Assembly (NCBI GenBank): GCA_003220225.1
Contig: QHRU01000057.1
Location: forward strand, 62,001 to 126,000
DNA: 64,000 bases
Reading direction: 5' to 3'
Source of the DNA: Candidatus Rokuibacteriota bacterium
Lineage (GTDB): Bacteria > Methylomirabilota > Methylomirabilia > Rokubacteriales > CSP1-6
This document shows positions 1 to 64,000 of this stretch, piece after piece. The notes beneath the pieces were generated by a model. It worked only from the letters and a program-made list of their open reading frames with translations, did not search any database and was not told the origin of the DNA. Within the stretch, counting starts at the first letter, position 1. The number at the start of each line of letters is the position of its first letter. Both the position numbers and the translations under genes were made by a program.

Positions 1-1
1 C

Positions 2-358
2 GACGGAGCGGAACGGTACGCGTGCTGCGCCACCGACGCGCTCGGTATCGCGCCGATGCTCGGGCTGTCCGTTCACATCGGTACCAAATGTCACCACTGC
101 CAGGCGCCTCTGAACTTCTCGGTCTCCCCGGATGCAGGGCCAGAGGTGGATGGCGTGATGGTGTGGTTCGAAAAGCAGGCCGACCATCGAGGCCGGGCCC
201 TGGACTCGCTCTGAACGACGCTCAACTTCTTCCGGTCGGAAGACCATTTGAGGGCGTGGCGTGAGACGAATCCCACGGCGCCGGGAGCAGGAGCAACGGT
301 GCGGGAGGCGTTCAAGATCGCACGTCGCGTCTTCGGAGGGCTTCTGAGCGCCGGGTGA
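2..358 (+). CDS. Organomercurial lyase (MerB)-like protein, in-frame UGA probably read as selenocysteine; 5' partial
   Basis: The reading frame runs open from the left edge to TGA at 212-214, then continues in the same frame to TGA at 356-358. It encodes 118 visible residues; the N-terminus lies outside the window. Before the first TGA, the [10 protein letters not shown] stretch matches the MerB block with catalytic Cys96 and Asp99. CHHC at residues 30-33 sits where MerB has Cys117. After it, [15 protein letters not shown] matches the MerB C-terminal block. Counting back from the FF pair, codon 71 (TGA) falls exactly on catalytic Cys159 of E. coli MerB. Homology on both sides of one TGA at a catalytic Cys, plus a hairpin at 228-243, argues for selenocysteine rather than a nonsense mutation. 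MerB cleaves carbon-mercury bonds; MerB-like relatives may do other chemistry. No other mer gene is visible. A plain pseudogene is the alternative. Confidence 0.75.
228..243 (+). promoter_or_regulatory. Candidate bacterial SECIS hairpin of the merB-like gene
   Basis: TCTTCC (228-233) pairs perfectly with GGAAGA (238-243) around a GGTC loop (234-237). The stem begins 13 nt after the TGA and the loop 19 nt after it. Known bacterial SECIS elements have a short stem 3' of the UGA within the coding region and a small apical loop with G in the first two positions; the E. coli fdhF loop also contains GGUC. The match is by eye, with no folding calculation. Confidence 0.6.
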
Positions 359-387
359 TTGACAACGCGGCGCGCAGTCTCTACTCT
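359..387 (+). promoter_or_regulatory. Candidate sigma-70 promoter of the first liv operon
   Basis: TTGACA at 359-364, a 17-nt spacer, then TACTCT at 382-387. The -35 is a perfect consensus and the -10 keeps T1, A2 and T6. It lies directly after the merB-like stop codon and about 45 nt before the first liv gene, which suggests the liv operon is transcribed separately. Confidence 0.5.
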
Positions 388-393
388 GCGCGC
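370..393. repeat. Inverted repeat overlapping the -10 of the liv promoter
   Basis: GCGCGCAG (370-377) and CTGCGCGC (386-393) are perfect reverse complements separated by 8 nt. The repeat overlaps the proposed -10 hexamer, so it could be an operator. As RNA it could be a weak terminator for the upstream merB-like gene, although no T-tract follows. Confidence 0.5.
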
Positions 394-431
394 ACGATTC
401 GGGACCCACCCCCATCGCGGAGGGACCCATC

Positions 432-1619
432 ATGGTCCGTGGCGCGCTGGTCGCGCTCATCCTCGTCACCTTCGCCGCGACGGCGCTGGCCGCGCCCGCC
501 GGACCGCCGATCCGCATCGGCGGAACGCTCGCCCTGACCGGCCCCCTCGCGCCCACCGCGCTGCTGCACAAGATCGCGGGCGAGATCTACGTCGACGAAT
601 TGAACAAGGGCAACGGGCTGCTCGGCCGCCCCGTCGAGTGGGGCCTGCTCGACGATCAGTCCAAGCCGGACCTCACGCGCAGCCTCTACGAGAAGCTGAT
701 CACCGTCGACAAGGTCGATCTCCTGATGGGGCCGTACGCGACGAGCGGGATCCTGGCGGCGATGGGCGTCGCGCAGCGCTACCAGAAAGTCTTCCCGCAC
801 CACTCGTTCGGCATGCCGCACCTGGCCAAGTACGAGATGCACTTCCCGACGGCGGCCTTCGGCCCCGAGCCGAACCGCACGGTGCCGACCACGGTCTTCG
901 ACGCCCTCGCCGCCACGTCGAATCCGCCGAAGACGGTCGCCATCGTGACGAGCAAGTTCTCGTCGGCGCAATTCCAGTCCTCCGGCGCGAAGGAGGTGGC
1001 CGAGAAGCGCGGCCTCAAGGTCGTGCTGTACCTCGAATACGAGTTCGGCAACCGCGACTGGGGCGCGCTCGCCGCGCGCGTGAAGGACGCCAACCCCGAC
1101 TTCCTCTGGATCGGCGTGCTCGGCCTGGACGGCAACCAGATGCTGGAGGCGATGAAGAAGCTCGACTACACGCCGCCGCGGCACTTCCACCTGTTCCCCG
1201 CGCCCGGCCCGCTGGCGCTGGCGCCCGACGCGAAGAACGCGCTGTCCGTCACCGTCTTCGAGGAGCACCCGCCCTTCATGAGCAACGCGGGCGCCGCGAA
1301 GCTGGTGCCGCTCTTCCGTGAGCGCGCGACGAAGGCGAACGTGCCCTACCCGTACGTGGAGACGCAGGTGGCCGGCTCGTGGGCGGCCTGGCAGTGCCTG
1401 GAGGCCGCGGTGACCGCGACGAAGAGCCTCGACGACAAAGTGCTCGCGCAGTGGCTGAAGAAGAACCGCGTGGACACGATCATCGGCAAGCTGCGCTTCG
1501 ACGGCCCGAACAACTACGGCGACGATCTCTTCCGGGTGAAGCAGGTGCAGGACGGCAAGTGGGTCGTGGTGTGGCCCCGCGAGTTCGCGGCGCCGGGCGC
1601 CCGGCTGCTCCCGCCCTGA
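432..1619 (+). CDS. Branched-chain amino acid-type ABC transporter substrate-binding protein
   Basis: A 395-residue periplasmic-binding protein of the LivK/HAAT family (type I fold). It has a Sec signal peptide (hydrophobic residues about 4-20, Ala-rich end). The mature start, PIRIGGTLALTGPL, is the usual first strand and ligand-loop motif of LivK proteins, followed by the LLGRPVEW segment. It would capture a solute in the periplasm for the permeases encoded next. A GGAGGG ribosome site precedes ATG 432. The substrate is not determined. The extradiol dioxygenase at the end of this operon and the CoA/aromatic catabolic genes nearby suggest an aromatic or carboxylic compound rather than an amino acid, but that is inference. 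Confidence 0.9.
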   Translation: MVRGALVALILVTFAATALAAPAGPPIRIGGTLALTGPLAPTALLHKIAGEIYVDELNKGNGLLGRPVEWGLLDDQSKPDLTRSLYEKLITVDKVDLLMGPYATSGILAAMGVAQRYQKVFPHHSFGMPHLAKYEMHFPTAAFGPEPNRTVPTTVFDALAATSNPPKTVAIVTSKFSSAQFQSSGAKEVAEKRGLKVVLYLEYEFGNRDWGALAARVKDANPDFLWIGVLGLDGNQMLEAMKKLDYTPPRHFHLFPAPGPLALAPDAKNALSVTVFEEHPPFMSNAGAAKLVPLFRERATKANVPYPYVETQVAGSWAAWQCLEAAVTATKSLDDKVLAQWLKKNRVDTIIGKLRFDGPNNYGDDLFRVKQVQDGKWVVVWPREFAAPGARLLPP

Positions 1620-1642
1620 CCGGATCGCGCGGGTAGCGCGCG

Positions 1643-2494
1643 ATGCCGAGCCTCACGCTGCTCGGCCAGTCGGTCGTCTCCGGCCTGCTGGCCGGCGGCC
1701 TGTACGCATTGCTCGCGCTGGGCCTCAGTCTCTCGTGGGGCCTGTTGCGGCTGGTGAACCTCTCGCACTTCGCCCTGGCCCTCCTCGGCGCGTATCTCAC
1801 CTACCAGCTCGGCCACGCCTTCCACCTGGCGCCGTGGCTGGCCGCCGGCCTCATCGTGCCGGCGTTCTTCGCCCTCGGCGTGGTGCTCCACGTCGTCTTC
1901 GCGCGGTTCCGCGTCACCGAGTTCACCTCGCTGCTCGTCACCTTCGGGCTCGCGGTGATCCTCGAGTCGCTCATCCAGTGGTTCTGGACGGCCGACTACC
2001 GGCGCTACGAGACGCCGTGGGCGAGCGCGTCCATCCGCGTGGGCCCGCTCTTCGTCCCGACGCTCGAGCTGCTCGCGTGCCTGACCGCGGCCACCCTGGC
2101 CGTTGCCACCTGGGCGTGGCTGCGCTTCACCTACGTGGGCAAGGCGCTGCGCGCGGCCGCCGAGGACCCCGCGATGGCGGGCGCGTTCGGCGTGAACCAC
2201 CGCGCCCACGCCTTCGTGCTCTCCGGCATCAGCGCGGCCTACGCCGGCGTGGCGGGCGCGTTCATCGCGCTCATCTCGACGCTGGCGCCGGCGCAGATCT
2301 GGGCCTGGCTCGGCACGGTCTTCGCGGTGGTGATCATCGGCGGCCTCGGCAATCCGGTGGGCGCGCTGCTGGCGGGATTCCTGATCGGCGTCAGCGAGTC
2401 GGTCACGATGGCCGTCGCCGCGCCGGCGTGGGCGCCGCTCGTCTCGTTCTCGATCCTCATCGGGCTCCTCGTGCTGCGTCCGGAGCGCGTGTGA
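1643..2494 (+). CDS. Branched-chain-type ABC transporter permease, LivH family
   Basis: A 283-residue inner-membrane permease with about eight hydrophobic helices. The N-terminal GLLAGGLYALLALGLSLSWG motif and the later EDPAMAGAFGVN loop (the cytoplasmic EAA-like coupling region that contacts the ATPase) are typical of LivH. It forms the translocation pore with the LivM part of the next gene. It follows the binding-protein gene by 23 nt, and its stop codon overlaps the GTG start of the next gene, which points to translational coupling. Confidence 0.92.
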   Translation: MPSLTLLGQSVVSGLLAGGLYALLALGLSLSWGLLRLVNLSHFALALLGAYLTYQLGHAFHLAPWLAAGLIVPAFFALGVVLHVVFARFRVTEFTSLLVTFGLAVILESLIQWFWTADYRRYETPWASASIRVGPLFVPTLELLACLTAATLAVATWAWLRFTYVGKALRAAAEDPAMAGAFGVNHRAHAFVLSGISAAYAGVAGAFIALISTLAPAQIWAWLGTVFAVVIIGGLGNPVGALLAGFLIGVSESVTMAVAAPAWAPLVSFSILIGLLVLRPERV

Positions 2495-4218
2495 GGCAGG
2501 CCATCGGCCTTCTCGCCGCGGGACTCATCCTCGCGATGCTGCCGCTGGTCGGGCTGCCGGCCTTCTACGAGTCCTTCCTCTACCTCGTCTTCCACTGGGT
2601 CGCGCTCGCCACGAGCTGGAGCCTGCTGAGCGGTTACGCCGGCTATTTCAGCTTCGGCCACGGCGCCTTCTTCGGCGCCGGCATGTACACGGTGGCCACG
2701 CTCACGGCGGGCCTCGGCGCGCCGTTCCTCGCCGCCCTGCCCGTGGCGGCGGTCGTTGCTACGCTGCTGAGCCTCGGCATCGGCGCCGTCGTCTTCCGGG
2801 TCAAGCGCCTGCGCGGCGAGCTGTTCGGTCTGCTCACGCTCGCCATCACGTTCGTGCTGGCGACGATCGTCCTCAACACGCGTCTGGACGGCGGGCCCGG
2901 CGTCTACCTGAGCAACGTGCCGCTTCCGCGCCTCGTCGCCTCGCCCACCGGCACCTTCTACCTCCTCGCCCTCGGTCTCGCCGTCCTCACGCTGGCCGCC
3001 GCGTACACCATCACAAGCTCGCGGCTCGGGCTCGGCCTGTTCGCCATCCACGACGACGAGGACGTCGCCGAGGTCGAGGGCGTGCCGACGTTCGCGTACA
3101 AGCTCGTGGCGTTCGCGCTGTCGGCGGGGATCGCCGGCGTCGCCGGCGGCATCCACGCCATGTACGTGAGCTACCTCACCGTTCCCGACACCTTCTCGAT
3201 CACCGTGCCGCTCTACGTCGTGCTGATGTCCGTCCTCGGCGGCGCGCGCCACTGGCTGGGCCCCGCGGTGGGCGCGGCCCTCATCACGGCCTCGCTCTAC
3301 GCGTTCACCGGCGGCCAGCAGGCCATCCTCGGCCGCGCGGTGGTCGCCTTCGTCCTCATCCTGATAGTCCTTCTGCTGCCCGAGGGCCTGGTGCCCGCCG
3401 TCCTCCGGCGCGCGCGCGGCCAGCGGGGGCGCGCCGCCGACGTCGCGGTGGCCCCGATCCTCGCGGCAGCCGGCGCGCGTACGGAAGCGCCGGCGACGCT
3501 CGACTGCCGCGACGTGTGGAGGGCGTTCGGCGGGATCCAGGCGCTGCGCGGCGTGAGCCTGAGCGTGGCGCCCGGCGAGATCGTCGCCCTCGTCGGGCCC
3601 AACGGCTCGGGCAAGACCACGCTGATCAACGTGATCAGCGGCCATCACGCGGCGGATCGCGGACGGGTCGAGCTGGGCGCAGCGACGCTGACCGGACGCC
3701 CGGCGCACGAGATCGCCGGGCTCGGCGTGTCGCGCACCTATCAGATCCCGCGCCCGTTCGCTCACTTCAGCGCGCTCGACAACGTGGCCCTGGCCGCGAC
3801 GTTCGGCTCGGCGCGCTGCGCGCCCGCCGAGGCCCGCGCCGAGGCGCGCGCCTGGCTGGAGTTCACCGGGCTCGGCCGGCGCGCGGCGGCGCTGCCCCAC
3901 GAGCTCAACCTGCACGAGCGCAAATTCCTCGAGCTGGCGCGCGCGCTCGCGGGCCGGCCGCGCGTGATCCTGCTCGACGAGGTGCTGTCGGGCCTCAACC
4001 CCGGGGAGATCGCGAGCGCGGTCCACCTGATCCGCCAGATCCGCGAGCGTGGGGTGGCCATTCTCTTCGTCGAGCACCTCATGCGCGCCGTCCTCGAGCT
4101 GTCGGACCGCGTGGTGGTGCTGAACGAGGGCGAGGTCATCGCCGCCGGCGGTCCGCGCGAGGCGATGCGCGCCGCGCGCGTCATCGAGGTCTATCTCGGC
4201 AAGGCCCATGTTGCTTGA
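2491..4218 (+). CDS. LivM permease-LivG ATPase fusion protein
   Basis: A 575-residue protein. The GTG at 2491 overlaps the livH stop. Residues 1 to about 310 form a LivM-type permease (LLSGYAGYFSFGHGAFFGAG is the family signature). Residues about 330-575 form a LivG-type ATPase: Walker A GPNGSGKTT, Walker B VILLDE, and a His switch in FVEHLMRAV. The ABC signature is the LivG-like LNLHERK form rather than LSGGQ. LivM and LivG are usually separate, as they are in the second liv cluster of this window (43912-45567). An Arg/Ala-rich linker of about 25 residues joins the two here. No stop or restart is visible at the junction, so a true fusion is the simplest reading. Confidence 0.92.
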   Translation: MRQAIGLLAAGLILAMLPLVGLPAFYESFLYLVFHWVALATSWSLLSGYAGYFSFGHGAFFGAGMYTVATLTAGLGAPFLAALPVAAVVATLLSLGIGAVVFRVKRLRGELFGLLTLAITFVLATIVLNTRLDGGPGVYLSNVPLPRLVASPTGTFYLLALGLAVLTLAAAYTITSSRLGLGLFAIHDDEDVAEVEGVPTFAYKLVAFALSAGIAGVAGGIHAMYVSYLTVPDTFSITVPLYVVLMSVLGGARHWLGPAVGAALITASLYAFTGGQQAILGRAVVAFVLILIVLLLPEGLVPAVLRRARGQRGRAADVAVAPILAAAGARTEAPATLDCRDVWRAFGGIQALRGVSLSVAPGEIVALVGPNGSGKTTLINVISGHHAADRGRVELGAATLTGRPAHEIAGLGVSRTYQIPRPFAHFSALDNVALAATFGSARCAPAEARAEARAWLEFTGLGRRAAALPHELNLHERKFLELARALAGRPRVILLDEVLSGLNPGEIASAVHLIRQIRERGVAILFVEHLMRAVLELSDRVVVLNEGEVIAAGGPREAMRAARVIEVYLGKAHVA

Positions 4219-4936
4219 GGTGCGCCGGCTCGCCATCGCGTACGGCGACGCCCCCGCGGTGTGGGACGCGACGCTGGAGGTGGATGCGGGCGAGGTCGTC
4301 TCGGTCATCGGACCGAACGGCGCCGGCAAGAGCACGCTCGTCAACACGATCGCCGGGCTGCACCGCGCGCGCTCGGGTGAGTTGCGTTTCGCCGGGCTCG
4401 ACCTCGGCGCCGTCGCACCGCACCTCGTGTGTCGCCACGGCATCGCGCTGGTGCCGGAAGGTCGGCGGCTGTTCGCGCGGATGTCCGTCGAGGAAAACCT
4501 GGACATCGGCTGCTACCGCGGCGAGGCGCGCCGCGCCCGGCGGGAGACGCTCGACCGCGTCTACCATCTCTTTCCGATCCTGAGCGAGCGCCGGCGGCAG
4601 GCGGCGGGCTCGCTGTCGGGGGGCCAGCAGCAGATGGCGGCGATCGGCCGCGCGCTGATGGCGCGCCCGCGCCTGCTGCTGCTCGACGAGCCGTCGCTCG
4701 GCCTGGCGCCGGCGGTGGTGGATCACATGTTCGAGATCATCCGCGCCATCCACGCCGAGGGCGTGACCATCCTGCTCGTCGAGCAGAACGTCGTGCGGGC
4801 GCTGGAGATCGCCGACCGCGCCTACGTGCTCGAGGAGGGCCGCGTCGTGGCGGGCGGGGCGCCGGCGGTATTGCGCGAGCAAACGCGTATCCAGGAGGCG
4901 TATCTTGGTCTCCGCGACGGCGGAGGGCCGTCGTAA
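4208..4936 (+). CDS. Branched-chain-type ABC transporter ATP-binding protein, LivF family
   Basis: A 242-residue ATPase starting inside the end of the LivM-LivG gene (11-nt overlap). It has Walker A GPNGAGKST, the LivF-specific LVPEGRRLFARMSVEENL region, signature LSGGQQQM, Walker B LLLLDEPSLG and switch His in the LLVEQN region (LivF-type Gln/Asn). It energises uptake as the partner of the LivG half. The closing YVLEEGRVV and IQEAYLG segments are the usual LivF C-terminus, which helps identify the livF remnant near 18.1 kb. Confidence 0.93.
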   Translation: MLLEVRRLAIAYGDAPAVWDATLEVDAGEVVSVIGPNGAGKSTLVNTIAGLHRARSGELRFAGLDLGAVAPHLVCRHGIALVPEGRRLFARMSVEENLDIGCYRGEARRARRETLDRVYHLFPILSERRRQAAGSLSGGQQQMAAIGRALMARPRLLLLDEPSLGLAPAVVDHMFEIIRAIHAEGVTILLVEQNVVRALEIADRAYVLEEGRVVAGGAPAVLREQTRIQEAYLGLRDGGGPS

Positions 4937-4953
4937 ACCCAGGAGGGACGAGC

Positions 4954-5901
4954 ATGGCTCTGATCAAGGTGAAGGACCTCGCGTACGGGCGGCTGCGGTC
5001 GCCCGACCTCGACGCGGCGGAGGAGTTCCTCACGCACTTCGGCATGATCCGCGCGGCGCGCACGCCGAGCGCGCTCTACATGCGCGGCACCGACCCCGGC
5101 CATCACCTGCACGTCACGGAGAAGGGCGACCCCGCCTTCGTCGGCCTGGCGTATTACGCGGCGAGCGAGGACGACCTGAAGCGCGTGGCGAAGGCGCCCG
5201 GCGCCTCCGGCGTGGAGTCGATCGACGAGCCCGGCGGCGGCCGGCGCGTGCGGCTGCGCGAGCCGAACGGCTACCAGGTCGAGGTGGTGTACGGCATCGA
5301 GCCGCTGCCGCCGATCCCGGTGCCCGGCCAGCACATGAACAGCGGCCTCGAGCCACTCCGCCGCGCCGGCGATCTGATGCGGCTGCGCCCGTCGCCCTCG
5401 CCGATCAAGCGGATGGGCCACGGCGTGCTCGGCACGCCGAAGGTGAAGGAGACCGTGCAGTGGTTCCGCGAGACGCTGGGGTTCATCTGCTCTGACGACG
5501 TGTACGCGGGCGACAAGAGCAACGTCATCGGCTCGTTCAACCGTTGCGATCGTGGCGACGAGTACGTCGATCACCACACATTCTTCTGCGTACACAACGA
5601 GCGCGCGGGGCTGAACCACATGTCGTTCGAGGTGCCGGACGTGGACGCCGTGTTCAAGGACCACGAGTACCTGACGCGGCTCGGCAAGTACGACCACATG
5701 TGGGGCGTGGGGCGGCACCTGCTCGGCAGCCAGGTCTACGACTACTGGGCCGATCCGTGGGGCCGCGTCCACGAGCGTTGGGCGGACACCGACCGGCTCA
5801 ACGCGAAGAGCGGCAGCAATCTCCTGTCGGCCGAGGAAGGGTTCAGGAGCCAGTGGGGCGAGAACCCGCCGGAGCGGTTCATCAAGCACGTGAGCCAATA
5901 G
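4954..5901 (+). CDS. Extradiol ring-cleavage dioxygenase, type I, two VOC domains
   Basis: A 315-residue protein with two vicinal-oxygen-chelate modules (about 5-125 and 145-290). The expected iron ligands are visible in the C-terminal module: His in KRMGHGVLG, His in GLNHMSFEV and Glu in GRVHERWAD. This is the 2-His-1-carboxylate set of 2,3-dihydroxybiphenyl/catechol 2,3-dioxygenases, which open catechol rings with O2. AGGAGG lies 9 nt before ATG 4954. It is 17 nt downstream of livF, so it is probably co-transcribed with the transporter, which suggests import and cleavage of an aromatic compound. The exact substrate cannot be read from the sequence. Confidence 0.88.
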   Translation: MALIKVKDLAYGRLRSPDLDAAEEFLTHFGMIRAARTPSALYMRGTDPGHHLHVTEKGDPAFVGLAYYAASEDDLKRVAKAPGASGVESIDEPGGGRRVRLREPNGYQVEVVYGIEPLPPIPVPGQHMNSGLEPLRRAGDLMRLRPSPSPIKRMGHGVLGTPKVKETVQWFRETLGFICSDDVYAGDKSNVIGSFNRCDRGDEYVDHHTFFCVHNERAGLNHMSFEVPDVDAVFKDHEYLTRLGKYDHMWGVGRHLLGSQVYDYWADPWGRVHERWADTDRLNAKSGSNLLSAEEGFRSQWGENPPERFIKHVSQ

Positions 5902-6016
5902 TTCTGAATGTGAGATCCAGCTGACTGATGGGGAGTCGTGTGAGCAGCAGACCTTCGGGGTGGAGTCTCTATTGGGTCGCCTCAGACGGTGCGGAGGACT
6001 GTCGCTCTCGAGACGG

Positions 6017-6439
6017 TCAGATGTCAGAGGGCATCACGATGGGAATGACCCGCCGTCCATGTGAGCGGTAGACGCGGAAGTCACTGTCGAGCGTGAGTAC
6101 TGCAACATTCGGTTGCCGCTCGATCATGCGGACGAGGCAGGCATCGGCGAGCGACATGGGCACGTCCGAATAACGGGTCATGAGCCTGCCCAGCGCCTCG
6201 ATGTCCGCCTCGACGTCGTACGCGACCTTGACGACGCCTCGACCGACAAGCTCGAGCACCGCCGCCGGACCTCCCGACGACTTCCTGAGCAAAAAGCAGG
6301 CCTCGGTCAGAACGGCCTCGCACGTCAGGACCGGGGGCTCGACGTCGGCCCATTGCTCGGTCGTCCACCGGTGGTAGCGATCACGGCGGTTGATGAGGGC
6401 CACGAGCGGACCGGTATCGAGCACGACGGTCCGATTCAA
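6017..6439 (-). CDS. PIN-domain ribonuclease toxin, VapC-like
   Basis: A 140-residue PIN domain. Its acidic active-site residues appear in order: Asp in VVLDTGPLVAL, Glu in LTEACFLL, Asp in LADACLV and Asp in LTLDSDF. VapC-type toxins cleave RNA (often tRNA or rRNA) unless bound by their antitoxin. I place the start at a TTG (6437-6439) that shares bases with the antitoxin TGA, the usual coupled arrangement. A longer in-frame start at 6499 would add 20 unconserved residues inside the antitoxin gene. Transcribed after the antitoxin at 6436-6675. Confidence 0.85.
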   Translation of the reverse strand: MNRTVVLDTGPLVALINRRDRYHRWTTEQWADVEPPVLTCEAVLTEACFLLRKSSGGPAAVLELVGRGVVKVAYDVEADIEALGRLMTRYSDVPMSLADACLVRMIERQPNVAVLTLDSDFRVYRSHGRRVIPIVMPSDI

Positions 6440-6675
6440 CGGCCGAAGGTCTTCAGATGAGCCTTGTTCACCGAGAGGTCGGCGGGCCCCGCGACGCATC
6501 CCACGAGATCGCGAACGAGGTCGAGCGCCGAGCCGCGCTTCGGCGTGCCCCGTTCGCGAAGCACGCCCTCGAGGGTTTTCCGCACCAGGCTGGATTTGGT
6601 CGTCTTTCGGCGCCGCGCCACGGCCGTGAGCCTGGCGTCGAGCCCGTCCGGCAACTTGACTGAGAGCGTTTTCAC
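6436..6675 (-). CDS. Ribbon-helix-helix antitoxin of the PIN toxin
   Basis: A 79-residue protein. The N-terminal strand KTLSVKLPDGLDARL followed by the KTTKSSLVRKTLE helix is a CopG/Arc-type ribbon-helix-helix DNA-binding domain. The C-terminal tail (about 45-79) would wrap the toxin. GTG 6675 is preferred because GGGAGG lies 7 nt upstream; an ATG 18 nt further upstream lies 3' of this ribosome site. Such antitoxins normally repress their own promoter, and a candidate extended -10 sits at 6697-6705. Confidence 0.85.
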   Translation of the reverse strand: MKTLSVKLPDGLDARLTAVARRRKTTKSSLVRKTLEGVLRERGTPKRGSALDLVRDLVGCVAGPADLSVNKAHLKTFGR

Positions 6676-6696
6676 TCGTGACCTCCCGGTCATCCC

Positions 6697-6705
6697 ATTA
6701 TGCCA
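6697..6705 (-). promoter_or_regulatory. Candidate extended -10 promoter of the toxin-antitoxin operon
   Basis: On the minus strand TGG followed by CATAAT (five of six consensus bases) forms an extended -10. Transcription would begin about 15 nt before the antitoxin GTG. No good -35 is visible. Confidence 0.4.
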
Positions 6706-6725
6706 GAGTCGTCATACCAGCGTAC

Positions 6726-6754
6726 TTGACGAACAGCGCCCGGCCCTGTATCCG
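6726..6754 (+). promoter_or_regulatory. Candidate sigma-70 promoter of the cupin-hydratase-molybdenum enzyme operon
   Basis: TTGACG at 6726-6731 and TATCCG at 6749-6754 with a 17-nt spacer, 22 nt before the first ATG of the plus-strand operon. The -35 has five of six consensus bases; the -10 is weak but is preceded by TG. Confidence 0.35.
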
Positions 6755-6775
6755 TGGGGCCCCGAGGAGGCGCCC

Positions 6776-7135
6776 ATGGCGATCATCCGCATCTACACGG
6801 GCCTGGACGGCACGTCGCACTTCCAGGACATCGAGCCCAGGCTCGAGCCGCGCGGCGACCAGTCCGAGGCCGCCGAGCTGATCCCCGGCAGCGGCATCGT
6901 CGTCCGCCGCTTCGAGCCCAAGCGCACCAACCCCTGGCATCACGCGCCGGGGCGCTACGCCGTCTTCACGCTCTCCGGCGCCGTCGACATCGAGATCGGC
7001 GACGGTACCGTCCGCCGGCTCGGCCCCGGCGACATCCTGATCGCCGAGGACCTGACGGGCCAGGGCCACGGCACGCGCGAGGTCGGGCCCGGGCCGCGCG
7101 TGTCGGTCTTCGTGCCGCTCGGCGCACCCCGGTGA
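6776..7135 (+). CDS. Small cupin-domain protein
   Basis: A 119-residue single-domain beta barrel. The NPWHHAPGRYAVFTLSGAVD stretch has the cupin-1 shape with one His pair, and the GDILIAEDLTGQGHG stretch corresponds to cupin motif 2 with its final metal-ligand His. The metal site looks reduced compared with classic cupins. GAGGAGG lies just upstream of ATG 6776. First gene of a plus-strand operon with an enoyl-CoA hydratase and a molybdenum hydroxylase subunit. It could be an isomerase, a dioxygenase-like enzyme or a small-molecule binder. Confidence 0.8.
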   Translation: MAIIRIYTGLDGTSHFQDIEPRLEPRGDQSEAAELIPGSGIVVRRFEPKRTNPWHHAPGRYAVFTLSGAVDIEIGDGTVRRLGPGDILIAEDLTGQGHGTREVGPGPRVSVFVPLGAPR

Positions 7136-7172
7136 AGCGCAGCACGGCCTCCGCCCGCCTCTGGAGGACACG

Positions 7173-7982
7173 ATGAGCCTCGTCACCTACGCCGCCGACG
7201 GCCGCGTCGGCCTCGTCACGCTCAACCGGCCCGACAAGCTCAACGCGATCAGCCCCGAGCTCAAGACGACGCTGGTCGAGCGCTTCCACGAGGCCGATCG
7301 CGATCCGATCACGAGCGTGGTCGTGCTGCGCGCCGAGGGCCGCAGCTTCTGCGCCGGCTACGACATCTCGCCCAACCCGGCCCGGGCCGCGCGGCGCGGC
7401 AACGCGCTGGCCTGGCACGCCTCGCTCACCGACGACGCCACCCTCGAGCTGACGCCGTGGAACATGAAGAAGCCGGTGATCGCCTCCGTGCAGGGCCACT
7501 GCCTGGGTGGGGGCTGCGAGCTGGCGATGGTCTGCGACCTCACGATCGCCGCCGACGACGCGCTCTTCGGCGAGCCGGAGATCCGCTTCTCCAGCGTCGG
7601 CCCCGTGATGGTCATGCCGTGGGTCATCGGCCTCAAGCGCGCCCGCGAGCTGCTCTACCTCGGCGACCCGATCGACGCGCCGACCGCGCTCGCGTACGGC
7701 ATGGTGAACCGCGTGGTGCCGCGCGCCGAGCTGACGACGGCGACGCTGAAGATCGCGCGGCGCATGGCCCTCATGTCGCCCGAGGCGCTCGCCGCCACCA
7801 AGCTCGCCGTCAACCGCGGCGCCGAGTGCGCCGGCTTCCTCAACGCCATGCACGCCGGCGTCGACGTGCTCGCCGCCCTCTACGCGGCCCGCACCGAGGT
7901 CGGCGTGAAGTTCGACGAGATCCGGGAGAAGGAAGGGCTCGGCGCCGCGCTGCGCTGGCGGGCGGCGCAGTTCAAGGAGTAG
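7173..7982 (+). CDS. Enoyl-CoA hydratase/isomerase family protein
   Basis: A 269-residue crotonase-fold protein. Visible marks are the N-terminal VGLVTLNRPDKLNAIS strand-turn, the oxyanion-hole segment FCAGYDIS (usual form FxAGxD), and the second oxyanion/catalytic block GHCLGGGCELAMVCDL. Glu in FGEPEIRF lies where hydratases carry a catalytic Glu. Such enzymes hydrate or isomerise enoyl-CoA thioesters in beta-oxidation or aromatic catabolism. It lies 37 nt after the cupin gene and 5 nt before the molybdenum enzyme gene. The substrate is unknown; it is one of four family members in this window. Confidence 0.9.
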   Translation: MSLVTYAADGRVGLVTLNRPDKLNAISPELKTTLVERFHEADRDPITSVVVLRAEGRSFCAGYDISPNPARAARRGNALAWHASLTDDATLELTPWNMKKPVIASVQGHCLGGGCELAMVCDLTIAADDALFGEPEIRFSSVGPVMVMPWVIGLKRARELLYLGDPIDAPTALAYGMVNRVVPRAELTTATLKIARRMALMSPEALAATKLAVNRGAECAGFLNAMHAGVDVLAALYAARTEVGVKFDEIREKEGLGAALRWRAAQFKE

Positions 7983-7987
7983 CGGCG

Positions 7988-10366
7988 ATGTCCCTGCTCC
8001 AGTCACGCACCCGCTCGGCGGCGGAGGGCTTCGGCAAGCCCGTTCGGCGGGTGGAAGACGCGCGGCTGATCGTCGGCAAGGGCCGCTTCAGCGACGACTT
8101 CAACGCGCCGGGACAGGCGTACGCGTGCTTCGTGCGCTCGCCGCACGCCCACGCGCGCCTCGTGAGAATCGACGGCGCGGCCGCGCTGAAGATGCCCGGC
8201 GTCATCGCGGTGCTCACCGGCGCCGACGCCGAGGCCGACGGCCTCAAGCCGATTCCGCACCGCCCCGTTCCGGCCAACCCGTACGAGCCCCAGCTCCACA
8301 ACCGCGACGGCGCCGAGCACTTCGTCGCCCCGCACCCGCCGCTGCCCGCCGACCGCGCGCGGCTCGTGGGCGAGGCCGTGGCCATGGTGATCGCGGAGAC
8401 GGCGGCGGCCGCCCGCGACGGCGCCGAGGCCGTGAGCGTGGAGTACGAGCCGCTGCCCGTCGTGATCAGCGCCGCGCAGGCGACCGCCCCCGGCGCGCCG
8501 CTCGTCTGGGAGGAGGCCGGCTCCAACGTGTGCGTCGACTCCGACTGCGGCGATGCGGCCGCCGCCGATGCCGCGTTCGCCCGCGCCGCGCACGTGGTCC
8601 GGCTCGAGACCCGCGTGAACCGCGTCACCGGCGTGCCGATGGAGCCGCGCGCGGCGCTCGCCGTGTACGACGCGGAGCGGGATCACTACACCCTCTATGC
8701 CGGCTCGGGCGGCAGCCAGCGCATCAAGCACGACCTGACGGAAACGCTCGGCGTGCCGCGCGGCGCCGTCCGCGTCGTCGCCCGCGAGGTCGGCGGCAAC
8801 TACGGCACGCGCAACGCGTTCTACCCGGAGTTCGCGCTGGTGCCGTGGGCGGCGAAGCGCTTGCGCCGCCCCGTCAAATGGACCTGCGAGCGCCGGGAGG
8901 CGTTCCTCACCGACTTCCACGCGCGCGACCTCGTCTCGCACCTGGAGCTGGCGCTCGACGCCGACGGCAACTTCCTCGCCTTCCGCGGCGTGCACACGAG
9001 CAACGTCGGCGCGCACGCCGTGTCGTTCATCCCGCTCGGCAAGGGCGTCGGCGTGCTGCCGAGCCTCTACCACTTCCCCGCCGCCTACGTGCGCGCCCGC
9101 GCCGTGCTCAGCCACACGTCGCCCACCTACCCCTATCGGAGCGCCGGCCGTCCCGAGGTCATGTACGTGCTCGAGCGGCTGATCGACATGGCCGCGCGCC
9201 GCCACGGCTTCGACCGCGTGCAGCTCCGGCGGCGCAATCTCGTGCCGCCGGGCGCGATGCCCTACCGCAATCCCATGGGCCTGCTCTACGACAGCGGCGA
9301 CTACCCCGCCGCGCTCGACCGCGTGCTGACGCTGGCCGACTGGAAGGGATTCGAAGACCGTCGCGCCGAGGCGCGCCGCCGTGGCCGCTACCGCGGCATC
9401 GGTCTCTCGAACTACCTCGAGCTGAACACCGGCGCGCCTCGCGAGCGCGCCGAGATCACCGTACGGCCCGACGGCCGTATCGACGTGGTCATCGGCACGC
9501 TCTCGTCGGGCCAGGGGCACGAGACGAGCTTCGCCCAGCTCCTCGTCGAGTGGTTCGGCGTCGAGCTCGCGCAGGTGCGCCTCATCACCGGCGACACCGA
9601 CGTGGCGCGCGTCGGCGGCGGCAGCCATTCCGGGCGCTCGATGCGCCAGGCCGGCGTCGTGATGGCCAAGGCGTCCGACGCGATCGTCGAGCGCGGCACG
9701 CGCCTGGCGGCGTGGCTCCTCGAGGCGGCCGCCGTCGACATCGAGTTCGCGCGAGGCCGCTTTGCCGTGAAGGGCACCGACCGGTCGGTCGGCATCTTCG
9801 AGGTGGCCGCGGCGGCGCTGCGGCCGAACGCTCCCGACGGGCTCGGCGGTCCGCTCGCGGGCGAGGGCGACGAGACGATCAGCACGCCGTCCTTTCCCTA
9901 CGGCTGCGCGGTGTGCGAGGTCGAGGTCGATCCGGAGACGGGCGCGGTCGAGGTCGTGCGCTGGACCTGCGTGGACGACTGCGGCCGCGCCGTGAACCCG
10001 CTGATCCTGCACGGCCAGACGCACGGCGGCATCGCGGCCGGCGTCGGCCAGGCGCTGTGGGAAGAATGCCACTACGACGAGCAGACCGGCCAGTCGGCGT
10101 CCGCGACCTTCATGGACTACGTCCTGCCGCGCGCCGACACGCTGCCGATGTTCACGACGGAGATCAGCGAGGTGCCGTCCACGTCCAACCCGCTCGGCCT
10201 GCGCGGCGGCGGCGAGGGTGGCACCACGCCCGCGCTCGCGGCCACCATCAACGCGGTCGTCGACGCGCTGGCGGAGCTGGGCGTGGAGCACCTCGAGATG
10301 CCGGCGACGCCGGAGCGGGTCTGGCGTGCCATTCGGGCCGGACAGCAGACCGCACGCCGCCCTTGA
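7988..10366 (+). CDS. Xanthine dehydrogenase/CO dehydrogenase family molybdopterin-binding (large) subunit
   Basis: A 792-residue molybdenum hydroxylase large subunit. The N-terminal GFGKPVRRVEDARLIVGKGR motif begins the CoxL/XdhB hammerhead domain. EVGGNYGTRNAFYPE and ERREAFL belong to the first Mo-pterin domain. The C-terminal RGGGEGGTTPALAATINAVV block contains the catalytic-Glu loop (usual form GxGExG). Family members hydroxylate aromatic heterocycles, aldehydes or CO and normally need separate FAD and 2Fe-2S subunits. Neither is encoded next to this gene, so the partners must be elsewhere. The CoxL-type CO dehydrogenase active-site Cys loop is not evident, so CO oxidation is unlikely. 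Confidence 0.88.
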   Translation: MSLLQSRTRSAAEGFGKPVRRVEDARLIVGKGRFSDDFNAPGQAYACFVRSPHAHARLVRIDGAAALKMPGVIAVLTGADAEADGLKPIPHRPVPANPYEPQLHNRDGAEHFVAPHPPLPADRARLVGEAVAMVIAETAAAARDGAEAVSVEYEPLPVVISAAQATAPGAPLVWEEAGSNVCVDSDCGDAAAADAAFARAAHVVRLETRVNRVTGVPMEPRAALAVYDAERDHYTLYAGSGGSQRIKHDLTETLGVPRGAVRVVAREVGGNYGTRNAFYPEFALVPWAAKRLRRPVKWTCERREAFLTDFHARDLVSHLELALDADGNFLAFRGVHTSNVGAHAVSFIPLGKGVGVLPSLYHFPAAYVRARAVLSHTSPTYPYRSAGRPEVMYVLERLIDMAARRHGFDRVQLRRRNLVPPGAMPYRNPMGLLYDSGDYPAALDRVLTLADWKGFEDRRAEARRRGRYRGIGLSNYLELNTGAPRERAEITVRPDGRIDVVIGTLSSGQGHETSFAQLLVEWFGVELAQVRLITGDTDVARVGGGSHSGRSMRQAGVVMAKASDAIVERGTRLAAWLLEAAAVDIEFARGRFAVKGTDRSVGIFEVAAAALRPNAPDGLGGPLAGEGDETISTPSFPYGCAVCEVEVDPETGAVEVVRWTCVDDCGRAVNPLILHGQTHGGIAAGVGQALWEECHYDEQTGQSASATFMDYVLPRADTLPMFTTEISEVPSTSNPLGLRGGGEGGTTPALAATINAVVDALAELGVEHLEMPATPERVWRAIRAGQQTARRP

Positions 10367-10419
10367 CGACCACCGACCGCGGTGGTCTCATCAGCGCCAC
10401 CGCCGCAGAGGAGGCCCCC

Positions 10420-11535
10420 ATGCCCCGGACCTACAACGTCATCGACGCCGACGGTCACGTGCTCGAGCCGGTGGACATGTTCGACAAGTACATGGACCCG
10501 GGCTACCGGGAGCGCGCGCCGCGGATGATCGTGGACACCGACGGCAAGGAGCGGCTGCTCATCGAGGGCAAGGTGCTGGGCAGCAAGAAAGGCCTGGGCC
10601 TCCTCGGGGCGATCGGCGCGCGCCAGGGCGACGTCTCCGACCTCACGATGAAATACGTCGATGGGCGGAAGGGAGGCTTCGACCCGCACGCCCGCATCGT
10701 GGACCTCGACCTGGACGGCATCGACGCGGCCTTCCTCTATCCCAGCGTCGGCCTCTTCGCCGGCGCGATCCAGGATCCGAAGCTCGCGGCGGCGGTGTGC
10801 CGCGCCTACAACCGCTGGCTCGCGGACTACTGCGAGCCCTACCCCGACCGGCTCTTCGGCGTGGCCGCGCTGCCGATGCAGTCGATCGAGGCGGCCATCG
10901 AGGAGATGCGCTTCGCCCGCAAGGAGCTCGGCATGCGCGGCGGCTTCCTGCGCCCCAATCCCTATAACGGCCGGATGCTGCATCACCCGGATTACCGGCC
11001 GTTCTGGGAAGAGGTGCAGGAGCTCGACTTTTCGATCGGCCTGCACGAGGGCTCCACCGGCGGCATGCCCCAGGTCGGCGTCGATCGCTTCGAGACGCGC
11101 GGAGCGCGGCACATCATCTCCCACACCATGGAGATGATGCTGGCCGCGATGAGCGTCATCTGGGAGGGCGTGGCCGACCGCTTCCCGCGCGTGCGCGTGG
11201 GATTTCTGGAGAGCGGCGGCGGCTGGATCGCGCCGTGGCTCGACCGGATGGACCGGCACTTCGACGACGAGGGCTTCAACGACTCGAACCTGTCGATGCG
11301 CCCGAGCGAATTGTTCCAGCGCAACTGCTGGATCTCCTTCGAGCCCGTCGAGGGTAGCCTCAGCGTGCTCGCCGATTACATCGGCCCGCACAAGATCCTC
11401 TGGGCCACCGACTATCCGCACCCGGACGGCTTCTTCCCGGGCGCGCCGAAGCTGATCGCCGACCGGCCGGAGCTGTCGCCGGAGACCAAGCGCCAGATCC
11501 TGGGCGGCGGCGCCAGGGGGTTCTACAAGCTATGA
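10420..11535 (+). CDS. Amidohydrolase family 2 (TIM-barrel metal-dependent hydrolase/decarboxylase-like)
   Basis: A 371-residue protein. It opens with NVIDADGHVLEP, where the family has its DxHxH-type first metal motif (here DADGH). Later come a His in GLHEGSTGG, a His in RHIISHTMEM, and Asp in WATDYPHPDG, the conserved last metal-binding block of amidohydrolase_2 proteins (ACMSD/gamma-resorcylate decarboxylase relatives). These hydrolyse or decarboxylate small carboxylic or aromatic compounds. AGAGGAGG precedes ATG 10420. The stop overlaps the ATG of the serine hydrolase gene, so the two products are coupled. Substrate not determinable. Confidence 0.88.
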   Translation: MPRTYNVIDADGHVLEPVDMFDKYMDPGYRERAPRMIVDTDGKERLLIEGKVLGSKKGLGLLGAIGARQGDVSDLTMKYVDGRKGGFDPHARIVDLDLDGIDAAFLYPSVGLFAGAIQDPKLAAAVCRAYNRWLADYCEPYPDRLFGVAALPMQSIEAAIEEMRFARKELGMRGGFLRPNPYNGRMLHHPDYRPFWEEVQELDFSIGLHEGSTGGMPQVGVDRFETRGARHIISHTMEMMLAAMSVIWEGVADRFPRVRVGFLESGGGWIAPWLDRMDRHFDDEGFNDSNLSMRPSELFQRNCWISFEPVEGSLSVLADYIGPHKILWATDYPHPDGFFPGAPKLIADRPELSPETKRQILGGGARGFYKL

Positions 11536-12689
11536 AGAACGTCGACGCGATCCTCAGCCAGGCCGTCGAGTCGAAGAAGATGCCCGGCGTCGTGGCGATG
11601 GCCGCCACCGACAAGGGCGTGCTGTACGAGGGCGCCTTCGGCCGGCGCGAGCTCGGCAAGGACGCCCCCATGTCGCTCGACACGGTGGTGTGGATCGCCT
11701 CGATGACCAAGGCGATCACGGCCACCGCGGCCATGCAGCTGGTCGAGCGCGGCAAGCTCGCGCTCGACGCTCCCGCGAGCCAGCTCGCGCCAGGTCTGGC
11801 GAAGGCGCAGGTGCTGGAGGGGTTCGACGCGGCCGGGCAGCCACGGCTGCGCGCGCCCAAGCGGCCGATCACGCTGCGTCACCTGCTCACCCACACGGCC
11901 GGCTTCGGCTACGAGATCTGGCGCGAAGAGGTCGCCAAATACCAGGCGGCGACGAACACGCCGGGCATCACGACCTGCACCAATGCGGCGCTGACCACGC
12001 CGCTGCTCTTCGACCCGGGCGAGGGTTGGGAGTACGGCATCAACATCGACTGGGCCGGCAAGATCGTCGAGGCGGCCTCGGGCCAGAAGCTCGACGCGTA
12101 CTTCCAGCAGAACATCTTCGGCCCGCTCGGCATGAAGGACACGTCGTTCAGCCTCTCGGCCTCGCAGCGCGCGCGGCTGGCCAGCGTGCACCAGCGCGAC
12201 GAGAAAGGCGCGCTGGCGCCGATCGAGTTCGGGCTGCCCGAGAACCCCGAGTTCCTCATGGGCGGCGGCGGGCTCAACGGCACCGCGCCCGACTATCTCG
12301 CGTTCGCGCAGATGATCCTGCACGGCGGCCGCTTCAACGGCGCCCAGGTGCTCCGCGCCGAGACCGTGGATCACATGGCCCAGAACCACATCGGTCCCCT
12401 GGAGATCGGCGCCATGACGAGCGCAATGCCGTCGCTCTCCCACGACGTCGAGCTGTTTCCGGGAATGTCCAAGAAGTGGGGGTTGAGCTTCCTGATCAAC
12501 ACGGCGCCATTGCCGACGGGCCGGGCGGCGGGCAGTCTGGCGTGGGCGGGCCTCGCCAACACGTACTTCTGGATCGACCGGAGCAAGCGCGTGTGCGGAG
12601 TCTTCCTCTCGCAGGTGCTGCCGTTCTACGACCCCACGGCGATCGACCTGCTGACGAGGTTCGAGACCGAGATCTATCGCGCGCTCTGA
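11532..12689 (+). CDS. Serine hydrolase, class C beta-lactamase/esterase family
   Basis: A 385-residue penicillin-binding-protein-like hydrolase. The SxxK motif is SMTK in VVWIASMTKAIT (about residue 57), and a YGIN stretch corresponds to the YxN-type second motif. No classical signal peptide is present, so a cytoplasmic esterase/EstB-like role fits better than antibiotic resistance. The C-terminal half has a Trp/Gly-rich WAGLANTYFWIDR block as in EstB relatives. It is the last gene of the plus-strand operon, converging with the minus-strand operon 14 nt away. ATGA overlap with the preceding amidohydrolase. Confidence 0.88.
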   Translation: MKNVDAILSQAVESKKMPGVVAMAATDKGVLYEGAFGRRELGKDAPMSLDTVVWIASMTKAITATAAMQLVERGKLALDAPASQLAPGLAKAQVLEGFDAAGQPRLRAPKRPITLRHLLTHTAGFGYEIWREEVAKYQAATNTPGITTCTNAALTTPLLFDPGEGWEYGINIDWAGKIVEAASGQKLDAYFQQNIFGPLGMKDTSFSLSASQRARLASVHQRDEKGALAPIEFGLPENPEFLMGGGGLNGTAPDYLAFAQMILHGGRFNGAQVLRAETVDHMAQNHIGPLEIGAMTSAMPSLSHDVELFPGMSKKWGLSFLINTAPLPTGRAAGSLAWAGLANTYFWIDRSKRVCGVFLSQVLPFYDPTAIDLLTRFETEIYRAL

Positions 12690-12703
12690 GCCCCCGATCC
12701 GCC

Positions 12704-13003
12704 CTATTGCCTGTACTTGACGTCACAGCGATAGGTCTTGTAGTCACCGACGAAAAAGGGCTGGAGCGTGGGCGCGAACTCTTGTCGATAGAGGGCGCTC
12801 TGCTCATAGGCCTGCATATCTGCGGCGCTCTCCCAGAGACTCACGGCAAACCCGGTATCCTTGTCGGTCGAATCTTGTAGCAGCCACCGCCCGCGAAGCC
12901 CTTTGACGTCACGGCCCTTTGCGGCCACCGTGGCGTTGTACGTCTTTTCGAACTCATTCCAGGAGCCGGGTCGGAGCTTTCCCCATGTAATCCGCATCAT
13001 CAT
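12704..13003 (-). CDS. Antibiotic biosynthesis monooxygenase-type (dimeric alpha+beta barrel) small protein
   Basis: A 99-residue protein with the beta-alpha-beta-beta-alpha-beta pattern of ABM/EthD-like ferredoxin-fold dimers. It starts MMMRITWGKLRPGSW, and KGLRGRWLLQDSTD and GFAVSLWESAADMQAYE match the usual strand-helix blocks of the ABM family. I use ATG 13003, with GAGGAGG 6-8 nt upstream; the frame stays open far upstream but that part belongs to no recognisable protein. Last gene of the six-gene minus-strand catabolic operon. Role unknown: a monooxygenase, decarboxylase or heme/ligand-binding dimer are all possible. Confidence 0.8.
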   Translation of the reverse strand: MMMRITWGKLRPGSWNEFEKTYNATVAAKGRDVKGLRGRWLLQDSTDKDTGFAVSLWESAADMQAYEQSALYRQEFAPTLQPFFVGDYKTYRCDVKYRQ

Positions 13004-13038
13004 GTCCGTTCCTCCTCGTGGCTCTTTGCTCGCGGTTC

Positions 13039-13794
13039 TCACTCGTAACGCGGCTGGCGCTTCTCGCGGAAGGCTGACACGCCTTCGCGGAAGTGCGCGC
13101 TCGCCCGCACCCGATCGCCCAGCGCTTGATCGAGCGCTTCGCGCGCGCGGGCGTGCTCGGCGATCGTCGCGCTGATCTGCCGCTTCACCGCCTGCACGGC
13201 GGAGGGGCTGTTGGCGGCGATCCGCTCGGCCGTCTCCAGCGCCCACGGCATCAGCCGTTCGGCCGGGACGACCCGGTTGATGAGCCCGATGCGCGCCGCC
13301 TCGCCCGCATCGATCAGCTCGGCCGTCATCAGCAGCGCCATCGCGTGGACGTAGCCGATCTGCTGGACGAGCTTGATGGTCGCACCGCCGAACGGGTAGA
13401 CGGACCACTTCACCTCCGGGAGTCCGAAGCGGGCGTGGGGCGCGGCGGCGCGCACGTCGGTGCAGAGCAGCAGCTCCACGCCGCCGCCGGCGCAATCGCC
13501 GTTCACCGCGGCCACGATCGGCTTGCTGAACTCGTCCAGCTTGAGCAGGGCGTGGTTGACGATCCGCGCCGTCTCCGCGGCGGCGGACAGATCCCCGCTC
13601 ATGTCCGCGCCGGCGGTGAAGGCGCGCGCGCCGGCGCCCGTGAGGACGATGCAGCGACACGGACCGCCCTGCAGCTCGTCCCAGAGCCGACCGAGCTCGA
13701 CCATCATCGCGCGCGTCATGGCGTTCAGCCGGGGCTGGTTGTCGATCGTGAGGACGACGACGTGCGGACCGTGCTGGGCGACGCGGATCTCCAT
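13039..13794 (-). CDS. Enoyl-CoA hydratase/isomerase family protein
   Basis: A 251-residue crotonase-fold enzyme. It shows VVVLTIDNQPRLNAMTRAM at the N-terminus, the oxyanion-hole block RAFTAGADMSG, and GDCAGGGVELLLCTDVR as the second conserved block. The Glu of FGLPEVKWS lies at a usual catalytic-acid position. The ATG at 13794 lies 2 nt after the stop of the upstream quinone-reductase-like gene, so co-translation is likely. Acts in beta-oxidation-like turnover of the thioester made by the ligase encoded two genes upstream. Confidence 0.9.
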   Translation of the reverse strand: MEIRVAQHGPHVVVLTIDNQPRLNAMTRAMMVELGRLWDELQGGPCRCIVLTGAGARAFTAGADMSGDLSAAAETARIVNHALLKLDEFSKPIVAAVNGDCAGGGVELLLCTDVRAAAPHARFGLPEVKWSVYPFGGATIKLVQQIGYVHAMALLMTAELIDAGEAARIGLINRVVPAERLMPWALETAERIAANSPSAVQAVKRQISATIAEHARAREALDQALGDRVRASAHFREGVSAFREKRQPRYE

Positions 13795-13796
13795 CG

Positions 13797-14777
13797 CTAA
13801 CGACCGTCCGGCACGACCACGACCTTGCCGTGAGCCTTGCGGTCCGTCAGCAGCCGGATCGCCTCGACGCTCCGCTCGAGCGGCACGCGGTGGGTGATGC
13901 AGGGCCGCAGCTTGCCCTCGCCATACCAGCCCAACAGCTCCTCGACCGAGCGGCGGAGCTTGTCGGGGGCGTGCCAGCGGAAGTAGCGCAGCGACGAGCC
14001 GAGCGCGGCGCGGTGCTTCACCAGCAGCCGGTTGGCCGGGATCTGCGGCACCCCGCCGACGAAGCCCACCAGGAGAATGCGTCCGCCCCAGCCAAGCGAC
14101 GAGAGCGCCGCGTCGAAGAGCTCGCCGCCGACCGGGTCGAAGCACACGTCGACGCCCTTGCCGTCCGTCAGCGCCAGCACGCGCTCGGTCAGCTTCTCGG
14201 TGGCGTAGTCGACGGTCTCGTCGGCGCCGCGCTCGCGCGCGACCGCGAGCTTCTCCGCCGTGCTCGCGGCCGCGATGACCCGGGCGCCCAGCGCCTTGCC
14301 GATCTCCACGGCCGTCAGGCCGACGCCGCCCGCCGCCCCGAGCACGAGCAGCGTCTCGCCCACCTCGAGCCGCCCCTGCCAGCGAATGGCGACGTGGCTC
14401 GAGATGTAGGCGATGGGGAAGGCGCCCGCCTCGTCGAACGGCATGCCGTCGGGCACGGCAAACGTCTCGGCCTCGTCGGCCAGCGCCATCTCGGCGAGTC
14501 CGCCGTACGCGAGAATCGCCATGACCCGGTCGCCGACCGCGAACCGTGTCACGCCCTCGCCGCAAGCGGCCACGACGCCCGCCGTCTCGAGCCCGGGGCT
14601 GAACGGAAACGGCGGGCGCGTCTGGTAACGTCCGGCCACCATGAGCGCGTCGGCATAGTTCACCGCCGTCGCCTTCACGTCGATCAGCACCTGGCCGCGC
14701 TGCGGCGCCGGCGTCGCGGCGTCCTCCACCGTGAGGGTCTCGACCTCGCCCCACGCGCGGCAGATCACGGCGCGCAT
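13797..14777 (-). CDS. NADPH:quinone oxidoreductase-like, zinc-independent MDR family
   Basis: A 326-residue medium-chain dehydrogenase/reductase without the catalytic zinc ligands. An N-terminal GroES-like half carries VNYADALMVAGRYQ and FSPGLETAGVV. The Rossmann half has the nucleotide loop VLGAAGGVGLTAVEIGKALG, and the C-terminus VPLERSVEAIRLLTDRKAHG is typical of the QorA/crotonyl-CoA-reductase-related group. It could reduce an enoyl-CoA or quinone with NADPH; given its ligase and hydratase neighbours, an enoyl-thioester reductase role is reasonable inference. The 5' end overlaps the acyl-CoA ligase gene by 13 nt. Confidence 0.9.
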   Translation of the reverse strand: MRAVICRAWGEVETLTVEDAATPAPQRGQVLIDVKATAVNYADALMVAGRYQTRPPFPFSPGLETAGVVAACGEGVTRFAVGDRVMAILAYGGLAEMALADEAETFAVPDGMPFDEAGAFPIAYISSHVAIRWQGRLEVGETLLVLGAAGGVGLTAVEIGKALGARVIAAASTAEKLAVARERGADETVDYATEKLTERVLALTDGKGVDVCFDPVGGELFDAALSSLGWGGRILLVGFVGGVPQIPANRLLVKHRAALGSSLRYFRWHAPDKLRRSVEELLGWYGEGKLRPCITHRVPLERSVEAIRLLTDRKAHGKVVVVPDGR

Positions 14778-16387
14778 AGACGCTCGAGCTCTTCCCGCAG
14801 CCGCGGCTTCTGCACCTTGCCGGTCGCCGTGAGGGGAAATTCGCCGGCCTTCCTGAAAATGATGCGCGCCGGGACCTTGTAGCTGGCCAGCCGCTCGCGG
14901 CAGAACACGGTGAGCGCCTCGGCGGTGGCCGTCGCGCCCTCGTGCAGCTCGACGGCGGCCGCCGCCACCTCACCCTTGCCGCGATCCGACAGTCCGACGA
15001 CATAGGCCTGCTTCACGGCCGGATGCGCGAGCAGCACCGCCTCCACCTCCAACGGCGCCACGTTGATGCCGCCGGTCTTGATCATCTCCTTGAGTCGGCC
15101 GCGGAAGCGGATGCGTCCGTCGCCGCCGACCGTGCCGAGATCGCCCGTGACGAAGAAGCCGTCGGCGTCGAACGCCGCGCGCGTCTGCTCGGCGTCGCGA
15201 TAGTAGCCCGGCGTCACGCAGCCGCGCACGCGCAGCTCGCCCACCTCATCGGGCGGCAGCGGGCGGTCGCTCCCCGGCTCGACGACGCGGATCTGCATCC
15301 CCGGCAGCGGAAGCCCCTGCGTGGTGAGGCGCCGCTCGAGCGAGTCGTGGGCATCGGTCACCGCGCAGTTGCCATACGTCTCCGTCGCGCCGTAGACGTT
15401 GCAGAGCTGCCGCGCGTTGACCGCCTCCATCGTCATCGCGACGTCCTCGGGCAGCCCGATCGTGAGGCCCGTGCGCATCGCGGCCAGCGCGCGCCGCGGC
15501 CGCTCCGGATGCTCGAGGATCGCCCGGGCCATGTTCGCCATCCCGTAATAGACGCTGCAGCGCTCGCCGTCGAGGAGGGCCAGCGCCTCGCCCGGCTCGA
15601 AGCTCTCCTGCATCACCAGCGTGCCGCCATGGGTGAGGATGGCCGGCAGCGCGTTGGCCGAGCCGAACGACCAGAAGAGCGGCACGGCCAGCCACACGCG
15701 ATCGGCGGCGGTGAGGTGCTGGCGCTCGCCGATGTCGAAGCCGTTGTCGATCACGCCGCCGTGGGCGAGCATCACGCCCTTCGGGGTGGCCGTGGAGCCC
15801 GACGTGTAGAGGATGTAGCACACGTCGACCGCGCTCACCGCCGCCTGCGCCGCGGCCAGCGCCGTCGCGCGCACCTCGGTGGCCCGTTCCAGGAGATCCG
15901 CCCACGCGTAGACACCGTCGTGCCGCCGCTCGTCGATGCTGACAACCGCGCGCAGCTCGGGGAGCCGCTCGCTCTGCAGCATGCCCGGCGCCGCGCGGCC
16001 GAGCTCGGGACACACGGCGTGGATGGCGCGGAGGTAGCCGCGGCCCCGGAACGCTTCCATGGTGACGACAACGGTGGGCTGCGCGTGCTCGAGCGTCCAC
16101 GCGATCTCGCGCGCCGTCGAGAAGGTGCTGATGGCCACGCTCACCGCGCCGACCTTGGCCGCGGCGAAGGCCGCGATGAGCCACTCCGGACGGTTCGGCA
16201 GCAAGATGGCGATCCGGTCGTCCTTGCGCACGCCCACGGCCAGGAAGGCGCGGGCGATCGCGTCGCTCCGATCGCGCAGCGCCGCGAACGTGAGCCGCTC
16301 GCCGCGAAAGACGATGGCGTCGGCGTCCGGACGCGCCGCCGCCAGCTCGTCGATCAATGCGCCAAGCGTCCGGCTGCTTGGCCGCAT
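14765..16387 (-). CDS. AMP-dependent acyl-CoA synthetase/ligase
   Basis: A 540-residue ANL-superfamily adenylating enzyme. Core motifs in order: the AMP-binding P-loop YILYTSGSTATPKGVM, the VYGATETYGN motif (A5), VTGDLG (A7), the hinge RFRGRLKEMIKTGG (A8), and the C-terminal TATGKVQKPRLR with the acyl-adenylate Lys. It activates a carboxylic acid to its CoA thioester in the cytoplasm. Flanking genes encode two hydratases and a reductase, so it likely primes a substrate for CoA-dependent degradation. Chain length or aromatic specificity cannot be read. Confidence 0.93.
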   Translation of the reverse strand: MRPSSRTLGALIDELAAARPDADAIVFRGERLTFAALRDRSDAIARAFLAVGVRKDDRIAILLPNRPEWLIAAFAAAKVGAVSVAISTFSTAREIAWTLEHAQPTVVVTMEAFRGRGYLRAIHAVCPELGRAAPGMLQSERLPELRAVVSIDERRHDGVYAWADLLERATEVRATALAAAQAAVSAVDVCYILYTSGSTATPKGVMLAHGGVIDNGFDIGERQHLTAADRVWLAVPLFWSFGSANALPAILTHGGTLVMQESFEPGEALALLDGERCSVYYGMANMARAILEHPERPRRALAAMRTGLTIGLPEDVAMTMEAVNARQLCNVYGATETYGNCAVTDAHDSLERRLTTQGLPLPGMQIRVVEPGSDRPLPPDEVGELRVRGCVTPGYYRDAEQTRAAFDADGFFVTGDLGTVGGDGRIRFRGRLKEMIKTGGINVAPLEVEAVLLAHPAVKQAYVVGLSDRGKGEVAAAAVELHEGATATAEALTVFCRERLASYKVPARIIFRKAGEFPLTATGKVQKPRLREELERLCAP

Positions 16388-16390
16388 CGC

Positions 16391-17173
16391 TCAGCGCCCG
16401 GTGAAGCGCGGCGCCCGTCCCTCGCGGTGCGCCGCCATGCCCTCGTCCACGTCGCGGCTCCATTCGAGCGCATGGCGGAGCGCGTCGGAGAGGGAGCGCG
16501 CCTCCCCGAAGCCCGAGGAGAGCCGCGTGTTGACGATGCGCTTGGCCCCGCGCGTGGCCAGGGGGCCGCTGGCCCCGATGCGCGCGGCGAGCGCGCGCGC
16601 CTCGGTGAGGAGCCGGTCGGCCGGATGCACCGAGAGGACGAGGCCGAGGCGTTGCATCTCCGCGGCATCCAGCTCGCGCCCCGTGCAGATGATCTCCAGC
16701 GCCCGCGCGCGTCCCACGATCCCCGGGAGCCGCACGGGGCCGCCGGCGCCGGGGAAGCCGCCCCACAGCGCCTCGGGCAGCGCGAACGTCGCGTGCGCCG
16801 CCGCGAGACGGATGTCACAGGCGAGCGAGAGCTCGGCCGCGCCCGCGCGCGCGGCGCCGTTGAGAGCGGCGATGACGATCTGCGGCAGCGCCTCGAGCGC
16901 GTCGTACAGACGGTTGGCGGTGCGCACCAACTCGAGAATCTGCTCCTTGCTATAGCCGGCCCGCACGACGGGATCGAGAATCCCCATCGAGAAGAACTCG
17001 GACCCGGCACCGGTGAGCACGACGGCCTGCGTCTCGGCGTCGCCCGCGAGGTCGTGCACGAACGCCTCGAGCCCCAGCAGCACATCACGAGTGAGCCGGT
17101 TCTGATCGGCCGGACGATCGATCGTGATGGTGGCGATGCGGCCGTCGCGCTGCAGCATGACCTCTTTGGACAC
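16391..17173 (-). CDS. Enoyl-CoA hydratase/isomerase family protein
   Basis: A 260-residue crotonase family member. IATITIDRPADQNRLTRDV forms the first strand, a degenerate oxyanion block GSEFFSMGILD replaces the common FxAGxD, and GAARAGAAELSLACDIRLA replaces the usual GGG-E block. The changed oxyanion-hole residues make classical hydratase activity less certain; a different crotonase-fold activity is possible. It precedes the acyl-CoA ligase by 3 nt in the same minus-strand operon. Confidence 0.87.
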   Translation of the reverse strand: MSKEVMLQRDGRIATITIDRPADQNRLTRDVLLGLEAFVHDLAGDAETQAVVLTGAGSEFFSMGILDPVVRAGYSKEQILELVRTANRLYDALEALPQIVIAALNGAARAGAAELSLACDIRLAAAHATFALPEALWGGFPGAGGPVRLPGIVGRARALEIICTGRELDAAEMQRLGLVLSVHPADRLLTEARALAARIGASGPLATRGAKRIVNTRLSSGFGEARSLSDALRHALEWSRDVDEGMAAHREGRAPRFTGR

Positions 17174-17182
17174 GGCGTCGGC

Positions 17183-17854
17183 TCAGCGCTTCAATTCATA
17201 CGTCTTGACGTAGACGCCTGGCGAGCCCTGGGCGTGGCGCATGTGCTTGCGCATGGTCTCGGACGCGGGGACGGCGTTGCGCTGCGCGTTCCACTCGGGG
17301 CTCTCGGAGACCTTGGGGTGCTCGAACTCGTAGAACGTCAGGTAGGTCGGCGTGCCGTCGACGGCGCGATAGCGGCGCCCGCGGATCACGCCGGGGACCT
17401 TCTCGTAGTTGGGCACGTAGACCGTGTTGTACCACTGGTTCCACTCCGCATCGACCGCGGCCGGCACGTCCATCCGTCCGAGCTGCAGCGCGGGCGCCAT
17501 GCCGCTTTCCGCCACCGTCGGCGTCACGGAACGCGGATGGATCATCGAATACACGTTGCGGATGAACGTGCTGGCGACGGCCTGGGGGCCGCTGCGCTTC
17601 GTCCACGGCGTCGGGTTGCCCGCCACCTTCTTGTACGCCGGGCTCTCGAGCACGGCGGGGCTCTCGAGCTCGTACACGGCCAGGTGCTTCGGTCCCCCCT
17701 TCACGGCCTCGTAGCGCGCGCCGTTCAGGAATCCCGGGATCGCGAGCCGCTCGGCCAGGTGCTCCTCGTTGTACCAGCGGTTGAACTCCCCTTCCTTGTC
17801 CGCCGGCACGTCCGCCCACACCATCAACAATCCGGTGCCTTTCTTTGCCGCCAT
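17183..17854 (-). CDS. Duplicated ABM/DUF4286-like dimeric-barrel protein
   Basis: A 223-residue protein built from two similar ferredoxin-like halves: GLLMVWADVPADKEGEFNRW followed by the WYNEEHLAERLAIPGF stretch, and later MDVPAAVDAEWNQWYNTVYV. The repeated W-Y-N block is seen in DUF4286/EthD-type proteins of catabolic operons. ATG 17854 has GGAG just upstream and starts MAAKKGTG; an upstream in-frame start would only add eight residues that include the ribosome site. First gene of the minus-strand catabolic operon (17854 down to 12704). Function unknown; small-molecule binding or isomerase-like chemistry is a guess. Confidence 0.82.
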   Translation of the reverse strand: MAAKKGTGLLMVWADVPADKEGEFNRWYNEEHLAERLAIPGFLNGARYEAVKGGPKHLAVYELESPAVLESPAYKKVAGNPTPWTKRSGPQAVASTFIRNVYSMIHPRSVTPTVAESGMAPALQLGRMDVPAAVDAEWNQWYNTVYVPNYEKVPGVIRGRRYRAVDGTPTYLTFYEFEHPKVSESPEWNAQRNAVPASETMRKHMRHAQGSPGVYVKTYELKR

Positions 17855-18087
17855 GGGAGGCTCCTTTCGGGGACGCATCGTAGATCAGGGCGCGGGCGAG
17901 TGCCACTGGTCGCGTATCCTGGGCACCTTGCGAATGCTCCACCACCGCGAAGAGCGGCTTCGAAGCGCGATCGCCCGTCCTGGCGGCGCCGAGAGGCCTC
18001 GAAATCGCGGTGTAGAGTCGGCGCAAACCCACGGAGGAGTCACCGATGAACAGCGATTTTCGTATCACCGCCGCGAAGAGCGGCTGA

Positions 18088-18185
18088 GCGGCTACGAGCT
18101 CGAGACCGGCCGCGTGGTGCTCGACGGGCCACGCGACGCGCTCCTGGCCGACACGCGCGTGCAGCGCGCGTACCTGGGCGGCTGA
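18088..18185 (+). pseudogene. Remnant of a LivF-type ATPase C-terminus
   Basis: In one frame this stretch encodes YELETGRVVLDGPRDALL followed by ADTRVQRAYLGG and a stop. That matches the end of intact LivF proteins such as the one at 4208-4936 (YVLEEGRVVAGG and IQEAYLG). The rest of the ATPase, including Walker motifs and signature, is missing upstream, where sequence turns into intergenic DNA and the start of the opposite operon. It records loss of a third liv cluster, or capture of its tail when the MFS gene arrived. Confidence 0.65.
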
Positions 18186-18247
18186 CGCTGGCCCCCGCCG
18201 ACGCCGGCTGGCAGCGCAACGTCTGGGCCCTGACCCTCACGGTCTTC

Positions 18248-19402
18248 GTGGCCTTCGTCGGCTTCCAGTTCTTCTCGCCGTTCCTGCCGCTCTACGTCCA
18301 CGAGCTCGGCGTGACGGATCCACGCAACATCGCGCTGTGGTCGGGCGTGCTGGCGGCGGTGACGCCGGCGGTGTCGGGCCTGCTCGGCCCCCTCGTCGGC
18401 CGGCTGGCCGACCGGTTCGGCCGCAAGCTGATGCTGATCCGCTCGCTCGGCGGCTTCGTCGTCATCATCGCCGCGATGGGGCTGGTGACCTCCGTGCAGC
18501 AGTTCCTCGCCGCGCGGGTGATCCAGGGCTTCTTCGCCGGCTTCACGCCGATGGCCATGGCGCTGGCCAGCGTGTCGGCGCCGGCCGATCGCGTGCCGAT
18601 GGTGATCGCCATGCTCCAGTCGGCGCAGCTCCTGAGCAACGCCGTCGGCCCGGCCGCGGGCGGCTACGTCGCCTCGCACTTCGGCATCCGCTACGCGTTC
18701 TTCGTAACGGCGGGCATGTGCGCCCTCGCCCTCGTCGCCCTGATCGTGCTGTTCCGCGAGATCGCGCCCGGGCGTGCGGCCGCGCGCCAGGCTCCGCGGT
18801 TCCGCATGCGCGACGTGATCCATCACCGGAACTTTCCCGTGGTGGTCGCGCTGCTGCTCATCGCACAGTTTCTCGACCGCGGGCTCGCCCTGCTGATTCC
18901 CCTTCATATTGCGCAACTGCCGGGCATGACGGCCATCGCAGCCGTCTCGGGCACGATCATCTCGGTGGCCGCCGTCGCGGCCACCGTGTCGTCCAACGTC
19001 GCCGCGCGGCTCACGCGCGGCATCCCCGCCGCGCAATTGCTCATGCTCGCCCTGATCGTCGGCGGCCCGCTCTGCGCGGCCATGGCGCTCGCGCGCACGT
19101 GGCCCACGCTGCTCGTGCTGCGGGCGCTGGTCGGGCTCTGTCTCGGCGGCGCCATCACGCTCGCCTACACGCTGGGCGCGGAGATCGTGCCGAGCGAGCA
19201 TCGCGGCGCGGCGTTCGGCTGGCTCGCGTTCGGGCTGCAGTTCGGGACGGCGGCGAGCCCGCTCGTGACGGGCGCGCTCGCCGCCGTCAGCCTGCCGGGC
19301 GCGTACGTGTTCGACGGCGTGCTGGCGTGGCTGGCGGCGGCGCTGCTCGCGTTCGGCGCGCGCGGCCTGCGCACGCGATGCGAGCGCCCTGACCCGACCT
19401 AG
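18248..19402 (+). CDS. MFS transporter (12-TM drug/solute permease type)
   Basis: A 384-residue major facilitator with about 12 hydrophobic helices. The loop 2-3 motif A is clear in GRLADRFGRKLMLIRSLGG, and motif C-like Gly/Pro content follows in the fifth helix (LSNAVGPAAGGYVAS). The first usual start codon is GTG 18248, but the frame is open upstream and encodes WALTLTVFVA-type hydrophobic residues that complete TM1. The true start may be a non-standard CTG near 18182, overlapping the end of the livF remnant. Substrate unknown. Confidence 0.85.
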   Translation: MAFVGFQFFSPFLPLYVHELGVTDPRNIALWSGVLAAVTPAVSGLLGPLVGRLADRFGRKLMLIRSLGGFVVIIAAMGLVTSVQQFLAARVIQGFFAGFTPMAMALASVSAPADRVPMVIAMLQSAQLLSNAVGPAAGGYVASHFGIRYAFFVTAGMCALALVALIVLFREIAPGRAAARQAPRFRMRDVIHHRNFPVVVALLLIAQFLDRGLALLIPLHIAQLPGMTAIAAVSGTIISVAAVAATVSSNVAARLTRGIPAAQLLMLALIVGGPLCAAMALARTWPTLLVLRALVGLCLGGAITLAYTLGAEIVPSEHRGAAFGWLAFGLQFGTAASPLVTGALAAVSLPGAYVFDGVLAWLAAALLAFGARGLRTRCERPDPT

Positions 19403-19481
19403 GACGTGGGGGGTCGGCTCGTGTAGGCGAGCCCGATGCTTGATGGCAGCGGTAGACTGAGGCGTCAAAGGCTGGCCCACG

Positions 19482-20192
19482 ATGAGTGCCTCTCATCCGG
19501 TCGTATTCCTGGTCGACGTGGACAACACGCTCATCGACAACGATCACATCGCCGCCGATCTCAAGCGACACCTCGAGCGCGAGATCGGCCGCGAGCGGCA
19601 GGAGCGGTACTGGGCCATCTTCGAAGAGCTGCGGACCGAGCTGGGCTACGCGGACTACCTGGGCGCGCTGCAACGGTATCGAGTGGAACATCCCCGGGAC
19701 CCACACGTGCTGACCGTCTCATCGTTCATGGTGAATTATCCCTTCGCCAACCGGCTCTATCCGAACTCCCTCGACGTGCTCGAGCGCTTCCGCGCCTGGG
19801 GACCGACGGTCATCCTCTCCGATGGCGACGCCGTGTTTCAACCGCGCAAGATCGAGCGCTCGGGACTTCAAGAACTCGTGGACGGGAACGTTCTGATCTA
19901 TATCCACAAGGAGCGCGAGCTCGACGATGTCGAACGGCGCTACCCGGCTGAGCACTATGTCCTGGTCGACGACAAACTGCGCATCCTCACCGCCGTGAAG
20001 CAAGTGTGGGAACGGCGGGTGACGACGGTCTTCCCGCGGCAGGGCCACTACGCACACGATCCGAAGGCGCTGGCCACCTTTTCGCCGGCCGACCTGACCG
20101 TCGACCGCGTCGGCGACCTTCTCGCGTACGACCTACCCGCGTTCCTCGCCGCGGCGTCGCCGAAGATACTTCACACCACGACGGGGGCATGA
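19482..20192 (+). CDS. HAD-superfamily hydrolase associated with phosphoketolase
   Basis: A 236-residue Rossmann-like phosphatase. Motif I is [11 protein letters not shown] (DxDNT, nucleophile Asp and general acid Asp), motif [12 protein letters not shown], and motif [12 protein letters not shown]. The long helical insert between motifs I and II is a C1-type cap. Its ATGA overlap with the phosphoketolase gene implies a linked function, perhaps dephosphorylating a sugar phosphate or removing a damaged intermediate. The precise substrate is not readable. Confidence 0.85.
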
Positions 20193-22537
20193 TGGACTTC
20201 CAAAACCTCGACGCCTACTGGCGCGCCGCGAACTACCTGACGGTCGGCCAGATCTACCTTCAAGACAATCCGCTCCTGCGCGAGCCGCTCAGGGCCGAGC
20301 ACATCAAGCCGCGCCTGCTCGGGCACTGGGGCACGTCGCCCGGGCTCAGCTTCATCTACCTCCACCTGAATCGGCTGATCAGAGAGACCGACGCCGATGT
20401 GATCTACCTCGCCGGCCCCGGCCACGGCGGGCCCGCGATCCTGGCCAACGTGTACCTGGAAGGGACGTATTCGGAGATCTACCCGAGCGTCACGCAAGAC
20501 GCCGACGGCCTGCGGCGACTCTTTCGGCAGTTCTCGACGCCGGGGGGCGTGCCGAGCCACGTGAGCGTGCCGACGCCGGGCTCGATCCACGAAGGCGGCG
20601 AGCTGGGCTACGTGCTCGTCCACGCATTCGGGGCAGCGTTCGACAACCCGGATCTGCTCGTCGCCGCCGTGATCGGCGACGGCGAGGCGGAGACGGGGCC
20701 GCTCGAGGGGTCCTGGAAGGGGATCCATTTCCTGAATCCGGCGCGGGACGGCGCGGTCCTGCCCATCCTGCACCTCAACGGCTACAAGATCGCCGGCCCC
20801 ACGGTGCTCGGCCGGAGCAGCGACGACGAGGTCGCGAGCCTGCTCAGAGGGCACGGTTACGAGCCGCGTTTCGTCGAAGGCCACGAGCCGATGGACATGC
20901 ACGCGCGCTTCGCGGCGACGCTCGAGACATGCTACGCCGAGACCCGCGCGATTCAGCAGGAGGCGCGGCGCGACGGCCGTCCCGCGCGGCGGCCGCGCTG
21001 GCCGGCGATCGTGCTCCGCACGCCGAAGGGCTGGACGGGCCCGAAGATCGTGGACGGCCAACCGGTCGAGGGCACGTTCCGGGCGCACCAGGTCCCGCTG
21101 CCGAACGTCAGGGAGAACGCCGAGCACCTGCGACTCCTGGAGGCGTGGATGAAGAGCTACCGTCCCGAGGAGCTCTTCGACAACGAAGGCCGTCTCGTTC
21201 CGGCCCTCGCCGCGCTCGTGCCGAAAGGCGACCGCCGGATGGGTGCCAATCCCCACGCCAACGGCGGCAAGCTGCTCGTCGGCCTCGACCTCCCCGATTT
21301 CACCGAATACTCGATTGCCGTCACGCGTCCCGGCGTGGCGCGTCACGAATCCACGCGCCAGCTCGGCAAAATGATGCGTGACATCTTCACGCGAAACGCT
21401 CGGCGGCGGAATTTCCGCCTCTTCTGCCCCGACGAGACGAACTCGAACCGCCTCGGGGACGTCTTTGCCGTCGAGAAGCGCTGCTCGATGGACGCCGTCC
21501 TGGCCACCGACGACCACGTGTCGCCCGACGGTCGCGTGATGGAGATCCTCAGCGAGCACAACTGCCAGGGCTGGCTCGAAGGCTATCTATTGACCGGCCG
21601 GCACGGGCTCTTCGCGACGTACGAAGCGTTTGCCATGGTCTCGGCGTCGATGACCGTCCAGCACGCCAAATGGCTCCAGGAGGGCATCAAGCTGGCGTGG
21701 CGGGACCCGATCGCGTCACTCAACATCCTGCTCACCTCGACGACCTGGCGCAACGACCACAACGGCTTCAGCCACCAGGGGCCTGGCCTCATCGACGTGG
21801 TCCTCTCGAAGAAGGGCACCGTGTCACGTATCTATCTGCCACCGGACGCCAACTGCCTGCTGTCCGTCGCGGATCATTGCTTCCGGAGCCGGAACTACGT
21901 GAACCTCATCGTCATCGACAAGCAGCCGCAGCCCCAGTGGCTCGACATGGACGCGGCGCGGGAGCACTGCGCCCGCGGGGCGTCGATCTGGCGCTGGGCG
22001 AGCAACGACGACGGCGCCGAGCCCGACGTGGTCCTGGCCGCCGCCGGCGACATCCCCACCATGGAGGTGGTGGCGGCGGCGTGGTGGCTGCGGCGGCGCG
22101 CCCCGGAGATGAAGGTGCGCGTCGTGAACGTCGTCGACCTCATGACGCTGTTCACGCCGGACGCCCACCCGCACGGCATGGATCAGACGAGCTTCGTCGA
22201 GCTGTTCGGGCGGCATACCGATGTCGTCTTCGCGTTCCACGGCTATCAGCGCGCGATTCACGAGATCGTGCACGGGCGACCCGATACGGAGCGCTTCCAC
22301 GTCCGCGGGTTCAACGAGGAGGGCACCACGACCACGCCGTTCGACATGGTCGTCAAGAATGGGATCAGCCGGTATCACCTGTGCATCGAGGCTCTCCGAC
22401 GGGCGCCCCGGATGGCGGACCGCGCGGCGGCCCTGATCGACCGGTGCACGGCGATGCTGGCCCGACACGAGACCTACATCCGCGAGCATCTGGAAGACAT
22501 GCCCGAGGTGCGCGACTGGACGTGGACCGAAGCGTGA
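20189..22537 (+). CDS. xfp: Xylulose-5-phosphate/fructose-6-phosphate phosphoketolase
   Basis: A 782-residue thiamine-diphosphate enzyme close to the usual length of about 790-830. Family marks: [20 protein letters not shown] near the N-terminus, [17 protein letters not shown], the ThDP/Mg site [16 protein letters not shown] with the later LNGYKI, and C-terminal [15 protein letters not shown]. It cleaves xylulose-5-P or fructose-6-P with phosphate to acetyl-phosphate plus a C3 or C4 sugar phosphate. ATG 20189 overlaps the HAD stop, and the downstream acetate kinase starts on its own stop codon, so acetyl-phosphate can go straight to acetate and ATP. Confidence 0.97.
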
Positions 22538-23742
22538 AGCGGACGGGGACGACGACGGGCGACATCCTCTGTCTCAACGGTGGCTCGTCATCGCTGAAGT
22601 TTGCCCTCTATCGGATGAGCGGCGACGCGGAGGTGCGGCTGGCGAACGGCGCGGTCGAGCGACTCGGGCTCCCGGACGGTCGCTTCTGGTTGCGGGGTCC
22701 GGAGCGCGACATCCTGACGGACGCATCCCTCGAGTCCCGCGACCACCGCGATGCGGTGCGCCAGGTATTCGACGCGCTCGACAAGCACGGTGTGTCGACC
22801 CCGGCAGCGGTCGGGCACCGGCTCGTCCACGGCGGGCCCGACCACGCGGCGCCGCAACGGATCGACGCGGCCCTGCTCGCCGCCCTGCGCCGGCTGGTCC
22901 CGCTCGCCCCGCTGCACCTGCCCAGCGAGCTCGCGGTCATCGACGCGGTGGCGGACCACTTCCCCGATCTGCCGCAGGTCGCGTGCTTCGACACCGCGTT
23001 TCATCGGAGCATGCCCCCGCTGGCGCAACGCCTCCCGCTTCCGCGCGCGCTCGAGAGCGCCGAGCTGCGCCGTTATGGGTTTCACGGGCTCTCCTATGAG
23101 TACATCGTGGGGGTGCTCGGCGCCGCCGGCACCGGGCGGACGATCATCGCGCATCTCGGCAACGGCGCGAGCCTGGTCGCCCTCCAGGAGGGGCATCCGG
23201 TGGACACGACCATGGGCCTCACGCCCCTCGGGGGGGTCGTCATGGGGACGCGCACCGGCGACCTCGACCCGGGCGTGCTGCTCTATCTCATGCGCGAAAA
23301 GGGCTACGACGCGCGGCGGCTCGAGCGGCTCGTCGGCACGGAATCGGGCCTCCTCGGCATCTCCGGCATCACTTCGGACATGAAGACGTTGCTTGCGCGG
23401 CGCGCGACGGATCCGAGGGCGGCCGACGCCATCGCCGCCTTCTGCTATTCCGTTCGCAAGCACATCGGCGCGCTGGCCGCCGTCCTCGGCGGCGTCGACA
23501 TGCTCGTCTTCACGGGCGGGATCGGAGAGCGGGCGGCGCCGATCCGCTGGGAGATCTGTCAGGGGCTCGAGCACCTGGGCGTCCAGCTCGACTCGCGGCA
23601 GAACGCGGGCAACGCCACGACCATCAGCGCGCCGAACCGCGCATGCACCGTCCGGGTCATCCCGACCAACGAAGATCTGATGCTCGCGCGGCACACGTGG
23701 GCGACGCTCCGCGCCTTCCGAGAGGGGTCACCATCGCCATGA
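22534..23742 (+). CDS. ackA: Acetate kinase
   Basis: A 402-residue ASKHA-fold kinase. Motifs: phosphate-binding [46 protein letters not shown], then [16 protein letters not shown] with RTGDLDPG, and the adenosine motif [14 protein letters not shown]. It converts acetyl-phosphate and ADP to acetate and ATP. GTG 22534 overlaps the phosphoketolase TGA in a GTGA junction, so it is translationally coupled. Together the pair forms the energy-yielding end of the phosphoketolase pathway. Confidence 0.96.
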
Positions 23743-24076
23743 CAACGTTGCGGGCAGTCTTGAAAGCTGGCGTCGGGCGTCGTGGGAACGCCGGCGGATG
23801 TCTCGGTGCCGGTGACGTTTTCTCCGGGAACCTACACACTCGAGGTCGATGCCCAGACGAGGGGCCTGTGCGACGGCTCGGAGCACGGACGCATGGAGCA
23901 GCCGACGCTGAACCAGCGACCTTTGGGCTTATTTCGGTCGGTTGAACTTCATGGTCGTTTCTTAGGCCTCGGCCGCCGTCGGACCAGCTGATTATTAATC
24001 CTTGATCGTCAACACGACGTTCGAGGGCACCGCGGCGAGGGGGGCTGCTCGTTCTGGAGCGCCTTCTTGCTCATGA
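23743..24076. other. Intergenic region with degenerate short coding traces
   Basis: About 330 bp between convergent ackA and the DUF11 gene. On the plus strand 23782-23895 encodes a secreted-protein-like stretch (ADVSVPVTFSPGTYTLEVD) without a credible start or continuation. On the minus strand an ATG at 24074, three bases after the DUF11 stop, begins MSKKALQNEQPP. Adding one C to a C6 run near 24040-24045 would continue it into a short PSNVVLTIKD end before two stops. Neither is called as a gene. Base composition here is visibly more A/T-rich than in the neighbours. Confidence 0.5.
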
Positions 24077-26438
24077 CTACTTTTCACGGTCGGAGCGCTC
24101 ACGCTGCTCGGCTTCGGTCTTCCCTCCACACACGGATTGTGCGGCCGCCCTGACAAGGGCATCTTTCTGACGTTCGGCGATCAGCCCGCCCTGCACAAAT
24201 TCCTTGGCCACATGCGTCACACATGACACATAAGCGCCGTGGTTCTTCCAGGTTCCGCCTGCGGCGGGGCCGGCACATGGACAGAGCTGAGCGATGGTGG
24301 GGTGGATGTCTTTGGACAGCGTCTCTCCCGTGGAGGTGGTAAAGCGAACACGCCACGTCACTACGTCGCACGGATCGCGACGATTGTCCCGACGACCGTC
24401 TCGATGGTCCCCATCCAGGTTTCCGGCGTCATCACCGTCGCGCTCGTCCTCGTTGTCCCTGCGAACCGCAAGAATAGTGACGGCATCCACGCTCGTCGAC
24501 GTGGAAAGCGGCATGACGGTCGCCAGCGGAGTGGGGTCCGTGTCGGTGGGGTGAACAAAGTGGACGAGGGGATTGCTGATCCGCAGCGACGCCGGAGCGC
24601 TCACGACTTCAGCGGTCACGTTGTAGGCGAACCCGAAGCCCTTGTTGACAAGCCTCGCTCTCCACTGGTGTGAACCGGGGCTGGTCTCCGTACATCCGGG
24701 GACGGTCAAGTCGGCGACGATCGGGAATCGCGGATCGACGATGGTATGTTCGACGAAGTTCGTGTCGGTGCGGGGAGACTCGATCGCATCGGGAAAGACG
24801 ACCGTCCCTCGATTACGCACCCGCGTTCCCGGCTGCGCGTCAGATTTGACGTTCACGGTAAAGCTCACGCTGCGCGGCACCTGGGCAGGCAGCGCCAGGG
24901 GGTCATGCCAAACGATCACGCGGGTGGCTGGGTCGTAGACCCCCTCATTGTTAATAACCAGCGTCGTGTCATCGAGGTTCGGATGGAGCGGATCGAGGAT
25001 GCTGACATCATGAGCGTCGGAGGTGCCGATGTTCTCGTAATGAATCGTGTACGTGATTGTCTGCCCCGCCTGCGCATAGCCATAGCCGAAGGCATTGGCA
25101 GGCGGGTCCGATTCCTTGTAGTTCGGATCGATAGGACAGCCGCTGCGGAGAAAATCGAAAGGGTCACAACAATGAGCGGCAATTGATACTCCATGGAGCT
25201 CGCAGCTCCCAGGATCAGAAGTGGCACCGCCGCCGCCACCACCACCACCGCCGGGAGGCGGCGGTGCCGGCGCGGTGGCGACCAAAGCGAAAGAGGCACT
25301 TCCAGCGCACGCAGGATCATTGATATCGACGAGGCCGTTGCAGTTATCGTCGAGGCCGTTCCCGCAGATCTCCGGCTCCGCCGCCCGCGAGGCCTGGTTG
25401 AAGCGCGTGGACCTGAAGGCCAGGTTGTTGCGTAGATTCGTATCTCCGGTGCTCGTCGTAACCTGGGCTATGTTGAGCAGTGTGTCTTCGCAGCTGAATG
25501 CCCCGAACGGTGGCGTTGTCACGAGCACGCCAACCGATTTACGTTCTCCAGGAGCCAGATCTCCCAACGACCACGTGATCATAGTCGGCCTGCCCGGTGG
25601 TTCAAGTGTGGCGCCGGCGCTGGTGCTGTTGAGCGTGACGCCAGGAGGTGGAAAGTCGACAACAGTCACGCTCCGGGCCGTATCGCGCCCGAGATTCGCC
25701 ACGTCGATGCTATAGCTCAACTGTTCCCGAGCGCCGATCACGACGCCGTCGAGAGCATCAGACGTCTTGTTCGCCGCCACGTCGGCCTGACCGGCACCCC
25801 CTGGAACAAACCGAATCTCGCTCCACGATGCGAAGGTGCTGCACGTATCGTCCAAGGTGACCGTCGAAATCCCCCCAATATCTGCCGCACCAAGGAACAG
25901 CGGCATCGGAGTGGTGCGGCGGAGCGACCCACTTTCCGTGCCCAGACTGCCGACGAACGTGACTTGGGGGCCACATTCCGTCCCGACATTGACGATGCCG
26001 AATGCGGGAACGGGAGGGCTCATGGTGACGAAGATCGGGGCAAACGGGGACCCGAAGCCATTATCGCTGGTCTGAAACCGACAGATGGGAGTGCCTCCTG
26101 GTCCGCTGAAGCAGAAAAATAGACCCGAGGGCGCCGTCGTTTGGAAACGAAACTGCACCCCCCACGGTGATGCTGAAGCTTTGATCGCCCGTTCTCAGGG
26201 GTAGCCTGTCGAGCGGAATTATGAGATTCCCGGCAGCGAAGGCAGGGTCACTCGGGAACCCGGGACTGGTCGCGTCTTCGATAATCACCCGGGCTTCGGC
26301 GGACATGGGAAGAAGAAGACAAATGCTGAACGTCAGGAAGAGGCGAGCGGACGCAGCCAGCAGGATCGTAGAATTCGTGGCGAGAAGACGGCGACCGACT
26401 CTGAACATCCGGATGGTGGCTAGTCCGTCGCAACTCAT
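24077..26438 (-). pseudogene. Frameshifted secreted DUF11-repeat surface protein with MopE-like metal site
   Basis: Two overlapping minus-strand frames encode one protein of about 785 residues. The first (from ATG 26438, with GGGAGG 7 nt upstream) gives a signal peptide and a short beta domain; it ends 26061. The second continues the fold from about 26150 to 24077. Removing one G from a G6 run near 26161 joins them as SITVGVQFRFQTT. Domains: a DUF11 module (about SYSIDVANLGRDTARSVTVV), a Cys-rich NGLDDNCNGLVDI motif like the MopE copper-binding/thrombospondin-3 type, a Pro/Gly linker with nine consecutive Gly, a second DUF11 module, and a Cys-containing C-terminal domain with TWKNHGAYVSC. Likely extracellular. 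The frameshift may be a sequencing error, decay or phase variation. Confidence 0.7.
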
Positions 26439-26960
26439 GTTTGACCTCCCTGACCTGGATGCTCGATCCTCGCGCTATCGCGACATCACCGTCCAGGCGA
26501 AGACGACGGCTCGCGCGTTGCGTCCTTCGGGCGTGCCGATCATCGCTTTTCCTCCTCAGGCGGTTGACTGCCTCCCTCCCCCGTTTGGGGGCAGGATTAT
26601 CGCCTAGCCGGGCACTGAAAGGAAGGAGTCGATTCGACAAAGACCGGAAACGAGATAGGCGCTGCGTCCTTCCCGCCATGGCGGCACGAAGGGCGTCCGC
26701 TAAGCCTCGTCGTTCATGGTTGCGGGGGCTGGATATGCTGAATGCTGCACGGCGCCGGAAACTCACTGGATCGATCTAAAACAGCTTCCGAAACCTTAAA
26801 TGACGTTCTCGGGTGTTTGAGTCGCGACCACGTTTTGATCGGCGCGACTAAAACACGCAGTCCTTCGGGATCGCGCAGGTACCGGTGTTTGCGATGAGCG
26901 GCGGGAACGCCATGAGGCCCTGCGCGAACCGGCTACAAGCGCGCGCCCGGCGCGCGCATC
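26439..26960. other. 522-bp intergenic region upstream of the DUF11 gene
   Basis: No credible gene. It holds a C5-GTTT-G5 hairpin at about 26578-26591 and an imperfect AGTCGCG (26820-26826)/CGCGACT (26843-26849) inverted repeat. It is richer in A/T than the surrounding genes around 26765-26870. It should contain the promoter of the minus-strand DUF11 gene and the end of the signalling operon; I cannot place a clear -35/-10 pair. Confidence 0.5.
26939..26957 (-). terminator. Candidate terminator hairpin after the PP2C gene
   Basis: A perfect GC-only palindrome (GCGCGCG, small loop, CGCGCGC) starts 4 nt past the PP2C stop codon at the end of the kinase operon. The following T-tract is poor (TTGT), so termination is plausible but not certain. 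Confidence 0.4.
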
Positions 26961-27899
26961 CTAGCTGGTCGTGATGGCAGTGACGTCCTCCGCGCGAACG
27001 GTCGCCTCGTCGCGTCTGGCACGTTCGAACCGCGCGACCACGACGGTGATGTTGTCGGATCCCCCACGTTCGTTCGCGAGGGCAACCAGCTGCTCGCAGG
27101 CGGCGGCGAGTTTCGTCTGAGTCGTGACGATGTCCACGAGCTCGCCTTCCGCCACGCAAGACCACAGCCCGTCAGAGCACAGCACTAAGACGTCCCCGCT
27201 GCGCATGCAATGCTGTGAGACGTCGGCGATGATCTCGGGTTGAGGGCCGAGGGCCCGAAGCAGAACGTTCCGGTGCGGGCTGCTGGCGGCTGCCTCGGGG
27301 GTCAGCTCACCTGTGTCCAGCAGGTGTTGAACCAGAGAATGGTCCTGGGTGATTCGTTGGGCGCAGCCCTCACGAACGACATAGGCTCGGCTGTCACCGA
27401 CGTGGCCCACGTAGAGGTGATCACCGAGCAGCGCAGCCGCGGTGGCCGTCGTCCCCATGCCCTTCAGCCCAGCGCGGGCGTTGGCATAGGCGTGGATCTC
27501 GCGGTTCGCGCTCTCCATCGCCCCGAGCAGACACTCTCGCAGGTGCGCGGAGGTTCGCCGCTCTTGATCCCGCCACCACTCGAAGAGACACGCGACGATC
27601 GTATTCGCGGCCATGGCGCTGGCCACTTCACCCGCCTCGGCACCGCCCATCCCGTCCGCGACGACGAGCAGCGCGCCCATCGTTGGGATTCGATGCTCGA
27701 CGCCGGCGGGTCGAGTCCAGGTTGAACCCGTCAAGTCCACGATCAAGAAGTAATCCTCGTTCTGCTGGCGGATCTTGCCGACATGGCTCATCGCGACAGC
27801 GTTGACGCTCAATGGCGCCGTCGCGTGACCGTGGCGCATGACACGGCGCCAGATGTCGACGATCTGTCCAAGACCTCGCTCGATCACGAATTTGCTCAC
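26961..27899 (-). CDS. PP2C-family serine/threonine protein phosphatase
   Basis: A 312-residue bacterial PP2C (PrpC/Stp type). Metal and phosphate motifs are complete: GKIRQQNEDYFL, VVADGMGGAEAGEVAS, GTTATAAALL, HVGDSRAYVVR, ITQDHSLVQ, LVLCSDGLWSCV and GGSDNITVVVARF. It removes phosphate from Ser/Thr residues with Mn/Mg and should oppose the kinase encoded two genes upstream. Its start overlaps the lipoprotein stop in an ATGA junction. An N-terminal extension of about 35 residues precedes the catalytic core. Confidence 0.95.
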   Translation of the reverse strand: MSKFVIERGLGQIVDIWRRVMRHGHATAPLSVNAVAMSHVGKIRQQNEDYFLIVDLTGSTWTRPAGVEHRIPTMGALLVVADGMGGAEAGEVASAMAANTIVACLFEWWRDQERRTSAHLRECLLGAMESANREIHAYANARAGLKGMGTTATAAALLGDHLYVGHVGDSRAYVVREGCAQRITQDHSLVQHLLDTGELTPEAAASSPHRNVLLRALGPQPEIIADVSQHCMRSGDVLVLCSDGLWSCVAEGELVDIVTTQTKLAAACEQLVALANERGGSDNITVVVARFERARRDEATVRAEDVTAITTS

Positions 27900-28645
27900 G
27901 GGCGTTTGCGTTGCACGTCGGCGATCAGCGAGCGAACGCCGGGCGGCGCCTGTTGTGTGCAGGAGGCCAGCGCGCCGTCCAGGGTGGCGAGCCGCTTCAG
28001 CTCATCCCGGACGCGTTCCCGCTCCTGGTTGGCGAAATACGTGAACGCGAGGTAGCACCTCGTCTCCGCCAGCTGCTTCACGCGCATCTCGCCGTCGCTC
28101 AGATCCTCGAGATCGACGAGGGCCGCGCGCAGTAGCCTGAGAGCGTCACGAAACCGCGCTGCCGCGTAGGCGTCCTTCGCTCGTGCGAGAACGTGCGAGG
28201 GTTCGGCCGCCTGATCACGCGCACGCGCCTCGGTCAACGCGATCGCCATTCGCTGGTGCTCCTCGGCCACCTTGGGCATTCCGAGGCCGGTATACGCGCG
28301 CCGGAGCGCCTCGTACACGTCGCCGAGTTCGGTGAGGCGGAGCGGTCGGCGCTGTATTCCTTCGACGTCCCACACGGCCCGATTCAGGGCCGCCAGCGCC
28401 CCCGGATAGTTCTTCGCCTGGAGCTCTCGCTGGCCGCGACTGAGGTTCGCGCGCGCGTCGGGATCGGCGCCCGCCAATCGGTATCGTACCGGACGGACGA
28501 TGTGGGTCTGCAATATCGTCGTCGCATCCGTCGAGACCTTCGCCATGGATGCGCAGGCCGAAAGCGACAGGCATCCCGCGACGAGCGCCAGGGTCGTCCA
28601 GCGACGACGGTTATCGCGCGAGGAACCGATGTGTCCGGAAGTCAT
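27896..28645 (-). CDS. Putative lipoprotein with TPR-like helical repeats
   Basis: A 249-residue protein. The N-terminus has Arg residues then a hydrophobic stretch ending in LSLSACAS, a lipobox with Cys as the lipidation site. The rest is helical with TPR-like spacing (RELQAKNYPGALAALNRAVW and DAYAAARFRDALRLLRAALV). It sits between a transmembrane kinase and a phosphatase, overlapping both genes, which suggests an envelope component or sensor partner of the phosphorylation system. No catalytic motif is visible. Confidence 0.8.
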   Translation of the reverse strand: MTSGHIGSSRDNRRRWTTLALVAGCLSLSACASMAKVSTDATTILQTHIVRPVRYRLAGADPDARANLSRGQRELQAKNYPGALAALNRAVWDVEGIQRRPLRLTELGDVYEALRRAYTGLGMPKVAEEHQRMAIALTEARARDQAAEPSHVLARAKDAYAAARFRDALRLLRAALVDLEDLSDGEMRVKQLAETRCYLAFTYFANQERERVRDELKRLATLDGALASCTQQAPPGVRSLIADVQRKRP

Positions 28646-30092
28646 AACTCATCCGCAGTGGGTTGTCGCGCGTGTGCTCCTCGAGGACGACGATCAGGCG
28701 CTCCGGACTCCGGTCGTTCATGGATTCGAAATAGAGCCGGTGTCGGCCGGTGCCGATGCGGAGACACGCGCGCGGCGTGTCTCCGACGTGCCGGCCATCG
28801 ACATGGACCGTCGCGAAAGGCACGGCATTGACACTCACGCAGCCGAACTTGTCGACGCCCTGGGCCGGCGATGACGCGGCCACGCGATTGACGGCGACCT
28901 CGCCGGGCCGATAATTCGTGGCGGCGATCGAGCCCGTGCTCGTTGCTGTGCCCGGTTCGTCGCCCGCGACCCCGACCACCACGGCAGCGGCGCCGCTGCC
29001 CGCTGGTGCGGCGGACGGCGCCACTGGTCTGACGGCATCCACCGTCTGGCGGTGAGGTTGGCGCTCGCGCGGTGCCGCTTGCCATACGGGCGCGACGATG
29101 AATGGCAGGATCGCCAGGGCCGTCGCGCCGAGAACCGTCATTCCGAGGGCGGTGCCGTGTCGGCGCGCCGCCTGGATTCCCTGCTGCAGAACCGCGGCCG
29201 GCCCGCGCCGATCGCGTACGGCCAGCGCCCGTGTGAGCGCGTCGGCGAAGGCCCCGGCATCGGGGTAGCGGTCATCGGGGTCCTTGCTCATCGCGCGCTT
29301 CACCACCGCGTCGAGCGCCGGCGACACGGCCACATTGCGCTCACGGGCGGGCAGCGGCTCGAGATGGAGCACGTCGTCGAGGACCTGGGCGAGGTCCTCA
29401 CCGGGGAACGGCCGCTCTCCGACCAGTGCTTCGTACAAGACGACCCCGAGTGAGAATAAATCGCTCCGCGCGTCCGCCTCGACGCCGCGGACCTGCTCGG
29501 GCGACATGTATGCCGGCGTGCCAACCATGACGCCCGGCTGGGCCGACTGCGTGCCCACAACGCGGGCGACGCCGAAGTCGGTGAGCTTCACATGCCAGGC
29601 ATCATCCACCATGATGTTGCTGCTCTTGACGTCGCGATGGACGACCCCCTCGCCGTGCGCATACTGAAGGGCGCGACACGCCTGCACGACGATGTGGACG
29701 ACTTTGTCGGGCGGTGGCGGGCCGGCGGCGATCAGGTCGGCCAGCGTCCGGCCCTTGACGTACTCCATCACGACATACGGCACGCCGGCGCACACGTCGA
29801 CGTCGTAGATCGTGACGATTCCTGGATGCGTCAGGCGCGCGGCCGCAGTCGCCTCCTGATACAACCGTTGCGTTACGGCGCTGACATCGAACCCCTGGGT
29901 CGCGTCGTCACGCGCAATTGTCTTCACGGCCACGGTACGGTGCAGCTCGAGATCGCGGGCGCGATAGACGATCCCCATGGCGCCCTCGCCGAGGACCTCC
30001 AGAAATTCGTAACGCCCGCTGGGCGGCCGAACGGGTTGCGCAGCGACGGCGTCCGCTGCGTGACCGCTGATCATCGTCCGGGCTGTGTCCAC
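28611..30092 (-). CDS. Transmembrane serine/threonine protein kinase with extracytoplasmic PEGA-like domain
   Basis: About 493 residues. The Hanks-type kinase core is complete: Gly loop VLGEGAMGIVYRARD, catalytic Lys in VAVKTIA, HRDVKSSNIMV loop, DFG in LTDFGVARV and GTPAYMSPEQV. A single membrane helix (MTVLGATALAILPFIVAPVW) is followed by a Pro/Ala-rich linker and a PEGA-like C-terminal domain (VDGRHVGDTPRACLRIGTG). Start choice is open: TTG 30134 overlaps the FHA stop, GTG 30092 has GAGGGA upstream, ATG 30074 lacks a ribosome site; I use GTG. It phosphorylates Ser/Thr targets, possibly the FHA protein encoded just upstream. Confidence 0.93.
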   Translation of the reverse strand: MDTARTMISGHAADAVAAQPVRPPSGRYEFLEVLGEGAMGIVYRARDLELHRTVAVKTIARDDATQGFDVSAVTQRLYQEATAAARLTHPGIVTIYDVDVCAGVPYVVMEYVKGRTLADLIAAGPPPPDKVVHIVVQACRALQYAHGEGVVHRDVKSSNIMVDDAWHVKLTDFGVARVVGTQSAQPGVMVGTPAYMSPEQVRGVEADARSDLFSLGVVLYEALVGERPFPGEDLAQVLDDVLHLEPLPARERNVAVSPALDAVVKRAMSKDPDDRYPDAGAFADALTRALAVRDRRGPAAVLQQGIQAARRHGTALGMTVLGATALAILPFIVAPVWQAAPRERQPHRQTVDAVRPVAPSAAPAGSGAAAVVVGVAGDEPGTATSTGSIAATNYRPGEVAVNRVAASSPAQGVDKFGCVSVNAVPFATVHVDGRHVGDTPRACLRIGTGRHRLYFESMNDRSPERLIVVLEEHTRDNPLRMSYDFRTHRFLAR

Positions 30093-30117
30093 GTGGTGCC
30101 GTCCCTCGGTCGGCGCG

Positions 30118-30822
30118 CTAACCCACGTCGGCAAAGAAGGTCAGGCGTAGACCGCCGACGTCGATCACGTCGCCGCCTTTCAGGATCGCCTGGGTGACGG
30201 TGGCTCGATTCACCCGCATCCGGTACCAGCTCGAAAGATTTCGCACCTCGACACCGTGGCGGGTCCGGATCACCAGGAGATGATGCTTGGGGCCCACAGG
30301 CACACGCAGGTCGCACAGCGCGGAGCGACCGATCAAGACGGCACTGCGTTCCGCACGTTCGAGGTAGAACGTATCCCCTGTGCTCGCCGCTTCCCACTTC
30401 AGATGGGCGCGCCGCTTGAGCGCCGAAGACTTCTGCAGACGCTCCAGCTCGTGGAGATCCATCTGGAACGTCTCGGTCGGCCGCGGCAGGTCAGGCTTCG
30501 CAGCATCCTTGTCACGCACCGGCTCCTTCAATGCTCGATCGAAGAAGATCGAGAATTTCCCGAATGAGATCTCATCCCCGCGTGTGAGCGGCGCGGGCCC
30601 GGTCAGCCGGTGCCCATTCAGGGACGTGCCGTTTGCGGACTTGAGATCCTCTACAATCCAGCGGCCGTCCGAGTCGAGCCGGACCTGTGCTTGCCGCCGC
30701 GACACCGAAGGGTTGTCGATGACGACGTCCATGTCGTCACCCCGTCCGATGTTGATGACGACGCCGTTCAGGTCGTACGCCCGAAGCGGCGTCCGCTCTG
30801 CTACGAGAGTCAATGTTGGCAT
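30118..30822 (-). CDS. Double FHA-domain protein
   Basis: A 234-residue cytoplasmic protein with two forkhead-associated domains. The first (about 20-90) shows NIGRGDDMDVVIDNPSVSRR and LKSANGTSLNG, with the GR, SxxR/H and NG residues that bind phosphothreonine. The second (about 150-234) is more degenerate (VLIGRSALCDLRVPVG) and keeps the N-terminal GR but not the SxxH block. ATG 30822 is chosen because GGGAG lies 8 nt upstream and the protein starts at the first FHA strand; the open frame upstream to 31023 looks non-coding. It would dock phosphorylated kinase or substrates. Confidence 0.88.
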   Translation of the reverse strand: MPTLTLVAERTPLRAYDLNGVVINIGRGDDMDVVIDNPSVSRRQAQVRLDSDGRWIVEDLKSANGTSLNGHRLTGPAPLTRGDEISFGKFSIFFDRALKEPVRDKDAAKPDLPRPTETFQMDLHELERLQKSSALKRRAHLKWEAASTGDTFYLERAERSAVLIGRSALCDLRVPVGPKHHLLVIRTRHGVEVRNLSSWYRMRVNRATVTQAILKGGDVIDVGGLRLTFFADVG

Positions 30823-31083
30823 GGGTGGGCTCCCGATTGTCGTATCGCGCTGTTGACCGCAGTGTTCACGTGCCATCGGAGTGACACGCCCACTGCGCCG
30901 CCGCTTGTGGTGAGCACGTCTATCTGTGCTACGCAAGGACCACACCAGAGACGCGACGGCGGCATATGTCACGGAAGTGTTTGGCTTTTTCTCGGTGCCG
31001 GTTCCCGGACAGAGCAGCGCCATCTGGCTAGAATCTGATCAGTGCGCAGTAATGCGCCGCCTCAGCTGCAGGGAGGAGAAGTT

Positions 31084-31112
31084 GGGAGCGCCCCGGCAAC
31101 GCCGAGGCGCTC
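31084..31112 (-). terminator. Candidate terminator after the seleno-peroxiredoxin gene
   Basis: GGAGCGCC (31084-31091) pairs with GGCGCTCC (31105-31112), and the loop itself can form an inner CGGC/GCCG pairing. It lies 10 nt past the peroxiredoxin TAG. The minus-strand sequence that follows has only scattered T residues. Confidence 0.5.
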
Positions 31113-31122
31113 CGCGACACGG

Positions 31123-31662
31123 CTAGGAGCCCGAGGCCTTGAGCGCCGCCAGGACCTCAGAGGGCTCGAGCAGCATGGTCGGGTTCTCGAGAATCTTGAC
31201 GAACTTCACGACGCCGTTCTTGTCGATGATGAAGTACGCGCGCTTGGGGTAGCGGTAGATCGGGCTCTTCTCGTCCGTCACCAGCGCGCCGTACGCGGGC
31301 AGCATCTGGCGGCGGAAGTCCGAGAGCTGCAGGTGCTTGATGCCGTTTTCCTTCTTCCACGCCGCGAGGGCCTGCCACGCATCACCGCTCACGCCCACGA
31401 CCTGGGCGCCGGCGGCTTCGAACTGCGGCAGCGCCGCGTCGAAGCCCGCCACTTCCTTCGTTCAGGTGCTGGTGAACGCGGCGACGAACGTGTAGAGGAC
31501 GACGGGCCCCTTCGCCGTCAGGTCGGTCAGCTTCACCGTCTTGCCGTCGGGACCGTTGAGCGCGAAGTCAGGCGCCTTGTCCCCGACCTGGAGCGCGTGC
31601 GCTGCCCCGGCCAGCGTCAGACCGAGTACGACGGTCACGACCAACGCGATCACGGTTCGCAT
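31123..31662 (-). CDS. Exported peroxiredoxin with selenocysteine at the peroxidatic position
   Basis: Two short frames, 31662-31462 and 31461-31123, are the same reading frame interrupted by one TGA (31462-31464). The joined 179-residue protein has a Sec signal peptide (MRTVIALVVTVVLGLTLAG to AHA), a VGDKAPDFAL start, then FVAAFTST-U-TKEVAGFD, followed by a standard AhpC/TSA fold (GVSGDAWQALAAW, PKRAYFIIDKNGVV). In AhpC/TSA and BCP proteins the residue before TKE is the peroxidatic Cys; here it is UGA (codon 67). The whole protein has no Cys, so it would be a 1-Sec enzyme. AAAGGAGG precedes ATG 31662. It would reduce peroxides in the periplasm. Sec-peroxiredoxins are known in other bacteria. 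Confidence 0.85.
31425..31437 (-). promoter_or_regulatory. Candidate SECIS hairpin of the peroxiredoxin gene
   Basis: Minus-strand GCGGC (31437-31433), loop GCT, then GCCGC (31429-31425). The stem starts 25 nt after the TGA and the loop has G first, within the range usual for bacterial SECIS elements. A second option is GAAG/CTTC around a TGGCGGG loop (31455-31441), nearer the TGA. Both are weaker than the merB-like hairpin, and this region is GC-rich enough to give chance stems. Confidence 0.35.
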
Positions 31663-31697
31663 GGTGCCTCCTTTGGCAGCAGAGTCTCTGGCATCGG

Positions 31698-32756
31698 TCA
31701 GCGTGCCGGGCGGACACCCGCCGCGGCGAGCCTCGGGAATACAACGTCCCTGAACGCGGCAAGTTCCGGCTCCGGCAGCCCGAACGTGAGCAGCGGCATC
31801 AGGTAGAGGTTACGCACACCGAGCTTCGTCATCTCGACGATGCGCGCGGCGCAGTCGACCGGCGTGCCCACGAGCCCGAGCGCGTCGCAGAGCTGCGCGA
31901 CCACGTCGTCGGGCACGAACGACGTCGCGGCGATGGCCGCCTCCCAGTCGTGCGCGTGCGAGAGATCCGGATAAATCTTCCACACCGCCTCCGGGATCTC
32001 GAGCTTCGGCAGCCGCAGCCCGGCCGGCTCGACCCAGTGCCCGCCCCAGCGCAGCACTCCCCAGTGCACCGCGGTCGGTCGCGCCAGACGCCGCGCCTCG
32101 GCCGTCGTGACCGCCACGCCGACGCGGACCGCCCAGACGATCTCGAGGTCGTCGAGCCGCCGGCCGGAGCGCCTGGCGCCGCGCTCGAGATGCTCGAGGG
32201 CTTTCTCGACGATGCCGCGGTTGAAGCCGACCAGCAGCAACGCGCCGTCGGCGATCTCGCCGGCCAGCTCGATCGCTTTCGGACCCGACGCCGCCATCAC
32301 GATCGGGATGCGCCGCTTCGCGGCGTAGCCGAGGCGGCCGGGCGTGCCGTCGAAATCCACCGACTCGCCGGCGAGCAGACCGCGCACGGTGGCGATGCAC
32401 GCGCGCATCTCGGCCAGCGTCGCCGGCTTGCGGCCGATCGTGCTCGCGGACGTGTAGCCGGTGCCGATGACGAACTTGACGCGCCCCGGAGCCAGCTCCT
32501 CGACGGTCTGGATCGCGCCGGCCAGCACCGAGGGGTGGCGCGTGAACGGGTTGGTCACGGCCGGAAACAGCGTCAGCCGCGAGGTGGCGGCCGCCGCCTG
32601 GCCGAGCACGACGAACGTGTCGCGCGACAGCATCTGGCTGTCGAGGATCCCGGCGCCGTCGAAGCCCGCCGCCTCGATGGACCGGAGCAGACGCATGAGG
32701 TCGGGCATCGGCGCCGTGCCGGGGACGCGCAGGTGGACACGGACAGGCTCGCTCAC
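31698..32756 (-). CDS. LLM-class flavin-dependent oxidoreductase (F420/FMN, Mer-like)
   Basis: A 352-residue luciferase-like TIM barrel. Features: LLRSIEAAGFDGAGILDSQ at the start, TNPFTRHPSVLAGAIQTVEE, FVIGTGYTSAS, and IPIVMAASGPKAIELAGEIADG, the pattern of the 5,10-methylenetetrahydromethanopterin reductase-like subgroup that often uses F420. GTG start at 32756. It is followed by the seleno-peroxiredoxin on the same strand after 35 nt and diverges from the Vgb-like gene. Substrate unknown; desulfurisation or ring oxidation are family possibilities. Confidence 0.88.
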   Translation of the reverse strand: MSEPVRVHLRVPGTAPMPDLMRLLRSIEAAGFDGAGILDSQMLSRDTFVVLGQAAAATSRLTLFPAVTNPFTRHPSVLAGAIQTVEELAPGRVKFVIGTGYTSASTIGRKPATLAEMRACIATVRGLLAGESVDFDGTPGRLGYAAKRRIPIVMAASGPKAIELAGEIADGALLLVGFNRGIVEKALEHLERGARRSGRRLDDLEIVWAVRVGVAVTTAEARRLARPTAVHWGVLRWGGHWVEPAGLRLPKLEIPEAVWKIYPDLSHAHDWEAAIAATSFVPDDVVAQLCDALGLVGTPVDCAARIVEMTKLGVRNLYLMPLLTFGLPEPELAAFRDVVFPRLAAAGVRPAR

Positions 32757-32783
32757 CGCGCGTCATGGTATACCCATAACGCC

Positions 32784-32843
32784 ATGAGCGAGCGGCTCGG
32801 GCAGTTCCTCGTCGATCTTCCCAACCCGGAGCCAATGCGATGA
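32784..32843 (+). CDS. Possible 19-residue leader peptide upstream of the beta-propeller gene
   Basis: ATG 32784 opens MSERLGQFLVDLPNPEPMR and its stop overlaps the ATG at 32840 in an ATGA junction. The tight overlap suggests translational coupling of the downstream gene, which has no obvious ribosome site of its own. No homology is recognised. It may equally be a chance ORF. Confidence 0.3.
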   Translation: MSERLGQFLVDLPNPEPMR

Positions 32844-34522
32844 CGACACGCTACGTGCTCGCGGCAGGCGCCTGGATGGTGCTCACGCTCCTTCAGCCAG
32901 GGTCGAGCGCTGGCCCGGCCCAGGCGCAGCCGGCACCGGCGCTGACCGGACAGGTCACGTCGGCCGAGGAAGGGCTGATGGAGGGCGTCCTCGTCAGCGT
33001 GAAGAAGGTCGGGTCGACCATCACGACGACGGTCGTCACCGACGCGCAGGGTCGCTATCGGTTCCCGGGGCCGCGCCTGACGCCCGGGCCGTACGCCTTC
33101 TCGGTCCGCGCGGTGGGCTACGAGCTGGAAGGCCGGCGCATCGCGGACGTCGGCGCCAACGGGCCGGTCACGGCGGATCTCAGGCTCCGGAAGACCCAGG
33201 ATCTGGCGGCGCAGCTCACGAACGCCGAGTGGCTCGCGAGCATGCCCGGCACGGAGGACCAGAAGAAGGTGCTGCTCGGCTGCGTGCAGTGCCACACGCT
33301 CGAGCGCACGGTGCGCAGCACGCACGACGCCGCCGGATTCCTGAAAGTGCAGCAGCGCATGGGGACCTACGTGAACCAGAGCACGCCGCTGCACATCCAG
33401 GTCCGCCGTGCCGAGCGGCTGCTCGAGATGCGGGGCGAGGAACGCCAGCGCGCGCGGCAGGCCCTGGCGGAGTTCCTGAGCACCGTCAATCTCAAGGGCG
33501 GTTCCACGTGGCCGTACGAGCTGAAGACGCTGCCGCGCCCGACCGGCCGGGGCACGCGCGTCGTCATCACGGAGTACGACCTGCCGCGGGCGACGATCCA
33601 GCCGCACGACGTCATCGTCGATCCCGACGGCATCGCCTGGTACTGCAACTTCGGCGAGCAAACGCTGGGCAAGCTGGATCCCAGGACCGGCCGGGTGACG
33701 GAGTACCGCGTGCCCGAGCTGAAGCCCGGCTTTCCGACGGGTGCCTTGTCCGTGCGCTTCGATCGCGACAGCAACCTCTGGCTCGGCATGATGTTCCAGG
33801 GAGGCATCGCGAAGTTCGATCGCAAGAAGGAGACGTTCTCGACCTGGAGCCTGCCGCCCGAGGTCAACCGCGACATGACCCAGGTCAACATGACGAGCCC
33901 GTCCTCGTCCCACGTGGACGGCAAGGTGTGGACCAACAACAACGGCTTCGCCGCCGTTCACCGGCTCGATCTCGCCTCCGGCAAGTTCGAGACGTGGGAG
34001 CCGTTCCGCGAGGGCGTCGCCAAAGGCCGGAACCACAACATCTACGACGTCATCGCCGACTCGAAGAACAACGTGTACTTCACCGACTTCTCCAATGAGC
34101 ACATCGGGCGCATCGACGGCAAGACCGGCGTCCTCACGCTCTTCACGATCCCGACGCCGCGCTCGGCGCCGCGTCGCGCGCAGATGGACGCCAGCGACCG
34201 CCTCTGGTTCGCCGAGTATCGCGGCAACAAGATCGGGATGTTCGACACGCGCACCGAGGCCTTCACCGAGTGGACGGCGCCGCGCCCGTGGTCGCAGCCC
34301 TACGACGTCCAGCTCGACAAGCATGGCGAGGCCTGGACCGGCTCGATGCTCAACGATCGGGTGCTGAGGCTCGACACGAAGACCGGCGCCTTCACGGAGT
34401 ACCTGCTGCCGCGCTCGACGAACATCCGGCGCGTGTTCGTGGACAGCTCCACCACGCCGGTCGCGTTCTGGGTGGGCAGCAACCACGGCGCCTCCATCGT
34501 CAAGCTGGAGCCGCTGGACTAG
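32840..34522 (+). CDS. Exported protein: CnaB-like domain, single CxxCH heme motif, Vgb-type beta-propeller
   Basis: 560 residues. An N-terminal signal peptide (to about residue 30) is followed by a carboxypeptidase-regulatory/CnaB-like beta domain (about 35-115, with TDAQGRYRFPG). A helical part holds CVQCH at residues 148-152, a c-type heme attachment motif. A propeller of Vgb/SMP-30-like blades then follows (repeated G-K-L-D-P-R-T-G-R-V type turns; GIAWYCNFGEQTLGKLD, NVYFTDFSNEHIGRIDGKTG). Virginiamycin B lyases share the propeller but not the heme part. A periplasmic sensor or electron-transfer dehydrogenase component is plausible. An LLM oxidoreductase gene follows 14 nt later. Confidence 0.85.
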   Translation: MTTRYVLAAGAWMVLTLLQPGSSAGPAQAQPAPALTGQVTSAEEGLMEGVLVSVKKVGSTITTTVVTDAQGRYRFPGPRLTPGPYAFSVRAVGYELEGRRIADVGANGPVTADLRLRKTQDLAAQLTNAEWLASMPGTEDQKKVLLGCVQCHTLERTVRSTHDAAGFLKVQQRMGTYVNQSTPLHIQVRRAERLLEMRGEERQRARQALAEFLSTVNLKGGSTWPYELKTLPRPTGRGTRVVITEYDLPRATIQPHDVIVDPDGIAWYCNFGEQTLGKLDPRTGRVTEYRVPELKPGFPTGALSVRFDRDSNLWLGMMFQGGIAKFDRKKETFSTWSLPPEVNRDMTQVNMTSPSSSHVDGKVWTNNNGFAAVHRLDLASGKFETWEPFREGVAKGRNHNIYDVIADSKNNVYFTDFSNEHIGRIDGKTGVLTLFTIPTPRSAPRRAQMDASDRLWFAEYRGNKIGMFDTRTEAFTEWTAPRPWSQPYDVQLDKHGEAWTGSMLNDRVLRLDTKTGAFTEYLLPRSTNIRRVFVDSSTTPVAFWVGSNHGASIVKLEPLD

Positions 34523-34536
34523 GCGACGCGCTCCCC

Positions 34537-35607
34537 ATGCGCTTCGGGACCTTCTACTTCTTCCAGGCCGTGCCGTGGCTCAGCCACGACGAGGTCGTGC
34601 ACCGCGAGCTCGAGCAGATGGAGTGGACGGAGGAACTCGGCTTCGACCAGATCTGGCTGACCGAGCACCACTTCATCGACTACGGCCTCGCGGTGGACCC
34701 CGGCACGCTCGCCGCCGTCGCCGCCTCCCGGACGCGGCGGGTACGCATCGGGCTGGCGGCGGCGATCCTGCCCTTCCATCATCCGCTGCGCCTGGCCGAG
34801 CAGACGGCGCTCGTGGACATCGTCTCGCGCGGCCGGCTGGAGGTCGGGTTCGGCCGCGGCAATCGCCCGGCGGAGTTCCGCGGCTACAACGTGCCGCAGC
34901 AGGAGAACCGCGACCGCTTCGAGGAGGCGGTGGAGATCATCACCCAGGCGTGGACGCAGACGGAGCCGTTCTCGTACGAGGGGCGCTTCTTCACGATCCG
35001 CGACACGCGTGTGATGCCCAAGCCGTTCCAGAAGCCGCACCCGCCGCTCTACCAGGTATGCGGCAGCAAGGAGAGCATCGAGGGCACGGCCGCCCGCGGC
35101 TGGCCGATGCTCAACTCCGTCCTGCGCGGCAACGCCGAGCAGCAGCTCGCGACCAACCGCGAGGCGTACGTTGCGGCCGCGCGCAAGGCCGGACAGTCCG
35201 AGGACAACATCACCGGATTGTTGAAGAAGTGGGGCGTGTCGCGCCAGATCTACGTGGCGCCCACCGACGCGCAGGCGCAGGCCGAGTCCAAGGACGCCGA
35301 GATGTGGTACCAGGAGTCGTTCCGCCGGTTCGTGATCCCCGAGCGCATCGAGGAGGCGCACCCGAGCCTGCAGCCCCACTTCCGCCAGCTCGCCGAGCGC
35401 CTCGCCAGGATCAACTGGGACGATCTGGTCCGCGAGACGGTGGCCTTCGGCTCACCGGACACCGTCGCGCGCAAGATCGAAGCGATGCGCGACGCCGGCG
35501 TGGGCCACGTGCTGTGCTGGATGAACTTCGGGGGGCTGCCGCAAGACAAAATACGACGATCGATGGAGTTATTTGCGAGAGAGGTCATGCCGCATTTTCG
35601 CGATTGA
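34537..35607 (+). CDS. LLM-class flavin-dependent monooxygenase
   Basis: A 356-residue bacterial luciferase-family enzyme. LDxxWLTEHHF-type motif appears as FDQIWLTEHHFIDYG; VRIGLAAAILPFHHPLRLAEQ, then VGFGRGNRPAEFRGYNV, are canonical for FMNH2-dependent long-chain or aromatic monooxygenases of this class. The C-terminal GSPDTVARKIEAMRDAGVGH block is also typical. It needs a separate flavin reductase, not seen here. Follows the heme/propeller protein gene, likely in one operon, and ends at a strong bidirectional terminator. Confidence 0.9.
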   Translation: MRFGTFYFFQAVPWLSHDEVVHRELEQMEWTEELGFDQIWLTEHHFIDYGLAVDPGTLAAVAASRTRRVRIGLAAAILPFHHPLRLAEQTALVDIVSRGRLEVGFGRGNRPAEFRGYNVPQQENRDRFEEAVEIITQAWTQTEPFSYEGRFFTIRDTRVMPKPFQKPHPPLYQVCGSKESIEGTAARGWPMLNSVLRGNAEQQLATNREAYVAAARKAGQSEDNITGLLKKWGVSRQIYVAPTDAQAQAESKDAEMWYQESFRRFVIPERIEEAHPSLQPHFRQLAERLARINWDDLVRETVAFGSPDTVARKIEAMRDAGVGHVLCWMNFGGLPQDKIRRSMELFAREVMPHFRD

Positions 35608-35613
35608 GTCGAT

Positions 35614-35635
35614 GGGGGGCCGAGAAGGGCCCCCC
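35614..35635. terminator. Bidirectional terminator between convergent genes
   Basis: GGGGGGCC (35614-35621), loop GAGAAG, GGCCCCCC (35628-35635): a perfect 8-bp GC stem located between the plus-strand LLM gene stop and the minus-strand solute-binding-protein stop. Convergent placement supports a role in ending both transcripts; T-tracts are short. Confidence 0.65.
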
Positions 35636-35650
35636 AAACCCCCCGACGCG

Positions 35651-37252
35651 TTACTCTGCGAGCCACACCGTGTCGAGCTGCTGGTTCAGGAAGTGGCTCG
35701 GTGTGATCGTCCAGCCCCGCACCCTGGCGCTGTGCGGGATGATCCGGTGGTTCTGCAGCGTGTAGAAGTAGTGCACCTCCTCGTCGAGCAGACGCTTCTC
35801 GAACGCGCGCAGATGGCGCTTCCGCTCCTCGGGGTCGAGCGCTCGCGCCTGCTTGACGAACAGGTCGTCCAGCACCGGGTCCTTGTAGCGGCCGAAGTTG
35901 CGGTCCGAGATGCCCATCGACTGGAACTTGTCGATGTCCATGTCCGGCTCGACGACGAAGCTGCACTGGAAGTCCATGGCCACGTCGTAGTCGCCACGCT
36001 GCAGCATCGGATGGTAGGCGGAGGCCTCGATGATCTCTTGCCGCACGTTGAGCCCGATCTGCCGCCACTGGTCGATGAGCCAGATCCCGAGCGGCTCGTA
36101 GGGCTGCGGGATGCCGCGGTTCTTGAACGTGAACGCAAAGCCGTCGGGCACGCCCGCCTCGCGGAGCAGGCGGCGGGCTTCGGCGCGGCTGGGCTTGATG
36201 TCGCGCCCGTAGCCCGCGAGCTTCTCCAGCTCCGGGGGCGGCGTCGCCCACGGCGTGCCCGGCACCTGGATGCCGCCGACGTCCTTCACGACCGCGATGC
36301 GTGAGAGGTTCTTGGCGCCTTCATAGCGGTCCAGCGCCAGCGTCAGCGCGCGGCGGGCGCGCTTGTCGTCCCAGGGCTTGCGCTCGTGGTTCATCGCCAC
36401 CAGCATCGAGCAGTCCCACGGGCTCTCCTGTACGGTGATCTTGGGCCCGAGCGCGGCCACGAGGGTGTCACGCTCGGCCGGGCTGAAGCTGCGGAACTGG
36501 ATGTGCGCGCGCTCGCCGCGGATCGCCGCCACCTGCGCGGACGAGGAGCTGATGAAGAGCGCGCGGAAGCCGTCGAGATAGGGTTTCCCCTTGTCCCAGT
36601 AGCCCGGGTTCTTCTTGCCGATCCAGTGCGAGCCCTTCACGTGCTCGACGAACGTGAACGGGCCGGTGCCCATCACGTTCTTCTCGTACCAGCGGATGTC
36701 CTTGGCCAGGATGTCGGCCTTGTAGATCCAGCCGTAGGGCGAGGCCAGCGTCATCAGGAACGAGGCCTCCGGCCACTTGAGCCTGAAGCGGATGCTCTGA
36801 GGATCCGGCGCCTCCACCACCTCGACCGCGCGGTACTGCCCTTTCCGGTACGACGACGTCTGCGGCGGCGGAAAGACGATCTTGTCGTAGCTGGCCTTGA
36901 CGTCCCGCGAGGTCATGACGCTGCCGTCGTGGAAGCGCACGCCCTGCCGCAGCTTGAGCGTGTAGACGAGCCCGTCCGGCGAGATCGTCCACGACTCCGC
37001 GAGGTCCGGGACGACTTTCGTGCCCGTCCGGTCGAACGGGTCGATGCGCAGCAGCGTGTTGTAGTGCGGCGCCAAAGGATGAACGGTCCCGAAGGTGCCC
37101 TCCTTGTGACCGTCGTAGGACGGCGGCTCCGAGGGCACCAGGAAGATCAGCTCGCCGCCGGAGCGCGGCTTGTCCTGCGCCGAGGCGGGTGACAGCACCG
37201 AGAACCCGACGAGCAGCGCGGCCATCAGGGCCGCCAGGACTCTTGTGTTCAT
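35651..37252 (-). CDS. ABC transporter family-5 (peptide/nickel-type) substrate-binding protein
   Basis: A 533-residue SBP_bac_5 protein with a signal peptide ending after SPASAQ. Family marks: DLAESWTISPDGLVYTLKLRQ and VRFHDGSVMTSRDVKASYDKI near the N-terminus, then FVEHVKGSHWIGKKNPGYW. It captures an oligopeptide, metal chelate or other organic ligand in the periplasm. It is the third and last of three tandem paralogues transcribed from 40472 downwards, with no permease or ATPase gene adjacent. The N-terminal block SGGELIFLVPSEPPSYDGHK is nearly shared by all three. Confidence 0.92.
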   Translation of the reverse strand: MNTRVLAALMAALLVGFSVLSPASAQDKPRSGGELIFLVPSEPPSYDGHKEGTFGTVHPLAPHYNTLLRIDPFDRTGTKVVPDLAESWTISPDGLVYTLKLRQGVRFHDGSVMTSRDVKASYDKIVFPPPQTSSYRKGQYRAVEVVEAPDPQSIRFRLKWPEASFLMTLASPYGWIYKADILAKDIRWYEKNVMGTGPFTFVEHVKGSHWIGKKNPGYWDKGKPYLDGFRALFISSSSAQVAAIRGERAHIQFRSFSPAERDTLVAALGPKITVQESPWDCSMLVAMNHERKPWDDKRARRALTLALDRYEGAKNLSRIAVVKDVGGIQVPGTPWATPPPELEKLAGYGRDIKPSRAEARRLLREAGVPDGFAFTFKNRGIPQPYEPLGIWLIDQWRQIGLNVRQEIIEASAYHPMLQRGDYDVAMDFQCSFVVEPDMDIDKFQSMGISDRNFGRYKDPVLDDLFVKQARALDPEERKRHLRAFEKRLLDEEVHYFYTLQNHRIIPHSARVRGWTITPSHFLNQQLDTVWLAE

Positions 37253-37276
37253 TTCTCTCTCTCCGCGTCCTTGTCG

Positions 37277-38881
37277 CTATTCCGCCAGCCAGACGGTGTC
37301 GAGCTGCTGGTTCAGGAAGTGCGACGGGGTGATCGTCCAGCCGCGCACCTTGGCGCTGTGCGCGACGATGCGATGCCATTGCAGCGTGTACAGGTAATGG
37401 ACCTCCTCGTCGAGCAGCCGTTTCTCGAAGGCGCGCAGGAGGCGCTTACGCTCCTCGGGATCCACCGCGCGCGCCTGCCTCACGTACAAATCGTCGAGCA
37501 CGGGGTCCTTGTAGCGGCTGTAGTTGTTGTCCGAGATACCGACCGACTGGAACTTCTGCAGGTCCACGTCGGGCTCGACGACGAAGCCGCACTGGGCGTC
37601 GCTGGCCACCTCGAAGTCGCCGCGGCGCAGGAACGAGACGTGGGCCGAGGCTTCGATCGTCTCCATCTTGACGTTCAGGCCGATCTGCTTCCACTGGTCG
37701 ATGAGCCAGATCGCGATCGGCTCGTACGGCTGCGGGATGCCGCGGTTCTTGAAGGTGAACGCGAAGCCGTCCGGCACCCCCGCCTCGCGCAACAGCCGGC
37801 GGGCCTCGGCGCGGGCGGCCTTGATGTCACGCCCGTAGCCCGCGAGCTTTTCGAGCTCCGCGGGCGGCGTGGCCCACGGCGTGCCCGGCACCTGGATGCC
37901 TCCGACTTCCTTCACGACGGCGATCCGCGAGAGGTTCTTCGACGCCTCCCAGCGGTCGAGAGCGAGGGTCAGGGCGCGGCGCACGCGCCGATCGTTCCAG
38001 GGCTTGCGCTCCTGATTCATCGTCACGAGCTGCCCGCAGTCCCACGGGCTCTCCTGCACGGTGATCTTCGGCCCGAGCGCGGCCACCAGCGCGTCGCGAT
38101 CGGCCGGGCTGAAGCTGCGGAACTGGATGTGGGCACGTTCGCCGCGGATGGCGGCCACCTGCGAGGACGACGAGGAGATGAACAGCGCGCGGTAGCCGTC
38201 GAGGTACGGCTTGCCCTTGTCCCAGTAGTCCGGGTTCTTCTTGCCGACCCAGTGCGAGCCCTTGACGTGCTCGACGAACTTGAACGGGCCGGTGCCCATC
38301 ACGTTCGTCTCGTACCAGCGGACGTCCTTGGCGAGGATGTCCGCCTTGAAGATCCAGTTGTACGGCGAGGCGAGATTGGTCAGGAACGAAGCCTGGGGCC
38401 ACTTGAGCCGGAAAACGACCGTGTGCGGGTCGGGGGCCTCGATGACCTCGATCGCCGTGTAGGCGCCCTTGCGCATCGAGATCACGTTCGCGGGCGGAAA
38501 GACTATCTTGTCGTAGGAGGCCTTGACGTCGCGCGAGGTCATCATGCTGCCGTCGTGGAAGCGGACTCCCTGCCGGAGCTTCACCGTGTAGGTCAGTCCG
38601 TCGGGCGAGATCGTCCACGACTCCGCCAGGTCCGGCACGGGCCGGGTGCCCGTCCGGTCGGTGGGATCCATACGCAGCAGCGTGTTGTAATGCGGCGCCA
38701 CTGGATGGACGACGCCGAAGGTGCCCTCCTTGTGGCCGTCATAGGACGGCGGCTCGGACGGCACCATGTAGATCAGCTCGCCGCCGGAGCGCGGCCGCTC
38801 CTGGGCCGAGGCGTTCGACAGCAGAGCGAGCACGACGAGCGGCGCCGCGGTCAGCGCCGAGCGCACGAGCCGTGTACGCAT
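37277..38881 (-). CDS. ABC transporter family-5 substrate-binding protein (tandem paralogue)
   Basis: A 534-residue SBP_bac_5 protein, clearly the closest relative of the 35651-37252 product: shared GGIQVPGTPWATPP, HFLNQQLDTVWLAE at the C-terminus, and the same FHDGSMMTSRDVKASYDKI block. Signal peptide ends near NASAQ. Located 4 nt before the third copy and 24 nt after the first, so all three are probably on one transcript. Differences cluster in the ligand-domain half, consistent with divergence in substrate preference. Confidence 0.92.
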   Translation of the reverse strand: MRTRLVRSALTAAPLVVLALLSNASAQERPRSGGELIYMVPSEPPSYDGHKEGTFGVVHPVAPHYNTLLRMDPTDRTGTRPVPDLAESWTISPDGLTYTVKLRQGVRFHDGSMMTSRDVKASYDKIVFPPANVISMRKGAYTAIEVIEAPDPHTVVFRLKWPQASFLTNLASPYNWIFKADILAKDVRWYETNVMGTGPFKFVEHVKGSHWVGKKNPDYWDKGKPYLDGYRALFISSSSSQVAAIRGERAHIQFRSFSPADRDALVAALGPKITVQESPWDCGQLVTMNQERKPWNDRRVRRALTLALDRWEASKNLSRIAVVKEVGGIQVPGTPWATPPAELEKLAGYGRDIKAARAEARRLLREAGVPDGFAFTFKNRGIPQPYEPIAIWLIDQWKQIGLNVKMETIEASAHVSFLRRGDFEVASDAQCGFVVEPDVDLQKFQSVGISDNNYSRYKDPVLDDLYVRQARAVDPEERKRLLRAFEKRLLDEEVHYLYTLQWHRIVAHSAKVRGWTITPSHFLNQQLDTVWLAE

Positions 38882-38885
38882 GGCC

Positions 38886-40472
38886 TTACTCCGCCAGCCA
38901 GATCGTGTCGAGCTGGCCGTTCAGGAAATGGCTCGGCGTGATCGTCCACCCGCGCACGCGCGTGTGGTACGGCACGATCCGGTGCCACCACAGCGTCGGG
39001 ATGACGTGGGCCTGCTCGTCGAGCAGCCGTTTCTCGAACTCGCGCACGAGCTTGCGCCGCTCGTCGACGTCGCGCGCGCGCGCCTGGCGGTCGTAGAGCG
39101 CGTCGAGCGCGCGATCGGTGTAGCGGCCGTACGAGGCGTCGGTACGGTCGGCGGACAGGAACTTGTAGAGGTCGAGGTCGGGCTCGACGATGTAGCCGCA
39201 CTGCCCGTCCATGCTGACCTCGAAGTCGCCCGAGCGCAGCGCGTGGAACCAGGAGGCGCTCTCGAGCACGCGCACGGTGGCGTTGAGCCCGATCTTCTTC
39301 CACTGATCCACGAGCCAGATGGCGAGCGGCTCGTAGGGCTCGGGCAGGTTGCGGTTGTTGAACACGAACGCGAAGCCGTCGGGCACCCCCGCCTCGCGCA
39401 GCAGGCGCCGCGCCTCCGCGCGGGCGGCCTCGACGTCACGGCCGTAGCCGGCGAGCCGGCCCAGCTCGGCCTCGGTGGCGGCGTACGTCGTGCCGGGCAC
39501 CTGCAGGCCGCCCACCTCCTTCACGATGGTGATCTTCGACAGCGCCTTGCTGCCGTTCCAGCGGTCGACGGCCAGGGTGAGCGCGCGGCGCACGCGCGGA
39601 TCGTCCCACGGCTTCTTCTCGTGGTGTGGCACCACCCAGAGCGCGCAGTCCCACGCGCTCTCCTTGACGGTGATCTTCGAGCCGAGGGAGCTCACCATCG
39701 CATCGCGCGCGCTCGGGTTGAACGCGCGGAACTCGATCAGAGCGCGCTCTCCGCGCACGGCCGCGATGCGCGCGGCGGTGTTCGGGATGAAGATCGCGCG
39801 GTAGCCGTCCAGGTAGGGCCGGCCCCTGTCCCAGTAGTCCGCGAACCTTTTGCCGACCCAGTGCGAGCCCTTCACGTGCTCGACGAAGGTGAAGGGGCCG
39901 GTGCCCATGACGTTCTTCTCGTACCAGTGCGGATCCTTCGCCAGGATGTCCGCCTTGTAGATCCAGTTCCACGGCGAGGCGAGGCCGGAGAGGAAGCCCG
40001 CCGACGGGTGCTTGAGCCGGAAGATTACCGTCTCGGCGTCGGGCGCCTCGAGCGCCTCGATCACCGCGTACTGTCCCTTACGCGGGCTCGTCAGGCCCGG
40101 CGGCGGGTTGATGATCTTGTCGTAGGAGGCCTTGACGTCGCGCGCGGTGAGCGCGGAGCCGTCGTGGAACTTCACGCCGCGGCGGATCTTGAACGTGTAG
40201 GTCAGGCCGTCTTTCGACGTGGTCCAGCTCTCGGCGAGGTCGCCGATGATCCGGGTCCCCGTGGTGTCCGTCGGATCGACGCGGAGCAGCGTGCTGTAGT
40301 GCGGCGCCGCCGGATGGATCAGGCCGAAGGTCTCCTCACGGTGCGCGTCGTAGGACGGGCTCTCGGAGCCCACGACGTAGACAAGCTCGCCGCCGGCGCG
40401 GGGTTGCTGCGCGTGCGCCGGCACGGCGGCGATCAGGAGCAGCGCGATCGTCAAGACGAGACGTGAGCGCAT
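38886..40472 (-). CDS. ABC transporter family-5 substrate-binding protein (tandem paralogue)
   Basis: A 528-residue SBP_bac_5 protein, first of the tandem set and the most divergent (GGLQVPGTTYAATEAELG, TLWWHRIVPYHTRVRGWTIT). It has a signal peptide to about residue 21 (VPAHAQ), the FHDGSALTARDVKASYDKI block and FVEHVKGSHWVGKRFADYW. Diverges from the cupin gene at 40514. As for its paralogues, ligand identity cannot be read; lack of neighbouring permeases suggests shared use of a transporter encoded elsewhere. Confidence 0.92.
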   Translation of the reverse strand: MRSRLVLTIALLLIAAVPAHAQQPRAGGELVYVVGSESPSYDAHREETFGLIHPAAPHYSTLLRVDPTDTTGTRIIGDLAESWTTSKDGLTYTFKIRRGVKFHDGSALTARDVKASYDKIINPPPGLTSPRKGQYAVIEALEAPDAETVIFRLKHPSAGFLSGLASPWNWIYKADILAKDPHWYEKNVMGTGPFTFVEHVKGSHWVGKRFADYWDRGRPYLDGYRAIFIPNTAARIAAVRGERALIEFRAFNPSARDAMVSSLGSKITVKESAWDCALWVVPHHEKKPWDDPRVRRALTLAVDRWNGSKALSKITIVKEVGGLQVPGTTYAATEAELGRLAGYGRDVEAARAEARRLLREAGVPDGFAFVFNNRNLPEPYEPLAIWLVDQWKKIGLNATVRVLESASWFHALRSGDFEVSMDGQCGYIVEPDLDLYKFLSADRTDASYGRYTDRALDALYDRQARARDVDERRKLVREFEKRLLDEQAHVIPTLWWHRIVPYHTRVRGWTITPSHFLNGQLDTIWLAE

Positions 40473-40513
40473 CGGCGGTCCTCCTCGTCGGGGAAGTGGG
40501 GCATTATACCGGC

Positions 40514-40963
40514 ATGAGCCCCCTCACCGTCCAAGGCCCGATCCCGCCGACCGCCGCCAACGCCACCTGGCCCAACGTGCTGCACACGCGCGTCGCCGAC
40601 GTGATCGCGCAGATGAAGCCGCCGCCCTGGTCCAGGCGCATCATCGCCGACGAGCGCCAGCTGGTCACGCTGATCGCCAGCCCACCCGGCGGTGGCAACC
40701 GCCCGCACTGGCACAGCGATTTCGACGAGTGGTGGGTCGTCCTGGCCGGCACGCTCCAGTGGGAGCTGACGGGCGGCACGACCGTGCGCGCGAACAAGGA
40801 CGACATCGTCTGGGTGCCGCGCGGCACCGTCCATCACATCAAGAACGTCGGCACGGACCTGTCGCTGCGCCTCGCCGTGGCCATGCCGCCGGCCATGCAC
40901 TACTTCCATCCGTGCGCGCAGTGCGGCTTCGACGACGACGGCCCGCGGCAGTGGACGGCCTGA
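40514..40963 (+). CDS. Cupin-domain protein
   Basis: A 149-residue single cupin barrel. Motif 1 is RPHWHSDFDEWWVVLAG (His-His-Glu-like metal ligands: HWH then E of DEWW) and motif 2 is IVWVPRGTVHHIKNVG with the last His. A 3-hydroxyanthranilate-dioxygenase-like or isomerase role is possible; a C-terminal FHPCAQCGF with CxxC recalls the small metal site in 3-HAO proteins. No ribosome site precedes ATG 40514; an ATTATACC element ends only a few bases upstream, so a leaderless transcript is conceivable. It leads an operon with the LarA-like and SDR genes. Confidence 0.83.
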   Translation: MSPLTVQGPIPPTAANATWPNVLHTRVADVIAQMKPPPWSRRIIADERQLVTLIASPPGGGNRPHWHSDFDEWWVVLAGTLQWELTGGTTVRANKDDIVWVPRGTVHHIKNVGTDLSLRLAVAMPPAMHYFHPCAQCGFDDDGPRQWTA

Positions 40964-40970
40964 GCCGGCG

Positions 40971-42359
40971 GTGAAGGCCGAGCTTCCCTACGGCGCCGGC
41001 ACGCTGACGGCCACGCTGCCCTCCGGCGCCCGGCGCCTGTCGAGCGAGGCCGCGGGCGCGTTGTCACCGCTCGCCGACCTCGACGGCGCCGTGCGGGAAG
41101 CGCTGGCGTCGCCCCTCGGGCTGCCGCGCATCCGCGACCTCGTCACGCCCCGCGCCCGCGTCACCATCGCATTCGACGATCACACCACGGGCTCGTTCGG
41201 GCCGATCCGTCCCATCGCCATTCGCGCCGTGCTCGACGAGCTGGCCGCCGCCGGCGTGTCACGCTCGCAGGTGCGCCTGGTGTGCGCGAACGCGCTGCAC
41301 CGCATGTGCCGGCCGGCGGAGCTGACGCGCCTGCTCGACGAGGCGCTGGTCGCGGAGTTCGGCCCGCGCTTGTCGTGCCACGATGCGGAGGACGCCGCGC
41401 AGATCGCCGACCTCGGCGCCACCGCGGAGCACGGCTATCCCGTCGAGGTGAGCCGGCTCGTCACCGACGCCGATCTCACCGTGTACGTGAACACCAACTA
41501 CATCCGCGGCTTCACGGGCGGCTGGAAATCGGTCTGCGTCGGGCTGTCGACGTGGCGGTCGATCCGCGTAACGCACGACCCGGATGGCATGTCGATGTCG
41601 CTGCAGCGCAACCGGATGCACGCCGTCCTCGACGAGATGGGCCGACATCTCGAGGCGCGCCTCGGGCGGCGCATCTTCAAGCTCGACACGCTACTCGCCG
41701 ACCCGTTTCAGGTCGCGCGGGTGTTCGCCGGCGGCGTCGACGAGACGCGCCGCGCCGCCCTCGAGGTCCAGACGCGGCGCTTCCCGTCGCGGCGGGCGGC
41801 GGCGCCCGAGCCGGTCGACATCCTCGTGTACGGCGTGCCGGACTCGAGCCCCTATGCCATCTGGGCGTCGCTGAATCCGATCCTCACGCTCATCTCCATG
41901 GGCCTCGGGTATCTGGGCGGCATGATCGACGCCGCGGGAAAGCCGGGCTGCACCGTCGTCATGGCGGCTGCGGTCCGCGAGGCGTGGGACCGCGTGCATC
42001 ACCCCTCGTATCCCGAGGTGTGGGAGCGCGTGCTCTCCCAGACGCGCGACCCGTACGAGATCAACGCCCGCTTCGAGAAGGAGTTCGCGCGCCACGAGGC
42101 GCACATCGACGCCTACCGGCATCGATTTGCCTTCCACCCGATTCACGGCATCCTGGCGACGCATCCGCTCAAGCGGCTGCGCCGTGTCGGCCGCGTCATC
42201 GTGGCCGGTCCGCGGGATGCGCACGTGCCGCGCCACCTGGGCTGGGAGGTGGCGGCCAGCGTGGAGGAGGCGGTGGCGCGGGCGCAGACCATCCACGGAC
42301 CGGGCGCCACCGTCGGCCTCGTCGAGCAGCCCGGCATGCCGGCGAACCCGGAGCGCTAG
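40971..42359 (+). CDS. Lactate racemase LarA-like protein (DUF2088 family)
   Basis: A 462-residue LarA-superfamily protein; GTG start 7 nt after the cupin stop. Catalytic-type features in order: VTIAFDDHTTGSFGP (usual DxTR region), ANALHRMCRP (substrate-binding GLHRx region), FTGGWKSVCVGLSTW with the Lys that carries the nickel-pincer cofactor in LarA, and VTHD with the second cofactor-type His. The family racemises 2-hydroxyacids with a pyridinium-dithioate nickel cofactor that requires LarB/C/E; none is encoded here. The true substrate is unknown. Confidence 0.85.
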   Translation: MKAELPYGAGTLTATLPSGARRLSSEAAGALSPLADLDGAVREALASPLGLPRIRDLVTPRARVTIAFDDHTTGSFGPIRPIAIRAVLDELAAAGVSRSQVRLVCANALHRMCRPAELTRLLDEALVAEFGPRLSCHDAEDAAQIADLGATAEHGYPVEVSRLVTDADLTVYVNTNYIRGFTGGWKSVCVGLSTWRSIRVTHDPDGMSMSLQRNRMHAVLDEMGRHLEARLGRRIFKLDTLLADPFQVARVFAGGVDETRRAALEVQTRRFPSRRAAAPEPVDILVYGVPDSSPYAIWASLNPILTLISMGLGYLGGMIDAAGKPGCTVVMAAAVREAWDRVHHPSYPEVWERVLSQTRDPYEINARFEKEFARHEAHIDAYRHRFAFHPIHGILATHPLKRLRRVGRVIVAGPRDAHVPRHLGWEVAASVEEAVARAQTIHGPGATVGLVEQPGMPANPER

Positions 42360-42372
42360 CGAGGCGGCGGCC

Positions 42373-43194
42373 ATGCTGACCGGAAAGACGGCGATCGTCA
42401 CGGGCGGCGCGCGCGGGATCGGCGCGGGGATCGCGCGCGTGCTGGCGTCACAGGGCGCGCGCGTGGCGGTCCTCGACCTGGACGGCCCCGAGGCCGAGAA
42501 GACGGCGGCGTCGCTGCCCACGCCCGGGATGGCCGCAGCCTGCGACGTGGCCGTCGAGGCCGACACCGCGAAGGCGGTGCGGTCGGTCGTCGAGCGGTTC
42601 GGCGGGCTCGACGTCGTGGTGAACAACGCCGGCGTCGGGCGGGGTCCGGGCGTGTCGCAGACCACGCCGCAGAGTCTGGGCACCGGGACGCTGTCGGCCG
42701 CGCAATGGGACGAGTACCTGTCACAGAACTTGAAGACGACGTTCGTGACGACGAGCGTGGCGCTGCCATATCTGAAAACTCGCGGCGGCGGGGCAATCGT
42801 CAACATCGCCTCGATCGCGGGACTGGTGGCGTCACCGAGGCTCCCGGCCTACGCGGCGGCCAAGGCCGGGGTGATCTCGCTCACCAAGTCGCTCGCGCTC
42901 GAATACGCGCCCCACGACATCCGCGTGAACGCGATCTGTCCGGGCTTCCTGTGGACGCGCGCCTGGGAGGGGCTGGCCGCCGCACTCCAACGCAGCGTCC
43001 CGGAGTACGCGGCGCTCGATCCGCGGGGCGTCTTCCTGGAGGTCGTGAAGCGCGGCGTGCCGCTCGGGCGCGAGCAAACGCCGCAGGACATCGGTCAGCT
43101 CGCGGCGTTCCTCGCGAGCGATGCGGCGCGAAACATCACCGGCCAGTGGATCGCGGTGGACGGCGGCATCACGCTGCGGCAGGCGCCCGGCTAG
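42373..43194 (+). CDS. Short-chain dehydrogenase/reductase
   Basis: A 273-residue classical SDR. NAD(P) motif AIVTGGARGIGAG, NNAG in VVVNNAGVG, catalytic Ser in VNIASIAGL, and Tyr/Lys in the YAAAKAG segment; the closing ITGQWIAVDGGITL is standard. A loop of about 15 residues after NNAG is longer than usual. It oxidises a secondary alcohol or reduces a ketone. Together with the LarA-like and cupin proteins it may process a hydroxyacid, by inference. Its TAG overlaps the stop of the convergent livF by 3 nt (CTAG). Confidence 0.92.
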   Translation: MLTGKTAIVTGGARGIGAGIARVLASQGARVAVLDLDGPEAEKTAASLPTPGMAAACDVAVEADTAKAVRSVVERFGGLDVVVNNAGVGRGPGVSQTTPQSLGTGTLSAAQWDEYLSQNLKTTFVTTSVALPYLKTRGGGAIVNIASIAGLVASPRLPAYAAAKAGVISLTKSLALEYAPHDIRVNAICPGFLWTRAWEGLAAALQRSVPEYAALDPRGVFLEVVKRGVPLGREQTPQDIGQLAAFLASDAARNITGQWIAVDGGITLRQAPG

Positions 43195-43922
43195 ACGCCG
43201 AGGTAGTACTTCTTCACCAGCTCGTTCTCGCGCAGCTCCTGGGTGCTGCGCCCCTCGAACTCGATCTTGCCGTGCACGATGATGTAGCCACGGTCGGCGA
43301 TCTTGGTCGCCTGGTTGAAGTTCTGCTCGGCCATCAGCACCGTCAGCTGCCGCTGCTCCTTCAGCTCCTTGATCTTGCCGATGACGCGGGAGACCAGGAT
43401 CGGCGCGAGCCCCACCGAGGGCTCGTCAACGAGGAGGATGCGCGGCGAGGACATGAGCGCGCGGGCGATGGCCAGCATCTGCTGCTCGCCGCCGCTCATG
43501 CTGCCCGCCAGCTGGCCGCGCCGCCCGCGCAGCACCGGGAAGGTGTCGAGCGCAAACTCGAGGTTGCGCTCGATGTCCGCGCGCGCGCCCTTGCGGTAGG
43601 CGCCGAGCAGAAGGTTCTCCTCCACGGTGAGCTTGGGAAAGAGCCGGCGGCCCTCCGGCACCAGCGCGATGCCGAGGCTCACGATCTCTTCCGTCGACTT
43701 GCGCGTGAGATCGACGCGCGTGCCGTCGGTCTCGAGGAAGACCTCGCCCGATTCGGGCGCGACCATGCCCATGATGCACTTGATGAGCGTGCTCTTGCCG
43801 TTGCCGTTGGTGCCGAGCAGGGCGACCGTCTCGCCCTCGCGCACCTCGATGGACACGCCGTGCAGCACGCGCACGGCGCCGTAGCCGGCGTCCACGTCGC
43901 GCACGACGATCCTACTCGCCAA
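43191..43922 (-). CDS. Branched-chain-type ABC transporter ATP-binding protein, LivF family
   Basis: A 243-residue ATPase. Walker A is GTNGNGKST, an Asn/Thr variant of the usual GPNGAGKS. IALVPEGRRLFPKLTVEENL and signature MSGGEQQM follow, with Walker B ILLVDEPSVG and the LMAEQNFNQA switch region. The start overlaps the end of the LivG gene by 11 nt. It is the last gene of the second liv operon. Confidence 0.93.
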   Translation of the reverse strand: MASRIVVRDVDAGYGAVRVLHGVSIEVREGETVALLGTNGNGKSTLIKCIMGMVAPESGEVFLETDGTRVDLTRKSTEEIVSLGIALVPEGRRLFPKLTVEENLLLGAYRKGARADIERNLEFALDTFPVLRGRRGQLAGSMSGGEQQMLAIARALMSSPRILLVDEPSVGLAPILVSRVIGKIKELKEQRQLTVLMAEQNFNQATKIADRGYIIVHGKIEFEGRSTQELRENELVKKYYLGV

Positions 43923-44628
43923 GGTAGGCCTTCTCCACGGCCGGGTTCCGCCCGATCTCGTCGGGCGTGCCCTCGGCGATGCGCTCGCCGGCGTCGAGCA
44001 CGACGATGCGCTCGGAAAAGCGCATCACCGCCCGCATGATGTGCTCGATCATGATGATCGTGATCCCCTGCGCGCTCAGCCTGAAGAGGATCGTGAGGAT
44101 GTCGTCCACCTCGGCGCTGGAGAGCCCCGCCATGGCCTCGTCGGAGATGAGCAGCTTGGGCCGGGCGGCCATGGCGCGCGCGAGCTCCAGCTTGCGCATC
44201 TCGATCTGCGTGAGCCCGGCCGGCCGCAGGTGCGCCTTGGACGCCAGCCCGATGGTGCCGAGGATCTCCATGGCGCCGGCGCCCTCGGCCGCGCGGCCGT
44301 GGGCGGCGTTCTCGAGTGGGATGCCCAGGTTCTCGAGCACGGTCATGCTCCTGAACGGCTTGGGAATCTGAAAGCTCCGCACGATGCCGAGCCGCGTGCG
44401 CCGGTGCGCCGGCATGGACGTGATGTCGTGACCCTCGAACACGATGCGGCCGCCGTCGGCCGGCAGCGAGCCCGACACGCAGTTGATGAGCGTGGTCTTG
44501 CCGGAGCCATTGGGACCGATGAGGCCGAAGCGCTCGCCGGGATTCACGTGGATCGTCACGCGGTTGAGGGCCATGAAGCCGCCGAAGCGCTTGGTGAGGC
44601 CGTCCACCTCGAGGAGCGCGCCGGCCAT
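43912..44628 (-). CDS. Branched-chain-type ABC transporter ATP-binding protein, LivG family
   Basis: A 238-residue ATPase with Walker A GPNGSGKTT, FGLIGPN region, VRSFQIPKPFRSMTVLEN, a LivG-like LTQIEMRKLELARAMA in place of LSGGQ, Walker B LLISDEAMAG and the IEHIMRAV His switch. It pairs with the LivF above. Here LivG and LivM are separate genes, unlike the fused version at 2491-4218. Confidence 0.93.
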   Translation of the reverse strand: MAGALLEVDGLTKRFGGFMALNRVTIHVNPGERFGLIGPNGSGKTTLINCVSGSLPADGGRIVFEGHDITSMPAHRRTRLGIVRSFQIPKPFRSMTVLENLGIPLENAAHGRAAEGAGAMEILGTIGLASKAHLRPAGLTQIEMRKLELARAMAARPKLLISDEAMAGLSSAEVDDILTILFRLSAQGITIIMIEHIMRAVMRFSERIVVLDAGERIAEGTPDEIGRNPAVEKAYLGE

Positions 44629-44631
44629 CCC

Positions 44632-45567
44632 TCAGCGTCCCCGCAGCCTGCGCACGAGCCCGAGGATGCCCTCGGGCGCGAGGACCACGAACGCGACCAG
44701 CACGACGCCGACGATGAACAGGTTCATCTCGGAGGAGATCGTCACCGTCGCCAGCTGCTGGGCGCTGCCCAGCAGCACCGCGCCGATCACCGGCCCGATC
44801 CAGCTCGTCGTGCCGCCGATCATCGGCATGGCCAGCGCGTTCACCGCGTAGTCGATGGCGAAGGCCGAGTTGGGCTCCACGAACGTCACGTAGTACGGAA
44901 ACGGCGCCCCGGCGACGCCGAGCAGGAAGCCGCTCACGGTGGTGGCGAAGAGCTTGAGCCGCAGCGTGGGCACGCCCATGCACTCGGCGGCCTCCTCGTT
45001 GTCCCGCAGCGCGGAGAGCCCGCGGCCGATCCACGAGCGCTCGATGAACCGCGCCACCGTGACGGCGCCGACGGCGAGCGCGACCATCACCGTGAAGAGG
45101 AACACGACGTAGTTGCCGAAGGGCGGACCGCTGGGGCGCAGGACGCTGAGGCCCCGCGAGCCGCCGACGTAGTCCCAGTTCATGATCATCGTCTGGAGCA
45201 CGATCGACAGCGCCAGCGTCGCGATGGAGAAGAAGACGCCGCGTAGCCGCAGCGTGAGGTAGCCGATGCCGAGCCCGAGGAGCGCGGACACGAGCCCGCC
45301 CGCGAGGAGCAGCACCGGCAGCGGCGCCCGTATCCACTGGATGAGGACGACGGCGGTGTACGCGCCGAGCGCGAAGAAGGCCGGCGTGCCGAAGTTCACG
45401 TAGCCGCCGTAGCCGCCGAGGATGTTCCAGGCCGTGGCGATGACGACGTACTGGAGGATCACGTACCCGGCAAAGTAGAGATACGGGTTCACGCGCAGCA
45501 TCGCGACGGCGATCCCGGCCGCGACGACGGCCAGGCCCACCAGCAGCGTGCCGGCAGTGTGGCGCAT
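44632..45567 (-). CDS. Branched-chain-type ABC transporter permease, LivM family
   Basis: A 311-residue inner-membrane permease, about ten hydrophobic helices. WNILGGYGGYVNFGTPAFFA is the LivM form of the GYxGxxSFG signature, and LRDNEEAAECMGV is the cytoplasmic coupling loop. It starts directly at the stop of the LivH gene. Confidence 0.92.
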   Translation of the reverse strand: MRHTAGTLLVGLAVVAAGIAVAMLRVNPYLYFAGYVILQYVVIATAWNILGGYGGYVNFGTPAFFALGAYTAVVLIQWIRAPLPVLLLAGGLVSALLGLGIGYLTLRLRGVFFSIATLALSIVLQTMIMNWDYVGGSRGLSVLRPSGPPFGNYVVFLFTVMVALAVGAVTVARFIERSWIGRGLSALRDNEEAAECMGVPTLRLKLFATTVSGFLLGVAGAPFPYYVTFVEPNSAFAIDYAVNALAMPMIGGTTSWIGPVIGAVLLGSAQQLATVTISSEMNLFIVGVVLVAFVVLAPEGILGLVRRLRGR

Positions 45568-46440
45568 CTAGCGTCCGAACAGTCCCGCCGGCCGTACGGC
45601 GAGCGCCGCCAGCAAGATCCCGAACGACACCGCGAGCGACCACGAGGGGCCAAAGAACGTCGACATCAGGCTCTCGACCACGCCCAGGATGACGGCGGCC
45701 ACCAGCGTGCCGCCGATGCTGCCCATGCCGCCCAGCACCGTGATGGCGAACATGCGGCCGATGTAGTCGCGGTCGGTGGACGGGATCACCGGCGCGATGC
45801 TGATGAGGAGCGCGCCGGACAGGCTGGCGGCCGCGATGCCGATGCCGAAGGCGATGGTCTTGATCTGCACCGGATCGGCGCCCATGAGGCGGAGCGCCCC
45901 CTGGTCCTGGGAGACGGCCATGATGGCCCGGCCGTAGAACGTCCGGCCGAGGAAGAGATACAGGGCGATCGTCATGGCGACGCCGACCACGCACGGCACG
46001 AGGTAGCGGAACGCGATGCCGACGCCGCCGAATTCGATCGACTTCCCCGTGTAGCCGGTCTGCACCAGCCGATAGTCGACGCCGTACTTGAGACTGAGGC
46101 TGACCTCGATGATGAAGAGCACGCCGAAGAAGAACACGAGACCGCGCAGCGATTCTTCGCCGCGCCGCTCGAAGCTGCCGTAGTAGACGCGGTAGACGAG
46201 GGCGCCGAGCAGGTAGAACACCGGCGTGAACAGGATCCCGGTGAGGATCGGGTCGAGGCCGTAGGCCTCGTTCATCACGTACGCCGCGTACGAGCCGAGG
46301 ATGAGGAAGGCGGGCTGGGCGATGTTGGCGATGTCGAGCAGGCCGAAGATGAGCGAGATGCCCAGGCTCACGGCGGCATAGAAGCCGCCGAGTAGCAGTC
46401 CGGCGACCACGGCGTTCGCCAGCAGGTCCCAGGAGAACAC
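45568..46440 (-). CDS. Branched-chain-type ABC transporter permease, LivH family
   Basis: A 290-residue permease with the LivH N-terminal GLLLGGFYAAVSLGISLIFG signature and the SQDQGALRLMGADP coupling loop. It follows the binding-protein gene by 10 nt. Confidence 0.92.
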   Translation of the reverse strand: MFSWDLLANAVVAGLLLGGFYAAVSLGISLIFGLLDIANIAQPAFLILGSYAAYVMNEAYGLDPILTGILFTPVFYLLGALVYRVYYGSFERRGEESLRGLVFFFGVLFIIEVSLSLKYGVDYRLVQTGYTGKSIEFGGVGIAFRYLVPCVVGVAMTIALYLFLGRTFYGRAIMAVSQDQGALRLMGADPVQIKTIAFGIGIAAASLSGALLISIAPVIPSTDRDYIGRMFAITVLGGMGSIGGTLVAAVILGVVESLMSTFFGPSWSLAVSFGILLAALAVRPAGLFGR

Positions 46441-46450
46441 GGAACGCGGG

Positions 46451-47713
46451 CTATTTCAGCGCGGCCGAGTACGGATAGATGATGTTGCCCGACTTGAGCT
46501 CCTCGGGATAGAGCACGGGCTTCTTGCCCGGCTGACGGAACTGCTCGATGTTGCCGTCCTGCACCTTCTGGTACTGGACCATGAGGGTCCGCCCCTTGGC
46601 CCACTCGCCGTTCTTCCCGAACTTCACCTTGCCGACGATCGTGCTGAACTCGTGGCTGCGGATGTGGTCGGCGATCTTCTGCTGGTCCAGGCCCTTGGTC
46701 GTCGTCACCGCATCGCCGAGGATCTGCATGGCCGCGTAGGCGTAGGGCGGCAGGTAGTACCCGAGAGTGTCCACACCCTCCTTCGTCGCACGGGGCTGGT
46801 ATTCCTTGAAGAACTCCGCGATCCCCGGGAACATCATGGTCTTCTCCGGCACCCAGTAGTCGTAGTTCACGATGCCGTTCAGCTTCGATCCCATGCTGTT
46901 CATGATCGTCGTGAACTGCAGCCCGACCATCCCGCCGCCCATGATCTTGGGCTGCAGCCCGACCTCGTGCGCCGCCCGCAGCATGCCGACCGAATCCGGC
47001 GGGTACGACGCCACGAAGAGGATGTCGGGGTTGGTGGCTTTGATCGCGCGGACGATCGGCGTGTAGTCCACCGTGCTCGGCGGGTAGGTCTTGTCGTAGA
47101 CCGTCTTGAACCCGTGATGCTTGATGATCTCTCGCGCGCCGACGAGCGCCGTTTGCGGGTACTCGGCGTCGGCCCCGACGATGGCCACCGTCTGCGGCTT
47201 GGGCGTCTGCTTCGCGGCGAGCTCGAAGAATCCCGTCGCCGTGCTGGTCGCCGGGTCCGGCCCCGTCGGCGAGATCTGGAAATAGTTCGGGTACTTGTAC
47301 TTCTCGTTGTTGGCCAGCCCGAACACCCCGATGACCGTCAGCTTGCGCTCGATGGCGATCGGCATGAGCGGCGCGATGAGGTTGGTGCCATAGCCGGAGA
47401 CGACGAGGTCGACCTTGTCGACGTCGAGCAGCTTCGTGTAGATCCCGGGCACGGTCGCCGGGTTCGTCTGATCGTCGTAGTAGATGAGCTCGACGGGTCG
47501 GCCGAGCAGCCCGCCCTTCTTGTTGATCTCGTCCTTCCAGATCTGCATGGCGAGCAGCGCGGGCTTGCCGTTGGCGGAGAGCCCGCCCGTCAGGGCCATG
47601 CCGAGGCCGATCCTGATCGGGTCGGCCGCGCGGGCGACGGGGATCAGCCCGACGGCCGCGATGAGGACGAGCGTGGCGACGACGATGCCGATCAGAGCCC
47701 GGGGACGGTTCAT
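46451..47713 (-). CDS. Branched-chain amino acid-type ABC transporter substrate-binding protein
   Basis: A 420-residue LivK-type protein. Start ATG 47713 has GGAGGAAC upstream; the longer open frame to 47812 has no signal and is discarded. Signal peptide ends near VARA-AD; the mature start DPIRIGLGMALTGGL is the family's first strand. The substrate is unknown, but the preceding amidase and VOC dioxygenase genes on the same strand suggest an amide or aromatic compound. Confidence 0.93.
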   Translation of the reverse strand: MNRPRALIGIVVATLVLIAAVGLIPVARAADPIRIGLGMALTGGLSANGKPALLAMQIWKDEINKKGGLLGRPVELIYYDDQTNPATVPGIYTKLLDVDKVDLVVSGYGTNLIAPLMPIAIERKLTVIGVFGLANNEKYKYPNYFQISPTGPDPATSTATGFFELAAKQTPKPQTVAIVGADAEYPQTALVGAREIIKHHGFKTVYDKTYPPSTVDYTPIVRAIKATNPDILFVASYPPDSVGMLRAAHEVGLQPKIMGGGMVGLQFTTIMNSMGSKLNGIVNYDYWVPEKTMMFPGIAEFFKEYQPRATKEGVDTLGYYLPPYAYAAMQILGDAVTTTKGLDQQKIADHIRSHEFSTIVGKVKFGKNGEWAKGRTLMVQYQKVQDGNIEQFRQPGKKPVLYPEELKSGNIIYPYSAALK

Positions 47714-47781
47714 GGGTTCCTCCGTGGCGACGTATATTACACGCGGAGGCTCCCCTGGCACATCGTCGAGCGCGAGAGCGC

Positions 47782-49215
47782 TTACGCCAGCGCCGGGCGG
47801 CGGATCTTCCACGGCTGCGCCGCCTCGAGCTGCGACGCGAGCCGGAACAGCGTCGCCTCGTCACCGAAGCGCGCCGCGAACTGCACGCCCAGCGGCAGCC
47901 CGCTCTTCGACATCGCCAGCGGCACCGACATGGCCGGGTGCCCCGAGGAGTTGAAGAGCGCGGTGAAGCCGACGGAGGCCGTGCGCGCCGCCACGAAGGC
48001 CGCCGTGTCCGGGCTCGACAGGTCGAGCACGCCGAGCGGGTGCGGCGGCTTGGCCATCGTGGGCGTGAGAATGACGTCGTAGCTCTCGAGGAACCGCGCG
48101 ACCGCGCGGCCCGTGCGGTGCACGGTATGGATCGCGCGCGCGTAGTCGGCGGCGGAGAAGCCCTTCGCCTGCTGCACGCGCTCCCACGTGAGGCGCTCGA
48201 CGTCGTCCTGGCCCAGCGGCCGCCCCAGCGCAGCGGCACGGGTCTCGAGCGCGAACGTGAGGTTGGCCGCCACGATCACGAGCGTGGCCTGGGCCCAGGC
48301 CGCCTCGTCGATCTGGGGCCGTGCTTCCTCGATATGGTGGCCGAGGCTCACGCAGAGCTTTGCGGCGCCCCGGGCGGCCTCGACGCACTCGGTATCCACC
48401 GGCCCATCGAGCCACGGCTTCACGCTGAGCGCGATGCGCAGGCGCCCGGACTCCCGGCCGACTTCCTCGAGGAACGGCCGCGCCGGCGGCGGCGCCCAGT
48501 AGGGATCGCCGACGTCCGGACCGGAGGTCGCATCCAGCAGCGCGGCGCTGTCGCGCACGGTCCACGTCACCGCGTGACCGATCGACGCGCCGCTCCACCC
48601 CTCGCCCGCGTCGGGTCCGGCCGGGTTGCGGGCGCGCGTGGGCTTGAGGCCGAAGAGGCCGCACGCGGAGGCCGGAATGCGGATCGAGCCGCCGCCGTCG
48701 GTGGCGTGCGCCATCGGCAGGATGCCGGCCGCGACGGCCGCGGCGGCGCCGCCGCTGGAGCCGCCGGCACTGTGGCTGAGCTTCCACGGGTTGCGCGTGG
48801 GGCCGAAGAGCCGCGGCTCCGTCGACGGCGCGATGCCCATCTCGGGAGTGTTCGACTTGCCGACGATCACGAGCCCCGCGCGCTTCATCCGCGCGACGAT
48901 CTCGCTGTCGTGATCGGCGGTGTAGCCGGCGTAGAGCCGGCTGCCGAACGAGGTGATGGTGCCCGTGTAGAGGACGCCGAGATCCTTCAGGAGGTACGGC
49001 ACGCCCCTGAAGGGGCCGTCCGGCAGCCCCGCGCGAATCGCCGCGCGCGCATGGTCGTCCATGCGCGTCACCACGGCGTTCACGGCGGGGTTGCGCGCGT
49101 CGATACGCTCGAGCGTCGCCGCGAGGACTTCGTCCGGCGTGACTTCTTTCTTTCTGATCAGCTCGGCCAGGCCGAGGCCGTCGTACGCCTCGAGGTCCGC
49201 GGCGAGGCGGCTCAC
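47782..49215 (-). CDS. Amidase signature-family enzyme
   Basis: A 477-residue amidase. The Ser-cisSer-Lys triad is visible: Lys in VPYLLKDLG, the glycine-rich [16 protein letters not shown] with the cis-Ser, and nucleophile Ser in [14 protein letters not shown]. Hydrolyses an amide to acid and ammonia in the cytoplasm. GTG 49215 overlaps the TGA of the VOC gene (GTGA), replacing a longer frame that reads through that gene. It leads into the second liv operon, so the transporter may import the amide. Confidence 0.92.
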
Positions 49216-49772
49216 GCCGAGACCTTCGCACCCCCGAACACGGGATTGTCGGTCGTGTCCACGAGCGCCTCGGGCCCTTCCGTCGGCAGACGCTGCGAGA
49301 AGTTCTGCGCGCCGTCGATGTCGTTCTCCCACACCGGGCGCGGCAGCTCGTAGAGCACCTCGATGCCGTGACCGTCCGGGTCCTGGATGTACACGCTGTG
49401 CGTCATGCCGTGGTTCACACGGCGCAGGAACTTCACCCCGCGCTTCTGGAGGAACTCCAGCTGCCGGAGCCACGACTCGCGATCCGGCCACGCGATGGCC
49501 ACGTGGTTGAGGCCGATGCGCCTGGGCTGCATCGTCCACGAGTCCTGCCCGGCGGCCTCCGGCGGCGCCTCGGCCAGGGCCAGATCGTGGTGGCTGACGT
49601 CGCCGTCCTCGGAGAGGCCGCTGTAGAACCGCATCTTGAACGGCCGGTTCTTCAGCTCGGCCACCTGGCGGAAGCCGATGATCTCGGTCCAGAACTTGTG
49701 CGAGACCTCGAGGTCGCGCACGTTGAGGACGAGGTGGTTGATCCCGCGCGGCGTGATGGCCCGGTCACTCAT
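49212..49772 (-). CDS. VOC-family extradiol dioxygenase-like protein
   Basis: A 186-residue vicinal-oxygen-chelate protein: GINHLVLNVRDLEVSHKFW and later GLNHVAIAWPDRESWLRQLE with SVYIQDPDGHGIEVLYELP. Metal-ligand-type residues are His in INHLVL, His in LNHVA and Glu in GIEVLYE. It resembles small catechol-2,3-dioxygenase/glyoxalase-type proteins; ring cleavage is plausible but not certain. First gene of the minus-strand amidase-liv operon. Confidence 0.85.
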   Translation of the reverse strand: MSDRAITPRGINHLVLNVRDLEVSHKFWTEIIGFRQVAELKNRPFKMRFYSGLSEDGDVSHHDLALAEAPPEAAGQDSWTMQPRRIGLNHVAIAWPDRESWLRQLEFLQKRGVKFLRRVNHGMTHSVYIQDPDGHGIEVLYELPRPVWENDIDGAQNFSQRLPTEGPEALVDTTDNPVFGGAKVSA

Positions 49773-49907
49773 GGGTTATCTCCTTGGCTGGCCTTCCTGG
49801 TGCCGATGGTCGCGCCGGGCGTCAATCACGTCAAGCGGTTCCGGCGCTGACGCGTCCGCTATACTCCGTGCCAGGAGGCGCCCCATACCCACGACCACCC
49901 GGCTCGC

Positions 49908-50537
49908 GTGAGCACGTCCGAGCCCCGCCGACATCTCTCGATGATCCGCGGATTTCACCTGGCGGATTTCCTGACGCTGGGGAACGCCGGGTGCGGCGTG
50001 CTCGCGGTGTTCGCGGTCATGGGGTACCTCGAGACACGCAACCCGCAGCGGCTGCTGGCCGCCGCCGCGCTCATCCCCGTGGCCCTCGCGCTCGACGTGC
50101 TGGACGGCCGGGTCGCGCGCTCGCGCCGCGTGCATTCGGCGATGGGGCGCGAGCTCGACTCGCTGGCCGACGTCATCTCGTTCGGCGTGGCGCCGGCGGC
50201 CATCGCGTACGGCGCGGGCATGAAGGGCCTGTGGGACATCGTGATCCTGCTCTACTTCGTCTGCTGCGGCGTCAGTCGCCTCGCCCGCTTCAACGTCACG
50301 GCCGAGACGCTGTCCAGCGGCGGCGCCAAGGTGAAATACTTCGAGGGCACGCCGATCCCCACCAGCCTCGTCCTGGTGGCGATCGTCGCCATCGCGGCCT
50401 GGCTCGGCCGTATCGGCGACGCGCTGCCGCTGGGCGCCATCCGGCTGGGGCCCGGCCAGCTGCATCCCCTGGCGCTCCTCTGGGCGGTCTCGGGCTCGTT
50501 CATGATCAGCAAGACGCTGCGGATCCCCAAGCTCTGA
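49908..50537 (+). CDS. pssA: CDP-diacylglycerol-serine O-phosphatidyltransferase
   Basis: A 209-residue inner-membrane CDP-alcohol phosphotransferase. The catalytic signature DG-x2-AR-x8-G-x3-D-x3-D is complete in DVLDGRVARSRRVHSAMG and RELDSLADVISFGVAP. The ISFGVAPA and EGTPIP segments are typical of PssA of the archaeal/Gram-positive type. Joins CDP-diacylglycerol and serine to phosphatidylserine. GTG 49908 has no visible ribosome site; ATG 49941 is an alternative that removes 11 residues. Confidence 0.9.
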   Translation: MSTSEPRRHLSMIRGFHLADFLTLGNAGCGVLAVFAVMGYLETRNPQRLLAAAALIPVALALDVLDGRVARSRRVHSAMGRELDSLADVISFGVAPAAIAYGAGMKGLWDIVILLYFVCCGVSRLARFNVTAETLSSGGAKVKYFEGTPIPTSLVLVAIVAIAAWLGRIGDALPLGAIRLGPGQLHPLALLWAVSGSFMISKTLRIPKL

Positions 50538-50543
50538 GAGCAC

Positions 50544-52139
50544 ATGGCTGACCCGCAGACGATCTCTCCCGCGCGCCGCTGGGCCATCACGCTCTCCGTG
50601 ATGATGGTCACCGTCATGCAGGTGCTGGACACCAGCGTGACCAACGTCGCGCTGCCCCACATGCAGGGCTCGATGTCGGCGGGCATCGAGGAGATGTCCT
50701 GGGTCGTCACCTCCTATCTCGCCGCGAACGCCGTCGCCATCCCGGCCACCGGCTGGCTCTCGGCGCGCTTCGGTCGGCGGCGATTCTTCCTGATCTGCAC
50801 GGTGCTCTTCACGGTCAGCTCGTTCCTCTCGGGGATCGCGCCCAATCTCGAATTCCTCGTGGCGATGCGCGTGTTGCAGGGGCTGGGCGGCGGGCCGGTC
50901 ATCCCCATGGCGCAGGCGATCATGTGGGAGATCTTTCCGCTGCGACAGCGGGGCACGGCCATGGCCGTGTGGGGGGTCGGCATCATGCTGGCGCCGATCC
51001 TCGGCCCCACCGTGGGCGGCTGGGTGTGCGACAACTGGTCGTGGCGCTGGATCTTCTACATCAACCTGCCGATCGGTGTCCTCGGCTTCCTGCTGGTCAG
51101 CGCGTTCCTGTTCGACTCTCCGTGGGTGAGCAAGCCTCGACGCATCGACGTGGCGGGACTCTTCCTGATGATGTTCGGGTTCGGCTTCCTGCAGCTGGCC
51201 CTCGACCTCGGCGAAAAAGAGGACTGGTTCGACTCGCGGCTCATCATCTCGCTGTTCGTGCTGGCAGCGTGCACGCTCGTCGGATTCATCGTGCGCGAGC
51301 TGACGACCGCCGAGCCGATCCTCGACCTGACCGTCTTCCACGACCGGAACTTCGCCGTCGGGACCACGTGCATCGCGCTCGTCGGCCTCGCCTTCAACTC
51401 GAGCATGCTGCTCGTCGCGCTCTACACGCAGAAGATGCTCGCGTACGATGCGTGGAACGCCGGCCTCGTGCTGGCGCCCGGCGGGCTCGGCACGATGATC
51501 TCGCTGATGATCTCGGGCCGCCTCGTGGCCCGCGTGGATCAGCGGCTCATGCTGATGGGCGGATGCCTGCTGAACGCCTTCGCGGCGGCCTTGATGACGC
51601 ACCTGACCCTCGGCATGGACTACTGGAGCCTCGCCTGGCCGCGCTTCCTGCAGGGCTTCGCGATGGGCTTCATCTTTCCCCCGCTGCAGACACTGACGCT
51701 GGCGACCATCCGGCTGGAGCGTCTCGGCAACGCCACCGCCGCCTACAACGTGGTGCGCAACGTCGGCGGGAGCGTCGGCGTCGCGATGGCCACCACCCTG
51801 CTCGTGCGCCGCAGCCAGGAGCACCAGAGCACCCTGGTCGCCCACGTGGACGTCTGGAGCCCGGACACGGCCCGCCGACTCAAGGAGCTGACGGCGCATT
51901 TCGTGAGCCAGGGCGCGGACTCGTTCACGGCCGGCCGGCAGGCGCTCGCGCTCCTGTATCGCCGAACGACCGAGCAGGCGCAGGTCCTCGCCTACGCCGA
52001 CGACTTCTGGCTGATCTCGATCGTCTTCCTGGCGGTCCTGCCATTGATCCCACTGATGCGCCGCGTCCACGCCGAGCAGAACGAGCGGGCGCGTGAGAGC
52101 TCGGGCCGGGTGGAGGCGCTGCCGGTGCCCGAAGAGTGA
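50544..52139 (+). CDS. DHA2-family MFS multidrug exporter (EmrB/QacA type)
   Basis: A 531-residue, 14-helix transporter. The DHA2 motif VMQVLDTSVTNVALPHMQGS in TM1 and the loop WLSARFGRRRFFLICTVLF (motif A) are clear, as is RVLQGLGGGPVIPMAQAI (motif C-like region). It exports cationic or amphipathic compounds with protons, usually with an EmrA-type adaptor, which is absent here. Starts 6 nt after pssA. Confidence 0.93.
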   Translation: MADPQTISPARRWAITLSVMMVTVMQVLDTSVTNVALPHMQGSMSAGIEEMSWVVTSYLAANAVAIPATGWLSARFGRRRFFLICTVLFTVSSFLSGIAPNLEFLVAMRVLQGLGGGPVIPMAQAIMWEIFPLRQRGTAMAVWGVGIMLAPILGPTVGGWVCDNWSWRWIFYINLPIGVLGFLLVSAFLFDSPWVSKPRRIDVAGLFLMMFGFGFLQLALDLGEKEDWFDSRLIISLFVLAACTLVGFIVRELTTAEPILDLTVFHDRNFAVGTTCIALVGLAFNSSMLLVALYTQKMLAYDAWNAGLVLAPGGLGTMISLMISGRLVARVDQRLMLMGGCLLNAFAAALMTHLTLGMDYWSLAWPRFLQGFAMGFIFPPLQTLTLATIRLERLGNATAAYNVVRNVGGSVGVAMATTLLVRRSQEHQSTLVAHVDVWSPDTARRLKELTAHFVSQGADSFTAGRQALALLYRRTTEQAQVLAYADDFWLISIVFLAVLPLIPLMRRVHAEQNERARESSGRVEALPVPEE

Positions 52140-52272
52140 TCAGGGCAGCAGGTCGGAGACCCTGACGCTCGCGTCCGGCTTCGCCAGCGGCAACACGCGC
52201 GCCTCGGGACCGAGCGCTGCGCGGCGAAGACCCCGACAGTGACATATGATCCGGGGGCGAGAGGAGCCGAGC

Positions 52273-52665
52273 ATGGCGAAGATCGAGAAGTACGGGGCGG
52301 CCGGCGTGTACGATCCGCCGGGCTACAGCCAGGGCATCAAGGTGACGGGCGCGCAGACGCTGCTCTTCACGGCCGGGCAGGTCCCCTACGACGCGGAGGG
52401 CGGCGTGAAACACCGCGGCGACTTCAAGGCTCAGGCGCGCGCGGTCTTCGCCGCGATCAGGGCGCTCGTCGAGGCCGGGGGCGGCACGCTCGACAGCGTC
52501 GTCAAGATCACCACCTACGTCACCGACGTGCGCTACCGTCCGGACTTCCGGACCGTGCGCGAGGAGTTCTTCGGCGCCAGGGGACCGGCCTCGACGATGG
52601 TGGAGGTCAGCGCGCTCGCGCACCCGGACTATCTCATCGAGGTGGAGGCGATCGCGGTCATCTGA
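52273..52665 (+). CDS. RidA family protein (reactive imine deaminase)
   Basis: A 130-residue YjgF/YER057c/UK114 trimer-type protein. It carries GQVPYDAEGG, VKITTYVTDV and PASTMVEVSALAHPDYLIEV, with Arg of the RxxVxxxF block replaced by RTVREEFF. RidA removes reactive 2-aminoacrylate-type imines. GAGGAG lies before ATG 52273, chosen over the upstream in-frame ATG 52246. Confidence 0.88.
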   Translation: MAKIEKYGAAGVYDPPGYSQGIKVTGAQTLLFTAGQVPYDAEGGVKHRGDFKAQARAVFAAIRALVEAGGGTLDSVVKITTYVTDVRYRPDFRTVREEFFGARGPASTMVEVSALAHPDYLIEVEAIAVI

Positions 52666-52690
52666 GTTTCCGCGTTCCGAGAGGACAGCC

Positions 52691-53641
52691 ATGAGCGACG
52701 AGGCGACGCTGCGCGCGCTGGCGATGAAGGTGCGCAACTGGGGCCGCTGGGGCCCCGACGACGAGATCGGCACCCTGAACTACATCACGCCCGACGCCAT
52801 CGCCGCCGCCGGGCGGCTCGTGACGACCGGCAAGGTGTTCGCGCTGGGCATTCCCCTCGACCGCCAGGGGCCCCAGAGCGGCACGCGCCAGCGCTTCAAC
52901 CCCATCCACACGATGTTCCGCGACGGCGGCGACGCGCCGCGCACGCCGGCCCAGGTGGCCGACATGCAGGGCTACGGCGGCTCCGACGACTGGATCGTCA
53001 TGCCGTTGCAGTGCGTGACGCAGTGGGACAGCCTCGCCCACATCTTCTACGAGGGAAAGATGTACAACGGCTACGACGCGACGCTGGTCACCAGCAGCGG
53101 CGCCGCCAAGAACAGCATCGACAAGACGCGCGACAAGATCGCCGGGCGGGGTGTCCTGCTCGACGTCGCCCGGTACAAGGGCGTGCGCGCGCTCGAGCCG
53201 GGTTACGCGATCACCGCCGCCGATCTCGAGGCCACCGCCGCCGCCGCGCACGTCACCGTGCAGCGCGGCGACCTGCTGCTGATCCGCACCGGCCACATGT
53301 CGCGCTATCTCGACAAGAAGGACTGGCGCCATTTCGATCTGGATCCGTTCCCCGGTGTGTCCGTGCACACGACGTCGTGGATGCACGAAAAGCAGATCGC
53401 GGCCGTGGCCAGCGACAACTACGCGGTCGAGGTGCGGCCCTCCGAGCTGCCGGCCTTCCGCAACCCGTTCCACGTCGTCGCGATCGCCAACATGGGGCTG
53501 ACGCTCGGCGAGATCTTCCTCCTCGAGGAGCTGGCCGCCGACTGCGCGGCCGACGGCCGGTACACGTTCCTGCTCGTCGCGCCCCCGCTGCCGGTGACGC
53601 GCGCGGTCGGGACGCCGATCAACCCGTATGCGCTGAAGTGA
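52691..53641 (+). CDS. Cyclase family protein (kynurenine formamidase-like)
   Basis: A 316-residue metal-dependent hydrolase of the cyclase/PF04199 family. The active-site block appears as CVTQWDSLAHIFYEGKMYNG, with Asp and His where the family usually has HxGTHxDxPxH. GDLLLIRTGHMSRY and VSVHTTSWMHEKQIAAVASD are further family marks. It may hydrolyse a cyclic amide or formamide. Follows a RidA gene by 25 nt and a UroD-like gene starts 6 nt later. Confidence 0.86.
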   Translation: MSDEATLRALAMKVRNWGRWGPDDEIGTLNYITPDAIAAAGRLVTTGKVFALGIPLDRQGPQSGTRQRFNPIHTMFRDGGDAPRTPAQVADMQGYGGSDDWIVMPLQCVTQWDSLAHIFYEGKMYNGYDATLVTSSGAAKNSIDKTRDKIAGRGVLLDVARYKGVRALEPGYAITAADLEATAAAAHVTVQRGDLLLIRTGHMSRYLDKKDWRHFDLDPFPGVSVHTTSWMHEKQIAAVASDNYAVEVRPSELPAFRNPFHVVAIANMGLTLGEIFLLEELAADCAADGRYTFLLVAPPLPVTRAVGTPINPYALK

Positions 53642-53647
53642 GGCACC

Positions 53648-54631
53648 ATGACCAAACGTGAGCGCGTGCTGGCCGCTCTGCGCGGCGACCCGGTCGATCG
53701 CGTGCCGCTCAGCTTCTGGCTCCACAACTTCGTGACGGAGAACTCCGCCGCCGGGCTGGCGGCGGAGACGCTACGGCTGGTCCGGACGTTCGATTGGGAC
53801 TTCCTCAAGCCCCAGTCGCGGGCCCAGTGCTTCGCCGAGATGTGGGGACTGAGATATCGTCCGTCCACCGAGCGCGCGACCCAGTTCACGGTGACTCACA
53901 CGCCACTCACGGATGCCAGCGGGGTCGCCCGCCTTCGACCGGTCGATCCGCGCCGGGGCGCGCTCGGCGAGCAGCTCGCCGCGCTGGCCGAGATCCGCAG
54001 GGCCGTCGGTCCCGACACGCCGATCATCTGGACGATCTTCGCTCCGATGATGGTGATGCCGTCTCTCCTGGCCGGCGGGCGCGAGCAGGCGCTGGCCATC
54101 GCGCGCGCCGAGCCCAAGGCGATGGACGCCGGGCTCGCGGCGATCGCCGAGACGCTGGACGTGTACGCGCGCGCCTGCGTGGACGCGGGCGCCGACGGCC
54201 TCTTCTACGCCACCAACGTCGCGCGACGCGACGGCCTCTCCCCGGAGGAGTGTCGCCGCTTCCAGCGCCCGCACGACCTGCGCGTGCTGGCCGCGGTCGC
54301 GCGGGCGCCGTTCAACCTGCTGCACGTCTGCGGGCCCGGCATCCACTTCGACGAGTTCGCGGATTATCCGGTCGCGGCATTTTCCTGGGCGCTCGGCGGC
54401 AGCAACCCTTCGCTCGCCGAGGTCCATCGCCGCACCGGCAAGGCCGTCGTCGGCGGCCTGCCCGCCAAGCCGGAGATCGCGTCGATGACGGAGAAAGAGA
54501 TCGCGGCGCGGGCGCGTCGAGCCGTCGACGAGGTGGGCGGGCGTGCGCTGCTGCTCGGCCCCGACTGCTCGATCAATCCGGACACGCCGGAGGCGCTGCT
54601 GCACGCGGCGGCGGCGGTGGTTCGAGCGTAG
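53648..54631 (+). CDS. Uroporphyrinogen decarboxylase-family protein (MtaA/CmuA-like branch)
   Basis: A 327-residue UroD-fold protein. LHVCGPGIHFDEFADYP has the His-x-Cys pair that binds zinc in methyltransferase-branch members, whereas true HemE uses Arg/Asp residues of RQAGRY, which is absent. KAVVGGLPAKPEIAS and LLGPDCSINPDTP are common to this branch. It probably moves or removes a methyl group or acts on a substrate of the neighbouring cyclase, but not on uroporphyrinogen. Confidence 0.84.
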   Translation: MTKRERVLAALRGDPVDRVPLSFWLHNFVTENSAAGLAAETLRLVRTFDWDFLKPQSRAQCFAEMWGLRYRPSTERATQFTVTHTPLTDASGVARLRPVDPRRGALGEQLAALAEIRRAVGPDTPIIWTIFAPMMVMPSLLAGGREQALAIARAEPKAMDAGLAAIAETLDVYARACVDAGADGLFYATNVARRDGLSPEECRRFQRPHDLRVLAAVARAPFNLLHVCGPGIHFDEFADYPVAAFSWALGGSNPSLAEVHRRTGKAVVGGLPAKPEIASMTEKEIAARARRAVDEVGGRALLLGPDCSINPDTPEALLHAAAAVVRA

Positions 54632-54653
54632 CCGCGCCGCGACTGATCAGCGA

Positions 54654-55727
54654 TCACGCGCGCAGGCGGACGCCGGCGCGGTAGAGCAGCCACATCGCGC
54701 CCCACCACACGAGCACGTACGCCGCCGCGTACGCGAGCGACGCGTTGATCGGCGAGGCCCACGGCACGAACACGCGCTCGAAGATCAGCGTGTGCAGCGT
54801 GATGTTGCCGACGCGGATCAGCGTCAGCACGTGGGCCACCAGCGTGGAGAGGAAGAAGAGCGCCAGCGCGTTGACGCCGAGGACGACGAAGGGGGCGGCC
54901 CACCGCCGCCAGCCGCGGACCTCGGTGGCCCAGTAGCACGCCGCGAACACGAGCAGCGCGAGCCCCGCGGTCAGCACCGCGTAGGAGCTGGTCCACAGCG
55001 CTTTGTTCACCGGGAACCAGACGCCCCACGCCGCGCCGAGCACGGCGCCGAGCGCGCCGGCCAGCGCCAAGCCGCCGGTGATCACGCGTGGAGGCCGCGC
55101 GCTCTGCGCCCAGCGGCCCGTCAGCACGCCGAGCAGGGTCGTCGCGACCGCCGGCACGGTGCTCAGGATGCCCTCGGGATCGTAGACGCGCGCCGCCCTC
55201 CATATATGTGGGCCGAGCACGGCGCGATCCAGCCAGGCCGCGAGATTGCCTTCCGGTCCGAGGTTGCCCCGGCCATAGCCCGGCACGGGCACGAGCGTCA
55301 TCGCTCCCCAGTAGCCCAGCAACAGCGCCGCCGTCACGATCGCCTGCGTGCGCCAGCCCGTCGTCAGGAACAACAGGGCGGCGACGAGATAGCACACCGC
55401 GATTCGCTGCAGCACCCCCGGGATACGGATGGTGGCCCAGTCGAACCGCGGCAAGCCGTTGAGCACGAGGCCGAGCGCGAAGATGATCGCCGCGCGGCGC
55501 AGCACTCGGCCCACGGTCGGACGCGACAGCGGAATCGCCACGCCCACGATGAAGAGGAAGAACGGAAAGATCACGTCGGTCGGCGTCAGGCCGTGCCACC
55601 TGGCGTGCGTCAGCGGCGCGTAGACGGCCGCCCACGTCCCCGGGTTGTTGACGAGCACCATCGCGGCGATCGTGAGCCCGCGGAAGGCGTCGAGAGACCG
55701 GAGGCGTCGTTGCGGCATGAACCTCAT
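54654..55727 (-). CDS. DUF5009/YeiB-like membrane acyltransferase-family protein
   Basis: About 357 residues and ten hydrophobic helices. The N-terminal RLRSLDAFRGLTIAAMVLVN is the hallmark of heparan-alpha-glucosaminide N-acetyltransferase/YeiB-like proteins, followed by DVIFPFFLFIVGVAIPLS. In HGSNAT relatives a membrane His handles acetyl-CoA; a matching residue is not confirmed here. Several in-frame starts exist (55787, 55727, 55718); ATG 55727 is used but has no clear ribosome site. It converges on the UroD-like gene. Confidence 0.85.
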   Translation of the reverse strand: MRFMPQRRLRSLDAFRGLTIAAMVLVNNPGTWAAVYAPLTHARWHGLTPTDVIFPFFLFIVGVAIPLSRPTVGRVLRRAAIIFALGLVLNGLPRFDWATIRIPGVLQRIAVCYLVAALLFLTTGWRTQAIVTAALLLGYWGAMTLVPVPGYGRGNLGPEGNLAAWLDRAVLGPHIWRAARVYDPEGILSTVPAVATTLLGVLTGRWAQSARPPRVITGGLALAGALGAVLGAAWGVWFPVNKALWTSSYAVLTAGLALLVFAACYWATEVRGWRRWAAPFVVLGVNALALFFLSTLVAHVLTLIRVGNITLHTLIFERVFVPWASPINASLAYAAAYVLVWWGAMWLLYRAGVRLRA

Positions 55728-55807
55728 GACTGTATCGTTTTCGAGGCGTGGACGTGTAGGAGGCGGCGGCTCATCATGTGCACACATTTGTAGTCACAGG
55801 AGCCGTC

Positions 55808-56069
55808 ATGGCAACGATCGGCGTGCGTGAGCTGAAACGAGACGCGAGCCGGGTTTTGCGCCGGGTGCGCGAGCGCGGGGAAGAGATCGAGATCACGCAT
55901 CACGGCCGGGTCGTCGCTCGGCTCGCGCCTGTGGCGCCCCAACGTCCGCGGCGACCGCCGTCGGCAGCCTGGTCTACTCTGGACCGCGTCGCTCGCGAGA
56001 TCGGCGCGCGCTGGCCGAAAGGCTGGTCCGGCCGCACGGGCCGTCCGGGACGCACGCCGCGATCTCTGA
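55808..56069 (+). pseudogene. Phd/YefM-type antitoxin with apparent C-terminal frameshift
   Basis: From ATG 55808 (GGAG 6 nt upstream) the protein reads ATIGVRELKRDASRVLRRVR, then EEIEITHHGRVVARLAPV, a typical Phd/YefM DNA-binding antitoxin of about 85 residues. After ARWPKG the frame runs without a stop into the PIN toxin. Shifting the frame by one base there gives ARAVRDARRDL followed by TGA at 56067-56069, the usual end of this antitoxin group. A one-base insertion near 56025-56040 is therefore likely, either real or an assembly error. Confidence 0.7.
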
Positions 56070-56473
56070 TGGTCGTCGACGCGAGCGTGCTGGTCAGCCA
56101 CCTCGTGCCCTCCGAAGGGCGTCACGAGGCAAGCCGTCGTTGGATCGCGCGCCACATCGACGGCGGCGGCCTGGTCGTCGCTCTCGCCCTGCTGCTTCCG
56201 GAGGTCGCCGGCGCGATCGCGCGAAGAACCGGAACACCTCGCCTTGCTCGCCGGGCGATCGCGGTCGTGTTGCGCCTCCCGTCGCTACGGCTTCTGACGA
56301 TCGGCGAAGAGTTGGCGCGCGCGGCGGCTGGCCTCGCGGCCCGCCTCCGGATTCGAGGTGCCGATGCGGTCTACATCGCCGCAGCGGCTCAGCTCCATCT
56401 GCCGCTCGTCACGTGGGACGTCGAACAGCGTGAGCGCGCCGCGCGCGTCGTCGAGGTTCGCGTCCCCGCGTGA
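56069..56473 (+). CDS. PIN-domain toxin, VapC-like
   Basis: A 134-residue PIN domain. ATG 56069 overlaps the reconstructed antitoxin TGA (TGATG). Acidic residues of the active site: Asp in VVDASVLVSH, Glu in LLPEVAGAI, Asp in RGADAVYIAAA and Asp in VTWDVEQ. As given it is in frame with the antitoxin and could be produced as a 221-residue fusion. Expected role is RNA cleavage unless bound by antitoxin. Confidence 0.84.
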   Translation: MVVDASVLVSHLVPSEGRHEASRRWIARHIDGGGLVVALALLLPEVAGAIARRTGTPRLARRAIAVVLRLPSLRLLTIGEELARAAAGLAARLRIRGADAVYIAAAAQLHLPLVTWDVEQRERAARVVEVRVPA

Positions 56474-56480
56474 TAGGCTT

Positions 56481-57272
56481 TCAGCGCCCCTTGAACACGG
56501 GGGGGCGCTTCTCCTTGAACGCGGCGACGCCCTCGCGGAAATCCTCCGACGCGGCGCCGATCTCCGCCCAACGCGTCTCCAGCCGCTGTGCCTCGTCCGG
56601 CGTCTGCCAGTACTGAGCACGGATGGCTTCCTTCACCGCGCGGAACGTGATCGGCGCGCCGCCCGCGACGCGCGCCGCCAGCCGCGCGACTTCGGCGTCG
56701 AAGTCGGCGTCCGGGATCACGCGCGAGACCAGCCCGATGTCGCGCGCGTGTTCTCCTCCCACGTCCTCGCCGAGCACCAGCATGTCCAGCGTGCGGTTGC
56801 GGCCGATGTAGTGCGCGAGGCGCACGAGGCTCATGCCCCAGGAGGGCACCACGCCGAGGTAGGCGTCGCCGGTGCGGAACTTCGCCGTCGAGGACGCCAG
56901 GCGCACGTCACACGCCATGGCGATGGCGAACCCGCCGCCGATGCACCAGCCGCGAATGGCGGCGATGACCGGCTTGCCGATCGTTTCGACGCGATCGACC
57001 ACGCGGCGCCCCAGCTCGCGGAAGCGCACCGCCTCGTCCGCGGCGCGCGGGCCGCCGGCGAGATCGGCGCCGGCGGAGAACGCCTTGGTCCCGGAGCCGG
57101 TCAGCACGATGCAGCGCGTGGCCTCACGCGCCTCCAGCGCATCGAGCGCGGCCAGCACGTCCTGCATCAGCGCCGGCGACACCGCATTCACCGGCGGCCG
57201 GTTCAGCGTGAGCGTGGAGACGCCGCCGGCGTGCTCGAGGAGGACGGTGTCGTACGCCATGCGGGGAACCAT
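56481..57272 (-). CDS. Enoyl-CoA hydratase/isomerase family protein
   Basis: A 263-residue crotonase-fold enzyme: GVSTLTLNRPPVNAVSPAL, oxyanion block KAFSAGADLAGGPR, and WCIGGGFAIAMACDVRLAS as the second block. The Glu usually found in the latter (GGGxE) is replaced by GGGFA, so classical hydration may be altered. ATG 57272 has a distant GGAG; an internal ATG at 57260 is the alternative. Divergent from the RidA gene at 57309, with TACAAT near 57275 as a possible shared -10. Confidence 0.88.
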   Translation of the reverse strand: MVPRMAYDTVLLEHAGGVSTLTLNRPPVNAVSPALMQDVLAALDALEAREATRCIVLTGSGTKAFSAGADLAGGPRAADEAVRFRELGRRVVDRVETIGKPVIAAIRGWCIGGGFAIAMACDVRLASSTAKFRTGDAYLGVVPSWGMSLVRLAHYIGRNRTLDMLVLGEDVGGEHARDIGLVSRVIPDADFDAEVARLAARVAGGAPITFRAVKEAIRAQYWQTPDEAQRLETRWAEIGAASEDFREGVAAFKEKRPPVFKGR

Positions 57273-57308
57273 ACAATAAAGTCTCCACCACGAGAAACGG
57301 AGGCCGCC

Positions 57309-57722
57309 ATGGCGTCAGCGAAGCGCGAGAACATCCAGCCGCCGTCCCTGCACCAGCGTGTCGTGTCCGGACACCTCCTGTACTCTCACGTCGTCGCCGT
57401 GGAAGGGCGCCGGATGGTCTTCATCTCCGGCCAGCTCGCGCGGGATCGCGACGGCAACGTGGTCGGACGTCATGACATGCGGGCGCAGCTCCGGCAGGTC
57501 GGCGAAAACCTCAAGGCCGCCCTCGCCGCCGCCGGCGCGACGCTCGGCGACCTCGTCAAGACGACGACCTTCGTGACCGACATCGACGAGTACTTCAAGC
57601 ACGTCGACGTCCGCATGGAGTACTTCGGCGCCGCCCTGCCGACCAGCACGACGGTGGAGGTGCGGAAGCTTGCGCACGCGGACTTCCTGGTCGAGGTCGA
57701 AGCGATCGCGATGACGGCGTAG
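57309..57722 (+). CDS. RidA family protein
   Basis: A 137-residue YjgF-family protein: VVAVEGRRMVFISGQLARDRD, then AGATLGDLVKTTTFVTDI, and LPTSTTVEVRKLAHADFLVE. The common active-site Arg lies outside the canonical GPYRP-type segment, so it may belong to a non-deaminase Rid subgroup. Convergent with the DUF5996 gene, 14 nt away. Confidence 0.87.
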   Translation: MASAKRENIQPPSLHQRVVSGHLLYSHVVAVEGRRMVFISGQLARDRDGNVVGRHDMRAQLRQVGENLKAALAAAGATLGDLVKTTTFVTDIDEYFKHVDVRMEYFGAALPTSTTVEVRKLAHADFLVEVEAIAMTA

Positions 57723-57736
57723 GGATCGCTCAGCGA

Positions 57737-58645
57737 TCACGGCCATTCCGCCGGCGGTCGGTCGAGTGCGGCGCGATCCCACCGCGCGAGATCCGCCCCC
57801 GCGTCGTACACGCTCTGGTAGAAATCCAGAACCGCCTCATCGGGTGAGGACGCGGAGCGAACCGCGTCGTACGGAAGAATGAAATCGGCCAGCTCGCGGC
57901 TGTAGTAGGCGGCCTTGGGCCGGATCGCCGTCGCCCCGAAGCCGGGCGGTTCGGGCCGTACGTACGCGTAAAAGGCCGGCTCGGGCACGGCGCCGCTTCC
58001 CGGCCAGAACCCGACGCTGATCTCCTCGTGTGACATCGCTTCGCGCATCATCGACGACGCGGTGTCCGTGGGCTCGGGAGCGCGCCGCCCGTTGAACCGC
58101 GTGAGGGCGAGGTCGAAGGCGCCCCAGAAGAAATGCACCGGGCTGCTCTTCCCGAGGAAGCGCCCCTTGAACCGCTTCGTGACTCTGTCGGCCTGCAACA
58201 GCATCCGGAAGAAGCGCTGAGCGTGATCGGCGTCATACGAGGCGTGGCGGCGATCCTCGAGGAACGGAATCGGATCGCCCACCTCCACCGGCACCGGCCA
58301 CACCTTCACGGCGATCCCGAGACTGTCGAGAACGCCCATGTACGCCCGGTAGAAGTCCGCGACCGCCTGCGGTCGCAGAGCGATGTCGCGGGTCGCCCCG
58401 TCGCTCGTCGTCACGGTGAGCCGGTGATCGAGGAAATCGAACTCGACCTCGAATGCGCCCGAGCGGTACGGCATGGCGGTCGTGCTCAACCCGCGCGCGC
58501 TCACGTAGAGTGGCACGTGCCACCAGTGATTCTCTTTCGGCGCGAGGGCGAGGCGCGTCTTCCCGACGATCTGCGTCCACATGTGAAGCGTGTCGTGAGT
58601 GTCCTGCCATTCGGCGAGCGGCAGACGCGGCCAGGGCGTGTCCAC
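57737..58645 (-). CDS. DUF5996 family protein
   Basis: A 302-residue protein of the uncharacterised DUF5996 family: WQDTHDTLHMWTQIVGKTRL with the ENHWWHVPLYVS block at the N-terminus, then PVHFFWGAFDLALTRFNGR, and EISVGFWPGSG. Rich in conserved Trp, His and Phe. No signal peptide or membrane helices. No function is established that I can name. Confidence 0.85.
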   Translation of the reverse strand: MDTPWPRLPLAEWQDTHDTLHMWTQIVGKTRLALAPKENHWWHVPLYVSARGLSTTAMPYRSGAFEVEFDFLDHRLTVTTSDGATRDIALRPQAVADFYRAYMGVLDSLGIAVKVWPVPVEVGDPIPFLEDRRHASYDADHAQRFFRMLLQADRVTKRFKGRFLGKSSPVHFFWGAFDLALTRFNGRRAPEPTDTASSMMREAMSHEEISVGFWPGSGAVPEPAFYAYVRPEPPGFGATAIRPKAAYYSRELADFILPYDAVRSASSPDEAVLDFYQSVYDAGADLARWDRAALDRPPAEWP

Positions 58646-58660
58646 GGCGACGCGATGCTA

Positions 58661-60064
58661 TCACTTCTTCTTGAAGAGATCGCCGAGCGTCATCCCGAAG
58701 CCGCCCTTCTTCGTGGCGTCCCTGAGATAGGCCTGCGCCTCCGCCTGCTCCTCGTGCGCCCGCGCCTTCTCGCGCGACAGACGAATGCGCCGTCCCCCCT
58801 CCTCGATCGCCAGGACGAGGACTTTCATCTCGCTGCCGGCGGGGAACATGCGGCGATGATCGGCGCCCTGCGTCGTGCCCAGCTCCGCGTTGGGCACGAG
58901 CCCCGTCTGCCCGAGACCGAGGCGCACGAACACCCCGAACGGCTCCACGCGATCCACCGTGCCCGTCAGCACGGCGCCGACGGCGACGGCCGAGGCCATC
59001 TCTTCGCCGACGGTCGCGCCCTCCGGTGCCAGCGCCAGAGCGATGCGCCGCTTCGCGGTGTCGACGTTGACGATCATCACGGCGATCTCCGCGCCGGCGG
59101 TCACCGCCTCGCGGAGTGCCGCCGATCGATGGCGCGGGATCTCGCTGGCATGCAGCAGCCCGTCGACTCCCGGCAGCAGCTCGACGAACACGCCGAACTC
59201 CGTGGCGCGTGCCGCGCGGCCGCGCACCACGTGCCGCTCGCGAAGCCGGCCGGGGACCGTTGCCCACGGATCGCCCTCGAGCGCCTTGAGGCTGAGCGTG
59301 ACCTTGCCCCTCGCGTCATCGATGCGCAGCACCTTCACCGTCACCGCCTCGCCGATGCGCAACCGATCGCTCGCGCGCTCCACACGCGCGTGCGACAGCT
59401 CCGACATCGGCACCAGCCCCTGCACGCCACCCAGGTCCACGAACGCGCCGAAGTCCGCCAGCGACACGACGGTCCCCGGCAACACCGCGTCGGGGAGAAT
59501 CTTCTTGCGCGTCTGCTCCGCCGCCTTCGCCGCCTGCTCCTCCAGGAGCGCGCGTCGCGAGAGCACGAGGTTGCGGCCGCCCTCGGCGTACTTCGTCACG
59601 CGAAACTCCAGGACGCGCCCGACGTACTCCTGCTCGGATTCCACGCGCCGCAGCTCCATCTGCGAGAACGGGCAGAACGCGCGCAGGCCGCCCACCGTGA
59701 CCTCGTAGCCGCCCTTGATCACGCCGGCGACTTTGCCTTCGACCGGCACGCCGGTCTGCGCCGCCACCGCCAGCGCCTCGCGCGCCTGGGCTCCCTGCCG
59801 CAGCCGGTGCGAGAGCCGGATCTCGTCACCGGTGGCGACGACCGTGGCTTCCACCTCGTCGCCGACTTTCACGTTGAGGCGGCCTTGGTCGTCCGCGAGC
59901 TCCCCGCGGTCGATCCACGCTTCGCCTTTGCCGCCGACGTCCACGAAGACGTGCTCGTCGGAGATCTGGATGACCCGGCCCTTCACCATCTGGCCGATCT
60001 CGAGCGCGCCCCGCGCCTCGTGCTGCGCGAGCATCGCGGCGAAATCTTCTTCGGACTCGCTCAT
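58661..60064 (-). CDS. S1 RNA-binding domain protein (ribosomal protein S1-like, multi-domain)
   Basis: A 467-residue protein with about five tandem S1 OB folds (about residues 25-90, 105-175, 190-260, 275-345 and 360-430); GTVVSLADFGAFVDLGGVQG is a textbook S1 motif. Full ribosomal S1 (about 550) has six; this is shorter and starts with an acidic MSESEEDFAAML. It is followed by an Arg/Lys/Glu-rich tail ending FKKK. It binds single-stranded RNA in translation or decay. It is probably the S1 or an S1-like factor, not RNase E or PNPase, which have other domains. Confidence 0.88.
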   Translation of the reverse strand: MSESEEDFAAMLAQHEARGALEIGQMVKGRVIQISDEHVFVDVGGKGEAWIDRGELADDQGRLNVKVGDEVEATVVATGDEIRLSHRLRQGAQAREALAVAAQTGVPVEGKVAGVIKGGYEVTVGGLRAFCPFSQMELRRVESEQEYVGRVLEFRVTKYAEGGRNLVLSRRALLEEQAAKAAEQTRKKILPDAVLPGTVVSLADFGAFVDLGGVQGLVPMSELSHARVERASDRLRIGEAVTVKVLRIDDARGKVTLSLKALEGDPWATVPGRLRERHVVRGRAARATEFGVFVELLPGVDGLLHASEIPRHRSAALREAVTAGAEIAVMIVNVDTAKRRIALALAPEGATVGEEMASAVAVGAVLTGTVDRVEPFGVFVRLGLGQTGLVPNAELGTTQGADHRRMFPAGSEMKVLVLAIEEGGRRIRLSREKARAHEEQAEAQAYLRDATKKGGFGMTLGDLFKKK

Positions 60065-60133
60065 GCCACTGCCTCTCAGAGGATTGCCGGGCGGGCTGCC
60101 GCCTGAAGCGATTATACGGGAGGTGGGATGAGA

Positions 60134-60157
60134 GCGGAGCGCCAGGCGGCGCTCCGC
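60134..60157 (-). terminator. Candidate intrinsic terminator between the mini-protein and S1 genes
   Basis: A perfect 10-bp stem, GCGGAGCGCC (60134-60143) with GGCGCTCCGC (60148-60157), and a 4-nt loop. It lies 14 nt past the stop of the 51-residue gene at 60171. The downstream minus-strand bases are CT-rich with few T residues. Confidence 0.5.
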
Positions 60158-60170
60158 CTGGGATTGCTCT

Positions 60171-60326
60171 CTACTTGCCCGCGAGCCGGTGCTTCTTGAT
60201 GAACGCCCAGAGCTTCTTCGTCATCTCAGCGGGCCCGATCGGCTTGTCGCCCATGATCGACTCCAGCGACTCTGCCCGGCCGCCGAACTTGACCGCGTAA
60301 CCGCCGAAGAGCTTCTTACCGGCCAT
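60171..60326 (-). CDS. SWIB/MDM2-like mini-protein
   Basis: A 51-residue protein found outside the usual ORF length limits: MAGKKLFGGYAVKFGG at the start and IGPAEMTKKLWAFIKKHRLA at the end. The second part resembles the helix of SWIB/MDM2 domains (LTKKLWxYIKxxxL). GGAGG lies 7 nt before ATG 60326. Bacterial SWIB proteins are usually longer (80-90 residues), so this looks like a shortened member. Possible DNA- or protein-binding role; unproven. Confidence 0.7.
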   Translation of the reverse strand: MAGKKLFGGYAVKFGGRAESLESIMGDKPIGPAEMTKKLWAFIKKHRLAGK

Positions 60327-60414
60327 TCATCACCTCCGCCGAGGATTTGCGCCCATGAGCGCGGCCCTACTGTCTCATCCGAGGTGGGCGCAGCCCAAAC
60401 TATCCGTGCGGGCC

Positions 60415-60726
60415 TTATCCCTCGTCGTCGTCCACGGGGCGGGTCGACACCGGGATCCCCAGCGATACGCGCCGGCATTCGTCTTCCCAGATCCGGTGGC
60501 AGCGGCCGTGGAACCGGACGATCCGACCATCGGGGAACCGGTAGGCGACTTGCGCGCCCCGGGTGTCGCATGCGGCACACGTGACCACCCCGATCGCGGT
60601 ATCAGCGTTGATGTGCCCCGTCGGAGCGGTGGGCCGCCCTGGCGCCGTCAGGGGCGGGATGACGCGAGGCAGGATCCCAGCGGCCATTCGCTCGCGGATC
60701 GTCTGTGTGACGGCTTGTCGGTCCAT
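60415..60726 (-). CDS. Small Cys-rich protein, probable zinc-binding
   Basis: A 103-residue protein. A CAAC pair in VVTCAACDTRGAQ and a CHRIWEDEC stretch give four Cys and a His spaced like a zinc knuckle. PDGRIVRFHGRCHRIW is a likely strand-turn. ATG 60726 with GGAG 11 nt upstream. No homologue recognised; it resembles small unannotated zinc-ribbon proteins. Confidence 0.65.
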   Translation of the reverse strand: MDRQAVTQTIRERMAAGILPRVIPPLTAPGRPTAPTGHINADTAIGVVTCAACDTRGAQVAYRFPDGRIVRFHGRCHRIWEDECRRVSLGIPVSTRPVDDDEG

Positions 60727-60789
60727 GTTGGCTTCATCTCCATATAAGGGATAGTCGACGATGAGGCACCGTCGCGTCGAAGACGCTCG

Positions 60790-61218
60790 TCAGGAAGACG
60801 CTGCGGCAAACGCGGTCGCTCGGGGCCGCGTGTCGGCGGCGCCGTCTCCCCGCGCCTCGCCATCGTGACCACGCAGGAGCTTCGTCTGACCTTCGAAGAC
60901 AGCGCTCTCTTCGATGATGAGGGCCGGTGTCTCCAGATCACCGTGGACGCGGGCGTGCTCACGCAGCTCGATTCGCTCGGTGGCCATGATGCTGCCGACG
61001 ACCTCTCCTTCGATGATCACGATCGGCGCGTGCAGCCGCGCCTCGACTCGCCCCGCGCGCCCGACGCTGAGGGTGCCCGTGGCATGAATCTCCCCCTTGA
61101 CGTGGCCGCTGAGGACGACGCTTCCATTGAACGAGCACGTTCCCACCAGCTCGGAGCCTTCGGTGATGAAGGCGGCCGACGTTTCCGACTCGGTTTGGTT
61201 GCGACGATGCCAGCGCAT
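60790..61218 (-). CDS. Bactofilin (polymer-forming cytoskeletal protein)
   Basis: A 142-residue bactofilin. The core is a beta-helix built from short repeats: GTCSFNGSVVLSGHVKGEIH, LSVGRAGRVEARLHAP and IIEGEVVGSIMATERIELRE. Bactofilins polymerise without nucleotides and often sit at the membrane, helping in cell shape or organelle placement. Divergent from the three-gene operon at 61663-63814. Confidence 0.9.
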   Translation of the reverse strand: MRWHRRNQTESETSAAFITEGSELVGTCSFNGSVVLSGHVKGEIHATGTLSVGRAGRVEARLHAPIVIIEGEVVGSIMATERIELREHARVHGDLETPALIIEESAVFEGQTKLLRGHDGEARGDGAADTRPRATAFAAASS

Positions 61219-61317
61219 GCGTCCACCGAAGGCAAGGGTCGCGCCAGATCGGGGTGGGCCGAGAACCCGCGATATTCGGCCGAACGCTGTCGCCGGGGCG
61301 TCGCGCGACGTGCGTGT

Positions 61318-61348
61318 TTGTCATGCCGGGTGTCATCGGCAATGACAA
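61318..61348. repeat. Inverted repeat with TGTCAT half-sites, possible operator
   Basis: TTGTCATGCCG (61318-61328) pairs with CGGCAATGACAA (61337-61348) with one bulged base, and a third TGTCAT lies in the loop (61331-61336). A transcription-factor site is more likely than a terminator because it lies between divergent starts and has no T-tract. Confidence 0.5.
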
Positions 61349-61428
61349 CACGACATCGGAGACGGCCCCCAGGCGTGTCACATCGCCTTGCCCGCAGACG
61401 TAACGCACGTAGTCTCGCGCACTTCCGT

Positions 61429-61445
61429 TTGGCATAGCCCTTGAA
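61429..61445 (+). promoter_or_regulatory. Candidate sigma-54 promoter of the three-gene operon
   Basis: TTGGCATAGCCCTTGAA fits the -24/-12 pattern TGGCAY-N5-TTGC except that the -12 C is replaced by A. Spacing of the GG and G elements is right. No adjacent bEBP activator gene is present. Confidence 0.35.
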
Positions 61446-61662
61446 CTCTCGACCCGCCGGCCACGCCGCCCTCGGGCGTGGACCGTGCGCTGTGGGCCAA
61501 CGCGGGACATGAACGGAGGCGTGGAGTGGGCGAACGTCGCATCGTGTCATCGGTGGCCCGCCGTCTCCGAGGCTCCGTCGGCCTCGAGCGCCGAACGCTG
61601 TCGTCGCAGGCCCAGGCAACAGCAGCCGTGCACTCCAACGACCCGAGGAAAGGAGTCCCGCA

Positions 61663-61974
61663 GTGCTGAATGACACAGAAGTCAAACGGATCATCGACGC
61701 GATCACGGAGTACCGGGAGCTCGTCCAGCAGTCCAGCGAGATGCGCGACCAGCTGGAGTCGCTCCAGAAGCGCTGGTCCTCGCTGAAGGCTGAGCGGGAC
61801 GGCCTCCGCAACAGTGTTGATGCGCTCCACCAGACGCTCGCCCAGATGAAGGTGGACTACCAGGCCGTCATGAAGCGCATGACGGATCTTTCCTCCACCG
61901 AGGACACGGTGCTGGACAACGTCAAGTTCCTGATCGACGAGCTCAGCTCCGTCCTCAAAAAGCACGAGGCATAA
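61663..61974 (+). CDS. Small coiled-coil protein
   Basis: A 103-residue, almost entirely helical protein. VKRIIDAITEYRELVQQSSE and QLESLQKRWSSLKAERDGLR show heptad hydrophobics over most of the length, consistent with a dimeric coiled coil. No Cys and no signal. GTG 61663 with GGAG upstream. First gene of a three-gene operon with a coiled-coil membrane protein and a vWA lipoprotein; its role may be to link the other two. No homologue recognised. Confidence 0.75.
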   Translation: MLNDTEVKRIIDAITEYRELVQQSSEMRDQLESLQKRWSSLKAERDGLRNSVDALHQTLAQMKVDYQAVMKRMTDLSSTEDTVLDNVKFLIDELSSVLKKHEA

Positions 61975-61979
61975 CGGTC

Positions 61980-63008
61980 ATGCATGTCACGCTCTCGCAA
62001 CGCCAGCCTCCGCCGCTGCCGGAATTCGCGGACGAGAGCCGCATCGCCGCCGAAGGGCAGAAGGACGGCGAGCGCAACATTCCGGAGATGGGCTCCTACA
62101 CGCCCGCTCCATTCGAGCAGGCGTTGATCTCGAATGGCGAGCAAGCCGTGCAGCAGATCTTCAAGGCCGCCTCGAGCAGGATCTCCAAGCTTCGGCCGGT
62201 CGTCGAGGCGTACCAGCGCCAGCTCGACGAGCTCCAGCGCCGCATCCGGCCGATCGCCGAGGCCTACAAGGTGCGCTCGGCGGAGCTGGGGCGGGATGCG
62301 ATGATCGTCTTCCCACGAGTCTTTCACTGGGCGCTGATCGCGTTCCTGGCGGTCGGCGAGTTCCCGCTGAACACCGTCGTCTTCCGCCTCTTCGGTGAAG
62401 CGGAGTACCTGACGTATGTGATGGCCTCGACGCTGGCCATCACGATTCCGTTGATCGGCGTGTTCATCGGCGTCCACGTGCGGCACGTCGTTCCGAAGTG
62501 GCTCGGCAACCTCCTGATCGGCATCTTGACGCCGGTGGTGGTGGCGGCCACGCTCTACGCGGTCAGCCTGCTCCGCAACACGTACATCACCTCTCAGTTC
62601 TCGGGCAACGGGCAGGTCTCGGCCGAGGGCAACCAGATGGCGTACGCGCTGTTCGCCCTCAACGCCCTGGTGTTCTTCGCGGCCACCGTCGCCTCGTACT
62701 TCGCCCACGATCCCGACGAACGGCTCGACGGCTTCCATCTCTCGCTGCGGACGCTGGATCGCACGATGAACGACATCCGGACGAAGCTCTACGAGGTCGG
62801 CACCCAGCTCAACGGCGAGATCGAGCAGGCGAAGAGCCAGATCGAGCAGATCCGAGCCCTCACGAATCAGCGCGTGCAGCTCTACCGGCAGAGCAACATC
62901 CGCCATCGCCGGCTGCTGCCGCCGCCGTCATTCCGGAGGGACGCGGAGTTCCCGCCGCTGCCGTGGTGGCCGGAAGTCTCCCTGAACAATCACCACGAGG
63001 GAAAGTGA
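61980..63008 (+). CDS. Membrane protein with flanking coiled-coil regions
   Basis: A 342-residue protein. N-terminal about 100 residues are Pro-rich then helical with coiled-coil character (VEAYQRQLDELQRRIRPIAE). Four hydrophobic helices follow (WALIAFLAVGEFPLNTVVF, YVMASTLAITIPLIGVFIG, LLIGILTPVVVAATLYAVSL, and ALFALNALVFFAATVASYF). The C-terminal part after YFAHDPDERLDG is again coiled coil (EIEQAKSQIEQIRALTNQRV). 5 nt after the first gene; ATGA-type overlap with the third. Confidence 0.78.
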   Translation: MHVTLSQRQPPPLPEFADESRIAAEGQKDGERNIPEMGSYTPAPFEQALISNGEQAVQQIFKAASSRISKLRPVVEAYQRQLDELQRRIRPIAEAYKVRSAELGRDAMIVFPRVFHWALIAFLAVGEFPLNTVVFRLFGEAEYLTYVMASTLAITIPLIGVFIGVHVRHVVPKWLGNLLIGILTPVVVAATLYAVSLLRNTYITSQFSGNGQVSAEGNQMAYALFALNALVFFAATVASYFAHDPDERLDGFHLSLRTLDRTMNDIRTKLYEVGTQLNGEIEQAKSQIEQIRALTNQRVQLYRQSNIRHRRLLPPPSFRRDAEFPPLPWWPEVSLNNHHEGK

Positions 63009-63814
63009 TGCGCCGTCAACGGCCGTGGATGGTGTGGCTCCTGGGGCTCCTGGCGCTGCCGGCGCTGGCCCTGGCCGCCGGGTGCACGCGATCGTCGCAG
63101 GCCTCCCCGCAGCGGGGCACCGCGGTCGTCGCCTTCGTGGACTTCTCCGCCAGCGTGGGGGGAAATGATCGGGTGGCGTTCAAGCGAGAGATCGAGAAGC
63201 AGATCCTGCCGTGGCTGCAGCCCGGCGATAGTTTCCTCCTCGCCCCCATCCACGACAAGACACTGACCGAGTTCCGGCCGCTCGTGGAGGGCGAGCTCCC
63301 GCCCCGGGCCCAGTTCAACGGTTGGATGAACAACGTCATCAAATTCAACCGGCAGGCGAAGGAGACCGACGCGCGGATCGTCCAGGTCAAAGAGACGCTC
63401 CAAACCCAGACCGCCGCGGCCCTGGCTCGAAGCTCCCAGGCGCGTTACACGGACATCTTCAGCTCGCTGCAGCTCGCCGAGAAGCTGTTCAGCGCCGAAT
63501 CCCGGCGCAAGGTCCTCATCCTGATGTCGGACATGATCGAGGACTATCCGCCGTACGCCTTCGATCAGATGAAGTGGACGCCCACCACGACGACCAAGAT
63601 CCTGTCAGACCTCGAGGCGAAGGGGGGCATCCCCGACCTGCGGGGCGTGTGCATCTACGTGTCGGGCGTGTCGGCTCCGACCGTCGAGCTCGCCAACCAC
63701 ATCGGACATTTCTGGGAGGCGTACTTCCAGAAGGCCGGCGCCGACCTGCACCCGAGCCGGTACGCCCACGTCCTGCTGCACTGGCCGCCGCCGAACTCCT
63801 GCCGCCCGGCCTGA
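63008..63814 (+). CDS. von Willebrand factor A-like lipoprotein
   Basis: A 268-residue protein. A hydrophobic N-terminus ends in a lipobox LAAGCTRSS, so it is probably a lipoprotein. The mature part opens with VAFVDFSASVGGNDR, the DxSxS metal-ion-dependent adhesion site of vWA domains. KVLILMSDMIEDYPPYAF is the later vWA block with a conserved Asp. The ATGA overlap with the membrane protein gene suggests stoichiometric production. vWA lipoproteins often assemble complexes; partners here would be the coiled-coil proteins encoded next to it. Confidence 0.8.
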   Translation: MRRQRPWMVWLLGLLALPALALAAGCTRSSQASPQRGTAVVAFVDFSASVGGNDRVAFKREIEKQILPWLQPGDSFLLAPIHDKTLTEFRPLVEGELPPRAQFNGWMNNVIKFNRQAKETDARIVQVKETLQTQTAAALARSSQARYTDIFSSLQLAEKLFSAESRRKVLILMSDMIEDYPPYAFDQMKWTPTTTTKILSDLEAKGGIPDLRGVCIYVSGVSAPTVELANHIGHFWEAYFQKAGADLHPSRYAHVLLHWPPPNSCRPA

Positions 63815-63844
63815 GCGACCCCGCGCCAGCCGTTCCGGCGAACG

Positions 63845-63943
63845 CTAGTTCGTCATCGCGTAGTACCGCCAGCTGCCATACAGCTGGCGCCGCCACAGCA
63901 GAGCCAACATGATCGGGGTGATCGGGCTCAGTTCTGTTTCCAT
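63845..63943 (-). CDS. Possible 32-residue hydrophobic small protein
   Basis: ATG 63943 preceded by GGAGG at 5-6 nt; encodes METELSPITPIMLALLWRRQ then a Tyr/Trp-rich end, terminated by TAG. Amphipathic single helix with a possible membrane association. Convergent with the vWA gene. No homology recognised; strength rests only on the ribosome site. Confidence 0.35.
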   Translation of the reverse strand: METELSPITPIMLALLWRRQLYGSWRYYAMTN

Positions 63944-64000
63944 GGCCGCCTCCGTCCGACGTTGGGGGCGGAGGGTACACGCGTCGTCGCCGGTGCGCAA

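Follow-up and report, generated by a model that had tools for sequence, protein, structure and literature searches.

Gene and locus

The window, a stretch of 64,000 nucleotides that corresponds to positions 62001–126000 of contig C93, belongs to a genome of 6.03 Mb (97% complete) whose close relatives are mostly recorded as 'Candidatus Rokuibacteriota' MAGs. At its left edge, on the forward strand, lies the 3′ part of a MerB-like gene (positions 2–358), comprising codons 103–220 and the stop codon of a 220-codon gene. The 5′ part is outside the window: the GTG start codon (G000:C93:61696) is located 304 bases before it and is preceded by GGGAGGA, a ribosome-binding-like stretch. The only internal stop in the frame is a TGA at 212–214, and the frame closes at a true TGA stop codon at 356–358. 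The initial annotation of this DNA had proposed that a MerB-like frame contains the internal TGA, that it occupies the place of the catalytic Cys159 of MerB, and that the sequence 3′ of it is still homologous. These proposals agree with the Pfam MerB profile (PF03243), whose match spans the TGA (92.9 bits, cut-off 27; residues 68–192 of the protein P0002, profile positions 1–126), and with an alignment to the MerB structures 1s6l and 3f2g, in which the recoded residue, residue 173, stands opposite the first Cys of the motif SFC(C/S)HVHFF, i.e., Cys159.

Three further MerB residues are intact. Cys111 (26–28), Asp114 (35–37), and Cys132 (89–91), which align with the catalytic Cys96, with Asp99, and with Cys117 of MerB, respectively, are invariant across 23 aligned relatives. 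An AlphaFold2 model of the protein, with Cys in place of selenocysteine (Sec), obtained a pLDDT of 87.5 and a pTM of 0.86, with poor quality in the loop preceding residue 173; all 11 of its PDB matches with E below 0.001 were MerB structures (TM 0.54–0.73), the best being 3f2f (E 1.6e-11). As modeled, the window protein has the MerB fold. It scores 59.7 bits on the MerB equivalog NF009710, under the curated cut-off of 193, and Sec stands where the MerB definition requires Cys159.

TGA at a single codon across the family

A profile search of 95 genomes of the phylum detected MerB matches in 50. An in-frame TGA was present in 54 matches from 38 of these genomes (one TGA in 53 matches, two in the remaining one), and none of these 54 contained TAA or TAG in frame. 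The TGAs of the family fall in one alignment column, the Cys159 site, and this recurrence at one codon exceeds chance. Since the same codon is TGA in dozens of independent assemblies, a sequencing misread, which the initial annotation had raised as a concern, fails as an explanation. The relatives also answer its question about homologues, as either Cys or Sec is found at the aligned site: in the nearest relatives that lack a stop, L028 and L031, this residue is Cys, and both are nested within group A in the tree, which demands at least three changes between Sec and Cys (L088, L100, L103, and L104, which show frameshift-like splits, were left out of this tree).

Three groups occur among these genes: (i) group A, to which the window copy belongs (LUTTLNFF), (ii) group B (LUTGMNLFRSEEH), in which Glu takes the place of Asp99, and (iii) group C (HUPSTNFFCTEEE). 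Group B includes a distant second Sec-containing MerB (Sec-MerB) of the source genome itself (L002:1285-1995; G000:C14:56793-57092), also with Glu at this position and with no mer neighbors, which, like the gene start, is an addition to the initial annotation. Median dN/dS values, which are rough (Nei–Gojobori, saturated pairs removed), were 0.37 for the group A sequence 5′ of the TGA and 0.38 for that 3′ of it, and 0.32 and 0.36, respectively, in group B; purifying selection continues past the TGA.

SECIS hairpin

The 6-bp hairpin with a GGTC loop that had been described 13 nt past the TGA was recovered as a SECIS-type hairpin of the bacterial kind at 228–243, in which TCTTCC (228–233) pairs with GGAAGA (238–243) around the loop at 234–237. 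No Rfam family matched in the window. The codons after the TGA that form the CUUCC-GGUC-GGAAG hairpin are fixed in the Sec forms and not in the Cys forms. Among 22 group A genes, codon identity at positions encoding the same amino acid is 1.00 at +4 to +9, versus a mean of 0.51 elsewhere in the gene, and Glu in the hairpin region is encoded by GAA, although GAA represents 15% of the Glu codons in these loci. In L031, a Cys form, FFRSE is encoded as TTCTTCCGGTCCGAG, without the hairpin.

With the protein sequence held fixed, the fold at 64% of 56 sites is better than that of 95% of the synonymous versions. Similarly, in 22 Sec sites that were picked for diversity, so that the counts describe that set, 92.9% of the stem cells are paired, four of the seven pairs have changed on both sides, and the covariation score is 0.322; the paired cells and the covariation score exceed 500 of 500 shuffles and every slid control. 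Dinucleotide-shuffle folding of lone hairpins was uninformative, with a z of −1.96 for the window hairpin and values from near 0 to −0.7 after the first UGA of forms with two Sec residues, and the assessment therefore draws on the synonymous-codon and covariation results. The hairpin is under constraint at the RNA level.

Selenocysteine machinery

The initial annotation had suggested a search for the Sec genes, and all four were found in the source genome. The gene for tRNA-Sec, selC (69.7 bits; called tRNA-Sec(tca) by ARAGORN), is on contig C5 together with selA (584.8 bits) and selB (372 bits), and selD (335 bits) is on C159 (L137, G000:C159:12780-13730). The selD gene has one in-frame TGA, and SelD is probably itself a selenoprotein. 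More generally, selA was above cut-off in 52 of the 53 Sec-MerB genomes tested, the lone exception being 81% complete. It was also present in nine of 14 genomes with Cys-only MerB; the link between selA and Sec-MerB is therefore one of necessity and not of exclusivity. Three marks of bacterial selenoproteins are found for this gene, namely a TGA with conserved 3′ sequence and Cys homologues, a SECIS hairpin, and the selA, selB, selC, and selD genes in the genome.

Gene neighborhood

The window copy sits between a Meth_synt_2 gene, which has Pfam support, and an operon that, on reading the translations, was taken to encode a branched-chain amino-acid ABC transporter. No mer genes were found beside it, and no MerA above cut-off was found in the source genome. 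Across the phylum, MerA exceeds the cut-off in two of 95 genomes, neither of which carries Sec-MerB. One of the two, G082 (L166, L167), has a MerB of the Cys type, which the tree places among Sec forms. Flavoproteins that resemble MerA but score below its cut-off are repeatedly found in the phylum with in-frame TGAs, either one or two (e.g., G086:C77:745-2106 and G087:C127:14620-15984), and are possibly further selenoproteins.

Several relatives of the window copy have a different context. A divergent merR gene is present in the group A loci L053, L055, L075, L088, and L100; the best family for a representative product is TIGR02051 (133.8 bits, under the cut-off of 150.85). A merT-like gene is found at the group A loci L055 (weakly), L056, L063, L075, L084, L100, L105, and L151, a representative of which scores 21 bits on PF02411, under the Pfam cut-off of 32.9. 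Within the subtree of the window copy, the merT-like gene lies 3′ of Sec-MerB in L041/L063, L151, and L035/L056. In L152, of group D, a MerA gene (525.9 bits, cut-off 454.45) is located 5′ of Sec-MerB, with genes for MerR and an HMA-domain protein nearby. Group C genes are located 3′ of an ArsR-type regulator gene, and no mer genes were found in the vicinity of groups B, E, and F. Some weak matches to MerR on the strand antisense to MerB traced back to wrong-frame ORFs in the query set and were discounted. The proximity of relatives to merR, merT-like genes and, once, merA supports a role in organomercury cleavage.

Proposed function and alternatives

The recoding, the relation to the MerB fold, the catalytic residues, the SECIS constraint, the Sec machinery, and the mer context of relatives are supported computationally. 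We consider it probable that this is a gene for a selenoprotein variant of the organomercurial lyase MerB, with Sec in place of Cys159, which likely cleaves RHg+. In canonical MerB, catalysis relies on Cys96, Cys159, and an Asp99-assisted protonolysis (PMC4525700), and by analogy a similar scheme most likely applies to Sec-MerB. The UGA of codon 173 would be decoded as Sec by SelB and tRNA-Sec under the direction of the hairpin, which begins 13 nt 3′ of the UGA, and the resulting protein would adopt the MerB fold with a catalytic set of Cys96, Asp99, and Sec. RHg+ would most likely be held between the Cys96 thiolate and the Sec selenolate, protonolysis of the C–Hg bond assisted by Asp99 would free RH, and Hg(II) would then pass to cellular thiols or selenols. 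We further infer that the protein is synthesized, that it acts on an organomercurial, and that selenium improves the reaction.

The lack of mer neighbors around the window copy, the rarity in the phylum of MerA, which would dispose of Hg(II), the score of the MerT-like product below its cut-off, and the low NCBIfam MerB score of the window protein count against this reading. In an alternative that we regard as unlikely, though deserving of weight, the gene is a genuine Sec-MerB homologue with another role in this branch, i.e., the protein would cleave or scavenge a different organometal or metalloid, or bind a metal without cleavage. In favor of this, the window copy and groups B, E, and F have no mer genes nearby, MerA does not exceed its cut-off in any genome of the phylum with Sec-MerB, Glu occupies the Asp99 position in group B, and the related SaoL is named only an organometallic lyase (PMC13188914). 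However, the window protein retains the equivalents of Cys96, Asp99, and Cys117, and the merT-like gene that follows Sec-MerB in L041/L063, L151, and L035/L056, together with merR in other loci, argues for mercury.

It is highly improbable that the TGA terminates translation, leaving a pseudogene, an assembly error, or a truncated N-terminal protein. This is simply how standard annotation would treat the gene, and it is ruled out on sequence grounds by the absence of TAA and TAG from the 54 matches, in 38 genomes, that share a TGA at one codon, by purifying selection that is equal after the TGA, by a hairpin that is both frozen and covarying, and by the presence of the Sec machinery. Least credible of all is a reassignment of TGA to an ordinary amino acid in the source genome, for which no support was found there and which is refuted by the TGA stop of the same gene, by tRNA-Sec(tca), SelA, and SelB in the genome, and by Cys at this codon in relatives.

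Other phyla and probable forms with two selenocysteines

The carriers of Sec-MerB, as a selenoprotein form of the lyase, are Rokubacteria, a group of soil bacteria, along with some relatives in two more phyla. In the phylum of a record named Myxococcales, a one-TGA MerB is present in 12 of 379 genomes and a two-TGA form in three, and in that of a record named Acidobacteria, 14 one-TGA and five two-TGA matches were found in 396 genomes, both labels being record titles and not a taxonomic test. Group A also occurs in the Myxococcales-named record, where a transfer or a binning error is possible. L108 and L114 (QHVJ01000418 and QHVJ01000423), on contigs labeled Acidobacteria AA35, are group A Sec-MerB genes, one of them 97% identical to that of the window, and these contigs are possibly misbinned Rokubacteria.

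Nine MerB-like genes from three phyla (L085, L160, L162, L163, and L208–L212) have a TGA at both the Cys96 and the Cys159 sites, as in L210 (AAUAEDA and GYURKSVFFWSEEH). L085 comes from the window's own phylum, and four of the nine are on contigs longer than 100 kb. In eight, a 7-bp stem whose loop contains GU lies at a constant spacing 3′ of the first TGA; 98.2% of the cells of this stem are paired in the eight genes, four of seven pairs have changed on both sides, and the pairing and covariation score exceed all shuffles and slid controls. L085 has its own hairpin after the first TGA, in a different placement. The second TGA of the double-Sec forms is then followed by a hairpin that resembles that of the window. 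An AlphaFold model of a double-Sec form was poor (pLDDT 54) and was left out of the analysis. Selenium binds mercury very strongly, so that an enzyme required to hold the metal and also let it go through a selenolate would pose a clear mechanistic question, which is sharpest for the double-Sec forms.

On balance, we are inclined to conclude that Sec replaces Cys159 in at least three phyla, and that a distinct MerB-like set has Sec at both Cys96 and Cys159, with a SECIS element for each UGA and what would be an organometal-cleaving site containing two selenium atoms. The 119 prokaryotic selenoprotein families of the 2026 catalogue (PMC13188914) include neither form, and both would be dropped by surveys that require Cys159.

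Relation to known selenoproteins and mercury surveys

The window protein resembles MerB (PF03243; 3f2f, 1s6l) in its predicted fold, in the Cys96, Asp99, and Cys117 equivalents, in the FF block 3′ of the TGA, and in having relatives near merR, merT-like, and merA genes. It differs in having Sec for Cys159 and Thr for Cys160, and in scoring under the NCBIfam MerB cut-offs. The initial annotation had considered that a Sec-MerB might be novel, and this holds in part. Sec in a MerB relative is already known in kind: the 2026 review, which keeps different Sec positions apart, includes one such relative among its families, SaoL, with the motif CU (PMC13188914). SaoL (NF040728), a catalogued predicted selenoprotein, is likewise a MerB relative with one Sec, but the window protein scores 52 bits on its profile, against a cut-off of 140, and has the motif LUTTLNFF instead of CU; the other Sec-MerB groups score 31–87 bits against the same cut-off. 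The last column of the SaoL profile (159) falls opposite residue 154 of L085, its Sec at the Cys159 site, which suggests that the Sec of SaoL is probably at or next to this site. In an unsystematic look at the neighboring ORFs listed, no Sao genes were recognized. In addition, a published table lists an organic mercuric lyase, MerB2, as a selenoprotein (PMC7435645); it is likewise named as a Sec-containing MerB, in the text covered with neither sequence nor Sec position, and may be the same as the SaoL entry. Within the literature covered, the double-Sec forms and the replacement of Cys159 by Sec in full-length MerB from mer-type loci both appear to be new variants, although an earlier mention of this protein is possible.

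The merB genes serve as a readout of methylmercury demethylation potential. Gene callers that have no Sec model cut Sec-MerB at the UGA, so that the gene looks broken and is missed by mercury surveys, and at least one recent survey discards MerB sequences without Cys-159 (PMC12874090). For Rokubacteria and for NC10, a broad survey listed a single MerB apiece (PMC8261052), whereas here MerB was found in 50 of the 95 genomes of the phylum, 38 of which have it with an in-frame TGA.

Follow-up and report, generated by a model that had tools for sequence, protein, structure and literature searches.

A probably exported, cysteine-free selenocysteine peroxiredoxin of Rokubacteria and its candidate selenoprotein reductant

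The locus and its in-frame TGA

The stretch of DNA analysed here, 64,000 nucleotides long and hereafter called the window, comes from Candidatus Rokubacteria, which are soil and groundwater bacteria. Its minus strand (the earlier note was silent on strand) carries a gene that, when translated with TGA as selenocysteine (Sec, U), gives a protein of 179 amino acids with U67 within AFTST-U-TKEV and with zero cysteines, bearing out the earlier reading of a Cys-free protein whose single redox residue is U67. A purine-rich site like the one listed below lies 5′ of nearly all orthologue starts. The features are:

31667-31674, minus strand: strong Shine-Dalgarno sequence AAAGGAGG, 4 nt 5′ of the ATG
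31123-31662, minus strand: Sec-peroxiredoxin (Sec-Prx) gene, 179 aa, U67, TAG stop
31660-31662, minus strand: start codon ATG
31594-31662, minus strand: Sec-type signal peptide predicted by eye, residues 1-23, without a lipobox Cys
31483-31485, minus strand: Val60, where the Prx motif has Pro; I/V/L/G in 36/36 copies
31471-31473, minus strand: Thr64, the Thr of the T-x-x-C/U motif, kept in 33/36 aligned copies
31462-31464, minus strand: UGA read as selenocysteine 67 at the peroxidatic position, from TGA conservation among orthologues
31414-31446, minus strand: candidate SECIS hairpin, from a synonymous-recoding null and covariation
31240-31242, minus strand: Arg141, invariant (36/36 copies), counterpart of the Prx catalytic Arg
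31123-31125, minus strand: stop codon TAG

We scanned 95 genomes of the phylum, taking a score above 220 bits as orthologue level. The 54 copies at that level, 45 of which by our reading belong to the window's subtype and eight to a second subtype (221-237 bits), have exactly one TGA in 53 cases and Cys in one; the TGA occupies a single alignment column in all copies that were aligned, and Cys homologues carry Cys at that site. Six relatives from Betaproteobacteria (about 43% identity) have TGA at the site and no Cys, and no further close member turned up among 274 genomes scanned from the class to which the betaproteobacterial match belongs. On both sides of the TGA codon dN was far below dS, with mostly synonymous substitutions (for the window copy versus the orthologue L018, dN 0.046 and dS 0.42 before the TGA, and 0.066 and 0.44 after it). 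One TGA in 53 of 54 copies, together with dN far below dS on either side, excludes chance and decay. The decaying set of orthologues that the earlier note had proposed to look for was not found among these copies: the lone Cys version (G033:C79, L051:434-982), with TGT for TGA in a context that now reads AANKTC, is a nested exception, placed in our tree on a long branch inside the Sec clade, and looks like a Sec-to-Cys reversion.

The window's genome assembly (6.03 Mb in 167 contigs, 97% complete) holds all of the Sec machinery whose presence was to be checked: a tRNA-Sec above the Rfam cut-off, SelB (372 bits), a SelA-like gene directly upstream of selB and recognised by sequence and position, and SelD (335 bits), with its own in-frame TGA in SCAGU. 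One could still regard the TGA as a genuine stop or as a sequencing error, and the gene as a pseudogene or the source of a truncated product, in an assembly that is unfinished (167 contigs) and where the operon-type paralogue (L048, see below) is broken. The identical TGA nevertheless recurs in 53 of 54 copies over many assemblies and again in Betaproteobacteria, with purifying selection 3′ of it, the Sec machinery and the hairpin described below, and we consider the probability of this explanation negligible. The alternative that a reassigned code or suppression puts some amino acid other than Sec at the TGA has the open frame through the TGA as its one argument; set against this are the complete Sec machinery, the position of the TGA at the catalytic Cys column and the use of TGA as a stop by related genes (many orthologues end in it), which make it very improbable. 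Conservation, dN/dS and the Sec machinery thus rule out a pseudogene, a true stop or other recoding. With TGA conservation, machinery and hairpin all supporting selenocysteine at the peroxidatic site, we strongly infer from these sequences that the UGA is decoded as selenocysteine.

The candidate SECIS hairpin has a stem of 8 bp plus 5 bp and a GCU apical loop, the loop lying 29 nt after the UGA, and in the window copy 57 nt counted from the UGA have a folding energy of -28 kcal/mol; loop, 5+8 bp stem, 29-nt distance and MFE of -28 all agree with published bSECIS rules (PMC13188914). That model also asks for a G among the first two bases of the loop, which the window copy has and many orthologues lack. 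Compared with synonymous recodings that left the peptides unchanged, the hairpin region had a mean z of -2.1 in 29 Rokubacterial copies, and windows along the gene clear of the hairpin stretch had z within 0.7. Pairing for the named hairpin was found in 93.8% of cells, and four of its pairs showed double changes versus 1.0 in shuffles. The hairpin is gone (z +1.6) in the Cys orthologue L051, and the z values of betaproteobacterial copies are weak (-0.3 to -1.2). SECIS candidates had earlier been placed at 31425-31461; there is indeed a hairpin near there, but the position that finds support is 31414-31446. Rfam at the gathering threshold gave no match in the window, which is unsurprising since bSECIS elements differ among genes.

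As a side observation, two more Prx-like genes in this genome bear TGA (L049 and L050, in G000:C108 and G000:C144, with WTPGUSKC and YWUPFC), hinting at a large selenoproteome.

Fold, active-site motif and export

Homology extends to both sides of the TGA, as had been claimed: Pfam AhpC-TSA (PF00578) matches residues 26-154 across it (104 bits versus a cut-off of 26, E=5e-30), and sequence alignments to Prx of the PDB also continue across the TGA, with the crystal Cys or Ser opposite U67, which confirms the peroxidatic Cys position of the in-frame TGA at 31462-31464. The AF2 model of Sec-Prx (mean pLDDT 89.5) has a Prx fold, matching Bcp4 (3hjp; 33% sequence identity) with Z 25.7 and rmsd 2.1 over 157 residues, and its structural matches are Bcp4/PrxQ and AhpE (Z about 24.5 for the latter). 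Archaeal Bcp4/PrxQ (3hjp, 4gqf, 2cx3) and AhpE of Mycobacterium tuberculosis are the nearest solved sequences or structures; AhpE is titled a 1-Cys Prx, which resembles the single-Sec layout here, but all of these use Cys and none is paired with a TlpA-like selenoprotein of the kind described below.

In an alignment of 36 copies (from Rokubacteria and the six Betaproteobacteria, with the Cys orthologue L051 among them), the Thr three residues before U67 (T64) is present in 33 and R141 in all 36. Where the Prx PxxxTxxC motif has its Pro, every one of the 36 has I, V, L or G, unlike two PDB chains aligned to Sec-Prx, which keep the Pro; this loss was absent from the earlier note. Cys is missing outside the catalytic position in 36/36, so that the lack of a resolving Cys, previously noted for the window protein, holds for the whole clade. 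Sec-Prx scored 38.8 bits with NF040737 (PrxU), whose cut-off is 270, and no NCBIfam model covers either Sec-Prx or its partner Sec-TlpA at its cut-off. Because the motif Pro is lost in the clade, 'peroxiredoxin' here names a fold and a likely chemistry, and Sec-Prx is, as judged from its sequence, a motif-divergent Prx-fold variant that probably works like a Prx.

The N-terminus, MRTVIALVVTVVLGLTLAGAAHA-LQ, has n, h and c regions and an AxA-type site, judged by eye, and by the same means all orthologues keep the signal-peptide character with a changed sequence. The signal peptide proposed earlier thus finds support across the clade in the character of the N-terminal sequences, and Sec-Prx is probably exported.

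A neighbouring Sec-TlpA and the arrangement of the genes

Directly after the Prx gene in 30 of the 45 copies of the window's subtype lies a second gene, a conserved neighbour that the earlier note lacked. It encodes a TlpA/ResA-like protein, Sec-TlpA, with a signal peptide and a TGA within W-x-T-W-U-x-x-C; the mature form has one Sec and one Cys only, and its model shows a ResA/TlpA fold (pLDDT 92.4). Stop and start codons overlap (ATGA/GTGA) in the operon loci inspected, L053 being without a clear start. Adjacent or not, Sec-TlpA is encoded in 39/39 genomes with the window's Prx subtype, and raw counts over the 95 genomes, which ignore kinship, place Sec-TlpA in 42, TlpA only in three and neither gene in 53. 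Copies of the second Prx subtype have a Cys-TlpA directly upstream (7/8), and in the six Betaproteobacteria, all of which have tRNA-Sec, Sec-TlpA is directly upstream of Sec-Prx, the order being reversed. The search for a reductant that had been recommended thus yields a candidate, an exported Sec-x-x-Cys TlpA-like selenoprotein, and on sequence and gene association Sec-TlpA is the best candidate and most likely the reductant of Sec-Prx. In some operons a small cupin-domain gene follows Sec-TlpA with overlapping or adjoining codons (L048:1920 onward; L025, PF12973). A locus titled Bordetella parapertussis (L068, MAG MaH-09apr19-209) has the same pair as environmental Betaproteobacteria MAGs, and its species label is probably wrong.

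The Sec-TlpA of the window's genome lies on another contig (C113, L048:1386-1919). The operon-type Prx beside it (L048:1198-1389, G000:C113) has an internal in-frame deletion that joins MTGSRS straight to YDAVITD, leaving neither signal peptide nor Sec site; among relatives, the operon Prx is part of an intact pair in G001 (L054) and is differently broken in G002 (L042). Provided that the assembly is correct, the genome has no complete Prx of this subtype other than the window gene. Detached Prx copies, the window's included, nest within the operon clade in our tree, so detachment is derived, and since the partner gene is non-adjacent in this genome, shared regulation is not required. In L055 the Prx lies in a different gene context. 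A conserved operon at the window gene was considered and rejected, the upstream luciferase-like gene (31698-32756, minus strand) being common to G001 only. Just downstream of the Prx are genes for a PP2C-like phosphatase, a Ser/Thr kinase and an FHA-domain protein (26961-31023, minus strand), a cluster not found beside the Prx in the relatives checked.

Two DsbD/CcdA-type transporters (DsbD_TM) are encoded in the window's genome. At L094:2673-4050 (G000:C159), about 4 kb from selD, a Cys-TlpA gene is followed by a CcdA-type DsbD_TM gene, and it is possible that this pair supplies electrons to exported thioredoxins. The position of this Cys-TlpA directly upstream of the CcdA gene, and the 15 of 45 subtype copies, including the window's, that do not adjoin Sec-TlpA, would fit a 1-Sec Prx served by some other reductant, whether a Cys-TlpA, a CcdA-linked thioredoxin, a low-molecular-weight thiol or sulfide. 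Sec-TlpA is, however, still encoded in every genome with the Prx subtype, and we find another reductant rather unlikely.

A proposed envelope relay and its relation to known systems

We consider it likely, from sequence and gene neighbourhood, that the window gene encodes an exported 1-Sec Prx reduced by Sec-TlpA, in parallel to the ScsB-TlpA-PprX pathway of Caulobacter; we infer peroxidase activity and electron transfer. In such a scheme SelB and tRNA-Sec would decode the UGA with the help of the 3′ hairpin, and the signal peptide would direct the protein through the Sec translocon to fold in the periplasm. There, going by the chemistry of the family, the selenolate near Thr64 and Arg141 would reduce H2O2, an organic peroxide or peroxynitrite and become a selenenic acid. 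As Sec-Prx has no resolving thiol, the reduction of this selenenic acid must fall to a partner; the U-x-x-C of Sec-TlpA could form a mixed selenenylsulfide or a diselenide, to be resolved by the TlpA Cys, and electrons may reach Sec-TlpA from the cytoplasm through a candidate CcdA/DsbD-type transporter. The broader proposition, of a two-selenoprotein, peroxide-reducing relay in the cell envelope of Rokubacteria and some Betaproteobacteria, in which exported 1-Sec Prx and Sec-x-x-Cys TlpA are translationally coupled and the Prx selenium is resolved between proteins as selenenylsulfide or diselenide, we hold to be evenly balanced.

A different function for the same pair would be that of an exported Sec thiol/disulfide or selenenylsulfide oxidoreductase of Prx fold, its chemistry changed by the loss of Pro and its TlpA devoted to disulfide or metallocofactor biogenesis. 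The replacement of the PxxxTxxC Pro in 36/36 copies and the constant association with a TlpA/ResA-like protein, whose relatives work in cytochrome and oxidase assembly, point that way, but Thr64 (33/36) and Arg141 (36/36) are retained, the fold is that of a Prx and a lone Sec without a second thiol is poorly fitted for disulfide exchange; we regard this function as improbable and prefer that of a peroxidase reduced by Sec-TlpA.

Catalogued selenoproteins include Sec-Prx of TxxU type and Trx-like UxxC proteins; earlier reports also describe other pairs of selenoprotein genes and a Methylomirabilota MAG for which 63 selenoproteins were predicted (PMC13188914; PMC2398784). With TxxU Sec-Prx (PMC13188914; PrxU of Eubacterium acidaminophilum, NF040737) the clade has in common the AhpC/TSA fold and a peroxidatic Sec after T-x-x, but differs in its predicted export and in its lack of Cys and of the PxxxTxxU Pro; the window protein also scores far below the NF040737 cut-off. 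Trx-like or ResA-like UxxC selenoproteins (GOS Trx-like 1; NF041054, WAxxUGC_long) resemble the partner in ResA/TlpA fold and Sec-x-x-Cys, whereas the partner falls below every curated NCBIfam cut-off and is coupled to Sec-Prx. The cell-envelope peroxide pathway ScsB-TlpA-PprX (Cho et al., 2012), as described in PMC5403849, shares an exported Prx fed by an exported TlpA-like thioredoxin and a DsbD-like membrane source of electrons; here, by contrast, Prx and adjoining TlpA are selenoproteins and the membrane component is a candidate of CcdA type, the likeness being one between that description and genes. In the literature that we covered on Rokubacteria or Methylomirabilota selenoproteins and on exported Sec-Prx, we found no account of the clade, of a Sec-Prx that is exported and lacks both Cys and the motif Pro, or of a pairing with Sec-TlpA. 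Sec-Prx itself is known; the Cys-free exported clade, the motif Pro loss and the two-selenoprotein pairing look new.

Standard annotation splits such genes in two or shortens them in Rokubacteria genomes. The clade presents a type of Prx unable to make its own disulfide, for which we propose a specific reductant. If our proposal is true, the logic of ScsB-TlpA-PprX has a selenium form, and bacterial selenium chemistry operates in the more oxidising envelope, where the resistance of Sec to over-oxidation could help. Altogether, our analyses suggest that a detoxification relay based on selenium works outside the cytoplasm.
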